A stretch of DNA of 43,034 nt from positions 1-43,034 of the forward strand of contig JAFUEX010000025.1 in NCBI GenBank assembly GCA_017470165.1, given 5' to 3'. Positions 1 to 43,034 of the stretch are shown one piece after another (the stretch's first letter is position 1; the number at the start of each line of letters is the position of its first letter). A model generated the notes under the pieces. The model saw nothing but the letters and a program-made list of their open reading frames with translations, made no database searches and was not told where the DNA came from. Source of the stretch: Alphaproteobacteria bacterium (lineage in GTDB: Bacteria; Pseudomonadota; Alphaproteobacteria; RF32; CAG-239). The translations under genes and the position numbers were made by a program.

Positions 1-1939
1 CCCATGCGCTTTGTGCCATATCATCAAATCCGGCACCATCTTTATTATTAACCAATCCCTTAAATTGCTTATCAGCATCCATGGTCTTCAATTCACCGCC
101 GGCATCTTTTAATCCGCCTTTGCTCTTGATATATTCAAGCAAGCTCATGCGGTTATCCTTCGGAGCCTTAACCTTATCGATGTTTTTCAGCCGCACATAA
201 TCTTCGCGGCTTATCTCCATACTTCTTTGTTCGGGATTGCGGTTCGCCATAAAATCGGCAAATTTCATTCGCGCTACTCGCAAACTGCGCTCTTTTAAAA
301 CATCTTCAACTTTTACCCCCTCAGCCTTGGCAATCGCGGTTATTCTTGCCGCATACAGCCGCGCTTCTCTATCAGCCAAAGCAGGATTGCGCCCTTGCAA
401 CTCCAATTCATCCCGAAAACTGTTATAGGCGGTTGCAAACGCATTTCTCGCATCTATGCTATTGGCGGCTATTTTGACTGTTTTTTCGATTTCTTCATCG
501 CTCATATTAAACTTTTCTTTGAGCATTTTAGTTGTTGCCGTTGTAATATCGGTAAAATTCTCCGGCATTTTCATCAAGTTTGATTGTTTTTCAACCAACC
601 GATTAAGCTCTTTCATATAAGCTCCTGCAGCATCTTGATAAAATACTTCCTGCAACCCGTCGGCAACCTTTTGGATTTCATCTTCGCTCACTTCCGGATT
701 AGCCTTTTGCAAAGTCTCTTTAATTTTGTTATTGGTTTTGCGCACCATGCGGTTATACATAGCAGTACCACCGCCTGCCATCAATCCACCTACCGGCACT
801 GCCATCAAAAATGATAAAAATGCTTCGCTCAACGAATCGCCAAACTCAATATCACTCAACCCGACAGTATTGGAAAACCAATCACCCATCAGCCCTTGCA
901 ACAGTTCTTCCGTGCCCTCGCTTAAAGCTCCTTTTGTTCCCTCTTTTAACGCCGAGGTTAAATGTTTAGAACTTTTTTTGCTAACCATATTGATAAGAGT
1001 TTTGCCAATCGGTTTTTCTGCCAAGTTTAGCACTGTTTTTTTAATCACTTGGTCGGTTATCTTGCGTATCGGTGCAATTTTGGCAAATCCTGCTGCCAAA
1101 ACATCACCAAGCATTTCAATCCCTCCTTCAATCGTTCCTCCGACAAATCCGATTGCTTCAGCCTGTTCAACATCTCGTCCCTGCGCTATTGCTTCTTCCC
1201 ACAAGCCCTGTCTTTTTAAGTCGCCATAAACAGTACCCATCAATACAGCTCCCGCCACAGGATTACCGGTTACAAACATAGTTGCCATGCTTTCCCCGCC
1301 TTGCAAAAAACTGTTTATCAGCTGTTGCACAGCCTTATCAGAGGTGTTCATATCTTCTGATTTCAAGGCTTTTTCTCGTTTTTGCTCCCACATACCATGA
1401 GTAATTTCTCTAAATTTGCGTAGCTCTTTTACCAATTCTTGCGCATCTTCTTTAGTGTCAAAATCTTCTAATAAAGTCATTTTATTAACGGTTCCGGCAT
1501 CTTCACCGGCTGCTACCATCTTTTGTGTCATTCGCTCACCGGATAACTGAAACGATGCCATTTTGGTCCATAAATAATCGCTCCACATTTCCAAATTGTC
1601 ATAAACACCGCGCTTTACCGCTCCGATTTTCTTGTCAAACATTTGTGATACCTGCGGCAGGGCTTTAATCGCTTTTTCAGCTAAATCCCAAGGTGAACTT
1701 AAGTCATCAAACATCTCAACTTTGCAAAAATAATCATCCTTATTCTTCCCCTTATGCTCTGTATCAATCGCATAAGTTGTATCCACACCATCAAAGGCGA
1801 GCGGCACATTATACATCTTATTATCCCGCACATCCAAAACCGACTGCGTGACCGGCTGTGTGTGTTCAATTTCCCACTGCGGCTCGTCATCCTTATTTTG
1901 ATTACTTACCACACCCGTATTTTCAATTTCCCAAGCCAT
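1..1939 (-). CDS. large internal virion (ejection) protein, 3' end outside window
   Basis: This open frame of about 646 codons starts at ATG 1939 and is still open at the window edge. An SD of GGAGG lies upstream, and the ATG overlaps the stop of the preceding gene (TAATG), so translation is probably coupled. The protein has a hydrophobic Gly-rich stretch about halfway along (motif GFVGGTIEGGIEMLGDVLA), then a charged, helical C-terminal part rich in Lys and Glu. Large proteins of this kind at the end of a podovirus structural operon are normally injected into the host to form the trans-envelope ejection channel. No peptidase or transglycosylase motif is visible in the part seen. Function is inferred from position and composition, not from a recognised domain. 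Confidence 0.6.
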   Translation of the reverse strand, partial: MAWEIENTGVVSNQNKDDEPQWEIEHTQPVTQSVLDVRDNKMYNVPLAFDGVDTTYAIDTEHKGKNKDDYFCKVEMFDDLSSPWDLAEKAIKALPQVSQMFDKKIGAVKRGVYDNLEMWSDYLWTKMASFQLSGERMTQKMVAAGEDAGTVNKMTLLEDFDTKEDAQELVKELRKFREITHGMWEQKREKALKSEDMNTSDKAVQQLINSFLQGGESMATMFVTGNPVAGAVLMGTVYGDLKRQGLWEEAIAQGRDVEQAEAIGFVGGTIEGGIEMLGDVLAAGFAKIAPIRKITDQVIKKTVLNLAEKPIGKTLINMVSKKSSKHLTSALKEGTKGALSEGTEELLQGLMGDWFSNTVGLSDIEFGDSLSEAFLSFLMAVPVGGLMAGGGTAMYNRMVRKTNNKIKETLQKANPEVSEDEIQKVADGLQEVFYQDAAGAYMKELNRLVEKQSNLMKMPENFTDITTATTKMLKEKFNMSDEEIEKTVKIAANSIDARNAFATAYNSFRDELELQGRNPALADREARLYAARITAIAKAEGVKVEDVLKERSLRVARMKFADFMANRNPEQRSMEISREDYVRLKNIDKVKAPKDNRMSLLEYIKSKGGLKDAGGELKTMDADKQFKGLVNNKDGAGFDDMAQSAW

Positions 1940-3615
1940 TATTTTAATCCTCCAAATTGTTTATATTTATCATAACTCACTTCTTCTATTGAGCCATCAG
2001 CACGCACCAAGCCATATTTACCGCTGGTCGCATCATACGCCGTGCCTTTATAACGCACATCAGCGATCGGCGTTCCTTGCTTTGAGTTATCTTGATTACC
2101 GGTATTCTTAACCAAACCGGAGTTATCCAACACGCTATTGGGCTGATTTTGCGGTTCCATACCCATCAACTGCCGGTATTGAGTTTTGTTATAATTTTGA
2201 ATAACCATATCCTGAGCTATACCATATAGCTCGTCTTGCTTAGTGTCGCTTAAGTCCTTAATCGCCCCTATATCGCTTAATCCAGCCTGCTTGGCAACAT
2301 TTTGCAAGGCTTCATTGTATTGCCGATAAATTTCCGCTTTTGTCCTTGCTCTTGCGGCGGTAAGTTTTTTATAAGTCGTCTCATTGTTTTTATAATCTTC
2401 TTTTTTTAAATCAGCGCCCAATACATCTTTTTTAATCCATTTATTTAAGGCCTCATAGCCAAAGTCTTTACCGATCCAATGGTTGTTACCGGCATCCTCT
2501 AGAGCGTTTTGCCATTTTTTCATAAATGGTGTTGCAAAATTATCAAGCAGACTTAAACCGTTTTGTTTCGTGATTGATTTGTTTGTCATCGCTGCATAAA
2601 CTTTATTTTCAAAATCCTGCCAATCTTCAATCTTAGTGTTCGGGTTACCAAGCAATGCAGCAAAATCATCATAGAGCGCCTGTTCATTTAAGGCTTTTTC
2701 CTCCGCGCTCAATTTGCTAACATTACCACTTTTGGTATACCCGTTAATAGAATATAAAAAATCCCGCAATTCTTTAGAACTTGCGGGAACAGCTTTATTA
2801 ATCTCATCAAGGCTCAGCCGTGCCTCTTGGCTTTTAGCAATTAGTTCGCTTGCCGCCTGCCGGTTCGAATTAATTTGCGCAATCAGCCTTTTTTCGTTTG
2901 CATCTGCCGCTGAAGCCAACGCCGCTTTTTTATATCTATCCTTATCAACGCCCAATTCACTCCAATTATAATTAGCATCATCCAACATATTAACCGCACC
3001 GCTCGGGTTGGCACTGATCATCTTTTGCAAGGTTGAGGCGGCAAAACTTTCTTTAGCCTTTTGCTTTTCCGTTGGAGATAACAAACCTGAGCTTTCAATA
3101 TATTTATTGGCATCACCATACAGCACCCTTGCCTTGTCTTCTTTAGAGTTTGCAATATCATCTGCCCAAGTGTTAAGGGTTTTGCTCATTTCCAATTGAT
3201 AAAGTTCATGTTGCTTGGCCAGTCCTGCCCGCATCACATCACGCGAGTTCGCCGCCAAAAACAGCCCAGAGCGTTCTTTCAGCCACTTTTTACCCCAACT
3301 GTCTTGGCTCATATAGTTTTTCAATGTGGATGCAAAGTTTTTTTCAATCTCCGGCACCCGCTCATTACTCTCAGCCAAGCGAATATCCTCTAATTCCTGC
3401 ATTTGCATTTTACCGGCTTCCAAATCAAGCCGCTTAAAGGCAGCATCTTTTTGCGCCGCATTATATTCCATAAACACTTTATTGGCATCACTAATCACAC
3501 CGCTTAAGTTCGGTGCCCGCCAACCGTTTTGCACATTCGCACTCATCATCTGACTTGATACCAAATTCCGGTTAACTTCCGTATTGGCTACCGGTATCGA
3601 AAGTTTATTTCCCAT
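1939..3615 (-). CDS. internal virion / ejection protein, helical
   Basis: This is a 558-residue, highly charged, mostly helical protein with long Lys/Glu/Ala-rich segments typical of coiled coils and no signal peptide or membrane segment. Its start overlaps the preceding gene by 11 nt and its stop overlaps the next start by one base, so it belongs to the same tightly coupled late operon. The N-terminus (MGNKLSIPVANTEVNRNL) resembles the short linker seen in podovirus internal core proteins such as the T7 gp15 class, but I recognise no specific family. The C-terminus is low-complexity and Asn/Gln-rich, ending in a small Tyr/Gly-rich tail. Role as an ejection protein is inferred from location and architecture. 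Confidence 0.55.
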   Translation of the reverse strand: MGNKLSIPVANTEVNRNLVSSQMMSANVQNGWRAPNLSGVISDANKVFMEYNAAQKDAAFKRLDLEAGKMQMQELEDIRLAESNERVPEIEKNFASTLKNYMSQDSWGKKWLKERSGLFLAANSRDVMRAGLAKQHELYQLEMSKTLNTWADDIANSKEDKARVLYGDANKYIESSGLLSPTEKQKAKESFAASTLQKMISANPSGAVNMLDDANYNWSELGVDKDRYKKAALASAADANEKRLIAQINSNRQAASELIAKSQEARLSLDEINKAVPASSKELRDFLYSINGYTKSGNVSKLSAEEKALNEQALYDDFAALLGNPNTKIEDWQDFENKVYAAMTNKSITKQNGLSLLDNFATPFMKKWQNALEDAGNNHWIGKDFGYEALNKWIKKDVLGADLKKEDYKNNETTYKKLTAARARTKAEIYRQYNEALQNVAKQAGLSDIGAIKDLSDTKQDELYGIAQDMVIQNYNKTQYRQLMGMEPQNQPNSVLDNSGLVKNTGNQDNSKQGTPIADVRYKGTAYDATSGKYGLVRADGSIEEVSYDKYKQFGGLK

Positions 3616-4036
3616 CTTTTCCCCCTTCAGCTTGTTCTATCTCCTCTGCCGTTTCTTGCCTCTCCCTCCACTCTGCAAAGGTTAACGGTGCTTTTTCATA
3701 CCATGTCGCCTCACTTTCCGGATAGTCGAGCAAATATCGGCGGTAAGCCGCATACAACCTTTTTTCTTCATCACTTAAACCATCAAAGACCAGCACCAGT
3801 TGCTTAGGGTCAACAAACTCTTGCAAATACTCATCCCGCATTTTGCGCATCGCTGTTTCCTGCGGGTTATAATCGGCATCTTCCACCAACTTTTCGCCGT
3901 CCCACGACAACTGTTTTAAGTCTTTCTCATACACCGCACGGCTCACCGGAAAGTTAATGCCGTTGCCGTCAACCCGCTTGGCACGCCCTTTGCCGTTGAT
4001 TTTGCCGTTGTCAATATAGATGTAATAATTTTCCAT
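3605..4036 (-). CDS. small acidic protein, possible tail-fibre chaperone
   Basis: This 143-residue protein begins with a beta-rich segment (MENYYIYIDNGKINGKG) and has an acidic helical C-terminal half ending EEIEQAEGGKDGK. Small proteins with a short beta-rich N-terminus and charged helical tail directly downstream of fibre genes often act as fibre assembly chaperones. I do not recognise a named family, so this is a positional suggestion. It lies 13 nt after the fibre/spike gene and overlaps the following virion gene by 11 nt. Confidence 0.4.
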   Translation of the reverse strand: MENYYIYIDNGKINGKGRAKRVDGNGINFPVSRAVYEKDLKQLSWDGEKLVEDADYNPQETAMRKMRDEYLQEFVDPKQLVLVFDGLSDEEKRLYAAYRRYLLDYPESEATWYEKAPLTFAEWRERQETAEEIEQAEGGKDGK

Positions 4037-4049
4037 CGCTCAAACTCCT

Positions 4050-5471
4050 TTATTCGTAAATATCTGCCTCGTCATCTCGGTAAAAAGTCCTGCCCGACAA
4101 TTGAGGCACTATATACTCCACCTTTTGTCCACCTTCGGTAGTGGCAGTTCCGACTTCTTTAACCTCGCCCCACACAACCAATTGCGATGCGTCTTGTCCG
4201 CCTGCAGGTCCTCGCCAAATTGTCGCTCCTGCCAACGGTTGTTTAACATAATAAATAACAGAACCATCGGTAAAATCTTGATAGGCTATATATGCCAGAG
4301 TTTTCTGTTGATTAACGCTCCGGTTAGTGCCCAATTTGCGATAGCCTATCAGATTAACGGACATCCCAAATGCTAATGCTCTTTGCGCAATTTCGGCATA
4401 CAGCGTCCGCCCTCTCACCGGCATACACAAAGTGTTGCTTGCCTTGTCGGAATAAGTATCGGTCGTCAAAAACACCCACGCCCCAGTTTTGAGCGTACAC
4501 GGCTGCGGCTCGCTGCCCACTCCGCTCCAACAATTGGTGCCCGAGCTGGTGTGGTCATCAGAAGTATATACTCTAAGCATTATCTCATAGTCTGCTCCGT
4601 CATCCGGCAAATATTCGCTCAAATCATAAGAATAATTGCCGATAGCGGTCACGCCTTCAAACAATATTTGGTGGTTAAACACCCATTGTCCGTCTATCAC
4701 ATCCGAATTAATGTTCACCTTATCATTCAGCGCGGAGAGGATGTTGCTCACCTCGGCATCAACATTATCGGCGTTTTTTATCCCCTCACCGACAAAAAAA
4801 TACAGCCCTTCCACCAAATTAAACTCGGTCATTGTCGGTATGGCGGCGAATCCGGCGGTTTCCCATCCGGTCAAAAAAGACCCCCAATTTGAGCCGTTCC
4901 AACCGGTGACTATCCCGAATTGACTGTTGGTTTTGTCGATCCACATCGCCGTGTCAGTATAATGTGCATTGTTTTGCACTCCCAGCGTGATTGCATAATC
5001 AGCGTCGGCATAAGCTATTGGCAAGTGAACTATCCCAGGATTGGTGGCATTGGTTCCGCCTCTGCCGGTGCCCGACTGCTCGCACCATCCGTCCGAATAT
5101 CGCACAGCATAATATACACCGTTAACCTCTTCAACCTTCAGCTTTTGCACCGCTACCCGTCCGACATACAGCGGCAAACGGAAGGTATTTTCATCCTCAT
5201 TTATCACAAAATCAGCGTCAGTATACTCTTCACTGCTCAATTTCACTGCAATATTGCCGGAGCTTACCACATTATTATAAGCATTTACCAGCCATTGGTA
5301 AAAATCAGTATATATCTCTCCGCTTTTGAACTCGCCGTTTGATTTCAACCAAGCTGCGCTGTTGGTCGGCGGCGCGGCAAAATAATGGTTCTCCCCCAAA
5401 AAATTTGCCGTGTTTACCTTTATTCCGCGGCCAAATCCTGCTACCGGTTTCTCGCCCAAATATATCGCCAT
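4050..5471 (-). CDS. tail fibre or spike protein
   Basis: This 473-residue protein starts MAIYLGEKPVAGFGRG and directly abuts the stop codon of the upstream fibre gene. Residues around 95-110 (ENTFRLPLYVGRVAVQ) resemble the collar-like knob segment of many phage fibres. The remainder is beta-rich, with many Gly, Ser, Thr and aromatic residues and no membrane segment. Together with the previous gene it probably makes up the receptor-binding apparatus. Substrate and receptor cannot be deduced. A two-fibre arrangement (N-terminal anchor protein plus distal protein) is possible. Confidence 0.6.
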   Translation of the reverse strand: MAIYLGEKPVAGFGRGIKVNTANFLGENHYFAAPPTNSAAWLKSNGEFKSGEIYTDFYQWLVNAYNNVVSSGNIAVKLSSEEYTDADFVINEDENTFRLPLYVGRVAVQKLKVEEVNGVYYAVRYSDGWCEQSGTGRGGTNATNPGIVHLPIAYADADYAITLGVQNNAHYTDTAMWIDKTNSQFGIVTGWNGSNWGSFLTGWETAGFAAIPTMTEFNLVEGLYFFVGEGIKNADNVDAEVSNILSALNDKVNINSDVIDGQWVFNHQILFEGVTAIGNYSYDLSEYLPDDGADYEIMLRVYTSDDHTSSGTNCWSGVGSEPQPCTLKTGAWVFLTTDTYSDKASNTLCMPVRGRTLYAEIAQRALAFGMSVNLIGYRKLGTNRSVNQQKTLAYIAYQDFTDGSVIYYVKQPLAGATIWRGPAGGQDASQLVVWGEVKEVGTATTEGGQKVEYIVPQLSGRTFYRDDEADIYE

Positions 5472-7157
5472 TTATATCACCCTTTGAAAAATATTAACCA
5501 AAAATGCCGGCGGCTGAATAGTCTCCGAGTTGCCATAAATGGCATTTGCTCGCGATGCATCAAATCCGGCCAAACTGTCTGAGCCAGAGCCGCCACCTTC
5601 ACCAGCAACATTTGACCCCTCCAAATAAAAAGCGCCGGTCAGGTTTTTCGCCAAGGCGGCATCACTTCCTCCACAGTTGAAAGTGCCAACAATATTCGGA
5701 GCGCCGGCCTCGATTGTCTCCCCCGGAACTCCGAGGTTGCCGCCAGCGCCTTGCAAACAGCGGTCTTTAGCCACCAGCTCCCACTTGCCCACTCCCAAAG
5801 CCTCCAGCGGACATCCCGCGGTTGTAGCTAAATAAATTGCTCCCACCGGCCAAATCGCCTCAAGCATCGATATTGTGATATCTTCTTGTGTAACATACAA
5901 TGTGGCCGGGTCTTTTTCTTCCAAAGCCTCATATTCCACATTTGAACCCGTCCATAACTCAACCGCCATCGAAGTGTCATTTTGGTCGATGACGCCGATT
6001 GCCTGAAGCTGGTTCATTGCGTTTACCATTATTGACTTATTATCTGGGTCTAATCCGTTAATATTGACATTTCCAGACCCCACAAGAGAAATACCGTTGA
6101 CGCTTTTAATATTTGTTCCGCTGACTAAAATCGGCTGAAAAGTAGCATCAGCCGCCGCCAGCGCGTCAATTTGGCTTTGCAAGCCGTTGTCTGCCTCGTC
6201 AACATAAGCCTTGTCGGTCAGTTGGTTGCTTGCGCTTGCCTGTGCGGGTATTTTGCCCTCAATCGTTGCAACGAGCTGTCCCAATCCGCTCAAACTGGCT
6301 TCGGCCTGTTTTGCCCAATATTCGGCCGAATAACCGTCCGGCTCGGTTGGCTCGCCTTGCGCATATTGCTTGGCTAAAGCCGCCAAAGCGTCAACTTCCG
6401 CCTGTTTTTCTGCCGCGTTAGCGTCAAAAGCCGCCGTCTGGCTTTCGGCATTAGAATCAAAATCATTGGTTTTAGCAACCGCGTTCGCATTAAATGTATT
6501 TGTCTTTTCTATCGCATTAGTATTAAAATCAGCTGTGCCTTGAGCAACAGTCTCTTTAATTTCTTCCGCTTTCTCAATCGCCACAATAGCCAAATCGCTA
6601 ACCTCTTTAGCTGATTGCCCCGCGTTTAAAGCCGCGGCTGTTGCTTCATATTGCGCGGTCAAAATCTCATTTCTTGCCTGCAAAGGATTAACTGTGCTGG
6701 TTGGTGGAAAAATCATTGCTCTTGATAATTGTTCTTCTATTTGTTGTTCGCGCATGGTTAGTTTGTCCAACCCATTGCCAAAATCCGCCGCCGGGAAATC
6801 TTCCCCTTCAACAAATACCACCCCTTGCGTTGCCGGCACATTACGCACAATCGCCACACTTACTCCGCTTTGGGGTGCTTGGTTAAATACAATCTCCCCG
6901 CTTGAATAACGTGTTTCATACGAAATAGCAATTTCTAAGGCCTCACCATTCTCACTATAGGTTTTGTCAACCTGTTTGCCAAATCCGATAATCGTATAAT
7001 CTTGCCCCTCAACAAGCGGTATGCCATTTTCGCCCAAATACACCGCCAATTGCGCTGTACCATCATGATTGGTTAAGTAAGGAAAAGTCACCGCAAAGGT
7101 TGTTGTTACTCCGTTACCGGTATATAACATCTTAGCCGACGTTGTTAATACAGTCAT
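5472..7157 (-). CDS. tail fibre protein with T7 gp17-like N-terminal anchor
   Basis: Residues about 8-30 (MLYTGNGVTTTFAVTFPYL) match the N-terminal attachment domain of T7 gp17-type fibres, which docks the fibre on the podovirus tail. A long Ala/Glu/Gln/Asn-rich heptad-like stalk follows. Near the C-terminus is a collar-like segment (VGAIYLATTAGCPLEALG) and a Gly/Ser-rich tip ending FQRVI. I chose the ATG at 7157 rather than the TTG three codons upstream because the AGGAGG sits about 10 nt from the ATG but only 2 nt from the TTG. The stalk carries repeated phrases of the type TNTFNANAV/TNDFDSNAE, a short repeat typical of trimeric fibres. Confidence 0.75.
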   Translation of the reverse strand: MTVLTTSAKMLYTGNGVTTTFAVTFPYLTNHDGTAQLAVYLGENGIPLVEGQDYTIIGFGKQVDKTYSENGEALEIAISYETRYSSGEIVFNQAPQSGVSVAIVRNVPATQGVVFVEGEDFPAADFGNGLDKLTMREQQIEEQLSRAMIFPPTSTVNPLQARNEILTAQYEATAAALNAGQSAKEVSDLAIVAIEKAEEIKETVAQGTADFNTNAIEKTNTFNANAVAKTNDFDSNAESQTAAFDANAAEKQAEVDALAALAKQYAQGEPTEPDGYSAEYWAKQAEASLSGLGQLVATIEGKIPAQASASNQLTDKAYVDEADNGLQSQIDALAAADATFQPILVSGTNIKSVNGISLVGSGNVNINGLDPDNKSIMVNAMNQLQAIGVIDQNDTSMAVELWTGSNVEYEALEEKDPATLYVTQEDITISMLEAIWPVGAIYLATTAGCPLEALGVGKWELVAKDRCLQGAGGNLGVPGETIEAGAPNIVGTFNCGGSDAALAKNLTGAFYLEGSNVAGEGGGSGSDSLAGFDASRANAIYGNSETIQPPAFLVNIFQRVI

Positions 7158-7178
7158 TTTTTTCAAATCCTCCTATTT

Positions 7179-7394
7179 TTACTGAGCCTCATGCAGCACA
7201 ATCGCACATTCTAATGCCTGTCCATAAGTAACAGCTGCCTTTAAGCATCCTTGATAATTCGTTCTATTTGAGTTGCTCGCGCACGCGCTCAAAACTATCA
7301 GGCAGCTTAACATTCCAACAATCAACTTGAGTACATTCTTTATTCTGTTCTTTTCTGAGTTGTAACAAAAGTTTATTAGCTTTCGTTTGTGCAT
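7179..7394 (-). CDS. Rz1-like outer-membrane spanin lipoprotein
   Basis: This 71-residue protein has a basic N-terminus, a hydrophobic stretch and a lipobox (LSAC, Cys at about residue 38), so it should be processed and anchored in the outer membrane. More than half of it lies inside the Rz-like gene in another frame, the classic nested Rz/Rz1 layout. It would pair with the Rz-like protein to fuse inner and outer membranes in the last step of lysis. The leader before the lipobox is longer than usual, so the true start could be internal. AAGGA lies about 7 nt before the chosen ATG. Confidence 0.7.
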   Translation of the reverse strand: MHKRKLINFCYNSEKNRIKNVLKLIVGMLSCLIVLSACASNSNRTNYQGCLKAAVTYGQALECAIVLHEAQ

Positions 7395-7536
7395 CTTGCC
7401 ATCCTTTCAAATTTTCTCTTAGCTGTTTATTAATCAGTTTTTGGTTGGTAACTTCAGCGGTCAAAATCTCATTTCGCCACCACAAAAAAGCCGCAATTAA
7501 GCTCAAACTCACACATAAAATCACCAAATATTTCAT
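7264..7536 (-). CDS. Rz-like inner-membrane spanin
   Basis: This 90-residue protein has one N-terminal membrane helix (residues about 3-20), then a periplasmic coiled-coil region rich in Lys, Gln and Leu. Its length and layout match i-spanins. The start overlaps the lysozyme stop by 4 nt (ATGA), and the 3' part contains the out-of-frame Rz1-like lipoprotein. Two cysteines in the C-terminal part (CTQVDC) could form intermolecular disulfides, as in lambda Rz. Assigned from architecture and position in the lysis cassette. Confidence 0.75.
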   Translation of the reverse strand: MKYLVILCVSLSLIAAFLWWRNEILTAEVTNQKLINKQLRENLKGWQDAQTKANKLLLQLRKEQNKECTQVDCWNVKLPDSFERVREQLK

Positions 7537-8006
7537 CTTATTTCAAATCTCCCTGCTTCAATACATTTGGCAATTCTGGCCGCCCGTGCCGGTGTCTGCT
7601 TGGCATATGCCGAATCAAGGCATTGTCTGGCTGCTTCCTTGTAATTGCCCACGCCCAAAGCAGCAATCATCCGGCGAAATATCAAAAGTCCGCGGATACC
7701 CAGTTGAAAGCACATATCAATTAAAGCGTATTGCCGCTCATCGTCTAACGCTTCAAAAAAAGGAATTCCGCTTTTAAGCTCTTTTACACAGCGTTTAATG
7801 TCGTTTCGGAGTAAATAAAAAGCCGCCTGCCTACTTATTCCGTGATGCCAATCACCGCAAACCCTGCGCTCTTGGACCGTTAACGGGTTGGTATCCAAGC
7901 ACCTCCCTACACCGATGGTTTGTTTGCCACGGGTACAAAAATAGGGCTGCAATCGCAACCCCTCATGAAATTCCAATCTTTTTTCAATTTCTGCCATATC
8001 AAGCAT
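7533..8006 (-). CDS. endolysin, GH24 (T4-type) lysozyme
   Basis: This 157-residue muramidase cleaves the glycan backbone of peptidoglycan during lysis. The catalytic segment HEGLRLQPYFCTRGKQTIG carries Glu14 and Thr29 with the E-(14 residues)-T spacing of T4 lysozyme. The residue equivalent to T4 Asp20 is Cys23 (codon TGT), a substitution found in several GH24 branches and known to keep activity in T4 lysozyme. There is no signal peptide or membrane anchor, so release through a holin is expected, and a holin candidate lies immediately upstream. The C-terminal helical lobe ends AARIAKCIEAGRFEIR. Confidence 0.88.
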   Translation of the reverse strand: MLDMAEIEKRLEFHEGLRLQPYFCTRGKQTIGVGRCLDTNPLTVQERRVCGDWHHGISRQAAFYLLRNDIKRCVKELKSGIPFFEALDDERQYALIDMCFQLGIRGLLIFRRMIAALGVGNYKEAARQCLDSAYAKQTPARAARIAKCIEAGRFEIR

Positions 8007-8018
8007 TGTTTTTATCCT

Positions 8019-8354
8019 TTAAAATAAACTCTTCAACCCTTCTATATTCATACCGAAAGCACCGATAATCAATAATGCAACAGCCACCCAAAAACCCTTA
8101 CAGTCTTTCAACTCTTTGATTATTTGCAATAAAGGTTTGTGCTCAGCTTGGGCAATCAACAAATCCAATTTACCATTCATACTTGACATATCCGCTTTCA
8201 GCTCCGATACATCTTCTTTCAGCTCTTTTATTTCTTGCTTCATTGCCATTAAATCCTCCGTCAATGCTTCCTCCAATTGCAACTGCAAAGGTGTCAAACC
8301 ACCGCGCCCTTTGGTCTTTTTAATAGTAGACAAAACTAATGCCGCCTTACACAT
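8019..8354 (-). CDS. holin candidate (coiled coil plus one C-terminal membrane helix)
   Basis: This 111-residue protein has a long heptad-type coiled coil (MKQEIKELKEDVSELKADM and onward) and one membrane helix near the C-terminus (FWVAVALLIIGAFGM). This resembles the XhlA-type small membrane proteins that accompany phage endolysins. It lies 12 nt upstream of the lysozyme gene, and no other membrane protein is present in the lysis cassette, which supports a holin or holin-accessory role. AGGAGG sits 6 nt before the chosen ATG at 8354. Confidence 0.55.
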   Translation of the reverse strand: MCKAALVLSTIKKTKGRGGLTPLQLQLEEALTEDLMAMKQEIKELKEDVSELKADMSSMNGKLDLLIAQAEHKPLLQIIKELKDCKGFWVAVALLIIGAFGMNIEGLKSLF

Positions 8355-8368
8355 TTCATGCCCTCCTT

Positions 8369-8923
8369 TTACCCCATATAACTTGCATTTGTAAAAAAGA
8401 CATTGCCACCGGACACCCCTTGGCCGGTAGCATCAACAGTAGCCTCCGAACTAAACCCACCGGCAGAAGCATAAGCGGCAAAAGCATTTATCGGTGCTTT
8501 AATCATACTCATTTTCCAAGCATTCTTGCCATTCGCTTTGGCACTTCGTCCATAATAATCCTGCAAAGCCGCTTGGTTCATATAATTAGCCGCCTCACTC
8601 TCACCGGCATAGCGCAGGTTAAAGGCATTTTGTTCCTGCTCCCCTGCCATTTGCCCCAAAACACCGGTTGTGGTTGCTGATGTTATCATCCCCGCCTCAC
8701 CAAAAGCCGCTCTTGCCTTAGCCAGTTGTTTGCGGTTTTGGGAGCGTACAATGTCTTCGTTCAAACTGGTCTCAACCCTTTTGCGCGCCGCATTTTGGCG
8801 TAAAATATCCGCATTCATATCATAGGCTTTTTTTTCAGCCTTGCCTTGCTGATATTGCGAATATCCCTCAGCTAATGTCGCCGTTGCTGCCGCCACAGCT
8901 GCTGCAACTTCAACTCCACTCAT
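8369..8923 (-). CDS. internal core protein, T7 gp14-like
   Basis: This 184-residue protein starts with an Ala-rich hydrophobic segment (VEVAAAVAAATATLAEGY). A helical part rich in Ala, Gln and Arg follows (QYQQGKAEKKAYDMNADIL, then ARKRVETSLNEDIV), then a Gly/Ala/Ser-rich segment GEAGMITSATTTGVLGQMAG. This order is characteristic of the short podovirus internal virion proteins related in role to T7 gp14, which form the outer-membrane part of the ejection channel. It overlaps the GNAT-like gene by 4 nt. Assignment rests on pattern recognition of the family rather than on a catalytic motif. Confidence 0.6.
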   Translation of the reverse strand: MSGVEVAAAVAAATATLAEGYSQYQQGKAEKKAYDMNADILRQNAARKRVETSLNEDIVRSQNRKQLAKARAAFGEAGMITSATTTGVLGQMAGEQEQNAFNLRYAGESEAANYMNQAALQDYYGRSAKANGKNAWKMSMIKAPINAFAAYASAGGFSSEATVDATGQGVSGGNVFFTNASYMG

Positions 8924-9342
8924 TTTTCTCTTCTCCTGATTTTTGCAAATAGTTTATAATCTCTTCCCTTATAATAATTGCGCATGGTTCCCTCATACTC
9001 AAAACCCAGCATCTTGGCAAACCTCTCCCCGTGTTGAAATCCCGCCAACACACTCATCTCCAAACGGTCAAGTTTCAGCTCATACATTCCATCGGTAATC
9101 AACTCTTTGGCTATGCGTACCAATTGCAACATTGACCGCCCCGCATCAGCACTGATAAATGAGGTTACAATCCCTCTGCCATCATAAACTTTCACAACTG
9201 CAACCACACCCAACACCTCTCCGTCTTCTTCAAAAGTAAACGAAATATCTTTGGGAAATACGGCTGTTGCCAGTTCGTGACTTTGTTCTTGTTGGATAAT
9301 CATTTTATCCAAATCCCCATCTTGATACGCTCTTATTTTCAT
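8920..9342 (-). CDS. GNAT-fold phage protein (T7 gp13-like)
   Basis: This 140-residue protein begins MKIRAYQDGDLDKM and has the alpha/beta order of GNAT acetyltransferases, including a strand-turn AKMLGFEYEGTMRNYY that corresponds to the C-terminal GNAT segment (typically LGF..EG). Podoviruses commonly carry such a GNAT-like protein between the tail and the internal-core genes, where it acts in virion assembly. The usual acetyl-CoA loop (RGxGxG/A) is not evident: the loop reads SADAGRSMLQL. Enzymatic activity is therefore doubtful. It overlaps the downstream gene by 4 nt. Confidence 0.6.
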   Translation of the reverse strand: MKIRAYQDGDLDKMIIQQEQSHELATAVFPKDISFTFEEDGEVLGVVAVVKVYDGRGIVTSFISADAGRSMLQLVRIAKELITDGMYELKLDRLEMSVLAGFQHGERFAKMLGFEYEGTMRNYYKGRDYKLFAKIRRREK

Positions 9343-9399
9343 AATCTTCCCTTAAGTTTTTTATTAAATTTATATATTAGTTGTCCATTATACACTGTT

Positions 9400-11490
9400 T
9401 TAACTCTCCGATTGTGTCATTTGCGGGGATATTGCCAACACCGTCATCGGATACGCCGAATCATTAACCAGCACAATATCTGCCCCTTTTTCCTCTAAGG
9501 TTGAGGTGCGCCCTGGCATGGTAATCACCTTGTTGCCTGTAAACAACGGCGCCGATTGTCCCATAACCTCATTGGTTTTACGATAAAGAATATCAACCAT
9601 ATCCTCAAACGAACTGCCAACCTTGCCACCACCTGCGCGATACAACATCAGGGTCAGATGATCAATGCGTTGTACTTCGCCAACCCCTGCTGTTGCGTTA
9701 CCCTGCAAATAACGTTTTTTTGCCTTAAAGACAGATTGAAAAGACAATCCTGCCACCACATGATTGTCTGTTTTAGCAATCTCAATTGTTCCTTCATCTG
9801 AGACAATCTGACTGGCCTTTTGTGCTCCATCGGCAAAAATCACCACTTCTTCACCTTTCAGGTGATCTAATCCACCTATTATTGTGGCATTATCTCCAGC
9901 TGTACGTTCAAATTGTAATGCGCTGTCGAGATACCAAGCGTTTTGCTTGTCATATTCTTTTTCTTTTAGCTCTTTCTCGCCCCAATCATAAGACTGTGTT
10001 ATACTATTAGGATAAATAAGCGGCGTACCGCTATCCATCCATTCAATATGCCGCTCATATGTATCATTGATTACTCTTTTAACACTCAACCATAAATCGT
10101 CCATATGACCATCTGATGACGGTATCACCGTTAAACTTTCCACCATACCACCAAATTGATGTTGGTGTAAGGCGGTAACTTCCTGCTCAGTATTAAAAGT
10201 AAACCCAACGACTTGTCCGGATGCCATAACACACCATAGAATCTTATCCGGATAATCCTGATAAGCCCACTCAACAATGCCTGATTTTAACAAATGTTTA
10301 GCTTTAATTGTGGCATCAAACGGATCATAGCCATCGCGCTCATAAGAATATATCAAATCGCGAATAGATGTCCCATATTTATCAACAAACAGCGTGTGTC
10401 CGTTAACTTTAATCGGAGTAAGACCTTTGGAACCAATATTTGAAATCGGCACTACCTTGCAGTTATCAGGGGCCAGTGCTTCAGCCGAGGTCATTGTGTC
10501 AAGGTAAAACTCACCGCCTGATGTCCCAATAAACAACACATCACCGGCCGACAGCCACCGCGCTTCATTATACCGATCTGAAAGCACCGGTGCAGTTATC
10601 GCACATTCGGCCGTTACCTCCGCTCCATCTTTATCAGAAAAATTATCAAAATTATTTGATTGACTTAAAACGCACTTCAATCCTTCATCCGTATTGACCA
10701 GTAAAGCCAACCTGTTTTTATAAAAAGTGCCGCAGCTTGGCATTTGCGCTGCACTTGAAAGCAGCCCTAATTCAAAACTTGGTGTTGAAATATTATCCGG
10801 CATCCGTGAAACAATCGCCGCTTTAGCCTCGTTTGCACTCGTCACTTCTGTAATCTTGGCAATCCCATATCCTGAATGCAAATATTGCCAGAAAACAGCC
10901 CCATCCGAACGCTCACCTTCAGTATGCACCGGCTTAACCGCGCCGGTTGTCCCTTGAGCTTTAGCTTTATAATAATTGCCATCTGAGGTCATAATTTGTC
11001 CTGCTGTCACTGACTTACTCGCCGCCCAAGGGGCTGTATTGTCATTATACAAATTAAGTCTGATCAGTCTGCCCACATCGGTTGGGCTAAAAACATTCCC
11101 GGTTGCATTTAGGGTTGCTATCCCCTCTGTAGCATCAGCACTGATTGTCAACGTATCGTCCGTATTAATGTTGCACCATGGACCGTTTTGCAGCTCAAAA
11201 TCCTCTAATCTCCAATCATCGTTAGCATAACGCGTCAGGGTTTTCATATATTTTGGATGAAACAAATATAAAATATCATTATTCTGCACGATATTTAAGC
11301 GACATACCTTAGCTTTATCATCCCATAAGTCACTTAAGGTAAACGGCGTTTCAATTTCATAAGTCGCATTATTTTTTAAGACTTGCCCATGGTCGGCAAA
11401 AAAACGAATATATTGATGCCCGAACTCCAGCACAAAAGCCGTCCTGTCGCTAAATTCAAACTTTTTCAAAAACACTCTTGATGACGGCAT
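9400..11490 (-). CDS. tail nozzle protein, C-terminal part (T7 gp12-like)
   Basis: This 696-residue protein starts MPSSRVFLKKFEFSDRTAFV. In related podoviruses that segment (F-E-F-S...A-Y/F-V-L-E-F-G) sits inside one long tail tubular B/nozzle protein, directly after an N-terminal RRGGT-FV segment. Here the N-terminal segment is encoded by the separate upstream gene. The body is beta-rich with propeller-like strands (LWLSVKRVINDTYERHIEWM). Stop and start overlap as TGATG, and AGGAGG lies 7 nt before the ATG, so this start is used on purpose. The frame also reads from a TTG directly before the ATG, but the ATG is better placed. It forms the distal tail tube through which DNA leaves. Confidence 0.75.
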   Translation of the reverse strand: MPSSRVFLKKFEFSDRTAFVLEFGHQYIRFFADHGQVLKNNATYEIETPFTLSDLWDDKAKVCRLNIVQNNDILYLFHPKYMKTLTRYANDDWRLEDFELQNGPWCNINTDDTLTISADATEGIATLNATGNVFSPTDVGRLIRLNLYNDNTAPWAASKSVTAGQIMTSDGNYYKAKAQGTTGAVKPVHTEGERSDGAVFWQYLHSGYGIAKITEVTSANEAKAAIVSRMPDNISTPSFELGLLSSAAQMPSCGTFYKNRLALLVNTDEGLKCVLSQSNNFDNFSDKDGAEVTAECAITAPVLSDRYNEARWLSAGDVLFIGTSGGEFYLDTMTSAEALAPDNCKVVPISNIGSKGLTPIKVNGHTLFVDKYGTSIRDLIYSYERDGYDPFDATIKAKHLLKSGIVEWAYQDYPDKILWCVMASGQVVGFTFNTEQEVTALHQHQFGGMVESLTVIPSSDGHMDDLWLSVKRVINDTYERHIEWMDSGTPLIYPNSITQSYDWGEKELKEKEYDKQNAWYLDSALQFERTAGDNATIIGGLDHLKGEEVVIFADGAQKASQIVSDEGTIEIAKTDNHVVAGLSFQSVFKAKKRYLQGNATAGVGEVQRIDHLTLMLYRAGGGKVGSSFEDMVDILYRKTNEVMGQSAPLFTGNKVITMPGRTSTLEEKGADIVLVNDSAYPMTVLAISPQMTQSES

Positions 11491-12875
11491 CAATACACCT
11501 CCTCTAAAGTAATTTGAACATAACCAGAATACCCGTTCTGCCCCCCCGGTCTTCCGTCATAGCTAGTGTATCCTGTCCCACCGGCGCCAATTCCTGATGT
11601 TGTCCCATCATAAACCGAGGCACCACCATAGTTAGGACCATAACCGCCACCGCCGCCGGACGTTTTGCCTGAATTTCCACTATAAGCCTTAACTGTCTGC
11701 GAAACCGCAGCAATAATATTATAGCTGCCACCAACCCCCGGCGTTGGCGATCCAGCTGTTTTTTTGAGAGAACCGCTGCCACCTGTACCACCACCGGCCA
11801 CAATATAATTTGTCAAGCTCGTGCCAAAAGTAGAACTTCCACCTGTGCTTCCTTTTGCGCCACCACCGGAGGCATTAGTGCCATGTTCGCCATATTTACC
11901 AACCACCGCTTTATAATTATCTCTGTTCAACACCATCAACACCTCAATACCGGCACCGGAGCCACCGCCGGCACCTGCGGTGTGGTGATCACTGCCCCAT
12001 GAACCACCGCCGGAGCCACCACCGGCACCATAAAGTTTAATTCTGTACAACCCATGAGGCAATTCTGTTTCATAAATGCCGGCTGTTGTACTATCCAAAA
12101 ACACAGTACCCGACAAAATATCTCCAAGGCTAACAACTCTGCTTGCCGATACGTTTATTGTTTCAGCTCCGCTTTTAGAAGCCAAATCTTTATAAGCCAC
12201 CATCCATTCCACATTATCTCCAACATCAACCTCTATAGATGATCGCTCTTCGCCGTTAATTGTAACAAGCGCATCTGATGGAATCGGTATAATTTCAAAA
12301 ATCATCTTCAAGGTTACATCGACCGTTTTATCGCTACTGGCAACCACTTGTCCCTGAACCGTCCGATACCCATCTTTTTTTACCCTATAAGTAACAGTTG
12401 CATTTTTACCCACAGTAATACTGTCTCTTATCTGTCCGTTAAGGTAAATATCTGCACCTTCTATATTGCAGACTACTTCGACTGTAACCATCTCAACCTG
12501 ACTAACAAGGTTTATGGCTAAATCCGTATCTTCTTTTATAACAATGCTGCCCTCTTTTGTATTATAATATTCGGCACTTACCTTGTAACTGATCTCATCC
12601 CCGTATGCCGCCTGAAAACTATTGCGCAAACTCCCCTCTATTTCTATATCCGCATCTTCAGGTGAAGTAATAATATTTAAGGTCAACGGCTCAGTCGTCT
12701 TGGCGGAGCTCACAAAATGCGTCCCCCCTCTGCGCTTAAAACACCCCTCAGACAACGGAATAAAATTGGACATAATATCAGCAGAATACTGATAAACAGG
12801 CAAATCAAACCGCCCATCCATCAGCGGTGATATTTCCCCACCATTAAATTGATTTTGCACCGGTTTAATCGACAT
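11490..12875 (-). CDS. tail nozzle N-terminal part fused to PEGA repeats and a glycine-rich domain
   Basis: Residues 1-58 (QNQFNGGEISPLMDGRFD, then GCFKRRGGTHFVSS) match the N-terminus of podovirus nozzle/tail tubular B proteins. Then come three PEGA-like repeats: TSPEDADIEIEG near 70, NIEGADIYLNG near 137 and IPSDALVTINGE near 198. A last third of about 170 residues is dominated by GGG/GGSGG runs, opened by LPHGLYRIKLYGAGGGSGG, the signature of glycine-rich fibre tips. The gene stops exactly where the nozzle body (next gene) begins. The first gp11-like gene overlaps it by 11 nt, and a TTG precedes the chosen ATG. It probably displays an adhesin-like domain on the tail. The split is discussed as a finding. 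Confidence 0.7.
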   Translation of the reverse strand: MSIKPVQNQFNGGEISPLMDGRFDLPVYQYSADIMSNFIPLSEGCFKRRGGTHFVSSAKTTEPLTLNIITSPEDADIEIEGSLRNSFQAAYGDEISYKVSAEYYNTKEGSIVIKEDTDLAINLVSQVEMVTVEVVCNIEGADIYLNGQIRDSITVGKNATVTYRVKKDGYRTVQGQVVASSDKTVDVTLKMIFEIIPIPSDALVTINGEERSSIEVDVGDNVEWMVAYKDLASKSGAETINVSASRVVSLGDILSGTVFLDSTTAGIYETELPHGLYRIKLYGAGGGSGGGSWGSDHHTAGAGGGSGAGIEVLMVLNRDNYKAVVGKYGEHGTNASGGGAKGSTGGSSTFGTSLTNYIVAGGGTGGSGSLKKTAGSPTPGVGGSYNIIAAVSQTVKAYSGNSGKTSGGGGGYGPNYGGASVYDGTTSGIGAGGTGYTSYDGRPGGQNGYSGYVQITLEEVY

Positions 12876-13470
12876 CAATAACCTCTCTTACACCAACCCA
12901 ACTGCCATCTGGAATAGTCTGACTATCACACATCAATTCATTGTTTTTATCCGCTTGAGCCAAGCATTGGAAAAATTCATTTTCAAACCCTTGCGCCAAC
13001 TGTGCGGATTGTTTAATTCGCATTGCATATTCCGCTGCCAGTTTAGCAGCCATTGCCTCACGAAACCACGGGCTAAATTTCTTCTCTTCCGTTACCAGTG
13101 CAACATAGCTGATATAAAGTTTATCCTCCACATCACACAAGATTTTGTCACCCTCAATCGAATACCTTTCATCCGATAGCGCAATATAATTCCTATAGTT
13201 CGGCAGCTTCCAACCAAGTCCGAATTGATAAAGTTTCAAAAAGTCAGCTGGCAAAGTATAGGCCTTGGCAAAACCTGAAATCGGATCCTGAATATCCGGT
13301 GCCAAGCAGACGCGTTTAATAGCAAAACGCCAATCATTATTGCATAACAACAGCTTTAAGATATCTTCATAAATCAAGCCATAAATTTTGCCGTTCGGCT
13401 CCTGTGCGGTTGAAGAAATCAGCGGTTCGCCAATCTTCAAAAGCGCCCGATTGATGATGTTAATACTCAT
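12865..13470 (-). CDS. tail adaptor protein, T7 gp11-like
   Basis: This 201-residue protein carries the typical order of podovirus tail tubular protein A. It has INRALLKIGEPLISS at the N-terminus, NNDWRFAIKRVCLAPD near 44 and GFAKAYTLPADFLKLYQFG near 66, followed by a helical C-terminal part. The protein forms the ring that links the portal to the nozzle. Its position, upstream of the nozzle gene and behind the head module, fits. Start ATG 13470. The 3' end overlaps the nozzle start by 11 nt. Confidence 0.85.
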   Translation of the reverse strand: MSINIINRALLKIGEPLISSTAQEPNGKIYGLIYEDILKLLLCNNDWRFAIKRVCLAPDIQDPISGFAKAYTLPADFLKLYQFGLGWKLPNYRNYIALSDERYSIEGDKILCDVEDKLYISYVALVTEEKKFSPWFREAMAAKLAAEYAMRIKQSAQLAQGFENEFFQCLAQADKNNELMCDSQTIPDGSWVGVREVIDVD

Positions 13471-13492
13471 AGCCTCTTTCCATCCCTTTTCT

Positions 13493-13536
13493 CTATCATT
13501 GCGAGGGCGTCAGCGCAGATCGCAATCCATTCCTCA
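13493..13536. repeat. palindromic repeat-like element (ATTGCGA...TCGCAAT)
   Basis: The arms ATTGCGAGG and ATCGCAATCC face each other around a GC-rich centre. The arrangement and the wording (TCATTGCGAGG ... CGCAATCCA) resemble the small dispersed palindromes found in intergenic DNA of many proteobacterial genomes. It lies in the gap between the head and tail modules, one of the few longer gaps in the late operon. A second copy was not seen in this window. Confidence 0.45.
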
Positions 13537-13542
13537 CAAATG

Positions 13543-13568
13543 GGGGCAAAGCCTTTGAGCTATGCCCC
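13543..13568 (-). terminator. hairpin between cement-protein and tail-adaptor genes
   Basis: GGGGCA pairs with TGCCCC, with a further three pairs inside after one mismatch. There is no T run behind it on the minus strand, so it is at most an attenuator or a 3'-end-stabilising hairpin between the head and tail transcripts. Confidence 0.35.
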
Positions 13569-13578
13569 TTTCGTTTAC

Positions 13579-13905
13579 CTATCTAGGCAAATAAGCCTGT
13601 TTGACTTTAACCGCACCGGTATTGCCGGTTACGCTTGCCTTTGCCCACATCTTAATATCCGAGGGCAAAGAAATCGTTGCGATAACATCGCCAGATTTAT
13701 AGTCACCGGCCGTCAAGGCTGCCTCCAAAACGGTCGCAAACGTCCCATCTTCGGTGTCCGAATGTGTTACCGTTACTTTGGCGCTTGAGTCGATGGACAC
13801 TTCATCAGCCTCAGCATAAACTTTAAGCTCCAAAGCACTCATCGTACCGCCGGTTAAAACCGCGCCGACATCCAGGTCTTCGCCATAAACTTGTATATCT
13901 GTCAT
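13579..13905 (-). CDS. Bbp16-like capsid cement protein
   Basis: This 108-residue, beta-rich, acidic protein (DIQVYGEDLDVGAVLTGGTM, then LELKVYAEAD) matches the pattern of Bordetella phage BPP-1 Bbp16, the cement protein that decorates and stabilises the capsid. It directly follows the major capsid gene (12 nt), as in BPP-1-like phages. The SD AAGGAG is well placed before ATG 13905. There are no membrane or catalytic motifs, as expected. Confidence 0.65.
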   Translation of the reverse strand: MTDIQVYGEDLDVGAVLTGGTMSALELKVYAEADEVSIDSSAKVTVTHSDTEDGTFATVLEAALTAGDYKSGDVIATISLPSDIKMWAKASVTGNTGAVKVKQAYLPR

Positions 13906-13917
13906 TGTTCATTCTCC

Positions 13918-14856
13918 TTATTCAAAGCTGACGGCCTTATCATCGCCATCGTTGAAGTTATAGCTTGAAATCAACGGGATTTCATTCCAAGTCGAAACAA
14001 GGAAGTTCAAAGCCTTGTCGCCGTTAGTTGTGCGCAAGATTTCTTTCTTGTATTCGGTCTCAAGCCACCCTTTCAATCTCGGGTGCAAATAAATTGCCGT
14101 ATTGCCAGGTCTCGCCTGCGCATCAACCAAAGCCTCGTTAATCTGGGTAATTGTTGGCAGTTTTGACTTCGAAATGTTAACAATACCGGCAACCGTCTTG
14201 GGGTTCTTCAAGCGCATACCAAAATATCCTTTAAGCCGCACACCAAAGCCCAATACGCCACGGTCATCATGATACAAGGCGCCGTTGTTAATCGGTTTAA
14301 CATCAAGCATTGCCCCGTTCTTAAATCCGGTCGGCGAATACAAGCCGCCGTTTTCCCCTGGGACAGAACGCACAATTAGCATTGAATAAAGGCCTGTTTT
14401 GCCTGTAGAGGCTGCCCCGCCTCCGGCAGAAACAACCTTTTCATTGTCAATCATATATTGCAGATAGTTTTCATACAAAATATGCTTCTCAGTATCATTA
14501 CCCGACAAGCGCAAAATCTTCGGCATTTTATCGGCAAAGTATTTTGCTTCGCCGCCCAAAGCCTGTGCTTTGTCTTCCGGAACAAAGATTTCCCCGCCCA
14601 TAATATTAAGGTCTTCTTTTTCCAGTTTAGAATCAACGCTCACCTTCGGCAAAGGTGCGTTCATCTGGACAAATCCCGCCCCTTTAATGTCGGTTACAAC
14701 TTCCGAGATGTCCCACAGCGGGTGTGAAGCCGCCTCAAATTTAATCCGCGCCAAAATCGGTGATTCTTCGGTCAAATACTCAATTTGGTGCGGTTGTTTT
14801 TTGGCATACTCAACAGACAATTCCTGCAGAGTTGCCGGATGATCAATATTAGCCAT
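13918..14856 (-). CDS. major capsid protein (HK97-like, BPP-1 type)
   Basis: This 312-residue protein lies between the scaffold-like and cement-protein genes. It begins MANIDHPATLQELSVEYAKK, contains IMGGEIFVPEDKAQALGGEA near 85, and ends with a strand-rich part (LKGWLETEYKKEILRTTNGD). Position, length and the YLHPRLKG segment fit the P22/BPP-1-like branch of HK97-fold capsids. The SD AGGAGA is ideally spaced before ATG 14856. No delta domain or protease is seen next to it, so maturation would rely on the separate scaffold protein. Confidence 0.75.
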   Translation of the reverse strand: MANIDHPATLQELSVEYAKKQPHQIEYLTEESPILARIKFEAASHPLWDISEVVTDIKGAGFVQMNAPLPKVSVDSKLEKEDLNIMGGEIFVPEDKAQALGGEAKYFADKMPKILRLSGNDTEKHILYENYLQYMIDNEKVVSAGGGAASTGKTGLYSMLIVRSVPGENGGLYSPTGFKNGAMLDVKPINNGALYHDDRGVLGFGVRLKGYFGMRLKNPKTVAGIVNISKSKLPTITQINEALVDAQARPGNTAIYLHPRLKGWLETEYKKEILRTTNGDKALNFLVSTWNEIPLISSYNFNDGDDKAVSFE

Positions 14857-14859
14857 GTT

Positions 14860-15591
14860 TTATTCTCCTCTAGCTTTATTTAAAATGGATTGGATCCATT
14901 CTTGAGTTGATACTTCTTGTGTTTGCGTGGCTCCACCGCCCAAGCCTTTAACCGTATCTTCGCTTACCGCCTCGCCTAAGCGTTTAGCCATTTGCATAAA
15001 CGCTTTGGTACCGATAGACACTTCAATATTGGTTAACATTTCTTCAGGCAATTCGAGGACGCGCACACCGCGTTTCATAAGTTCTTCATTTTTGGAATAA
15101 TCATCGCCCCATTCGGCTTTGATTGCTTCCTTATCTTTTTCCACCAACGCATTAAAATCCTGCGTTAATTTGTCTTGACGCGCCTTGTACCAATTATAAA
15201 TCTTTTCAACTTGCGCCGGTCTTAAGCCCGTCTCAAGCGCTGCCGATTTAAAATCGTCAATAAAGGGAATGTCGGCCTCTACAACATCTTTTAAGGCATA
15301 GCCTTCGATTGTCTCAGGACATCCCAATTTCGCGTCCAATTTCTTCCATCCGTCCGCATCATCGGCTTTAGGAATCGAAAACTTATTGCCTGTGGATTTT
15401 TCCAAAGATTGGTACGACTTCAAAACGTCTTGGGGAGATTTCCATCCCTTATCCGCAACCATTTTCAAAGTCTCCTGTGGCAAACCTTCCGTCCATTCGG
15501 CTTGTGATGATGTTTCAAGAGAAGTTTCGTTTGTGTCATTACTAGAGTTGTCGGCATCTGACACATCTGCCGGCTCTTTTAATTCTTCCAT
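14860..15591 (-). CDS. scaffold-like capsid assembly protein
   Basis: This 243-residue acidic protein has a disordered Asp/Ser/Thr-rich N-terminus (MEELKEPADVSDADNSSND) followed by helical segments (KSPQDVLKSYQSLEK, then LRPAQVEKIYNWYKARQDK). That is the usual plan of podovirus scaffolds. I place the start at ATG 15591, where AAGGAA lies 8 nt upstream. The longer frame would begin inside the tail of the preceding gene without an SD. It precedes the capsid gene by 3 nt. Confidence 0.65.
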   Translation of the reverse strand: MEELKEPADVSDADNSSNDTNETSLETSSQAEWTEGLPQETLKMVADKGWKSPQDVLKSYQSLEKSTGNKFSIPKADDADGWKKLDAKLGCPETIEGYALKDVVEADIPFIDDFKSAALETGLRPAQVEKIYNWYKARQDKLTQDFNALVEKDKEAIKAEWGDDYSKNEELMKRGVRVLELPEEMLTNIEVSIGTKAFMQMAKRLGEAVSEDTVKGLGGGATQTQEVSTQEWIQSILNKARGE

Positions 15592-15607
15592 ATCGATTTC
15601 CTTATAA

Positions 15608-15955
15608 TTAAATGTTAATATTCTCTTCCAAATTTGCTCTTTCGCTTGACAAGCAAGCAATCAGGTTCAAGACCTCTTTTTCATCCAAGCTCAAATATTT
15701 AACCACTTGGTCAAATACGGCTCTTTTGCCTTGGATAAAAGCCACTGCACAAGCGTCAAACCGCCCTTGGGCATCATAAAAATAGGGTGAACCGTCTTTT
15801 CCCAGTTCACCCTTGCCTTGGGCTATATCACGCAAATATGCAACCACCGCCTGGCCGGACTTGCTCAAATGCCCTTGTTCGTCACAAAAGCAGTTCTTAA
15901 ACGCTTTTATCAGTTCAAGCGTTAATTTTGCTTTCTCAATTGATACCATTTGCAT
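15608..15955 (-). CDS. Bbp19-like small phage protein
   Basis: This 115-residue protein shows the Bbp19-type pattern: an F-x-x-x-F...G...VVAYL part followed by RFDACAVAFIQGKRAVFDQV. In BPP-1-like phages such a protein sits next to the portal and scaffold genes; its role is unknown. It overlaps the portal gene by 20 nt. The SD GGGGG lies 6 nt before ATG 15955. A second ATG two codons downstream is possible. Confidence 0.6.
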   Translation of the reverse strand: MQMVSIEKAKLTLELIKAFKNCFCDEQGHLSKSGQAVVAYLRDIAQGKGELGKDGSPYFYDAQGRFDACAVAFIQGKRAVFDQVVKYLSLDEKEVLNLIACLSSERANLEENINI

Positions 15956-17552
15956 TTACTGCCCCCGCTTCGCTCATATTCTTAACCGCTTGACTGACCG
16001 GCTGTGCTGCAGCTAACAAGGCGGCTGCCTGTTCTTGGCTTGCTCTTTGTTCTCCCAATGCTTTAACTTCTTCGGGCGTGCGGATAACTTGGCTTGCCAC
16101 GCCTTTATAATCAGCAATCGCTCTTGCCGCTTCTTCAAAGTTCACAATATCCAACACCGCAGGATTAACCTGTGCCATCCCGATAACATTGCTCAGCCAT
16201 TCCATCAGTCCATTGATAGATGCCGCCTGTTGCATATGCACCGCCGGACTTTCAAATTCAATATCGATTGCCCCGTCATAAAACAACGCATCCGGCACAT
16301 CATCCAAATAGCCATAACTTGCTAAAATATCTATCTCGCGCTCAATATTGGGCACCAACCATTCAGCAGAAATAAGTTCAGAAGTCGGAGCCAAAATAAG
16401 AGCTTTTTCCTGCATCCGCTCTTGCACTTCATAAGCTGTTGCATTCTTCACATCGGTAAGGCTTTGGAACAACGGCACCAAAAAGGCTTTTTCAATAATT
16501 TCTCTGATAGCCTGCTGCATCTCCAAGGTTATCTGCAAATTAGACCCGTATTGCATTGGCGCCGCCAATGGTCTGCCGTTGGCATCCAAAGCACCTTTAA
16601 CAATCGCGCCGGGTTGCCCAATCCTTGAGGCATCTCTGATGTCGCTTGAGGTAAAGATAGTTGGATTAGCCGACAGTTGTGCACTACGTAACGTGGTTTT
16701 GCCGATTTCATTTATCGTCAATATATCCTGCAGAGCCTTCAATGCCGGAGAATTACCATAAACAGCCCCCGGCATAACCTCATATCGCGGCACCATATAC
16801 GGATTAACTCTATACCCGCTTTCATAAATCAGATTATTATCATCCAAGCAAATATGATAAGAGGCAAAGCGCATACCGGTATAATCTTTGGCTTTCGGAT
16901 TGCGATCAAGACGCGGCTCAATCGCGTGTAAAAACTTGAATTTCCTATCGGGTGTCTTATCAGCCCTCTCAATCATTTGCGGCGTTGCTTTTGTACCAAA
17001 CTCTTGCACTGCTTGTCTGGCGTTCAGCTCATAGGTGCGATAGACTACATCAATCACATTATCTTTGTTCACATCACAATAAACTTCATTCATCGGCACT
17101 GAACGGTATTTAATGCCCGAACCTGCGGCATCCTCAACCAACCAAGCTGCTTGGCCGTAAATTCCCATCTGCCTTAGTTGCGTGGTGCTTTCTGATGTAA
17201 AATTGCTTTTTGGAGCATAGCGCATCTTAAACAACAGGTTGTTGACATATTCCAAATAGCGCTTGATGTCATCGCTTGCCTCAACTCTGGGATTACTTGG
17301 TTTTAATCTGGCCCATTGCATATTGGTCGGTATCAAAATGGATTTTAAGGATGCCACAAACATGGTTAAGGCGTTTACCGCAGTTCCGTCAAAATTGCGT
17401 TGTATAATCCGCTTGTCATTGTCTTTAACATAGATTTTAGAATTCACCGCGCAAAGCTCAGCCGCTCTGTCCCAATATTTTTCATATGGCCGCCGTTTTT
17501 CTTTCAACGCGCTCAAGCGCTTGGTGACATATTCTACTCTTGTTTCCGTCAT
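15936..17552 (-). CDS. portal (head-to-tail connector) protein
   Basis: This 538-residue protein belongs to the podovirus head-to-tail connector family. It has KEKRRPYEKYWDRAAEL near the N-terminus, RNFDGTAVNALTMFVASLKS near 55 and MRYAPKSNFTSESTTQLRQM near 113. A later conserved segment is NATAYEVQERMQEKALILAP. It forms the dodecameric ring for DNA packaging and ejection. I prefer ATG 17552 (GAGAG about 5 nt upstream) to the TTG seven codons earlier. It follows the small linker protein and TerL, the normal packaging-module order. Confidence 0.88.
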   Translation of the reverse strand: MTETRVEYVTKRLSALKEKRRPYEKYWDRAAELCAVNSKIYVKDNDKRIIQRNFDGTAVNALTMFVASLKSILIPTNMQWARLKPSNPRVEASDDIKRYLEYVNNLLFKMRYAPKSNFTSESTTQLRQMGIYGQAAWLVEDAAGSGIKYRSVPMNEVYCDVNKDNVIDVVYRTYELNARQAVQEFGTKATPQMIERADKTPDRKFKFLHAIEPRLDRNPKAKDYTGMRFASYHICLDDNNLIYESGYRVNPYMVPRYEVMPGAVYGNSPALKALQDILTINEIGKTTLRSAQLSANPTIFTSSDIRDASRIGQPGAIVKGALDANGRPLAAPMQYGSNLQITLEMQQAIREIIEKAFLVPLFQSLTDVKNATAYEVQERMQEKALILAPTSELISAEWLVPNIEREIDILASYGYLDDVPDALFYDGAIDIEFESPAVHMQQAASINGLMEWLSNVIGMAQVNPAVLDIVNFEEAARAIADYKGVASQVIRTPEEVKALGEQRASQEQAAALLAAAQPVSQAVKNMSEAGAVNANGIN

Positions 17553-17584
17553 CTTACTCTCACTTTTTTTCAAAGCTTTAAGTT

Positions 17585-17779
17585 TTAAGCCCCTAAGGTC
17601 TTTTTATTCGTCTGCACGCCGCTCAGGTCATTTCCTGCTAGCACCTGAGATGCCACACCGCGACGTTTTCTACGGCCTCTTTCTTGTTCGCGCACTTTTT
17701 CAGAATTATCAACAACCTGCGGTGTCTCCTCAACTTGTTGCAGTTCCGGTGTTTTAGATTTTGAAAAAACGCCACTCAT
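17585..17779 (-). CDS. small linker protein between TerL and portal
   Basis: This 64-residue basic protein (MSGVFSKSKTPELQQ, with RGRRKRRGVASQVLAGNDL near the middle) resembles the short proteins ending in ...TGxxGL...KTLLG that accompany podovirus portals. The start at 17779 has AAGGAG 9 nt upstream. The frame extends upstream to 17818, but that part overlaps TerL and lacks an SD. Function unknown. Confidence 0.55.
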   Translation of the reverse strand: MSGVFSKSKTPELQQVEETPQVVDNSEKVREQERGRRKRRGVASQVLAGNDLSGVQTNKKTLGA

Positions 17780-17795
17780 TTCTTTTTTCTCCTTT

Positions 17796-19100
17796 TTACA
17801 AATACACATTATCATCAACGCTCAATTCCTCTACTCGATCAGCCAACCCCATCGGGTAAAAGGCTTCAGCAAAAGTCAACGCGAGCGCATCGCCAATATC
17901 AGTTGATCGTCCGATACGCTTTTTAATATCGTCTTTTGCCTCCAACAATAACCGGCTCAAACGGTCATATTTCTTTTCCGGCGCGGTCAAATCGGTTAAT
18001 AATAATTGCTCTTTGTCAATAATCGACACCGGCAATTCACCGTTCAGCCAATTGTTTATTCTTGCCCACATCTCGGCTCTACGATTGCCATAGCGTTCTT
18101 CATCCTGCGCTTTTGAGCCGAAGTTCACTGCGCGGACAATATCGCCATAACCTCTGTCCACCATCAGGTCATAAACACCGGCACCCAATCCACCGACATC
18201 GATATTAATCCGTACCGGTTTGTCATTAAGCACGATAGATGTTAAAATGTTTGCCACATCTACCACCGATTGTTTACGGTAAGTCTTCAAATGATAAGCC
18301 TGCCGCCCGCGGCGATAGCAAATAGCACAAGCATCATCACCAAACCTTGCAGGATCACACCCGACAATCAACGGTTGGGTTGAATTAGCATTATCAATCT
18401 TGGTTTCATAAGCTCTTTTAACCGCTTTGGCCGAAATCAACTTTTTGTCCCCTTGTTGTACCGGCTCACCTTCCCAGATATGCAAATACTCATCCCAATC
18501 TTTGTTCTTTGAGGATAGAGCCTGCAGTTTTAATTCTTCAGGACAAAACGGATTATCATAATAATTAACCTTCACCACCATTGTGCGGTCGTCCGGCTGG
18601 GCCGCCAAAGCCACCCATAAGGGATCGTTTTCCTCTTCACGGTTCATTGAAATCCAAATTTCTGAACCGTCTTTTCGAATAGTCGGCGAAAGAATATCCC
18701 AACTTTTTTTTGTAATCGTCTGCGCTTCCTCGATCCAGGCAATATCAACACCTTCCAGTGATTTGATTTTTTGCGGGTCTTGGTCGCGCAGACCTTTGAA
18801 GATAAACCGTGTCCCGTTCAGACGGTTAACAATCTCACTTTCTTTAATCTCGTATTCTTCCAAGTCATAGGCTGAAATCCTATCTGATAATAATTTATGT
18901 ACCGAATCCTTAATGGTGTCTTGTATCTCGCGCAGGCAAGCAATAAATAACGGCTGTTGCAAGCCCTTCATCAACAAGGCATCAGCAAAAGCATAAGATT
19001 TACCACCACCGCGCCCGCCGTGGAAAAACTTTATTCTTTTCTTTTCCGTCAACAGCGGTAAAAAAGGTCGCGCAACACTAATCTCCACTGTTTTGCCCAT
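17796..19100 (-). CDS. terminase large subunit
   Basis: This 434-residue protein is the packaging ATPase and nuclease. The Walker A-like loop GGRGGGKS is at 28-35, with Walker B (VDIAWIEEA) near 118. The RNase H-like nuclease part carries GCDPARFGDD near 246, INIDVGGLGAG near 292 and DIGDALALTFAEA near 406, which would supply the acidic metal-binding residues. The layout matches the PBSX/phage TerL family. The ATG at 19100 (SD AAGGTGA) is better placed than the TTG directly before it. It overlaps TerS by 23 nt. Confidence 0.92.
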   Translation of the reverse strand: MGKTVEISVARPFLPLLTEKKRIKFFHGGRGGGKSYAFADALLMKGLQQPLFIACLREIQDTIKDSVHKLLSDRISAYDLEEYEIKESEIVNRLNGTRFIFKGLRDQDPQKIKSLEGVDIAWIEEAQTITKKSWDILSPTIRKDGSEIWISMNREEENDPLWVALAAQPDDRTMVVKVNYYDNPFCPEELKLQALSSKNKDWDEYLHIWEGEPVQQGDKKLISAKAVKRAYETKIDNANSTQPLIVGCDPARFGDDACAICYRRGRQAYHLKTYRKQSVVDVANILTSIVLNDKPVRINIDVGGLGAGVYDLMVDRGYGDIVRAVNFGSKAQDEERYGNRRAEMWARINNWLNGELPVSIIDKEQLLLTDLTAPEKKYDRLSRLLLEAKDDIKKRIGRSTDIGDALALTFAEAFYPMGLADRVEELSVDDNVYL

Positions 19101-19539
19101 CAATCACCTTAATGTTAATACCCTCAACCGCATTCAAAGTAACTTCTTTGTTATCTTTCCAATCTCCGGCAAAGGAATTTTTCAAAATAAAATCAGCTTT
19201 GTTACCGGCATTGCCCTCGGCGCATTGACGCACCCAATAAGCCTCCACCGCTTGGCGGAAGTTATCACACAAGTTTTTATATTCCGGCTTTTTGGCATAT
19301 TCATAAAAGGTCGTTTTGGTAATACCGGCAAAGCAACAAAAGTCTTCCAAAGTTACCGGTGCCGGTGAGGCAACAACTTTTACCCCCCCGTTTTTATCAG
19401 GGATTTCTCTTACTCTTCCCTCGGTACTTGCCAAAAACTCAGCCATTTTTCCAAGCATCTCTTTCGGGCTCTTAAAACTTTTCGGTCTACCGCCCAAAAA
19501 TCCGTATTTTGCCAATATTTGTTTATCAAATTTAGCCAT
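19078..19539 (-). CDS. terminase small subunit
   Basis: This 153-residue protein contains a helix-turn-helix segment (VTLEDFCCFAGITKTTFYEY) and the Arg-rich helix NFRQAVEAYWVRQCAEGNAG, then the phrase KADFILKNSFAGDWKDNKEV. That last phrase is typical of small terminases and of DNA-packaging proteins of the gp3 type. It recognises the packaging site and recruits TerL, whose gene overlaps its 3' end. Its upstream DNA holds repeats that could be the pac site. Confidence 0.8.
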   Translation of the reverse strand: MAKFDKQILAKYGFLGGRPKSFKSPKEMLGKMAEFLASTEGRVREIPDKNGGVKVVASPAPVTLEDFCCFAGITKTTFYEYAKKPEYKNLCDNFRQAVEAYWVRQCAEGNAGNKADFILKNSFAGDWKDNKEVTLNAVEGINIKVIDGQNSGD

Positions 19540-19676
19540 TTTATACCTTTTATCCTGTTTCAGAAAACCCTACAAAGTCCTTTATTTTAAAAGGGTTTCG
19601 CCTTATAAGAGTTATATTTTTTCATATATTCGGGTAAGAAAACCCTTTATTTTCCTTAAATTTATGATATAAAACA

Positions 19677-19699
19677 GGCTCTTAAATATTTTAAGAGCC
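19677..19699 (-). terminator. perfect 10-bp hairpin
   Basis: GGCTCTTAAA pairs perfectly with TTTAAGAGCC around a 3-nt loop. On the minus strand it is followed by TGTTTTAT, so weak termination of replication-gene transcription is possible. It could instead be a processing or protein-binding site. Confidence 0.45.
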
Positions 19700-19727
19700 C
19701 AACAACTAACTTTAAGGAACTATTTTT

Positions 19728-19784
19728 ATGAAAAAACTTATTTTTGAATGCACTACTTGCATCCTATCAAAATTTATAACATAA
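19728..19784 (+). CDS. possible 18-residue leader-like peptide
   Basis: ATG with SD AAGGA 9 nt upstream opens a short frame (MKKLIFECTTCILSKFIT). It is the only plus-strand frame with a good SD in this late region. It may be fortuitous. Confidence 0.25.
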   Translation: MKKLIFECTTCILSKFIT

Positions 19785-19795
19785 AAATAAAAAAA

Positions 19796-19826
19796 TGTCG
19801 CGTAAAAAAGTGTCGCACGATGTCGC
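19796..19826. repeat. three TGTCGC direct repeats
   Basis: TGTCGC occurs at 19,796, 19,811 and 19,821, spaced 15 and 10 bp. The cluster is just upstream of the packaging genes and could bind TerS, but this is inference. Confidence 0.4.
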
Positions 19827-19827
19827 A

Positions 19828-19860
19828 AAAATTAACCATTGTTAATAAAAGGTTAATTTT
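19828..19860 (-). terminator. terminator-like hairpin after the replication gene
   Basis: AAAATTAACC and GGTTAATTTT form a 10-bp stem that ends directly at the stop of the replication gene and is flanked by a T run on the minus strand. This fits rho-independent termination of the early minus-strand transcript. Confidence 0.5.
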
Positions 19861-21122
19861 TATGTTTCAATTCCCATCAATAGCTCCAATTTTCCTTGCC
19901 TTTGGGCGAATTTATAAATTTGGCGGGCAAGCCATTTTTTCTCTATCGAACAGCCTAATTTGTTTTTTATCATCCATTTTTCCACACCCTCACGCAAAAA
20001 TTTATCCGCTTTGGCATAAGGACTTAAAACGGTATCGCTAAAATCAATCTTAAAATTTTTCGTAATCAGCACCTCATCGCTGGATGGTGTATGCGGTGCT
20101 GATTTCAGGCAATAGTGGGGGCTTTCCCTTGCACATTGCTTCTCATTATGACTTAAGGTGGGCGCACAATCTTTCCTTGCCGAGCTCGCCGCGGTGCCAA
20201 TCCGCGGCGCACTGTAAACAATCCTGTCACCCCTCGCTGAATTGCATTCAGCGTCAAGGGGTCTCAGCTTCACCGGACAAGATTGTAAACTTCCTGCCTC
20301 AACTGCCGCTCTGCCCGACTGCCAACGTTCCGTAATGCCAAACTGCCTAAACTGCCTCATATTGCCCCTTAGCTCCTCACTGCCCTTTACTGCCTCCTTA
20401 ACTGCAAACGGCGCAGGTTGTGCCGTTTGCTCTGCCTTACTGCAGGACAAACCGCTTGTCCGGTTATTGTTAAACCTGCCATCTTTGGGCTTGCCTCGAA
20501 GGGTATCAGAGCTGTTTTGCACATCCTCTTGTGGATAACTTGGTTTTCCCCCAATCCCCCTTTCCAATAATATACCGGAATGTAATGTAGGTATATTATT
20601 TAAACCATTACTGCCAATAAGAGCGTTCGCTGCATTCTTCGCTATCCCATACTCACCAACGCCTTGAGGGCAACCGCTAGACAAACCGCTAGACACTTTT
20701 TCACTTTCGCTAGACAAACAGCTAGACACATTTTTATTTAGACTATCGTGGCTTTTATTACTGCTTTTTCTTCTCTTTTGATTAACTTTTTCTTTATTAG
20801 CTTGATACCATTCTTTTTTCTTCTCTTTTCGGCTTTGTTTTTTTTGCCTTTTTTCCACACCCGCAAGCGCATTTTGCTGATTGACGGCACATTTAGCGGC
20901 GTAGCGTTCATTTGCCTCATGCAGCTCATCATACACCCGCCAAAACACACTTTGTGCTTTCGCACTCAAAGTGCTCACATCAAAACCATCATCTTGACAA
21001 TTCTCGTCAAAATAGCGGTGGTAGGCTCTGATTGCTCGCACCACTTCAACCTCAACCTCTATCGTTTGAGTGTCCAAAATATCAAATACCCTGTCCGGTA
21101 TAGTCCAACATTTCCTATACAT
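19860..21122 (-). CDS. putative phage replication initiator (O-like)
   Basis: The 420-residue product has an ordered N-terminus (about 1-95, WTIPDRVFDILDTQTIEVEV and a helical part) and a basic Lys-rich linker. A long, poorly conserved Ser/Gly/Pro/Cys-rich middle follows, then an ordered C-terminus (YAKADKFLREGVEKWMIKN) of winged-helix type length. Lambda O and similar replication initiators have ordered ends around a variable middle, and the origin often lies in that middle DNA. Here the middle DNA contains perfect hairpins and short repeats (separate entries). No helicase or primase motif is present. The product name is inference; DUF6291-like phage proteins are an alternative reading of the N-terminus. 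Confidence 0.5.
   Translation of the reverse strand: MYRKCWTIPDRVFDILDTQTIEVEVEVVRAIRAYHRYFDENCQDDGFDVSTLSAKAQSVFWRVYDELHEANERYAAKCAVNQQNALAGVEKRQKKQSRKEKKKEWYQANKEKVNQKRRKSSNKSHDSLNKNVSSCLSSESEKVSSGLSSGCPQGVGEYGIAKNAANALIGSNGLNNIPTLHSGILLERGIGGKPSYPQEDVQNSSDTLRGKPKDGRFNNNRTSGLSCSKAEQTAQPAPFAVKEAVKGSEELRGNMRQFRQFGITERWQSGRAAVEAGSLQSCPVKLRPLDAECNSARGDRIVYSAPRIGTAASSARKDCAPTLSHNEKQCARESPHYCLKSAPHTPSSDEVLITKNFKIDFSDTVLSPYAKADKFLREGVEKWMIKNKLGCSIEKKWLARQIYKFAQRQGKLELLMGIET
20064..20461. other. hairpin and ACTGCC-repeat cluster, candidate replication origin
   Basis: Inside the replication gene there are five perfect stems. AATCAGCACC/GGTGCTGATT is at 20,064/20,095 and the 8-bp CGCCGCGG/CCGCGGCG at 20,187/20,202. 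CGCTGAAT/ATTCAGCG is at 20,235/20,246, nested within CCCCT/AGGGG and an outer ACAATC..TGTC/GACA..GATTGT pair. GCAAACGGC/GCCGTTTGC is at 20,404/20,422, and GGACAA/TTGTCC at 20,445/20,456. Between them ACTGCC or ACTGCA occurs eight times (20,302 to 20,444) with spacings that are not multiples of three, so the repeats are DNA-level. This fits an iteron origin with unwinding or priming hairpins. Confidence 0.5.
20676..20731. repeat. GCTAGACA four-copy repeat
   Basis: GCTAGACA(A/C) occurs at 20,676, 20,688, 20,709 and 20,721 (spacings 12, 21, 12 bp). In the protein it gives the in-frame phrases VSSCLSS and VSSGLSSG. A protein-level repeat is as likely as binding sites, since all spacings are multiples of three. 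Confidence 0.55.
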
Positions 21123-21143
21123 TGCGGAAGCCTCTAAAAAAAA

Positions 21144-21545
21144 TTATTTCAAACAAGTGGTTTTAATTTTTTTTAATCCGATTTTAAAATATCTTTGCAA
21201 AGTTGAGCGGTGGAGCTCTATCCTGCAATATCGCATTTCTCTTAGCATCCGCGCGATTGTTTTCCATCCCTTGCCTTGCGCCCGCCACCAAATCAAATGC
21301 CTGTCTGCCGATGATAATACCGGCATCCATTCCAAACATACCTTTTCCCAAATTGCAAAATCTTCTTTTGTAATATCTTCCCTTGGCGCATCATACAAGT
21401 TGCGATTGACAATTTCTTCTGCTTCCGGTCTCATCAAACACCCGATAGCGCAAAAATACCTCAACCGCCATACGGGAGGCATCCGATAATCAACAGCAGC
21501 GGCCGTTTTTATATCTGCAAAAATTTTTTGCTCGTCTTGGTCCAT
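21144..21545 (-). CDS. DUF6362-like helix-turn-helix protein
   Basis: This 133-residue protein has a C-terminal segment LIWWRAQGKGWKTIARML followed by an Arg-rich HTH end (HRSTLQRYFKIGLKKI). That matches the DUF6362 pattern of phage and alphaproteobacterial proteins, related to sigma-like HTH domains. A role as late-gene activator or in DNA binding is plausible but unproven. The SD GAGGGA precedes ATG 21545. The gene ends 21 nt before the replication gene. Confidence 0.55.
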   Translation of the reverse strand: MDQDEQKIFADIKTAAAVDYRMPPVWRLRYFCAIGCLMRPEAEEIVNRNLYDAPREDITKEDFAIWEKVCLEWMPVLSSADRHLIWWRAQGKGWKTIARMLREMRYCRIELHRSTLQRYFKIGLKKIKTTCLK

Positions 21546-21598
21546 AATTATTCCCTCGTTATTTAAGCCAGTCTATTTATGCGCATAACAGATTACCC

Positions 21599-21754
21599 TC
21601 ATTCCTTTTTCTGCCGCTCATTCTTTTTCCTTATCAGCGAATATTTACCGCCCAAACCGTCCACAAATACCGTCTTTGTTCCGGTAACCTTGCGCAAAAT
21701 ATAAATTCCCTTATACTGCAACAAGTAGATTATCTTTTTGCGAAGTCTTTTCAT
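21599..21754 (-). CDS. small basic protein
   Basis: ATG 21754 with SD AAGGAG opens a 51-residue frame (MKRLRKKIIYLLQYKGIYIL, ending RKKNERQKKE). It is strongly basic with one amphipathic N-terminal part. Function unknown. It lies between the methyltransferase and the HTH gene, in line with the operon. Confidence 0.6.
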   Translation of the reverse strand: MKRLRKKIIYLLQYKGIYILRKVTGTKTVFVDGLGGKYSLIRKKNERQKKE

Positions 21755-21779
21755 TTTCTTTCTCCTTCAAAAGTTAAAA

Positions 21780-22526
21780 TTAAAAACCCAGTTCCGTTTC
21801 AATCTCGCGGTTGAAATTGTCTTCAAACGCTTTGCAAAACTCTTTTTTTATCTCAAATCCGTATGCCTTGCGCCCTAACTGTTCAGCCGCCAACAAAGTT
21901 GTGCCCGAACCGGCGCAAGGATCGACCACCACATCACCTTTATCCGTAAAAAGCAGAATCAGATATTTAAGCAACGATAACGGCTTTTGTGTTGGATGTA
22001 TGCGCGGCGTATCAGTATCGCGCTCCATCGGCAATGAGTTAAAAATCATTCGTCCATTGTTGTTAAACTTCGGTAATTTGTCGCGATAGAACAAAAGCGC
22101 ATATTCCGTATTGCCGACAATGCGCATATTTGCTTTTAGCACCTGCGGCGAATAGTTTTTATAAAAGCTCAGAGGAATATAGTTTTTAAATCCTGCTTTA
22201 GCTGCTTGCTCAATCAGCTCAAATTGTTGCTCATAAGCGCAAAAAACGATTAAACAAGGCGCGGCGTTAGTTTCCTTTGGCTCCGGTTTCAAAAACCGCC
22301 CGCAAAAAGCAAAAAATTCAGGAATTTTAAAATTTTTATCCGTATCAAAAAACTCTTTACCGGCAAGGTTGCTCTCCCCGTTCTTATTATCCCCGTCAAC
22401 ATACCACTTAGGGCTTGAGCCATAGGCATCTTTGCCGACATTATAAGGAATATCGGCAATAACCAACTGCGCCGGTGGGATGTTGTATTGCTTTTTGTTT
22501 TGAAAATGGTCGTTTATGAGTTGCAT
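21780..22526 (-). CDS. solitary N6-adenine/N4-cytosine DNA methyltransferase
   Basis: This 248-residue enzyme carries the catalytic motif IV DIPYN at 25-29 (DPPY variant) before the S-adenosylmethionine motif I DPCAGSGTTLLAAEQLG near 198, the order of the beta class. HPTQKPLSLLKYLI precedes motif I, as in this class. No restriction endonuclease gene lies nearby, so it is probably a phage protection or gene-control enzyme. The target recognition sequence cannot be read from the gene. It follows the GapR-like gene by 5 nt. Confidence 0.85.
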   Translation of the reverse strand: MQLINDHFQNKKQYNIPPAQLVIADIPYNVGKDAYGSSPKWYVDGDNKNGESNLAGKEFFDTDKNFKIPEFFAFCGRFLKPEPKETNAAPCLIVFCAYEQQFELIEQAAKAGFKNYIPLSFYKNYSPQVLKANMRIVGNTEYALLFYRDKLPKFNNNGRMIFNSLPMERDTDTPRIHPTQKPLSLLKYLILLFTDKGDVVVDPCAGSGTTLLAAEQLGRKAYGFEIKKEFCKAFEDNFNREIETELGF

Positions 22527-22531
22527 CTTTT

Positions 22532-22873
22532 CTACACCTGTAACGCTGATCTATAAGCTTCCAATAGAACATCCCTGTCATAGCGGTCTTTTATATACAT
22601 CTTACGCAGTTTAAGAACCGCCCGCATAATTTTAACATCAAAACCGCTCCCTTTAGCCTCGCTAAAAACATCGCGAAATCGTTTTGCAATTTTTTTCTTT
22701 TCCTCTTCCAAGGCCTCAATGCGCAGGATAGCCGAGCTTAACCGCTCAACCGCAATACCGCCCAGTTCTTTGTCTTTCTCTTTAACGCACTCCATCACCG
22801 GTTCTGCCGCGTCATCTTTAATATTCAAAACCTTGCCAATCCGGCTATCGCTATAGTTCGTGTTGTTTTCCAT
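22532..22873 (-). CDS. GapR-like DUF2312 nucleoid protein
   Basis: This 113-residue protein contains the DUF2312 core (RIEALEEEKKKIAKRFRDVF, then EAKGSGFDVKIMRAVLKLRK), the alphaproteobacterial GapR family that binds overtwisted AT-rich DNA ahead of forks and polymerases. Family members are common in phages of this class. The N-terminal 35 residues are a divergent acidic extension. It may support phage replication, next to the methyltransferase and replication genes. SD and start ATG 22873 are clear. Confidence 0.8.
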   Translation of the reverse strand: MENNTNYSDSRIGKVLNIKDDAAEPVMECVKEKDKELGGIAVERLSSAILRIEALEEEKKKIAKRFRDVFSEAKGSGFDVKIMRAVLKLRKMYIKDRYDRDVLLEAYRSALQV

Positions 22874-22878
22874 ATTCT

Positions 22879-22953
22879 CTACTCCTCTTCTATATTATCA
22901 GGGTATAGCCAGTCAGCCATCACGCCTAAAGTTAACAAAATAAAATTCTTCAT
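22879..22953 (-). CDS. small ORF upstream of the GapR-like gene
   Basis: ATG 22953 with AGGAGAT 7 nt upstream opens a 24-residue frame (MKNFILLTLGVMADWL, ending DNIEEE). It has a short hydrophobic part. The stop overlaps the SD region of the GapR-like gene, suggesting translational coupling. Confidence 0.45.
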   Translation of the reverse strand: MKNFILLTLGVMADWLYPDNIEEE

Positions 22954-23016
22954 TTCTCACATCTCCTATTCTTTCCCTTTTCTGTCATGCCTTAAAGCCT
23001 TTTCCCCTTTTCTGTC

Positions 23017-23052
23017 ACCGCTGAGCCGTTTGTAAAACGGCGAATAAGCGGT
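23017..23052. other. two-level stem-loop downstream of the lectin-like gene
   Basis: GCCGTTT/AAACGGC form a perfect 7-bp stem with a 3-nt loop, enclosed by ACCGCT/AGCGGT with short internal loops. No T run follows, so termination is uncertain. A structured site downstream of a DGR variable region would be of interest. Confidence 0.4.
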
Positions 23053-23057
23053 CTCAT

Positions 23058-23175
23058 TTTTTTGGTGGGCATCCACTCGGCTAAAGCAAATTTATTCTCA
23101 AATTATCCTTTTGCTTACCGCCTGCTTTATTTGCTTATTGTTGAATTTGCTTATTCGGCAGCACCCACCAAAAAA
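23058..23175. repeat. imperfect inverted repeat around the 3' end of the lectin-like gene
   Basis: TTTTTTGGTGGGC...GCAAAT (23,058-23,091) is an imperfect inverted copy of ATTTGCTTATTCGGCAGC...CCACCAAAAAA (23,145-23,175), about 54 bp between arms. The right arm lies in the C-terminal coding end of the lectin-like gene. Confidence 0.5.
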
Positions 23176-23562
23176 GGGATAAAGGGGTAAAAGCTGGAAG
23201 GCTCGGGCGTAACCGTAGTTGTACTTACCGTAGTCGTACCGGCCGCCATCAGACATACCCAGGCCCCAAGAATAGTGGGAGCCGCTCTCGGAAGACGACC
23301 AATACCAACCATTGTTTAGCTTATCTCCGCCGTTTGCTTCTAAAGCCGCGTTGATAGCACCTTTATTCAGATATACCCATGTCAGTGTATCAATATCCGG
23401 CAACTCACCGCCTTGCTTTTCGGCATAGTCCATGGCTTCTTGCCATTCCATTTCTTCAGGAGCATCTGATAAGCTAATCCACACTTCCTTATCGCGGAAA
23501 ATCCCGCAATAAACGCCTTTGTCTTTATCAAATTTACCTATATTCTCATTTGTTATTTTCAT
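23098..23562 (-). CDS. C-type-lectin-fold protein, DGR target-like
   Basis: The start is at ATG 23562 (SD AAAGGAG). The longer upstream frame runs through a tRNA-like sequence and is not used. The 154-residue protein has the DUF1566/FGE-type order: KEVWISLSDAP, ELPDIDTLTWVYLNKGAINA near 53-72, then GWYWSSSE at 85-92. Next comes a segment (residues about 92-119) rich in Gly, Ser, His, Tyr and Asp, ending in ARAF. This Trp-Ser-Ser...Arg pattern is the C-terminal scaffold of most variable proteins of diversity-generating retroelements. In the variable part most codons end in C or T, as AAY codons do after adenine mutagenesis. No reverse transcriptase is in the window. The gene lies away from the tail operon. 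Confidence 0.7.
   Translation of the reverse strand: MKITNENIGKFDKDKGVYCGIFRDKEVWISLSDAPEEMEWQEAMDYAEKQGGELPDIDTLTWVYLNKGAINAALEANGGDKLNNGWYWSSSESGSHYSWGLGMSDGGRYDYGKYNYGYARAFQLLPLYPFFGGCCRISKFNNKQIKQAVSKRII
23197..23300 (-). other. candidate DGR variable region
   Basis: The codons for residues 88-122 are strikingly GC-rich and adenine-poor compared with the rest of the gene and the window. At the surface positions they read TCC, CAC, TAT, GGC, TAC, GAC, all reachable from AAC/AAT by adenine change. The template would be elsewhere. Confidence 0.5.
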
Positions 23563-23592
23563 ATTTTTTCTCCTTTCATTAGTTAATTTGTT

Positions 23593-23722
23593 GCGCTGTG
23601 CAGGAATTGAACCTGCTTCTCGGATAACCACTCCTATGTTACCGCCAGCCAAACAGTTGGTTAGTCTGTCCTGCTCGTAACAGTCGCGAGATATTCGCCG
23701 TGATACCAACCACCCCCAGCGC
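23593..23722 (-). ncRNA. cloverleaf-like structured RNA, tRNA-like
   Basis: Read on the minus strand, GCGCTG (23,722) pairs with CAGCGC (23,598) to close a 130-nt unit. After GG comes a D-arm-like hairpin GTGGTTGGTATCAC with a GG-containing loop. At the 3' side is a perfect T-arm (GCAGG, loop TTCAATT, CCTGC), followed by ACAGCGC and a discriminator-like A. Between them are further hairpins (GCGA/TCGC, CTGT/ACAG, CCAA/TTGG, GGTAAC/GTTATC) where a normal 7-nt anticodon loop would be expected. So it has tRNA ends but an enlarged middle, and no CCA. Whether it is expressed is unknown. Confidence 0.45.
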
Positions 23723-23728
23723 ATGAGA

Positions 23729-24055
23729 TTATCTCCACAAAAACCAAGCAAACCCAAGCGAACCAAGCCACAAAAAAGCAACCCACATTCGTTCATGCCA
23801 ATCATTCCTTAAATCCGAGTTCCTCAGCTCCATCAGTTTCTTATTCACCTCCATCAGGTTATTATTCTGCTCTTTCAGCTCGTCCAAACACTGTAGCAAA
23901 TTGGCATTCTTCAATGTTTCATCTCGATATTTTTCCTCCATCTGCTTATACGATTCTGATAACGCCTTGTGCGCAGCCTTTAAGATGATCAGTTCATCAT
24001 CTCGGTTTGATTTAACTACATTGGTCTTCATTTGTTTGTTTTGAGTGTTTTTCAT
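23729..24055 (-). CDS. coiled-coil protein with one C-terminal membrane helix
   Basis: This 108-residue protein is charged and helical, with a long coiled coil (KALSESYKQMEEKYRDETLK and onward), and ends in one Trp-rich membrane segment (RMWVAFLWLGSLGFAWFLWR). The start overlaps the Cro-like stop by 4 nt. Layout suggests an early membrane-anchored protein. I do not recognise the family. Its 3' end reaches to within 7 nt of the tRNA-like structure. Confidence 0.6.
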   Translation of the reverse strand: MKNTQNKQMKTNVVKSNRDDELIILKAAHKALSESYKQMEEKYRDETLKNANLLQCLDELKEQNNNLMEVNKKLMELRNSDLRNDWHERMWVAFLWLGSLGFAWFLWR

Positions 24056-24261
24056 TTTTGCTCCTTATATTTTGTTTCATCATACCAATCATTCGACTGC
24101 ACTTCGCCATTACTCCAAGCTGTGATTTTTTTTATTTTGCCAATCCGCGGAATAGTAACACCTCTGCTCCACCGCGATATATTAGCCTGAGATGTTTCCA
24201 ATTCTTTTGCCGCATCCTCTTGCTTTATGTTTTCTTCTTTCAAGTATTTTAAAAAATTCAT
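24052..24261 (-). CDS. Cro-like HTH regulator
   Basis: This 69-residue protein contains a helix-turn-helix: YLKEENIKQEDAAKELETSQ followed by NISRWSRGVTIPRIGKIKKI. It faces the CI-like gene across the operator region and is the first gene of the minus-strand early transcript, the standard Cro position. SD AAAGGAG upstream of ATG 24261. The promoter with operator 1 lies directly upstream. Confidence 0.8.
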   Translation of the reverse strand: MNFLKYLKEENIKQEDAAKELETSQANISRWSRGVTIPRIGKIKKITAWSNGEVQSNDWYDETKYKEQK

Positions 24262-24283
24262 TCGATGCTCCTTTCATTAAAAA

Positions 24284-24312
24284 TGAATATACCTTTACCG
24301 TATAATTGTCAA
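24284..24312 (-). promoter_or_regulatory. early leftward promoter (PR-like) for the Cro-like gene
   Basis: The -35 TTGACA (24,312-24,307) and -10 TATTCA (17-bp spacer) or TATATT (15-bp spacer) read on the minus strand. Operator 1 covers the spacer and part of the -10, so repressor binding would block it. Confidence 0.65.
24289..24303. promoter_or_regulatory. operator 1 (ATAC-N7-GTAT)
   Basis: ATACCTTTACCGTAT is one of three pseudo-palindromic sites of the same form between the divergent cro-like and cI-like genes. It overlaps the PR-like promoter. Confidence 0.7.
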
Positions 24313-24321
24313 GTTATTTTT

Positions 24322-24336
24322 ATACTTTTACCGTAT
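24322..24336. promoter_or_regulatory. operator 2 (ATAC-N7-GTAT)
   Basis: ATACTTTTACCGTAT has the same half-sites as operator 1 and is spaced 33 bp from it. Confidence 0.7.
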
Positions 24337-24347
24337 TTTTTTTAAAG

Positions 24348-24376
24348 TTGTTTTTTTTATACTTTTAATGTATAAT
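24348..24376 (+). promoter_or_regulatory. promoter of the CI-like gene (PRM-like)
   Basis: The -35 TTGTTT (24,348) and a perfect -10 TATAAT (24,371) are 17 bp apart, 20 nt upstream of the CI-like ATG. Operator 3 overlaps spacer and -10, so autorepression is likely. Confidence 0.65.
24359..24373. promoter_or_regulatory. operator 3 (ATAC-N7-GTAT)
   Basis: ATACTTTTAATGTAT lies 37 bp from operator 2 and overlaps the -10 of the CI-like promoter. Confidence 0.7.
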
Positions 24377-24395
24377 TTATAACAGAGAGGTTAAA

Positions 24396-24743
24396 ATGGA
24401 AAAGAATCGTTTGCGAGAATTACGAAAATTAAAAAAAGTTACCCAGAGCGAAATAGCTGAGAAACTTGGAGTAAGCCAAGCGCAGGTGGCGAGGATAGAA
24501 GCAGGCATCAACGATATAAATACTGAGCAAATGCGCAAACTTGCCGAGATATTGCAAGTAAAACCTTACGAACTTTTGCCATTAGAAGAACAGCCGGATG
24601 TCTTAAGCGACGAGGAAAAAGAAATTTTACAAATGATCCGAAAATCATCCCACTCAAACAGAGCAAATAATAACAATCCTCCACCGCAAACAGAAGCTAA
24701 AGCGGATATTACAAAACAAACTCAGTCACCGAAAGAAAGATAA
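24396..24743 (+). CDS. CI-like repressor (XRE HTH)
   Basis: This 115-residue protein has an N-terminal XRE helix-turn-helix (KVTQSEIAEKLGVSQAQVAR, then IEAGINDINTEQMRKLAEIL) and a Gln/Asn/Pro/Lys-rich tail. It lacks the S24 peptidase-like half of larger repressors, so RecA-driven self-cleavage is unlikely. Release from lysogeny may need an antirepressor, and a decayed BRO-type gene lies nearby. It transcribes away from the operators together with the membrane and lipoprotein genes behind it. Confidence 0.82.
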   Translation: MEKNRLRELRKLKKVTQSEIAEKLGVSQAQVARIEAGINDINTEQMRKLAEILQVKPYELLPLEEQPDVLSDEEKEILQMIRKSSHSNRANNNNPPPQTEAKADITKQTQSPKER

Positions 24744-24746
24744 TTT

Positions 24747-25079
24747 ATGACAACCACTTCTCTTAAATATCTGCCGCATTTAGCTGTTGTATTTTTGCTC
24801 GCCGCGCTGTTTCACTACACAGATTGCAGAAGTTACGATATTTTGTGCATCAACTATCCCTACGGCTTTTATATCTTGTTGCGCTTTGTGGTCTGCGCTT
24901 GTTTTGTTTTAATGGCTTATCGTTTTCATCAACATCCGGTCAAATTTATTATCTCAAACCTGTTTGCCTTAATCTACAACCCGATAATTAAAATTGCTTT
25001 TCCCCTTACGGTTTGGCTTGTTATCAATTTTATCTCAATATTAGTTATTATATTTTTTGAAAGGAAATCTCATGATTGA
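24747..25079 (+). CDS. DUF6804-like multi-spanning membrane protein
   Basis: This 110-residue protein has three hydrophobic helices. The phrase YPYGFYILLRFVVCACFV, the helix FIISNLFALIYNPI and the ending VWLVINFISILVIIFF match the DUF6804 pattern of small membrane proteins. It starts 3 nt after the repressor stop, so it is expected to be co-expressed in the lysogen. Role unknown; exclusion of other phages is possible. Confidence 0.6.
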   Translation: MTTTSLKYLPHLAVVFLLAALFHYTDCRSYDILCINYPYGFYILLRFVVCACFVLMAYRFHQHPVKFIISNLFALIYNPIIKIAFPLTVWLVINFISILVIIFFERKSHD

Positions 25080-25329
25080 AGATAAAGAATTGTGGACAAT
25101 TTGTTTGGGTTTGACAGCATTCATACTTACCATGATAAAAGCTCTTATTATTGCAAGTAATCCGCACCTTAACGGCTCACCGTCAAATTGGAATACCTAT
25201 CAAGCTTCTGAAAAATTTATTATACGCTTTGCTTATGATTTTATCAGTAGTTTCTTTAATATCATGTATTTATTGTTTATTGTTACTCCCATATCGTTAA
25301 TTGTATATTGGGTATGTCGTTTTTTTTAA
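25072..25329 (+). CDS. two-helix membrane protein
   Basis: ATG 25072 has the SD GAAAGGAAA. The start overlaps the previous stop by 8 nt. Residues 7-25 and about 55-85 are hydrophobic, leaving a short loop (NPHLNGSPSNWNTYQASEKF). I do not recognise the family. It is likely lysogen-expressed. Confidence 0.6.
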   Translation: MIEDKELWTICLGLTAFILTMIKALIIASNPHLNGSPSNWNTYQASEKFIIRFAYDFISSFFNIMYLLFIVTPISLIVYWVCRFF

Positions 25330-25350
25330 TTAACTCAAAGGACCGCGATA

Positions 25351-25695
25351 ATGAAAAAATACTTGTTAATAACTTTGCTTTTTCTGTCAGCTTGTACTAC
25401 GCACATGACAGATTTATCAATGATTTCCAACAAAAACATAAATTTGTCTCAAATTAATATTGATCGCGCACCTCAGCGCAAATTAGTTGAGGGAGAAGAC
25501 AGCAAATTTGTATTACTGTTTATTCCGTTTGGATTACCCAAAATAAAAGAAGCTGTTAATGATGCTTTACACAAAGGTGACGGCGATCTGATTATTGATG
25601 CTTCGCTTTACCATAAATGGTGGTGGTTCATTATCGGCGTGGATACTATCCAAATAAAAGGTACTGTTGTAAACACCAGAGGAGATAGACAATGA
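25351..25695 (+). CDS. lipoprotein A of a paralogous pair
   Basis: MKKYLLITLLFLSAC is a signal peptide with lipobox (Cys15). The mature part (about 100 residues) has an IPFGLPKIKEAVNDALHKGDGDL segment ending in WWWFIIGVDTIQIKGTVV. The same plan is seen in the next gene, so the two are tandem paralogs. The mature protein would sit at a membrane surface. Its position behind the repressor fits surface modification or superinfection exclusion. Confidence 0.7.
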   Translation: MKKYLLITLLFLSACTTHMTDLSMISNKNINLSQINIDRAPQRKLVEGEDSKFVLLFIPFGLPKIKEAVNDALHKGDGDLIIDASLYHKWWWFIIGVDTIQIKGTVVNTRGDRQ

Positions 25696-26042
25696 AAAAT
25701 ATTTTAACCCTGTTTACTGTTTTCGCCTTATCTGCCTGCAGTGTCAGCCATGGCAATTTTACCGTCTTATCCAATCGATTGGTCGATGTTAAAAATTTTG
25801 ATGTTGATACCGACAAAAAAATGAATAATGTTACCGGTAGAGATATTTCGCATATCATTGTCTTTGTTCCCACCAAAGCCAACCCCAACTTAAATGATGC
25901 CCTAAATGACGTCTTTCGCAATTCTGATGCAGACCTTATGACCGATGTCGAGGTCACAAGTTGGAGGTGGTATATTCCTTATATTTATGGTCAAGCCGGA
26001 TGGACTGTTCAAGGTGATGCCTTAAAAACTCGTAAAAATTAA
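25692..26042 (+). CDS. lipoprotein B of a paralogous pair
   Basis: This 116-residue protein has a signal peptide with lipobox FALSAC (Cys16). Residues 17-116 share the layout of lipoprotein A (VSHGNFTVLSNRLVDVKNFD versus TDLSMISNKNINLSQIN, then NDALNDVFRNSDADLMTDVE). It overlaps lipoprotein A by 4 nt and is the last gene before the terminator, so the pair is co-translated. Confidence 0.7.
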   Translation: MKNILTLFTVFALSACSVSHGNFTVLSNRLVDVKNFDVDTDKKMNNVTGRDISHIIVFVPTKANPNLNDALNDVFRNSDADLMTDVEVTSWRWYIPYIYGQAGWTVQGDALKTRKN

Positions 26043-26063
26043 ACATCCATAAGCGCCTAAAAA

Positions 26064-26092
26064 GCAAAGGGGCTTTTTTCAAGCCCCTTTGC
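26064..26092. terminator. strong bidirectional terminator hairpin
   Basis: GCAAAGGGGCTT pairs with AAGCCCCTTTGC around TTTTC, 12 perfect base pairs. On the minus strand a run of five T follows; on the plus strand CTTTAAG follows. It ends the lipoprotein transcript and, facing the other way, the BRO-like pseudogene. Confidence 0.85.
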
Positions 26093-26094
26093 CT

Positions 26095-26661
26095 TTAAGC
26101 CGCTAGTTTTTTAATATCTTTCAGCTTATCTTTTAACCGGTTATTCTCATCAATCAGTTGTTTGTATTTATCCTCCATCATATATTTAACTTTCGTTTTC
26201 ATTAGCAAAGCCACCAGTTGCAAACAGTTGTCATATAGAAAACCGTCACGCTCTGCCGCTTGCGCAATCTCTTTATGTATCCAACCTCGCATACTTGCTT
26301 CTACCATCGTTCGAATATCAGGGGTAGAATTTCCGTTTTCTTCAAACTGTAACTTCCTGTTTTACGCAAACTCGGTAATACTTCCTCATAAACCCACGTC
26401 ACAAACTCCGCAGCTTTAGGTTTGTTTGAGCGAAACACCAACCGATAAATTCGGTTCGTTGATAAATATAACTTCTTACTGACCGCCTTTTGTAAGGGTG
26501 TACGTTTTACGTACCCCCTTTTCATCTAGGCGCATTTTCGTTGTTTTTGCCTTTAATTCCAATCCGTTCATACAATCGGCTAAACAAAACCATGGCTCAC
26601 CGTTGATAACTTGCGTTCTTACTTGATTTTGCTTAAAATTAAATATGGTAATATTATTCAT
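26095..26661 (-). pseudogene. decayed BRO-type antirepressor
   Basis: Conceptual joining of three frames gives one BRO/antirepressor-type product. The N-terminal part is VINGEPWFCLADCMNGLEL with LDEKGVRKTYTLTKGGQ, then RLVFRSNKPKAAEFVTWVYE, then a helical C-terminal part (SMRGWIHKEIAQAAERDGFL). Frame 1 meets an in-frame TAA right after KGGQ and continues with EVIFINEPNL, then loses frame by a 2-nt change. A second single-base loss follows near KTGSYSLKK. One stop and two shifts argue for loss of function. An intact copy would inactivate the repressor. Confidence 0.75.
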
Positions 26662-26969
26662 TCTAATGCTCCTGTTTGAATAAATAGGCGTTGTGGATGT
26701 TCAAACAGCGGCATTAGACGCTTGCACTTATTCTTTTATATTCGTGCCATCCACAACATAATTTAAAACAAAAAATACCGAATCTTTCGGGCGGTAATCC
26801 GCTAATGCACAGGGGTTTGAATCCCTTACAGTGTAAACAATAATACAAATATATCAAAAGTCAATCAAATTATTGTCGATTGACCTCGCTTTTTAAGACA
26901 GTTTTTCTTTTTTTTGTGGATATTTTTTTCTTCTTTTATCCTTTGTTTTGTCTTGTTTTTATAAAAATT

Positions 26970-26984
26970 ATACGAATTTCGCAT
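26970..26984. promoter_or_regulatory. degenerate operator (ATAC-N7-GCAT)
   Basis: Three of four bases of the second half-site match. It lies 32 bp from the next operator, the same distance as between the switch operators. Weak secondary binding site is inferred. Confidence 0.4.
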
Positions 26985-26992
26985 TTTTTTAT

Positions 26993-27021
26993 TTGACATT
27001 TATACTTTTTGCGTATATAGG
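26993..27021 (+). promoter_or_regulatory. early rightward operon promoter with operator 4
   Basis: TTGACA at 26,993 is a perfect -35. The -10 is TATATA or TATAGG (15-17 bp spacer). The operator ATACTTTTTGCGTAT (27,002-27,016) covers the spacer and -10, so the CI-like repressor should silence the whole 27-33 kb operon in the lysogen. Confidence 0.6.
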
Positions 27022-27059
27022 TTATTTTCGTAACCACAAATTTTAAGGAGTTATGAAAA

Positions 27060-27251
27060 ATGAAACCAACAACTATTATCACCGGTTACCATTCAATGTA
27101 CCGCCGTCAATCTTACGCCGACAAAATCAAATCTTGGGGCTTGTCACCGGCAAACAAATTTGAGCAGTCTCTCGGCATTGCCGCCATCGCCTTTGGCGCG
27201 GTTATCGGCTTAGAATTGGCGATTGTCGAAATTATAATGGTGTCGCTATGA
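27060..27251 (+). CDS. small early membrane protein
   Basis: This 63-residue protein begins with a basic segment (MKPTTIITGYHSMYRRQSY) and ends with one membrane helix (LGIAAIAFGAVIGLELAIVE). ATG 27060 has AAGGAG about 9 nt upstream. A competing ATG at 27053 in another frame sits too close to the SD. Its stop overlaps the next start (ATGA). Function unknown. Confidence 0.55.
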   Translation: MKPTTIITGYHSMYRRQSYADKIKSWGLSPANKFEQSLGIAAIAFGAVIGLELAIVEIIMVSL

Positions 27252-27478
27252 CTGTTTTAAGTTTAACCAAATTATATCAGCGCGGCACCTTGCCATCCGG
27301 ATGGTATGATTTCCGGCTTGGTGTCAAACAGCGCGGCTTTTTTATCAACAAAGCAGATGCCATGAAGAAAAGCGGTCTTACATCCTCTCCGCAATATATT
27401 CAAGCAGACACCGGCACCTTGTTTATGGGCAAATTATCAAAATTGACTGTTTTACGAGAGGTTACTTTTCATGAATAA
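27248..27478 (+). CDS. small early phage protein
   Basis: This 76-residue basic protein (MTVLSLTKLYQRGTLPSGWY, then GVKQRGFFINKADAMKKSGL) has no membrane segment and no recognised family. Overlaps its neighbours by 4 and 8 nt. Confidence 0.5.
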   Translation: MTVLSLTKLYQRGTLPSGWYDFRLGVKQRGFFINKADAMKKSGLTSSPQYIQADTGTLFMGKLSKLTVLREVTFHE

Positions 27479-27671
27479 AATTACTTTAGATGAACAAATC
27501 CGCTGTGTTCAGCGCGAAATAACTTACCGCGAATATGTTTATCCCAACCTTTGCGCCCGCGGCAAAATGACTGTCGGCACCAAAGAAAAAGAAATTGCCA
27601 CCATGCAGGCGGTACTGGCAACCTTAAAAAATGTCAAGTATGACGAGGATGCCAAACCTTTTGACTTTTAA
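27471..27671 (+). CDS. small early phage protein
   Basis: This 66-residue hydrophilic protein (MNKITLDEQIRCVQREITYR) is probably helical. No family recognised. It overlaps the previous gene by 8 nt and is followed by a 112-nt gap containing GCCGGCA/TGCCGGC arms about 60 bp apart, which may be an RNA structure. Confidence 0.5.
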   Translation: MNKITLDEQIRCVQREITYREYVYPNLCARGKMTVGTKEKEIATMQAVLATLKNVKYDEDAKPFDF

Positions 27672-27783
27672 CTCATCCACGCCGGCAAGCGTTTTTTAAC
27701 ACTAATTCTCAATTATAAGTTTCTAAAAATTATTATCCCCCTCCGCTGCCGGCACCTCTTTTCAATTTTAAGGATAAAAAATC

Positions 27784-28143
27784 ATGAAAATAACTACTCT
27801 TTACGAATTAGAGCAATTTTACCGTCATGCCAAAGATATTTTAAGCAATCATAACTCTCTTTACCTTATCTCTTATGAGATAGAAGAAAACAACAACCGT
27901 TCAATTGAACAAAATGAGTGCTATTGGGCTTTTAATTCCAAATTAGCCGAGTTTTTCAATCTCTCAGGCATTACATTCGGCTATCACAAATTGCCCTACA
28001 CCAAAGAGCGCGTGCACCGCATCAACAAATCTTTGTTTGATGTCGCCACCACTCGCGATATGTCCGCACAAGATTTCAGCGCCTATATGGACCAACTTAA
28101 TATCTTTTGGTCTGAGCGCACCAAAGGTTTTTTCAACTTTTAA
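27784..28143 (+). CDS. NinB-like recombination-associated protein
   Basis: This 119-residue protein contains NRSIEQNECYWAFNSKLAEF near 38, the R-S-x-x-Q-N...W signature of NinB/YbcN-type phage proteins. The later DMSAQDFSAYMDQLNIFWSE matches the M-S...F...M-D-x-I/L region. NinB-family proteins bind single-stranded DNA in phage recombination. The resemblance is by pattern only. It precedes the ParB-like gene by 16 nt. Confidence 0.5.
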   Translation: MKITTLYELEQFYRHAKDILSNHNSLYLISYEIEENNNRSIEQNECYWAFNSKLAEFFNLSGITFGYHKLPYTKERVHRINKSLFDVATTRDMSAQDFSAYMDQLNIFWSERTKGFFNF

Positions 28144-28159
28144 TAAAGGATAAGCTAAT

Positions 28160-28954
28160 ATGGAAAATGAAAATAAATACGGTCTTATACCAGACATGGA
28201 TTGGATTGCCATCGATAAGTTGGTGATTGACCTGTCATATCAACGTGATACATCATCCCGCCGTTCTCAAGCCAACATCGCTAAAATTGTTAAAAACTTT
28301 TCTTGGGCTAAGCTGACACCGCTCACGGTTGGGGTGTTAGACAATGGCACTTACGCGGTTATTGATGGTTCCCACCGCGTAAGTGCCGTCAAACAGCTCG
28401 GTGATATTGATAAGCTCCCTTGTTGGATTGTTCCCAACCTGACCACCGCCAGTCAAGCTGACAGCTTTCTTGGTATCAACAAAATGCGCAATCCGGTTAA
28501 TACATGGTCAATATTCAAAGCCAAACTTGCCCGCGGCGACAAAAGAGCCGTTGACATAGAAGCCTTTTTAAATGCCTGTAATATCGAAGTTCCTTATAAC
28601 GGCTATTGTTCCAAACCCAACCATACTTTAGCTATTGCCGCAATAGCCGATCATTTGGCACGACATAATGATATTTACTTAAAAGAGGCTTTTGCCCTTA
28701 TCTTAAAAGCATGGCCCAACAAAACAGCACAATTAAAAAAAGATATTCTTAATACTTTAGTTACTTTCAAAATCAGAAACGGGGCTAAAGCTAAGGATGG
28801 CGAGATTGTCAAAACTCTTGCATCTTTCGATAACGCCAACCAAATCACCGCCAAGGCTAAGGAATTAAAAGCCCTCGACAGCTCACTTTCCGCATCTATG
28901 GCGCATTACAAGGTGTTTTTAAGCAGGCTAAAGGACGTCCACAATGGAAAATAA
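28160..28954 (+). CDS. ParB/sulfiredoxin-fold phage protein (DUF6551-like)
   Basis: This 264-residue protein has an N-terminal ParB-like core: IDKLVIDLSYQRDTSSRRSQ, then VIDGSHRVSAVKQLGDIDKL, the D-G-x-H-R motif of the ParB nuclease/CTPase-type fold. The C-terminal half (IEAFLNACNIEVPYNGYCSK and onward) matches phage DUF6551 proteins rather than chromosomal ParB. No HTH for DNA binding is obvious. It may act in phage DNA processing or host takeover. Overlaps the next gene by 11 nt. Confidence 0.65.
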   Translation: MENENKYGLIPDMDWIAIDKLVIDLSYQRDTSSRRSQANIAKIVKNFSWAKLTPLTVGVLDNGTYAVIDGSHRVSAVKQLGDIDKLPCWIVPNLTTASQADSFLGINKMRNPVNTWSIFKAKLARGDKRAVDIEAFLNACNIEVPYNGYCSKPNHTLAIAAIADHLARHNDIYLKEAFALILKAWPNKTAQLKKDILNTLVTFKIRNGAKAKDGEIVKTLASFDNANQITAKAKELKALDSSLSASMAHYKVFLSRLKDVHNGK

Positions 28955-29192
28955 AGAAGTAAACGGTATTTTAGCGTTCCAATATGAACGGGCAGTCGGC
29001 TTAGTGATAAAACTAACCCATATTGTCGAGACTAATAATTTACCTTTTTGTGCGGATACCATCTCAGAAGCTAACAAATTCATTAAAGAGAGTGATGCTT
29101 TTTACCGTCAAGCTATTGAGGGTTTTAAGCAAGCGCCGCAGCAACATCGCCTTAATGCGGTCAATATCCCGCAAGATGACTATTTTGTATAA
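28944..29192 (+). CDS. small early helical protein
   Basis: This 82-residue helical protein (LAFQYERAVGLVIKLTHIVE, then FYRQAIEGFKQAPQQHRLNA) has no recognised family. The start overlaps the ParB-like stop by 11 nt. Confidence 0.5.
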   Translation: MENKEVNGILAFQYERAVGLVIKLTHIVETNNLPFCADTISEANKFIKESDAFYRQAIEGFKQAPQQHRLNAVNIPQDDYFV

Positions 29193-29225
29193 ACTTTTTT
29201 CGGAACGATTAAGGAGACAATTAAA

Positions 29226-29531
29226 ATGAACAACACACCAGATTATAACGATAACCTAGCCTTTGAACCAAAACTGACTTGGAGAGATTTGAAAGAATTT
29301 GCAAAACAATATACCTTCTATTATCCACACGTTACAAGAGATGATTTTTTTATAGGCTTACTGCTTTTTAGGAGTAACGGCGAAATAAGAGCAAACGGCG
29401 TTGTTATTGCCGAAAACCGCTCTTATGAACAAATGAAAAACATAATTGACACGCTATGGGGGGGGGTAGAGATGATAGAGAGCCAAGATGAACTTTTAAC
29501 TAAAATTAACGAGGTGCTGAGAGATGAGTAA
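29226..29531 (+). CDS. early phage protein of unknown function
   Basis: This 101-residue protein (LTWRDLKEFAKQYTFYYPHV, then YEQMKNIIDTLWGGVEMIES) is acidic and without membrane segments. AGGAGA lies 9 nt before the ATG. A run of seven G lies inside the gene (29,460-29,466), a possible slippage site. Overlaps the next gene by 8 nt. Confidence 0.5.
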   Translation: MNNTPDYNDNLAFEPKLTWRDLKEFAKQYTFYYPHVTRDDFFIGLLLFRSNGEIRANGVVIAENRSYEQMKNIIDTLWGGVEMIESQDELLTKINEVLRDE

Positions 29532-29721
29532 CATAGAGCGAGTTTATGAGGGACAAAGCGAGTTTAGGAGGGCGAAAAAAGAACACAAATGCGACTGTTG
29601 CGGTTGTACAATAAGAAAAGGTGATTGGTATATAAAAGTTGTCCAATTTCACCCAAAGTTTCAGATATTAAAAAGTTGTCAATGTTGCCACAGAACAGCA
29701 ATAAGAATTTGGGGAGACTAA
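29524..29721 (+). CDS. small zinc-ribbon protein
   Basis: This 65-residue protein has a Cys-rich core (HKCDCCGCTIRKGDWYIKVV) and a second cluster (SCQCCHRTAI), the pairs of a zinc ribbon. It would bind nucleic acid or protein. It overlaps the gene before it by 8 nt and leaves 2 nt to the next. Confidence 0.6.
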   Translation: MSNIERVYEGQSEFRRAKKEHKCDCCGCTIRKGDWYIKVVQFHPKFQILKSCQCCHRTAIRIWGD

Positions 29722-29723
29722 AT

Positions 29724-29837
29724 ATGACAGATACACAAGAAATAAACGAGGTGCTGAAACGTTCTAGAGATATATTAGAAGATGAGGGAAATTACGCGAT
29801 AGTGCAAGAAATCAACCAAGTATTAGGAGAAGACTGA
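29724..29837 (+). CDS. 37-residue acidic protein
   Basis: ATG 29724 with GGGGAG about 8 nt upstream opens a short frame (TDTQEINEVLKRSRDILEDE, ending EINQVLGED). Its stop overlaps the next start as TGATG. The phrase EINEVL also occurs as KINEVLRDE at the end of the 29,226 gene. Function unknown. Confidence 0.5.
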   Translation: MTDTQEINEVLKRSRDILEDEGNYAIVQEINQVLGED

Positions 29838-30079
29838 TGATTAAAGTAGGACAAATTTTTATGACTGGCGACGGCATTACTAAATATACTATAACATATG
29901 TTTTGCCAAGAAGAAACTCAACCGACGAAACAATATGTCAAGCAATTTGTAATGATGGATTTCTTTTTGAAAATTTAAAAGAAGAGGACATTTTAGGCGA
30001 CTACCTCATCGCCGAATATCCAACTTGGCAAGAGGCAGTTAATTCAAAGGAGTTTAGAGATGAATATGCAACCAAATGA
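29837..30079 (+). CDS. early phage protein, paralog A
   Basis: This 80-residue protein (MIKVGQIFMTGDGITKYTIT) ends with DYLIAEYPTWQEAVNSKEFR, a segment repeated at the end of the 30,202 gene. N-terminal MIK-x-GQI is also shared. So the two are duplicates of one small domain. Function unknown. Confidence 0.55.
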   Translation: MIKVGQIFMTGDGITKYTITYVLPRRNSTDETICQAICNDGFLFENLKEEDILGDYLIAEYPTWQEAVNSKEFRDEYATK

Positions 30080-30209
30080 ACTTGTAAAAATATTTAGCGT
30101 TATGCTTTTATTTTTATCGATATTCGTTGTTTTAAGCGGCAATGATTTAGGTGGAACAAACTGTCTGCTTTTGGCTATATATTTTTTGGAGGCAAGCAAA
30201 AATGATTAA
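30060..30209 (+). CDS. 49-residue two-helix membrane protein
   Basis: ATG 30060 with AAGGAG upstream opens a short frame with two hydrophobic stretches (IFSVMLLFLSIFVVLSG and TNCLLLAIYFL). It overlaps its neighbours by 20 and 8 nt. Function unknown. Confidence 0.45.
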   Translation: MNMQPNELVKIFSVMLLFLSIFVVLSGNDLGGTNCLLLAIYFLEASKND

Positions 30210-30435
30210 GGCAGGACAGATATATCAAGAGAATAGTTGGCTTTATGCTGTCACACACATTGAAAGCAGTATGTTTCCTAACATGGATAGAGTTTTTTTA
30301 ATATTGCGCAACGGCTCAATGATGACAGAAGGTGTTGATGTTTTCAAACATGAAGTTGTCCAAGGCGTTGTCAAACTTATTGCCGAATATCCCACTTGGC
30401 AAGAGGCGGTTAATAGCAAGGAGTTTAGAGAATGA
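30202..30435 (+). CDS. early phage protein, paralog B
   Basis: I use ATG 30202 (GGAGG 10 nt upstream). The 77-residue protein begins MIKAGQIYQENSWLYAVTHI and ends LIAEYPTWQEAVNSKEFRE, nearly identical in its last 18 residues to paralog A. The SD of the next gene (AAGGAG) is inside the codons for KEF, so duplication copied coding and translation signals together. Confidence 0.55.
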   Translation: MIKAGQIYQENSWLYAVTHIESSMFPNMDRVFLILRNGSMMTEGVDVFKHEVVQGVVKLIAEYPTWQEAVNSKEFRE

Positions 30436-30638
30436 TTAAAAAAAGCGAATTAACATTTGAAGAAGTGCTTCCTTATGCAAAGCAAGGTTACAAGATACGC
30501 CGTAAGATTTGGGGAAAAGCATATATTGAGATGTACAAATACACAGATTTTACTGCCGAATTTAGAACAATGTTTGGTAATCCTGTTAGATTAAGCTCTG
30601 CTCTTTTTGAAAATGATTGGGAGATAATCGATGATTAA
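30432..30638 (+). CDS. Tad2/DUF2829-like protein, possible anti-Thoeris
   Basis: This 68-residue protein reads LTFEEVLPYAKQGYKIRRKI near the N-terminus and ends LSSALFENDWEIIDD. DUF2829/Tad2 proteins have the pattern F-x-E-A-L...G-x-K-x-R-R-x-x-W...L...DW and sequester the Thoeris signal molecule. The two ends match, while the middle is short. Identification is by pattern only. It lies in a block of small early genes where anti-defence proteins are common. Confidence 0.5.
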   Translation: MIKKSELTFEEVLPYAKQGYKIRRKIWGKAYIEMYKYTDFTAEFRTMFGNPVRLSSALFENDWEIIDD

Positions 30639-30861
30639 AATAGAACAGTTAATACCTTTGCTGAAAAAAGGCTGGGTTGCAATGGATAGCAATGGGGCTT
30701 GGTTATACTTTTTTTCTAAACCCGTAAAAGACAAAAAAACAAGACAATGGGGTTTTCACAAGCACGGCATTCACAAACTTGAAGTTTTATCAGTTGCTTT
30801 TGACATCGCCCCTGCTGATGATTGGACTAAATCTTTGATAAAGGTAAAAGGCAATGACTGA
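30631..30861 (+). CDS. Tad2-like second protein
   Basis: This 76-residue protein has LIPLLKKGWVAMDSNGAWLY then DIAPADDWTKSLIKV. The G-W...W...D-W pattern resembles the same small fold as the preceding gene. It overlaps that gene by 8 nt and shares the LLKKG/AKQG-x-x-(R/A) region. Role unknown; a paralog is plausible. Confidence 0.4.
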   Translation: MIKIEQLIPLLKKGWVAMDSNGAWLYFFSKPVKDKKTRQWGFHKHGIHKLEVLSVAFDIAPADDWTKSLIKVKGND

Positions 30862-30924
30862 ATTACCCTTAATAGGAATAGTATTGTTTTGATTGGATTG
30901 ATGTTTTTGCTGTTTAGATTGTGA
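30854..30924 (+). pseudogene. small hydrophobic peptide gene with frameshift
   Basis: ATG 30854 reads TELPLIGIVLF, then stops at 30,892. Adding one base in the T run there continues the frame as a clean membrane helix (IGLMFLLFRL) to a TGA at 30,922. So this was probably a single-helix peptide of about 23 residues, broken by one lost base, or a sequencing slip in the T run. Confidence 0.35.
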
Positions 30925-30932
30925 GGTTAGAG

Positions 30933-31205
30933 ATGGAAGAAGTTAAAAGTATGGACGACCTAAACCACCAAGGCAGAGATAGTGAGGTATTATTAAAGGT
31001 TATTTCCAAATTGGAAACAACCACTAAACAACTGGCGATTGCGGTTGAGTGTTTAGGTTTGATTGATAAAAGAAAATGCCACATGGCAAACTGTCTTAAA
31101 AATTGTCCGTTGAAAAGATATTATAAAAATAATCAAGGTTGTGCGACCTGTCTTAATAATGCTTGCCACATTGCACTTCAACAAATTAAGGAGCTGGAAA
31201 AATGA
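30933..31205 (+). CDS. cysteine-rich early protein
   Basis: This 90-residue protein starts at ATG 30933 (GAGG 6 nt upstream; the GTG further upstream is less likely). It has a Cys cluster: KRKCHMANCLKNCPLKRYY and QGCATCLNNACH, seven cysteines in 31 residues, suggesting a zinc or metal site. The stop overlaps the next start (ATGA). No family recognised. Confidence 0.5.
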   Translation: MEEVKSMDDLNHQGRDSEVLLKVISKLETTTKQLAIAVECLGLIDKRKCHMANCLKNCPLKRYYKNNQGCATCLNNACHIALQQIKELEK

Positions 31206-31381
31206 AAGAAATATTAGACAGAGGTAAAATACCACCTCGAGCAATAGGTATAAGCGATGAAGTATACACTAGACTTCGTAATGAAGTTGCGAAAGGTGTC
31301 TTTAATGGATTGTTGTACTTTTTTTGGGTAATGATACTCGGAATGTATATGGTTGGATTTATGAGAGGGCTGTTAGAATGA
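31202..31381 (+). CDS. 59-residue protein with one membrane helix
   Basis: The frame starts MKEILDRGKIPPRAIGISDE and has one hydrophobic helix (VFNGLLYFFWVMILGMYMVG). It overlaps both neighbours by 4 nt. Function unknown. Confidence 0.5.
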   Translation: MKEILDRGKIPPRAIGISDEVYTRLRNEVAKGVFNGLLYFFWVMILGMYMVGFMRGLLE

Positions 31382-31629
31382 TAAGAATATCAGATAGAGC
31401 ATATCAAAAGCTATTATCCGACCAACTAGCCAAAATAGAGGGCGAGGATATAATTGCCGAGTTAGAGCATGAGAATTTATTGCTTAAGGTCGCCAATGCT
31501 GAACTTAAGAGCCGTCTCGATACCATCGTCACCATGTTAGAACAAGCATTTTATGACGATAGCACCAGCTTTTGGGATATTTTAATAAAAATTAAAAAAC
31601 AGTTTAAAAAGGACTCGACAAATGAATGA
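31378..31629 (+). CDS. coiled-coil early protein
   Basis: ATG 31378 opens an 83-residue frame with heptad-like Leu/Ile/Glu segments (IIAELEHENLLLKVANAELK). It overlaps the previous stop by 4 nt and the HTH gene by 8 nt. No family recognised. Confidence 0.5.
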   Translation: MIRISDRAYQKLLSDQLAKIEGEDIIAELEHENLLLKVANAELKSRLDTIVTMLEQAFYDDSTSFWDILIKIKKQFKKDSTNE

Positions 31630-31957
31630 TTATGTGCTTTTAAACACTAAACAGGCAAAAGCCGCGCTTAATGTTTCATATTATCGCTTTCAAAAGATTG
31701 TAGCCTCCGGTTTGCCGTTTAAGATGATTAACGGAACAAAGCTGTTTCCGAAATGGGGAATTGATCAATGGCTAAAAAACACTCAGACCCTTACCGACTG
31801 TATCAACGCGGCGAAATCTGGCACGTTTACCTCACCTATCAAGGAACACAGCTTAGACGCTCTACTGGAACAACAAGCCGAAGAGAAGCTGAAGAGTTCG
31901 CGCTACAAAAAATTGCCGAAATTAAGAGGCAGGCCGAAATTAGACATGGTGGTTTAA
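31622..31957 (+). CDS. excisionase-like HTH protein
   Basis: The 111-residue protein has an N-terminal HTH_17-type segment (YVLLNTKQAKAALNVSYYRF, then KWGIDQWLKN) as in AlpA/Xis-type phage excisionases. The last 63 residues (after about residue 48) overlap the integrase gene in another frame. They are therefore of low reliability as a functional part, and the real role is probably the HTH part alone. Directly upstream of int, it probably controls excision. Confidence 0.5.
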   Translation: MNDYVLLNTKQAKAALNVSYYRFQKIVASGLPFKMINGTKLFPKWGIDQWLKNTQTLTDCINAAKSGTFTSPIKEHSLDALLEQQAEEKLKSSRYKKLPKLRGRPKLDMVV

Positions 31958-32904
31958 TCGATGTTACCGTCAACGAAACCTTTGGGCGTTATTATAACGA
32001 AAAAGCTGTATATCAAACGCGCTCGACACAAACATTAAACCGCCTGTCGCGCCTCAAAGAATGGCTCAATGTAATCTATCTTCATGAAATCAACGAGCCT
32101 GTTGTCTCTCAAATGGTGGCAAATATCCGCCAAAAAATGAAAAACGCCACCGTCAACCGCTACCTTGCCTTATTATCCGTTATCCTAAATACTGCCGCCG
32201 ATGAATGGCACTATAATTGTCAGCATATCAAAATATCCAAATTCAAACTCAAAGAACCGGCAGAGAATATCAAATTTCTACCCGACTGGCCAACCGCGCA
32301 AAAGATTATCGACCGTGCGCCAGCGCATTTCAAGCCGATTATCCAAACGGCGCTTTATACCGGCATGAGATTAGGCAACATTATCGGTTTAAAATGGCAA
32401 CAAATTGATTTTACAAACAATTTTATTTTAATCAAAGTAAAATGCAAAAACACCGATGGCGGCAAAAACCACCATATACCCCTCCTGCCCCAGCTCAAAC
32501 AAATCTTGCTTGAGCTTCCCAAAACAAGCGATTACGTCTTTTTATCATCCAAAGGCGCACCAATAAAATTTATTCAAACAACTTGGATTGATATCTTTTA
32601 TCGCTGGCAGTTGGCCAAAGACCCCAAAGAACTAACTCCGCAAGACGTCATCTTGCACAAAACTTACACAAACAAATATGGCGAAACCAAAATCTCGATT
32701 TATAAGCGTGTATTAAAAGACCCGGAGCTTCCTTATGTTAATTTTCACACCCTGCGCCACACAACTGCAACATGGTTAGCACGTGCTGGTGTCAATGCCA
32801 AAACGATTAAAGAAATCTTAGGTCATCAGGATATTCGCACTACAAACAAATATATGCACGCCGCCGATTCCGATAAGCGCGCCGCCCTCGCCTCCATCTT
32901 TTAA
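31768..32904 (+). CDS. int: tyrosine integrase
   Basis: This 378-residue protein has an N-terminal arm-binding type segment (YRLYQRGEIWHVYLTYQGT), a SAM-like core-binding domain and a catalytic domain. The visible catalytic residues are Arg in ALYTGMRLGNIIGLKW, the His-x-x-Arg of FHTLRHTTATWLARAG, the GHQ of ILGHQDIRTTNKYMH and the Tyr of that last motif. It performs site-specific integration and excision. Its 3' end is 152 nt from tRNA-Ser, whose 3' end is the likely attB/attP core. Start ATG 31768 is inside the Xis-like gene. Confidence 0.9.
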   Translation: MAKKHSDPYRLYQRGEIWHVYLTYQGTQLRRSTGTTSRREAEEFALQKIAEIKRQAEIRHGGLIDVTVNETFGRYYNEKAVYQTRSTQTLNRLSRLKEWLNVIYLHEINEPVVSQMVANIRQKMKNATVNRYLALLSVILNTAADEWHYNCQHIKISKFKLKEPAENIKFLPDWPTAQKIIDRAPAHFKPIIQTALYTGMRLGNIIGLKWQQIDFTNNFILIKVKCKNTDGGKNHHIPLLPQLKQILLELPKTSDYVFLSSKGAPIKFIQTTWIDIFYRWQLAKDPKELTPQDVILHKTYTNKYGETKISIYKRVLKDPELPYVNFHTLRHTTATWLARAGVNAKTIKEILGHQDIRTTNKYMHAADSDKRAALASIF

Positions 32905-32910
32905 AAACCC

Positions 32911-32970
32911 GTGCACAACTTTGTGCAACTTTTGTGCAACTTTATCAAAACGAATCGATAAAAATTGCAC
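32911..32970. repeat. GTGCAACTTT direct repeats, candidate integrase arm sites
   Basis: GTGCACAACTTT (32,911), GTGCAACTTTT (32,923) and GTGCAACTTTA (32,934) follow each other at 11-12 bp steps, plus an inverted TTGCAC at 32,965. Directly after int and before tRNA-Ser, this fits arm-type sites of a tyrosine recombinase. Confidence 0.5.
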
Positions 32971-33028
32971 AAAATTTAAACTTTTATTTACCGTTTTTAA
33001 TGCCAATATCAACATATTTAAAACAATA

Positions 33029-33052
33029 AAACCCTTGATAAATCAAGGGTTT
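33029..33052 (-). terminator. terminator of tRNA-Ser
   Basis: AAACCCTTGA pairs with TCAAGGGTTT around TAAA (10 bp); on the minus strand T-rich sequence follows. It ends the tRNA-Ser transcript and lies on the probable phage side of the attachment site. Confidence 0.65.
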
Positions 33053-33056
33053 CAAC

Positions 33057-33090
33057 TGGCGGAGCGTAGAGGATTCGAACCTCTGCATCG
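33057..33090. other. probable attachment site (3' end of tRNA-Ser)
   Basis: The T-arm and acceptor 3' half of tRNA-Ser abut the prophage end next to int. Tyrosine integrases often use such sites. The other copy would lie outside the window, so this is inference. Confidence 0.4.
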
Positions 33091-33143
33091 GTATCCCGAT
33101 GACAGATTAGCAATCTGCTGCATTACCACTCTGCCAACGCTCC
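33057..33143 (-). tRNA. tRNA-Ser(GCT)
   Basis: Type II cloverleaf with GGAGCGT/ACGCTCC acceptor, anticodon loop TTGCTAA (anticodon GCT), a long variable arm (ATCGGGATACCGAT) and T-loop TTCGAAT, ending GCCA-CCA-type 3' end encoded. All arms pair. It reads the AGC/AGT serine codons. Confidence 0.95.
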
Positions 33144-33216
33144 ACCTGATATGCGGCCAATGCCACAATAACAGGATAGCTTTTATACCATCTTTTTTAT
33201 TCCGTCAACAGTTTTT

Positions 33217-33993
33217 TTAATCCTTAAACACCATTGTGATATAGGTCATAATTATAAAACCGATAAACACCGCCGCCGCTGATTTATTAGTGTCTTTGGC
33301 GCCATAAGTTTCCGGCAAAATCTCATTAATAACCACAAACAACAGCGTGCCTCCGGCCAAAGCCATCCCATAAGGAATAAAACCATAGCCGAAATTAGTC
33401 AGTCCCAATCCGACCAATGCTCCCAAAGGCTGCACCAAGCCGATAACCCCCGCCGATATCGCCGCCCGCAATTTGCTGTTACCAGCGGCTACCATCGATA
33501 TGGCAATAGTCAGTCCTTCTGGAATATTGTGTGCGGCAATACCTATAGCCAATGACAGCGGGTTTACCAAATCTTCCGCACCATAAGCCACTCCGACCGC
33601 CAATCCCTCCGGCAGTTTGTGCAAAGTGATGGCTATTATAAACAGCCACGCTTTTTTAATATCAAAATGCGGTCCGTGATGCCCGATTTCGTTATGCTCG
33701 TGAGGTATCATCATATTCAACACCCAGACCAAAGCCACACCGGAAAATACCGTAAGCGCATATTTTAAGGCCGAAATATAAACATCACTACCCTTGCGCA
33801 CAATCGCATCCATTGATGGCTCCAAAAGCGAAAAAAACGACGCTGCCAACATAACTCCGGCCGCAATGTTGAGCAATTGGTTAATCTCCGATTTAAGATA
33901 GCGTTTTTTCAAAAAAATACCCAACCCGCCGATTCCGGTAACCAAACCGGCAGCCAATGCTGTCAAAAACCCGTTGATAAAAGTCTGTTCCAT
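33217..33993 (-). CDS. ZIP family metal transporter
   Basis: This 258-residue inner-membrane protein has about eight membrane helices and the ZIP signature segments TLHKLPEGLAVGVAYG and AAHNIPEGLTIAISMV. Their His, Pro and Glu residues form the metal path. A His-rich loop (IPHEHNEIGHHGPHFD) between helices III and IV is typical. It imports zinc or other divalent ions and is closest in layout to ZupT. It is the last gene of the lspA-mutL cluster, 2 nt after mutL. Confidence 0.85.
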   Translation of the reverse strand: MEQTFINGFLTALAAGLVTGIGGLGIFLKKRYLKSEINQLLNIAAGVMLAASFFSLLEPSMDAIVRKGSDVYISALKYALTVFSGVALVWVLNMMIPHEHNEIGHHGPHFDIKKAWLFIIAITLHKLPEGLAVGVAYGAEDLVNPLSLAIGIAAHNIPEGLTIAISMVAAGNSKLRAAISAGVIGLVQPLGALVGLGLTNFGYGFIPYGMALAGGTLLFVVINEILPETYGAKDTNKSAAAVFIGFIIMTYITMVFKD

Positions 33994-33995
33994 TT

Positions 33996-35813
33996 CTAAT
34001 TTCTTTCAAATAAATGAGCAATATCGCTTATCTTCATCTCCACATAAGCCGGCCGGCCGTGGTTGCACTGTCCCGAATGCGGCGTCCGCTCCATCTCGCG
34101 CAGCAAGTGGTTCATCTCTTCGATATTCAGGCGCCGCCCTGCCCTTACTGAGCCGTGACAGGCAATGGTTGCGCACACCAGATGCAATTTTTCTTTCAAA
34201 TCAAAAGCATCTCCCCACTCCGATATCTGTTGCGCCAAATCTTTGACCATACCTTTGACATCACCATCCCCAAGCAGAGCCGGTACTGCCCGCACAATAA
34301 CCTCCGAAGTGCCAAATTCCTCAATTTCCAACCCCAGCTCCATAAGGCTTTTCGCCGCCTCCAGCAACCTGTCTTTTTCGACACTGTCAAGTCCGACAAT
34401 CTCCGGTATCAGCAAAATCTGCGAGGCGGCCTGATGCTGTTCCAATCCAGCCTTCAGCTTCTCCATCACAATCCGCTCGTGCGCGGCGTGTTGGTCAACG
34501 ATTATCAAACTATCTTGTGTCTGGGCAATGATATAAGTATCATTTATCTGCGCTCGCGCCAACCCCAGCGCCCCCGCATCATCCGTTTCCATCTCCGAAG
34601 GTTCTTCCGTACGCACCGAATATTTATGCTCAAGCTCCGGTAAAATATCAGCACTATGTCGTCCTTGCGAACGCGTGGCAAAACTATAATTAAACCTTGG
34701 TGCTCCCGCCGCATAGACCGCCATCGGTTCGCGCAGCTCAAAAACTTCTGCCGAAACGCGCTCTCCTTCTTTATGAATAATATTTTGCAAATTCAATGTG
34801 CTGGATGTTTTATTTGAAGCTCTACTTAAAGCATTACGCACTCCACTCACCAACATTCCTCGCACCAATTGTGCATTAAAAAAGCGCACCTCGGTTTTGC
34901 TGGGATGCACATTAACATCCACCTCCGCTGCCGGCAGCTCAAAATATAATGCGCATACCGGATAGCGCCCTTGGGGTATCACATCCTGATAAGCGCCTTT
35001 GAGCGCTCCCAGCAACAGTTTATCGCGCACCGGCCGACCGTTTACAAACAAAAACTGTGACAGCGAATTAGCTTTATTATATGTCGGCAGCGAGATATAG
35101 CCGCTGATTTTTATCCCCTCGCGCTGCTCATTAATCATTATCGAATTATCACGAAAATCGCTTCCCGCCACATCAGCCAGTCGCTCCAGCCTTTGTTGCG
35201 ACACATTTCCGATGGCTGCCGGATAGTAAACTTTTTTCTTCCCCTCTGCCGTCAAAGAAAAAGCGGTTTGCGGATTGGCCATAGCAATGCGTTGCAGCAC
35301 CTCAACGCAGGCCGATGTCTCGCTCACGCTCGATTTAAGAAACTTCAACCGCGCTGGCTGTGCATAAAACAAATCGCGGACCTCAATACGAGTGCCGCAC
35401 CCTCCGGCAGACGGCATCACTGCAGATTTCACCCCGCCGTTTACCTCAATCGACCAAGCGCTGTCATCCTCCTTTTGGCGACTGACGATGTTTAGTCTTG
35501 CCACCGAAGCAATTGACGGCAATGCCTCGCCGCGAAACCCCAAAAAACAAATATTAAACAAATCATCGTCCGGCAATTTTGATGTAGCGTGCCGCTCAAC
35601 CGCAATTGCCAGCTCATCTTTGGACATTCCTTTGCCGTTATCAGCCACTCCAATCAGGGTTTTGCCGCCGTCTTGCAGATATACATCCACCACACCGGCA
35701 CCGGCATCAATTGCATTTTCCACCAATTCTTTGACCACCGAAGCTGGTCTCTCAACCACTTCTCCAGCTGCTATTTGATTCACTAAATTTGACGGCAAAA
35801 CCCTGATTGTCAT
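33996..35813 (-). CDS. mutL: DNA mismatch repair protein MutL
   Basis: The 605-residue protein has the GHKL ATPase motifs: ENAIDAGAG near 33, DNGKGM near 58 and GFRGEALPSIASV near 93. The C-terminus has DQHAAHERIVME, which matches the DQHA-x2-E-x4-E endonuclease motif, and the supporting HGRPAY near the end. So this is the self-nicking MutL used by bacteria without MutH. It couples MutS recognition to strand removal. It starts 2 nt after pgi. The promoter is not seen and it is probably cotranscribed. Confidence 0.95.
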   Translation of the reverse strand: MTIRVLPSNLVNQIAAGEVVERPASVVKELVENAIDAGAGVVDVYLQDGGKTLIGVADNGKGMSKDELAIAVERHATSKLPDDDLFNICFLGFRGEALPSIASVARLNIVSRQKEDDSAWSIEVNGGVKSAVMPSAGGCGTRIEVRDLFYAQPARLKFLKSSVSETSACVEVLQRIAMANPQTAFSLTAEGKKKVYYPAAIGNVSQQRLERLADVAGSDFRDNSIMINEQREGIKISGYISLPTYNKANSLSQFLFVNGRPVRDKLLLGALKGAYQDVIPQGRYPVCALYFELPAAEVDVNVHPSKTEVRFFNAQLVRGMLVSGVRNALSRASNKTSSTLNLQNIIHKEGERVSAEVFELREPMAVYAAGAPRFNYSFATRSQGRHSADILPELEHKYSVRTEEPSEMETDDAGALGLARAQINDTYIIAQTQDSLIIVDQHAAHERIVMEKLKAGLEQHQAASQILLIPEIVGLDSVEKDRLLEAAKSLMELGLEIEEFGTSEVIVRAVPALLGDGDVKGMVKDLAQQISEWGDAFDLKEKLHLVCATIACHGSVRAGRRLNIEEMNHLLREMERTPHSGQCNHGRPAYVEMKISDIAHLFERN

Positions 35814-35815
35814 AG

Positions 35816-37468
35816 CTATTTTCTTAACCGTTTAACCAATTGTATCAATCTGTTGGTCGAGGCATCATGGGCTTGTTCTGCCGCCTCACCCTGCAATTCC
35901 GGCAATATCTTCAAAGCCATCTGCTTTCCGAGTTCAACCCCCATTTGGTCAAACGAATTAATATTCCAAATAACGCCTTCGACAAATGTCTTGTGCTCGT
36001 AAAGCGCCACCAGCTGTCCCAAAGCATAAGCATCAATTTTCTTGAAAATTATGGTGTTAGACGGTCTGTTTCCTCTAAAACTTTTATATTTTTTCAAATC
36101 AGCGATTTCTTTTTCCGACTTGCCTTTGGCGCGAAGTTCTGCTGCAGCCTCTGCTATGGTTTTCCCTCGCATTAAGGCTTCGGATTGTGCCAAAACATTT
36201 GCCAGCAAAATTTCGTGATGTTCGCCTATTTCATTATGCGAAATCGCCGGAATAATAAAATCGCACGGAATAAACGACGTTCCCTGATGCAACATCTGGA
36301 AAAACGAGTGCTGCACATCCGTGCCGGCACCACCGAAAATAACCGGAGAAGTTTGATAATTAATAAAATTATTCTCCAAATCTACAAATTTGCCGTTGCT
36401 CTCCATAATCAGTTGCTGCAAATAAGCCGGCAGATAAGTCAGATATTGATCATAAGGCACAACCACATGATTGCGTATTCCAAAGAAATTATTATACCAA
36501 ACGCTGAGCAAAGCCAAAATCACCGGCATATTCTCCCCCAGCGGTGCGCTCTTAAAGTGATTGTCCATTGAATAAGCGCCATCCAGCATTTTCTCAAAAT
36601 TTTCAAATCCCGCGGCTATGGCAATAATCAATCCGATAGCCGACCACATTGAATATCTGCCGCCGACGAAATCCCAAAATTCAAACATATTATCCACATT
36701 GATACCAAATTTTGTCACCTCTTCAGCATTGGTCGATACCGCAACAAAATGCTTGGCAACTGCCGCCTCACCCAAGGCATCAATCAGCCACTTGCGGCAG
36801 GTTCTGGCATTGGTCAGAGTTTCAATAGTGGTAAAAGTCTTGGAACATACGATAAACAACGTATTCTCCGGCGACAATTTGTTCAGCACTTCCGCTGTTG
36901 CCGTTCCGTCGATATTGGAGATAAAATAAAAATTCATATCTTTGAGATGGTAGCGGCGCAACGCCTCAACTGCCATCTTCGGCCCCAAATCCGACCCTCC
37001 GATACCGATATTGACAATATTAGTCAGTTTTTTGCCGGTATGGCCGGTAAACTTACCCAACCGCACTGCCTCGGAAAAATCTTTAATTTTGCCCAGCACC
37101 CGATTTATCTCCGGCATCACATTCTCTCCTTCGACATACACCGGCTCATTGCTGCGGTTGCGCAAAGCAGTGTGCAGCACGGCTCGCTTTTCGGTTGAGT
37201 TTATCTTATCGCCGGTAAACATTCCCTTAATTTTCTCCTCAACTTTTGCCTTCTTGGCTAAGGCCAGCAAATAAAGCATTGCTTTGCTGTCAATGATGTT
37301 TTTCGAATAATCCAGCCACATATTGTCCAGTTGCAGCGCAAATCTTTCCGCTCGTTTGGCATCTTCGGCAAACATATCGCGCATTTGTTTTTTGCGCATT
37401 TTTTGTGCATATTTTCCAAGTTTACGCCAAGCTCTGGTCTTGCTTATATCTCCGTTCAACCCAAACAT
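35816..37468 (-). CDS. pgi: glucose-6-phosphate isomerase
   Basis: The 550-residue cytoplasmic enzyme interconverts glucose-6-phosphate and fructose-6-phosphate. Typical segments are VNIGIGGSDLGPKMAVEALR near 150, FWDFVGGRYSMWSAIGL near 262 and QQLIMESNGKFVD near 344, the last two being the known signature motifs. Length is normal for the long proteobacterial form. It follows the M16 genes by 25 nt and abuts mutL. Confidence 0.95.
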   Translation of the reverse strand: MFGLNGDISKTRAWRKLGKYAQKMRKKQMRDMFAEDAKRAERFALQLDNMWLDYSKNIIDSKAMLYLLALAKKAKVEEKIKGMFTGDKINSTEKRAVLHTALRNRSNEPVYVEGENVMPEINRVLGKIKDFSEAVRLGKFTGHTGKKLTNIVNIGIGGSDLGPKMAVEALRRYHLKDMNFYFISNIDGTATAEVLNKLSPENTLFIVCSKTFTTIETLTNARTCRKWLIDALGEAAVAKHFVAVSTNAEEVTKFGINVDNMFEFWDFVGGRYSMWSAIGLIIAIAAGFENFEKMLDGAYSMDNHFKSAPLGENMPVILALLSVWYNNFFGIRNHVVVPYDQYLTYLPAYLQQLIMESNGKFVDLENNFINYQTSPVIFGGAGTDVQHSFFQMLHQGTSFIPCDFIIPAISHNEIGEHHEILLANVLAQSEALMRGKTIAEAAAELRAKGKSEKEIADLKKYKSFRGNRPSNTIIFKKIDAYALGQLVALYEHKTFVEGVIWNINSFDQMGVELGKQMALKILPELQGEAAEQAHDASTNRLIQLVKRLRK

Positions 37469-37493
37469 TTATCTCATCTCCCCTGATGTTGTA

Positions 37494-38888
37494 TTAATTA
37501 ATGTTACCGATTTCGCCACTCAACACATTGTCGCCGAAATATTTTCGCGCCGCTGCATTAAGCTCGTCCAAACTCACCTTTTCAACCAACTGATTGCGTT
37601 TTTGCAAAAAGTCAATTCCCAATCCGTACTTTTGGCAATAAGCCAGCATCTCGGCAATACCTGTGGTTGAGGCAAACCTCAAATTAAACGACGCCGTCAT
37701 ATAATTTTTAACGCGTTGCAACTCCTCAGCACTAAAACCTTCTGTTTGCACTTTGCGCCATTCTTCAGCAAAAAGCTGTTTGGCCTTTTCTGCCTTATCG
37801 CCGGCCGCCGCAAAATTCACCTCCAGCCAATTGGCCTTGTCATTCAACTCAAGCCATGATGACGCACCATAGGTAACTCCTTCCGCCTCGCGCATCCGTT
37901 GGTTGAGCCGCGAATTAAGCCCTGCCCCGCCGAACAAATAATTGGCCATATACAAAGGATAAAAATCAGCACATTGTCGACAAGCGGCCTCGGTTGCATA
38001 AACCAAGATGTTTTGCACCATATCGCGCGGCATTTTCACCCCCTCTTGCCGCCAGTTAATCTGCGCTGCGCCGATATCCTTGTATTCTCCCTCGCTTAAC
38101 GGCATCAATATCTCATCCAGCCGCTCTGCCGCCTCTTCTTTGCTCAAACCGCCGACAATCCCGACAAACAACTTGTTACGGTTTAAGTTGTTGCGCACAA
38201 GAGCAACCAAATCCCGCCGCGAGATGCCCTTTATACTTTCCGCACTGCCCAACGGATTGCGCCCGTAAGCAAAATCGCCGAACATCATTTTACCAAATTG
38301 CAAACCTAATTGCACCGCTGGGTTTTCTGTCTCTGCCGCCAAAGTTTTCAACTGATTGTCTTTGGCATTCTCCAAGTATTTGGCTTCAAAATGCGGGTCC
38401 TTAAAAATTTCTCGCAGATATTTCACCGCCTCGGTTATTTTGTCTTGCGGAAAAGTCAGAGTTGCATTGAAATTATCCTTATCGGCCGCAAACCCCAGCC
38501 TAATGCCATCGCGCCGCAGCAAATTACGCAGCTCTTTGGCACTCCACCAACCGGCGCCTTCTTTCATCACCGCCGCCGTCAACAAGGCCACCCCTTCTTT
38601 ACCGGCCGGCTCATAAGCACTTCCTGCCTGAGCAAAAATCAAGCTGTATGAAGTCAACCGCCCCTTCTGATACATATAATAGGCCTTAACTTTGGACTTT
38701 GGCGCCGTTATTTCTTCAACCTGCCCCTTAAAATCAGTTTGCTCAATCACAAAATCATATTTATTATCGAGAGGCTTCTTTTCATCCTTAACCGCCCAAT
38801 GCAAAGCTACAATTCCGATTATAACCAAAACCGCCGCCAACATTTTGGAGCTGGCGCGGCGTTTCAAATACATTGGTTTTTTGCTCAT
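37494..38888 (-). CDS. M16-family protein without zinc motif (non-catalytic partner)
   Basis: This 464-residue protein has an N-terminal membrane anchor (MLAAVLVIIGIVALHWAV) and the M16 fold. Where the HxxEH should be it reads GVALLTAAVMKEGAG, so zinc binding is missing. Tandem M16 pairs with one inactive member are known in bacteria. It starts in the stop of the active partner (ATGA). It would sit in the periplasm and complete the closed chamber with the active subunit. Confidence 0.85.
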   Translation of the reverse strand: MSKKPMYLKRRASSKMLAAVLVIIGIVALHWAVKDEKKPLDNKYDFVIEQTDFKGQVEEITAPKSKVKAYYMYQKGRLTSYSLIFAQAGSAYEPAGKEGVALLTAAVMKEGAGWWSAKELRNLLRRDGIRLGFAADKDNFNATLTFPQDKITEAVKYLREIFKDPHFEAKYLENAKDNQLKTLAAETENPAVQLGLQFGKMMFGDFAYGRNPLGSAESIKGISRRDLVALVRNNLNRNKLFVGIVGGLSKEEAAERLDEILMPLSEGEYKDIGAAQINWRQEGVKMPRDMVQNILVYATEAACRQCADFYPLYMANYLFGGAGLNSRLNQRMREAEGVTYGASSWLELNDKANWLEVNFAAAGDKAEKAKQLFAEEWRKVQTEGFSAEELQRVKNYMTASFNLRFASTTGIAEMLAYCQKYGLGIDFLQKRNQLVEKVSLDELNAAARKYFGDNVLSGEIGNIN

Positions 38889-40219
38889 AGCTCGTCATCT
38901 CCGTTCAGCAATCCGGTTACCACTGGCGCTTGAGTGCGCAAATATTCGCCGGCGGCCAGCACATCTTCCAAGCTCACTTTGCGAATATTTTGCTCATAAT
39001 CTTGCAAAACGCGCAAATCAATTCCTTGCGCCGCCATCATTCCCGCCAACTCCGCCGCATTGGCCGGATTGTCTTCCGTATATACCAAATCAGCCAATAT
39101 TTTGTCTTTGGTCATCGCCAAATTTTCCTCATCTAACTTGCGCAAAGCATAATCCCACGCTCTATCTGTCAAAGCAGCAAAATCATCCGTGGCCTTTTCT
39201 TTGGGCACCGCCACCACCTCCAGCGTGCCATAGCTGCGTGACATCGGATTATAACCGACATCAACATCCAGCGCCGCCTTGCTGAACATCACCATCCTCT
39301 GATAAAACGGTGAATTCTTATCTCCTCCCATATACTCACTCAAAACCTCCAACGCATAAACCATCTCCGGTTTATAATTAAACGACGGAGTTGCATAAAC
39401 CCTAACCATCCTCGGCAATTTCACATCTTTGAGTTTCATCTCAATCTTGGCTCTGTAGCCGTCCGGCAGCTTGTCGCCTTCCTTGTGCTGCATCTCAACA
39501 GGAGTTGTTTTGCCGTAATATTTTTCAATTTTATCACTTAAACTTTGGGCATCGACATCACCGGAAAACACCAAAACCGCATTATTTGGCGCATAATAAC
39601 GTTGATAAAACTCCTCAACATCGTCTCGCTTCAACGCGGCGATTTCTTCCAATTCTCCCGCCACTTGCCGACTGTAAGGATGGCTTTGCCACAAGGTTTT
39701 CTTCACCGCCTCATAAAATTTGGCCGCCGGATTATTATCCACCCGCTGCAAACGCTCCTCCGCCACAATCTGCTTTTCTGATGTCAATGCCTCATCGCTG
39801 AATTGCAAACCGCGCATTCTGTCCGCTTCGGCAAACATAACCATCTCCAGCCGGCTCAAATCGCAAAACTGATGATAGGCCGTAACATCTTGCGAGGTAA
39901 ATGCATTGCTGACCACGCCGTTTTGTTCCATCAAATCATTAAACTTGCCGTCTTTCAGCCTCTCGGTGCCGCGAAACATCAAATGCTCCAACAGATGCGC
40001 CACCCCGCCCTTGCCGATGGCCTCATCCATCGAGCCGGCCTTATAAAACACCATCTGCTTGACAATCGGCGCTTTGTGATTTTCAATCACCACCACCTGC
40101 AGTCCGTTGTCCAGCTTAAACTCGTGCATATCATCAAACAAAGCCTCTGCCGGCGTCGCCAAAAACGCCAGCAGCCAAGCTGTTATCATTATCTTGAGTT
40201 TATTCACGCTAGTCCTCAT
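38885..40219 (-). CDS. periplasmic M16 zinc metallopeptidase
   Basis: This 444-residue protein has a signal peptide (IMITAWLLAFLATPAEA) and the zinc motif HLLEH near residue 70. The downstream Glu ligand is probably in QIVAEERLQRVDNN. It would degrade short peptides in the periplasm, as in the bacterial M16 pairs. Directly followed by the inactive partner, and overlapping the DUF3035 lipoprotein gene by 11 nt. Confidence 0.9.
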   Translation of the reverse strand: MRTSVNKLKIMITAWLLAFLATPAEALFDDMHEFKLDNGLQVVVIENHKAPIVKQMVFYKAGSMDEAIGKGGVAHLLEHLMFRGTERLKDGKFNDLMEQNGVVSNAFTSQDVTAYHQFCDLSRLEMVMFAEADRMRGLQFSDEALTSEKQIVAEERLQRVDNNPAAKFYEAVKKTLWQSHPYSRQVAGELEEIAALKRDDVEEFYQRYYAPNNAVLVFSGDVDAQSLSDKIEKYYGKTTPVEMQHKEGDKLPDGYRAKIEMKLKDVKLPRMVRVYATPSFNYKPEMVYALEVLSEYMGGDKNSPFYQRMVMFSKAALDVDVGYNPMSRSYGTLEVVAVPKEKATDDFAALTDRAWDYALRKLDEENLAMTKDKILADLVYTEDNPANAAELAGMMAAQGIDLRVLQDYEQNIRKVSLEDVLAAGEYLRTQAPVVTGLLNGDDEL

Positions 40220-40394
40220 TTTGTTGAACCGGGCTTACTATCGGCCGCACATCAAACTCCGGCGGCAGCGACAGCGGCTTTCTTACCTCGACCAAACTTT
40301 CGTCCGGCGAGTTATTTGCCAGCCCCAATTCCTGTTTGCCCCACGAACATCCGGCAGCCAGCAACACCAAGCCTATCAGCAAAAATTTTCGCAT
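40209..40394 (-). CDS. DUF3035-type small lipoprotein
   Basis: I place the start at ATG 40394 (AGGAGA in the end of lspA). The 61-residue precursor has a lipobox LAAGC (Cys16) and then NSPDESLVEVRKPLSLPPEF, the short core of alphaproteobacterial DUF3035 proteins, linked to outer-membrane assembly. It follows lspA by one base. Confidence 0.7.
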   Translation of the reverse strand: MRKFLLIGLVLLAAGCSWGKQELGLANNSPDESLVEVRKPLSLPPEFDVRPIVSPVQQNED

Positions 40395-40395
40395 C

Positions 40396-40890
40396 TTATT
40401 TCTCCTTATTCTTAAACTGCGCCACAACTGCCTGCAGCACAATAATCGTTGCACCGATACAAATACAACTGTCCGCCACATTAAATGCCGGCCAGTGTGA
40501 ATCGGCTATATGAAAATCCAAAAAATCAAACACTGCGCCATAAAACACTCGGTCAATCACATTGCCCAAAGCGCCGCCCATAATCAGCCCCAAAGCCGCT
40601 TGTATCAGCTTGTTTTTTTCCGATTTGAGCCAATACAGCAGCATAGCCACAATACCGATAGCCAAGACCGACAAAGCAATTGCCCCGCCCTTGCCGTAAT
40701 TATTAAGCATCGAAAAACTAACCCCCGTATTCCAAGCCCGCACCACATTAAAATACTCGCCGAACCTAACACCGGCCTGGTCTGCCAAAAACACATTCAA
40801 CACCCAGTATTTGCTGAGTTGATCTGCGGCAATCACCGCAACTAAGCATATCAAACCTATCAACACTTTAACTTCAATCCCTTTAGTCAA
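40396..40890 (-). CDS. lspA: signal peptidase II
   Basis: This 164-residue inner-membrane protease removes signal peptides from lipoproteins. Visible motifs are DQLSKYWV near 23, AWNTGVSFSM near 52, GGALGNVIDRV near 105 and PAFNVADSCI near 134; the two Asp of the last motifs are the catalytic pair. It has four membrane helices. The chosen start is TTG 40890; a GTG eight codons later is possible. It leads the operon with the DUF3035 lipoprotein gene. Confidence 0.93.
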   Translation of the reverse strand: MTKGIEVKVLIGLICLVAVIAADQLSKYWVLNVFLADQAGVRFGEYFNVVRAWNTGVSFSMLNNYGKGGAIALSVLAIGIVAMLLYWLKSEKNKLIQAALGLIMGGALGNVIDRVFYGAVFDFLDFHIADSHWPAFNVADSCICIGATIIVLQAVVAQFKNKEK

Positions 40891-40975
40891 AAACCAACTA
40901 ATTCCCGATTATTATAGAGAGATATTTATTATGGCTCAAGCACCCGCTGCAAGATACTAACAAAAAACCGCCGGC

Positions 40976-41929
40976 TCAAAACATTTTCTTTTTGCGGAAA
41001 AACAAAATAACCAACACGGTCAACACCGTAGATATGGCAATAACATACCAAAACCCGAACCGATTATCATTAAACGGCAAGCCCACATTCATTCCCCAAA
41101 AACTCGCCAACATCGTCGGTATCGACAAAATAATCGTAATCGCGGCCAAAAATTTCATCACTTGGTTCACGTTGTTGTTAATCACGCTGGCAAAACCATC
41201 CATCATACTCTCCAAAATGGTGCGGTGCATATCCACCATCTCTATCGCCTGCTTGTTCTCAATGATAATATCCTCCAAGAGGTCAATATCATCCTCGCTG
41301 AACGACACTGTTTTGCCCAAGGCCTGCGTTTTGACCATCCGCAACAATTTTTGCAGCACCAGCTGATTGTCGCGCAACGCGGTGGTAAAATAAACCAGAG
41401 ACTTTTGAATCTCCATCAGCTGAAACAGCTCCTCGTTACTGGTAGTGTTGCGCAGATTATACTCTATTTGCTCGGTTCGGCGGTTAATAATCTTCAAATA
41501 GCGTTGATAAAACTGCGTCGATTTATACAAAATATTCAAGCAAAGCTGGGTAGGATTCTTGGTATTAAACGCCGAGGCATTGGTCTTAGTAAACGACCCG
41601 ATAATACGATTCTCCCGCGAGCACAATGTCACAAACACTTTGGGTGAAAATACCATCGAACACGGCAGAGTATCAAATTGCCCCTCATCATCCAACAGCG
41701 GCAAGTTCACAATCACCATAAAATTGCCATCTTCGTGTTCAATACGTGACCGCTCATCAATATCCAGCGAGCTTTTCAGGGCTTCGACATCCCACTTTAT
41801 CCACTTGGCGATTCGCTCCAACTCTTCACCCGAGGGAGCAATCACATTAATCCACGAACCGTTGTAAAGTCGATTTTTCTTCAATTTAACGAGTTTTTGA
41901 TTATTATCAGTCTTGCAAACTTTAAACAT
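40976..41929 (-). CDS. corA: CorA-type magnesium/cobalt channel
   Basis: This 317-residue protein has a long soluble N-terminal domain and two C-terminal membrane helices. The first ends in the conserved ASFWGMNVGLPF (GMN filter), and a short basic tail FFRKKKMF ends the protein. Pentameric CorA imports Mg2+ and some Co2+/Ni2+. It lies 85 nt upstream of lspA, so a separate transcript is possible. Confidence 0.93.
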   Translation of the reverse strand: MFKVCKTDNNQKLVKLKKNRLYNGSWINVIAPSGEELERIAKWIKWDVEALKSSLDIDERSRIEHEDGNFMVIVNLPLLDDEGQFDTLPCSMVFSPKVFVTLCSRENRIIGSFTKTNASAFNTKNPTQLCLNILYKSTQFYQRYLKIINRRTEQIEYNLRNTTSNEELFQLMEIQKSLVYFTTALRDNQLVLQKLLRMVKTQALGKTVSFSEDDIDLLEDIIIENKQAIEMVDMHRTILESMMDGFASVINNNVNQVMKFLAAITIILSIPTMLASFWGMNVGLPFNDNRFGFWYVIAISTVLTVLVILFFRKKKMF

Positions 41930-42002
41930 CTAAATCAGCCTCCCCGTCTAACTATAAGAAAAATCATAAAAATAGAAAATCACAAACAAAAAAAGCCTTA
42001 TT

Positions 42003-42089
42003 TGGTGCGGCCAAAAGGACTTGAACCTTCACGGGAGTTCTCCCACAACCACCTCAAGGTTGCGCGTCTACCAATTCCGCCATGGCCGC
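42003..42089 (-). tRNA. tRNA-Leu(GAG)
   Basis: Type II cloverleaf with GCGGCCA/TGGCCGC acceptor, anticodon loop TTGAGGT (anticodon GAG), a long variable arm (GTGGGAGAACTCCCGT) and T-loop TTCAAGT, with CCA encoded. It reads CTC/CTT leucine codons. Confidence 0.93.
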
Positions 42090-42177
42090 TTGAGTTGAAT
42101 CGTCACCATCTAAAGCTGGATGGCACTAAAACACATTTTTTTGTATTTGGCAAGTGTTTTTTATACGTGTGGATTTT

Positions 42178-42732
42178 TTATTGCAATTTGGCTCGCACCC
42201 ACAACAGCGCCACATTTCCCCAATTCTTCAACCCCGGAACATAAGCCGCCTGCAACGACATCATCCGGTTATAATTTATCTCGGCTATCGGCAGCGGCAT
42301 CGGCACCGGAATATACGAATATTCGTGACGTTGGGTCATTCCCAAAGTATAACCGACACCGGCATACCAATTACCGCCGATTTTCCAATTATACATTTTG
42401 GCATAACCGGCCACTGTTTCGAAATGCGAGTTAGAATCCTTAAAACCGAAAGCATACAATCCGTGCCAATTACCCTCTTCGTCATAATAAGACTTGCCCA
42501 AACCAAAGCCCAAAGCCTGCTCATTATATTTGTGGATATGCTCATCATCATATGCCAGACGATTGTGCCAAGCATAAAATGGCACATACATATCATAATC
42601 CGGCGCCTCCCACACCTGTTTGACATCACTCCACAAATCTTGCACAATCTCCTCGGCAGAAATAGCCCTTGCCTCAGATGCCATCAAACTAAAAATCATC
42701 CCTAAGGTTGCAATCCACGTCAGTTGTCTCAT
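42178..42732 (-). CDS. pagP: lipid A palmitoyltransferase PagP
   Basis: This 184-residue outer-membrane enzyme transfers palmitate from a phospholipid to lipid A. After the signal peptide come YDMYVPFYAWHNRLAYD (catalytic His) and NWHGLYAFGFKDSNSHFE (catalytic Asp-Ser), the two halves of the PagP active site. The remaining beta strands end in VALLWVRAKLQ. I use ATG 42732 (AAGGTGAG upstream); the GTG 12 nt earlier is less well placed. PagP makes lipid A more resistant to cationic peptides. Confidence 0.9.
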   Translation of the reverse strand: MRQLTWIATLGMIFSLMASEARAISAEEIVQDLWSDVKQVWEAPDYDMYVPFYAWHNRLAYDDEHIHKYNEQALGFGLGKSYYDEEGNWHGLYAFGFKDSNSHFETVAGYAKMYNWKIGGNWYAGVGYTLGMTQRHEYSYIPVPMPLPIAEINYNRMMSLQAAYVPGLKNWGNVALLWVRAKLQ

Positions 42733-42839
42733 TATAACTCTCACCTTAAATCAATAGTCACTGTTAATGCCATTTATACTGCAAACATCGGGGTAATCAA
42801 TCAAATTATGTGCCCTTGTTAGTAACCTCAACCCAAAAA

Positions 42840-42865
42840 AATCCCCATAGCGATGTATGAGGATT
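42840..42865 (-). terminator. terminator downstream of the partial gene at the right edge
   Basis: AATCCTCATA pairs with TATGGGGATT (10 bp with one wobble pair) around a 6-nt loop; seven T follow on the minus strand. A convincing rho-independent terminator. Confidence 0.8.
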
Positions 42866-42896
42866 TTGCACTTGATAAAAATTAATATATTCAGGT

Positions 42897-43034
42897 TTAG
42901 TAATAAACCCAATCAATAGAGTTAACCTCACCCGAGCAAGCAGTATTAACCTGACTCAAAGATGCCGGCAAATTGGCTACACACCACTTGCCATTTCCTG
43001 ATGATACACTACCACTAGAGCAAGTCGCTTCTCC
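42897..43034 (-). CDS. C-terminal part of a secreted or pilin-like protein, 5' end outside window
   Basis: 45 codons in frame with a TAA stop, reading SSGNGKWCVANLPASLSQ near the middle and GEVNSIDWVYY at the end. Cys, Ser and Gly-rich with several cysteine pairs; resembles the C-terminal end of pilin-like or pseudopilin proteins. Followed by the terminator at 42,840. Confidence 0.5.
   Translation of the reverse strand, partial: GEATCSSGSVSSGNGKWCVANLPASLSQVNTACSGEVNSIDWVYY

Follow-up and report, generated by a model that had tools for sequence, protein, structure and literature searches.

A chromosomal diversity-generating retroelement as the probable source of variation in a prophage gene of an alphaproteobacterium

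The window, the whole stretch of 43,034 nucleotides analysed here (contig JAFUEX010000025.1, referred to as C16, of the alphaproteobacterial assembly GCA_017470165.1), carries a prophage with a lectin-like gene at 23098-23562, which is very probably diversified in trans by a diversity-generating retroelement (DGR) located on another contig, C17. This chromosomal DGR comprises a reverse transcriptase (RT), Avd, and a template (TR), and the prophage gene is its one known target.

Template and variable repeat

A DNA search of the genome with the target gene gives, besides the gene itself, one strong match, C17:22867-22976, situated just after an RT. The features of the window are as follows.

1-33056: prophage carrying the target, its left end cut by the contig end, with terminase, head-tail adaptor, tail, methylase, and integrase genes
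22532-22873, minus strand: GapR-like gene downstream of the target (GapR_DNA-bd, 83.8 bits)
23058-23175: perfect 12-nt inverted repeat, arms 23058-23069 and 23164-23175, with 94 nt between them
23098-23562, minus strand: DGR target gene, a lectin-like (Lcl_C-like) prophage cargo gene for 154 aa
23191-23300, minus strand: variable repeat (VR), codons 89-124 of the target, whose template is C17:22867-22976 of the same genome
23191-23206, minus strand: VR 3' end, candidate initiation-of-homing site, 16 nt identical to the template (CCGAGCCTTCCAGCTT)
31768-32904, plus strand: phage integrase adjoining a tRNA gene (phrog_1 integrase, E 7.4e-58)
33057-33143, minus strand: tRNA-Ser(GCT), the right edge of the prophage

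TR and VR align without gaps over 110 nt and differ at 21 positions, of which 20 are template adenines (14 A>G, 4 A>T, and 2 A>C changes) and one is a T>C change. Given 38 adenines in 110 nt, this bias has a p value of 1.3e-10, which bears out the initial annotation of the gene as a DGR-type variable one. That annotation had proposed looking through the genome for a template of about 100 nt matching except at adenines, and such a template is indeed present, beside an RT and an avd gene; the match reaches from 23191 to 23300, not from 23,197 as had been guessed. The altered adenines fall on the first (12), second (7), and third (1) codon positions. Codons differ between the two repeats in 14 cases out of 36, in 13 of them through adenines, and the rewritten codons, 12 AAY and one AAA, now stand for S, G, H, Y, or D. 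All of this pairing evidence comes from one genome of the species, each species being represented by a single genome in the collections.

The pairing is specific at the remaining positions as well. At the 72 non-adenine template positions the VR has a single mismatch, while the next best place on either strand of the window has 39. An adenine-tolerant pattern of 82 nt, with up to three mismatches allowed, finds two places on the genome's contigs, the TR (0 mismatches) and the VR (1), and its reversed control none. Moreover, six template-like stretches of related genomes, used as a control, differ from the C17 TR mostly outside its adenines, with 2 of 18, 4 of 24, 4 of 28, and 5 of 30 differences at adenines, and 6 of 26 and 5 of 25 in the shorter stretches, gap columns being counted among the differences. 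It is quite improbable that the phage brought in a gene already diversified by a DGR in a different host, the C17 TR being a mere relative of the true template. A temperate phage could move between hosts, and related templates do occur in other species of the genus; against this, the C17 TR has one non-adenine mismatch to the VR, while the three nearest foreign TRs have 16, 20, and 24 non-adenine differences from the C17 TR over 121 nt, so that the true donor would need to be nearly identical to the C17 TR.

The last 16 nt of the VR, identical to the template, are a candidate initiation-of-homing site, and the sole non-adenine difference is the 17th base from the VR end. No compact hairpin or cruciform of the BPP-1 type was found just downstream of the VR, but only the 12-nt inverted repeat, beginning 15 nt past the VR, with its arms 94 nt apart. 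The RNA fold of the stretch after the VR is no better than that of shuffled sequences (z -1.16), and Rfam gives only sub-threshold matches around the VR and the TR. No further target of the C17 TR is found in the genome sequence, the remaining matches having E values of 0.1 or worse, though a VR with many non-adenine changes would escape these searches. A weak protein match on contig C18 (Cys-rich, Lcl_C-like) was rejected as a second target, its match to the TR being at the null level.

Target gene and prophage

The target gene probably starts with the ATG at 23562, preceded by AAAGGAG, a good ribosome-binding site, which gives a protein of 154 aa; the mechanical ORF extends beyond it to 23805. 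Both the ORF and the GWYWSSSE...ARAF scaffold described initially are confirmed, the scaffold being followed by a 32-residue tail. The VR lies within a lectin-like domain of the C-type-lectin kind, whose Lcl_C (PF07603) score of 19.3 bits is below the Pfam cut-off of 34.9. The gene could be an ordinary Lcl_C-type phage gene whose scaffold only resembles that of a DGR target, and a distant homologue (27% identity), the sole one among the 35 terminase-found loci, indeed has no obvious VR and lies at a different place in its contig (L143); this alternative has virtually no probability left, as the adenine-specific template match rules it out. Among 50,697 phage records no target homologue is matched by tblastn, even at E 10, and a search of viral contigs, able to find close relatives only, reveals none.

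As noted initially, the gene lies in the early region and not among tail genes, being one of the early minus-strand genes. On its 5' side lie an ORF whose product is hydrophobic at its C-terminal end (23729-24055) and a small one that by eye is helix-turn-helix-like (24052-24261), and on its 3' side the GapR-like gene and a DNA methylase gene. The suggestion that the product is secreted or exposed on the cell surface finds no support, a simple hydropathy scan showing no hydrophobic N-terminal stretch. The segment 23590-23690, 5' of the target, resembles by eye the 3' part of a tRNA (GGTTCAATTCCTGCACAGCGC); a tRNA is called there neither by ARAGORN nor by Rfam.

The right edge of the prophage is well defined, DNA homology to the sister genomes G010 and G027 ending exactly at 33057 and that to G009 and G017 within 9 nt of it. 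To the right of tRNA-Ser lies the host flank with ZIP, mutL, and pgi genes; a second copy of the tRNA-Ser end, of 14 nt, is found nowhere else in the window. The closest phage contig, L142, has a terminase 83% identical to that of the prophage (62% in L143), a homologue of the GapR-like gene (62% identity), and homologues of three more genes between the GapR-like gene and the terminase, but none of the methylase. It has no target gene beside the GapR-like gene, which is preceded by ca. 120 nt up to the next ORF, comparable with 23729-24055 only by its place and by eye; the target therefore looks like inserted cargo. As for the terminase itself (17796-19103), 102 of the family's 153 genomes contain relatives at E 1e-40, mostly one copy per genome with ca. 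51-66% identity, and contig C19 of the window's genome bears a second one. Such a distribution would fit either a widespread phage lineage or an element resembling a gene-transfer agent.

DGR locus on C17

The genome (1.45 Mb in 26 contigs) is 88.86% complete, with a stated contamination of 0.47. An RVT_1 search finds three matches, on contigs C15, C17, and C19, so the window has no RT, in agreement with the initial annotation. The phage-encoded cis layout of BPP-1 is not seen here, since neither an RT nor a template lies in the window; the left end of the prophage is absent from the contig. Further targets, or an RT in the missing prophage end, are possible in view of the incompleteness and fragmentation of the assembly.

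The C17 RT, encoded by an ORF of 439 codons beside the TR, scores 67.6 bits against RVT_1 (cut-off 29.6), and its closest solved chain is 8ub7 (E 1.3e-27), which we take to be the BPP-1 RT. The Avd protein scores 54.6 bits against PF22296 bAvd (cut-off 40) and 47.2 bits, under the cut-off of 80, against NCBIfam DivGenRetAVD, and has no match among solved structures. Both frames are open and cover the Pfam models over almost their full length. A DGR-type RT is thus located next to the TR, and an adenine-biased TR-VR pair in cis is present in 38 of 62 homologous loci.

The machinery sits among housekeeping genes of the host chromosome. One flank comprises genes for a PD-(D/E)XK nuclease, AddB-like by its context, Ham1, a starch/glycogen synthase, GrpE, a Mur ligase, and a TetR-like protein (23.7 bits, cut-off 24), and the other a glycosyltransferase, TerC, and tRNA-Lys. 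Of the two initial suggestions, diversification in trans or from the unseen part of the prophage, the former thus stands, and the machinery is chromosomal. In the sister genomes G009, G010, and G011 the order from GrpE to the gene preceding the RT is kept (55-76% identity), while 20 kb from each of them contains no match to the RT, Avd, a 247-aa ORF, the glycosyltransferase, or TerC; only a tRNA-Lys region has a counterpart, farther along and in the opposite orientation, in G010 and G011. The sharp left junction and the variable right side indicate a changeable locus, the DGR having been gained in this genome or lost in the sisters. An RT of the C17 type is found at E 1e-20 in 6 of 36 genomes of the genus, this one included, and not in the sisters G009, G010, G011, and G028. 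Among the named RT homologues, the first ten listed (52-63% identity) belong to Alphaproteobacteria bacterium, uncultured proteobacterium, or Azospirillum sp. CAG:239, and those listed lower to Bacteroidetes, Legionellaceae, Treponema, and others.

According to the contig coordinates, the VR and the TR would be separated by at least 42.6 kb even if C16 and C17 were adjacent. In an assembly of 26 contigs of uncertain origin, C17 could come from another organism through a binning error, which is very improbable: the flank genes of the two contigs share their nearest sister genomes (G009, G010, and G011 rank first among the 36 genomes of the genus for MutL of C16, and G010, G028, G011, and G009 for the AddB-like protein of C17, the G028 MutL match being partial), the stated contamination is low, and the TR-VR match itself ties C16 to C17.

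Template orientation and leader

The C17 TR is located downstream of avd, on the strand opposite to the RT and avd genes, so the stretch after the TR would be antisense to avd. In contrast, the TR is on the RT strand in all 38 of the 62 named RT loci that have an adenine-biased TR-VR pair in cis (at least 60 nt, at least 7 adenine mismatches, and few others), and it lies upstream of the RT match in 36 of them and downstream in two; some of the 62 loci are near copies or truncated, and the 24 without a pair are uninformative.

Within the ca. 100 nt upstream of the TR, in the TR sense, there is a leader consisting of GAGC, a T-run, ATTAAAAAAGGG, and a hairpin, common to the C17 DGR, G005, G007, G015, G017, L029, and L030. 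Changes on both sides occur in 7 of the 16 pairs of the hairpin among seven sequences (2.4 on average in shuffles, 1 of 500 reaching this count), with 10 changed cells (2.5 in shuffles, 0 of 500 as high) and a covariation score of 0.411 (0.235 in shuffles, 0 of 500), while the number of pair types is less telling (13, with 10.9 in shuffles, 47 of 500); the alignment tested was also the source of the structure, which favours it. The pairing is destroyed by sliding the partners, and the window's genome supplies some of the compensatory changes. Folded on its own, this genome's TR unit does no better than shuffles (z -1.15), and a promoter scan of the TR region gives 3 sites, with 2.9 expected. 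We read the template unit, from its sequence, as probably a selected RNA despite the inverted orientation.

The conserved hairpin region upstream of the TR is found at C17:22867-23078 (L002:2909-3120) and also in L133, L135, L136, L137, L029, and L030, and by eye similar GAGC-T-run-AAAAAAGGG leaders are present in L032, L033, and L034 and, less exactly, in L038. Possibly, the hairpin is a general leader of TR RNAs in the clade of C17-type DGRs.

The inverted orientation, met in none of the 38 loci with a cis pair, also bears on whether the system is alive. The C17 DGR could have written the VR in the past and be dead today, its template unit having meanwhile been turned round with respect to RT-Avd, which would suit the one non-adenine TR-VR mismatch and the sisters without a match to the RT at E 1e-20; moreover, G015, with an orphan TR and no RVT_1 match, shows that such decay happens in the genus. 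We regard this as unlikely, with a minor, real chance of being true, as the RT and Avd frames are open and near full-length to the Pfam models, the leader hairpin keeps its pairing through compensatory changes, and 71 of the 72 non-adenine positions of TR and VR still agree.

Other DGRs in the genome and its relatives

The window's genome contains a second DGR, in cis, at L001:1252-3521 on C15, where the RT lies beside an Mtd-like target and all 14 mismatches are at template adenines. It was rejected as the source of the prophage VR, since its TR pairs with its own neighbour and the VR is fitted by nothing in the genome other than the C17 TR. The third RT, at L003:592-2328 on C19, resembles the antiviral Drt2 (355 bits, cut-off 390).

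In relatives, the DGR family to which the C17 system belongs serves bacterial genes, a flagellin gene in G017 and a gene for a Cys-rich protein in G007. In the latter, 20 of 21 mismatches are at adenines, and the neighbours look chromosomal by eye. The RT and the VR of G007 lie on different contigs, the avd end and the VR each no more than ca. 1 kb from the end of a contig; the two may thus be adjacent, and counting G007 as a second case of action in trans is unsafe. We know of no second natural case of a chromosomal DGR with a prophage target.

The flagellin gene of G017 (L137:4520-6880, on the same contig as L031) has its TR-VR pair beside RT-Avd in cis, with 13 mismatches at adenines and 2 elsewhere. 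In L137 (G017), L140:6927-8570 and L115 (both G014), and L121 (G018), the encoded flagellins contain a variable region of the Lcl_C type in the middle of the protein; those of G017 and G014 match the NCBIfam flagellin models below the cut-off. When the three copies from G014 and G018 are compared, the flanking protein is alike and the variable stretch differs, and no RT was found in G014. We read this as a DGR-diversified flagellin; in excerpts of PMC6642488, flagellin merely appears among the listed target annotations.

At two loci, L138 (G033) and L139 (G012), a single RT is preceded by a tandem series of two or three template-like stretches, of which two match overlapping halves of the same variable region. 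The orphan template of G015 (L136:8149-8269) retains its leader and is followed by sequence in which a likeness to the beginning of the RT gene can still be recognised. Large expansions of Lcl_C-like genes are found in five genomes of genus g7 (G068, G069, G071, G072, and G073), with 11 to 28 matches in one genome, at most 28 candidates having been scored.

Proposed explanation

The TR RNA would start, probably, at or before the conserved leader hairpin, and would be reverse transcribed by RT-Avd with errors at adenines; the cDNA would then replace the VR of the prophage gene, from the site at its 3' end as in BPP-1, the outcome being the rewriting of 13 codons of the C-type-lectin-like domain. 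We infer from the BPP-1 analogy that homing would proceed in this manner and that the C17 DGR may act on its target at present. The product would be a soluble binder made from the early operon, and its ligand most likely a variable molecule of the host or of a rival phage, met inside the cell or at lysis. A broader reading, tentative and held with slightly less belief than doubt, is that a prophage gene with a VR only parasitises, or is domesticated by, the chromosomal DGR of its host, that it codes for an apparently cytosolic binder, and that the TR RNA is an autonomous unit with a structured leader, working inverted.

If host DGRs serve prophage genes, phages would gain hypervariable proteins without carrying an RT, and phage genes with a VR only would be invisible to searches of RT neighbourhoods. 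It may then be asked who benefits, the phage, spared the cost of an RT, or the host, for which a phage gene would serve as an additional scaffold.

Comparison with known systems

The target protein is related to the C-terminal domain of Legionella Lcl (PF07603, 8q4e) only distantly, at 24% identity and below the Pfam cut-off, and is 154 aa in total. Legionella Lcl carries a collagen-like part, which the target protein lacks.

The C17 DGR shares with that of BPP-1 (brt, avd, TR, and mtd) the RT, Avd, the TR, and an adenine-specific VR in a C-type-lectin fold. They differ in that BPP-1 uses its own cassette in cis on a tail-fibre gene, whereas here the cassette is chromosomal, the target lies outside the tail region, and the TR is inverted relative to the RT. 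A topology in trans of the C17 type can work, judging from excerpts of PMC3240598, in which an engineered BPP-1 prophage lacking avd, TR, and brt was diversified by a plasmid supplying them.

Remote DGR targets are described in excerpts on Treponema denticola (PMC4891356), cyanobacteria (PMC7517822), and Thiohalocapsa (PMC10907252), where, similarly to the C17 system, the VRs lie far from the RT and match the TR except mainly at adenines. These excerpts name no prophage target, whereas the only target found for the C17 DGR is a prophage gene and none lies in cis. The large metagenome survey of DGRs in PMC8144416 sought the repeat within 1 kb of the RT and, as stated in the excerpt, would miss remote targets. 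Searches of the open-licence PMC literature brought up no chromosomal DGR with a natural prophage target. Remote targets as such are therefore already published, and the new aspect would be, as far as sequence and these searches indicate, the natural prophage target of a chromosomal DGR.
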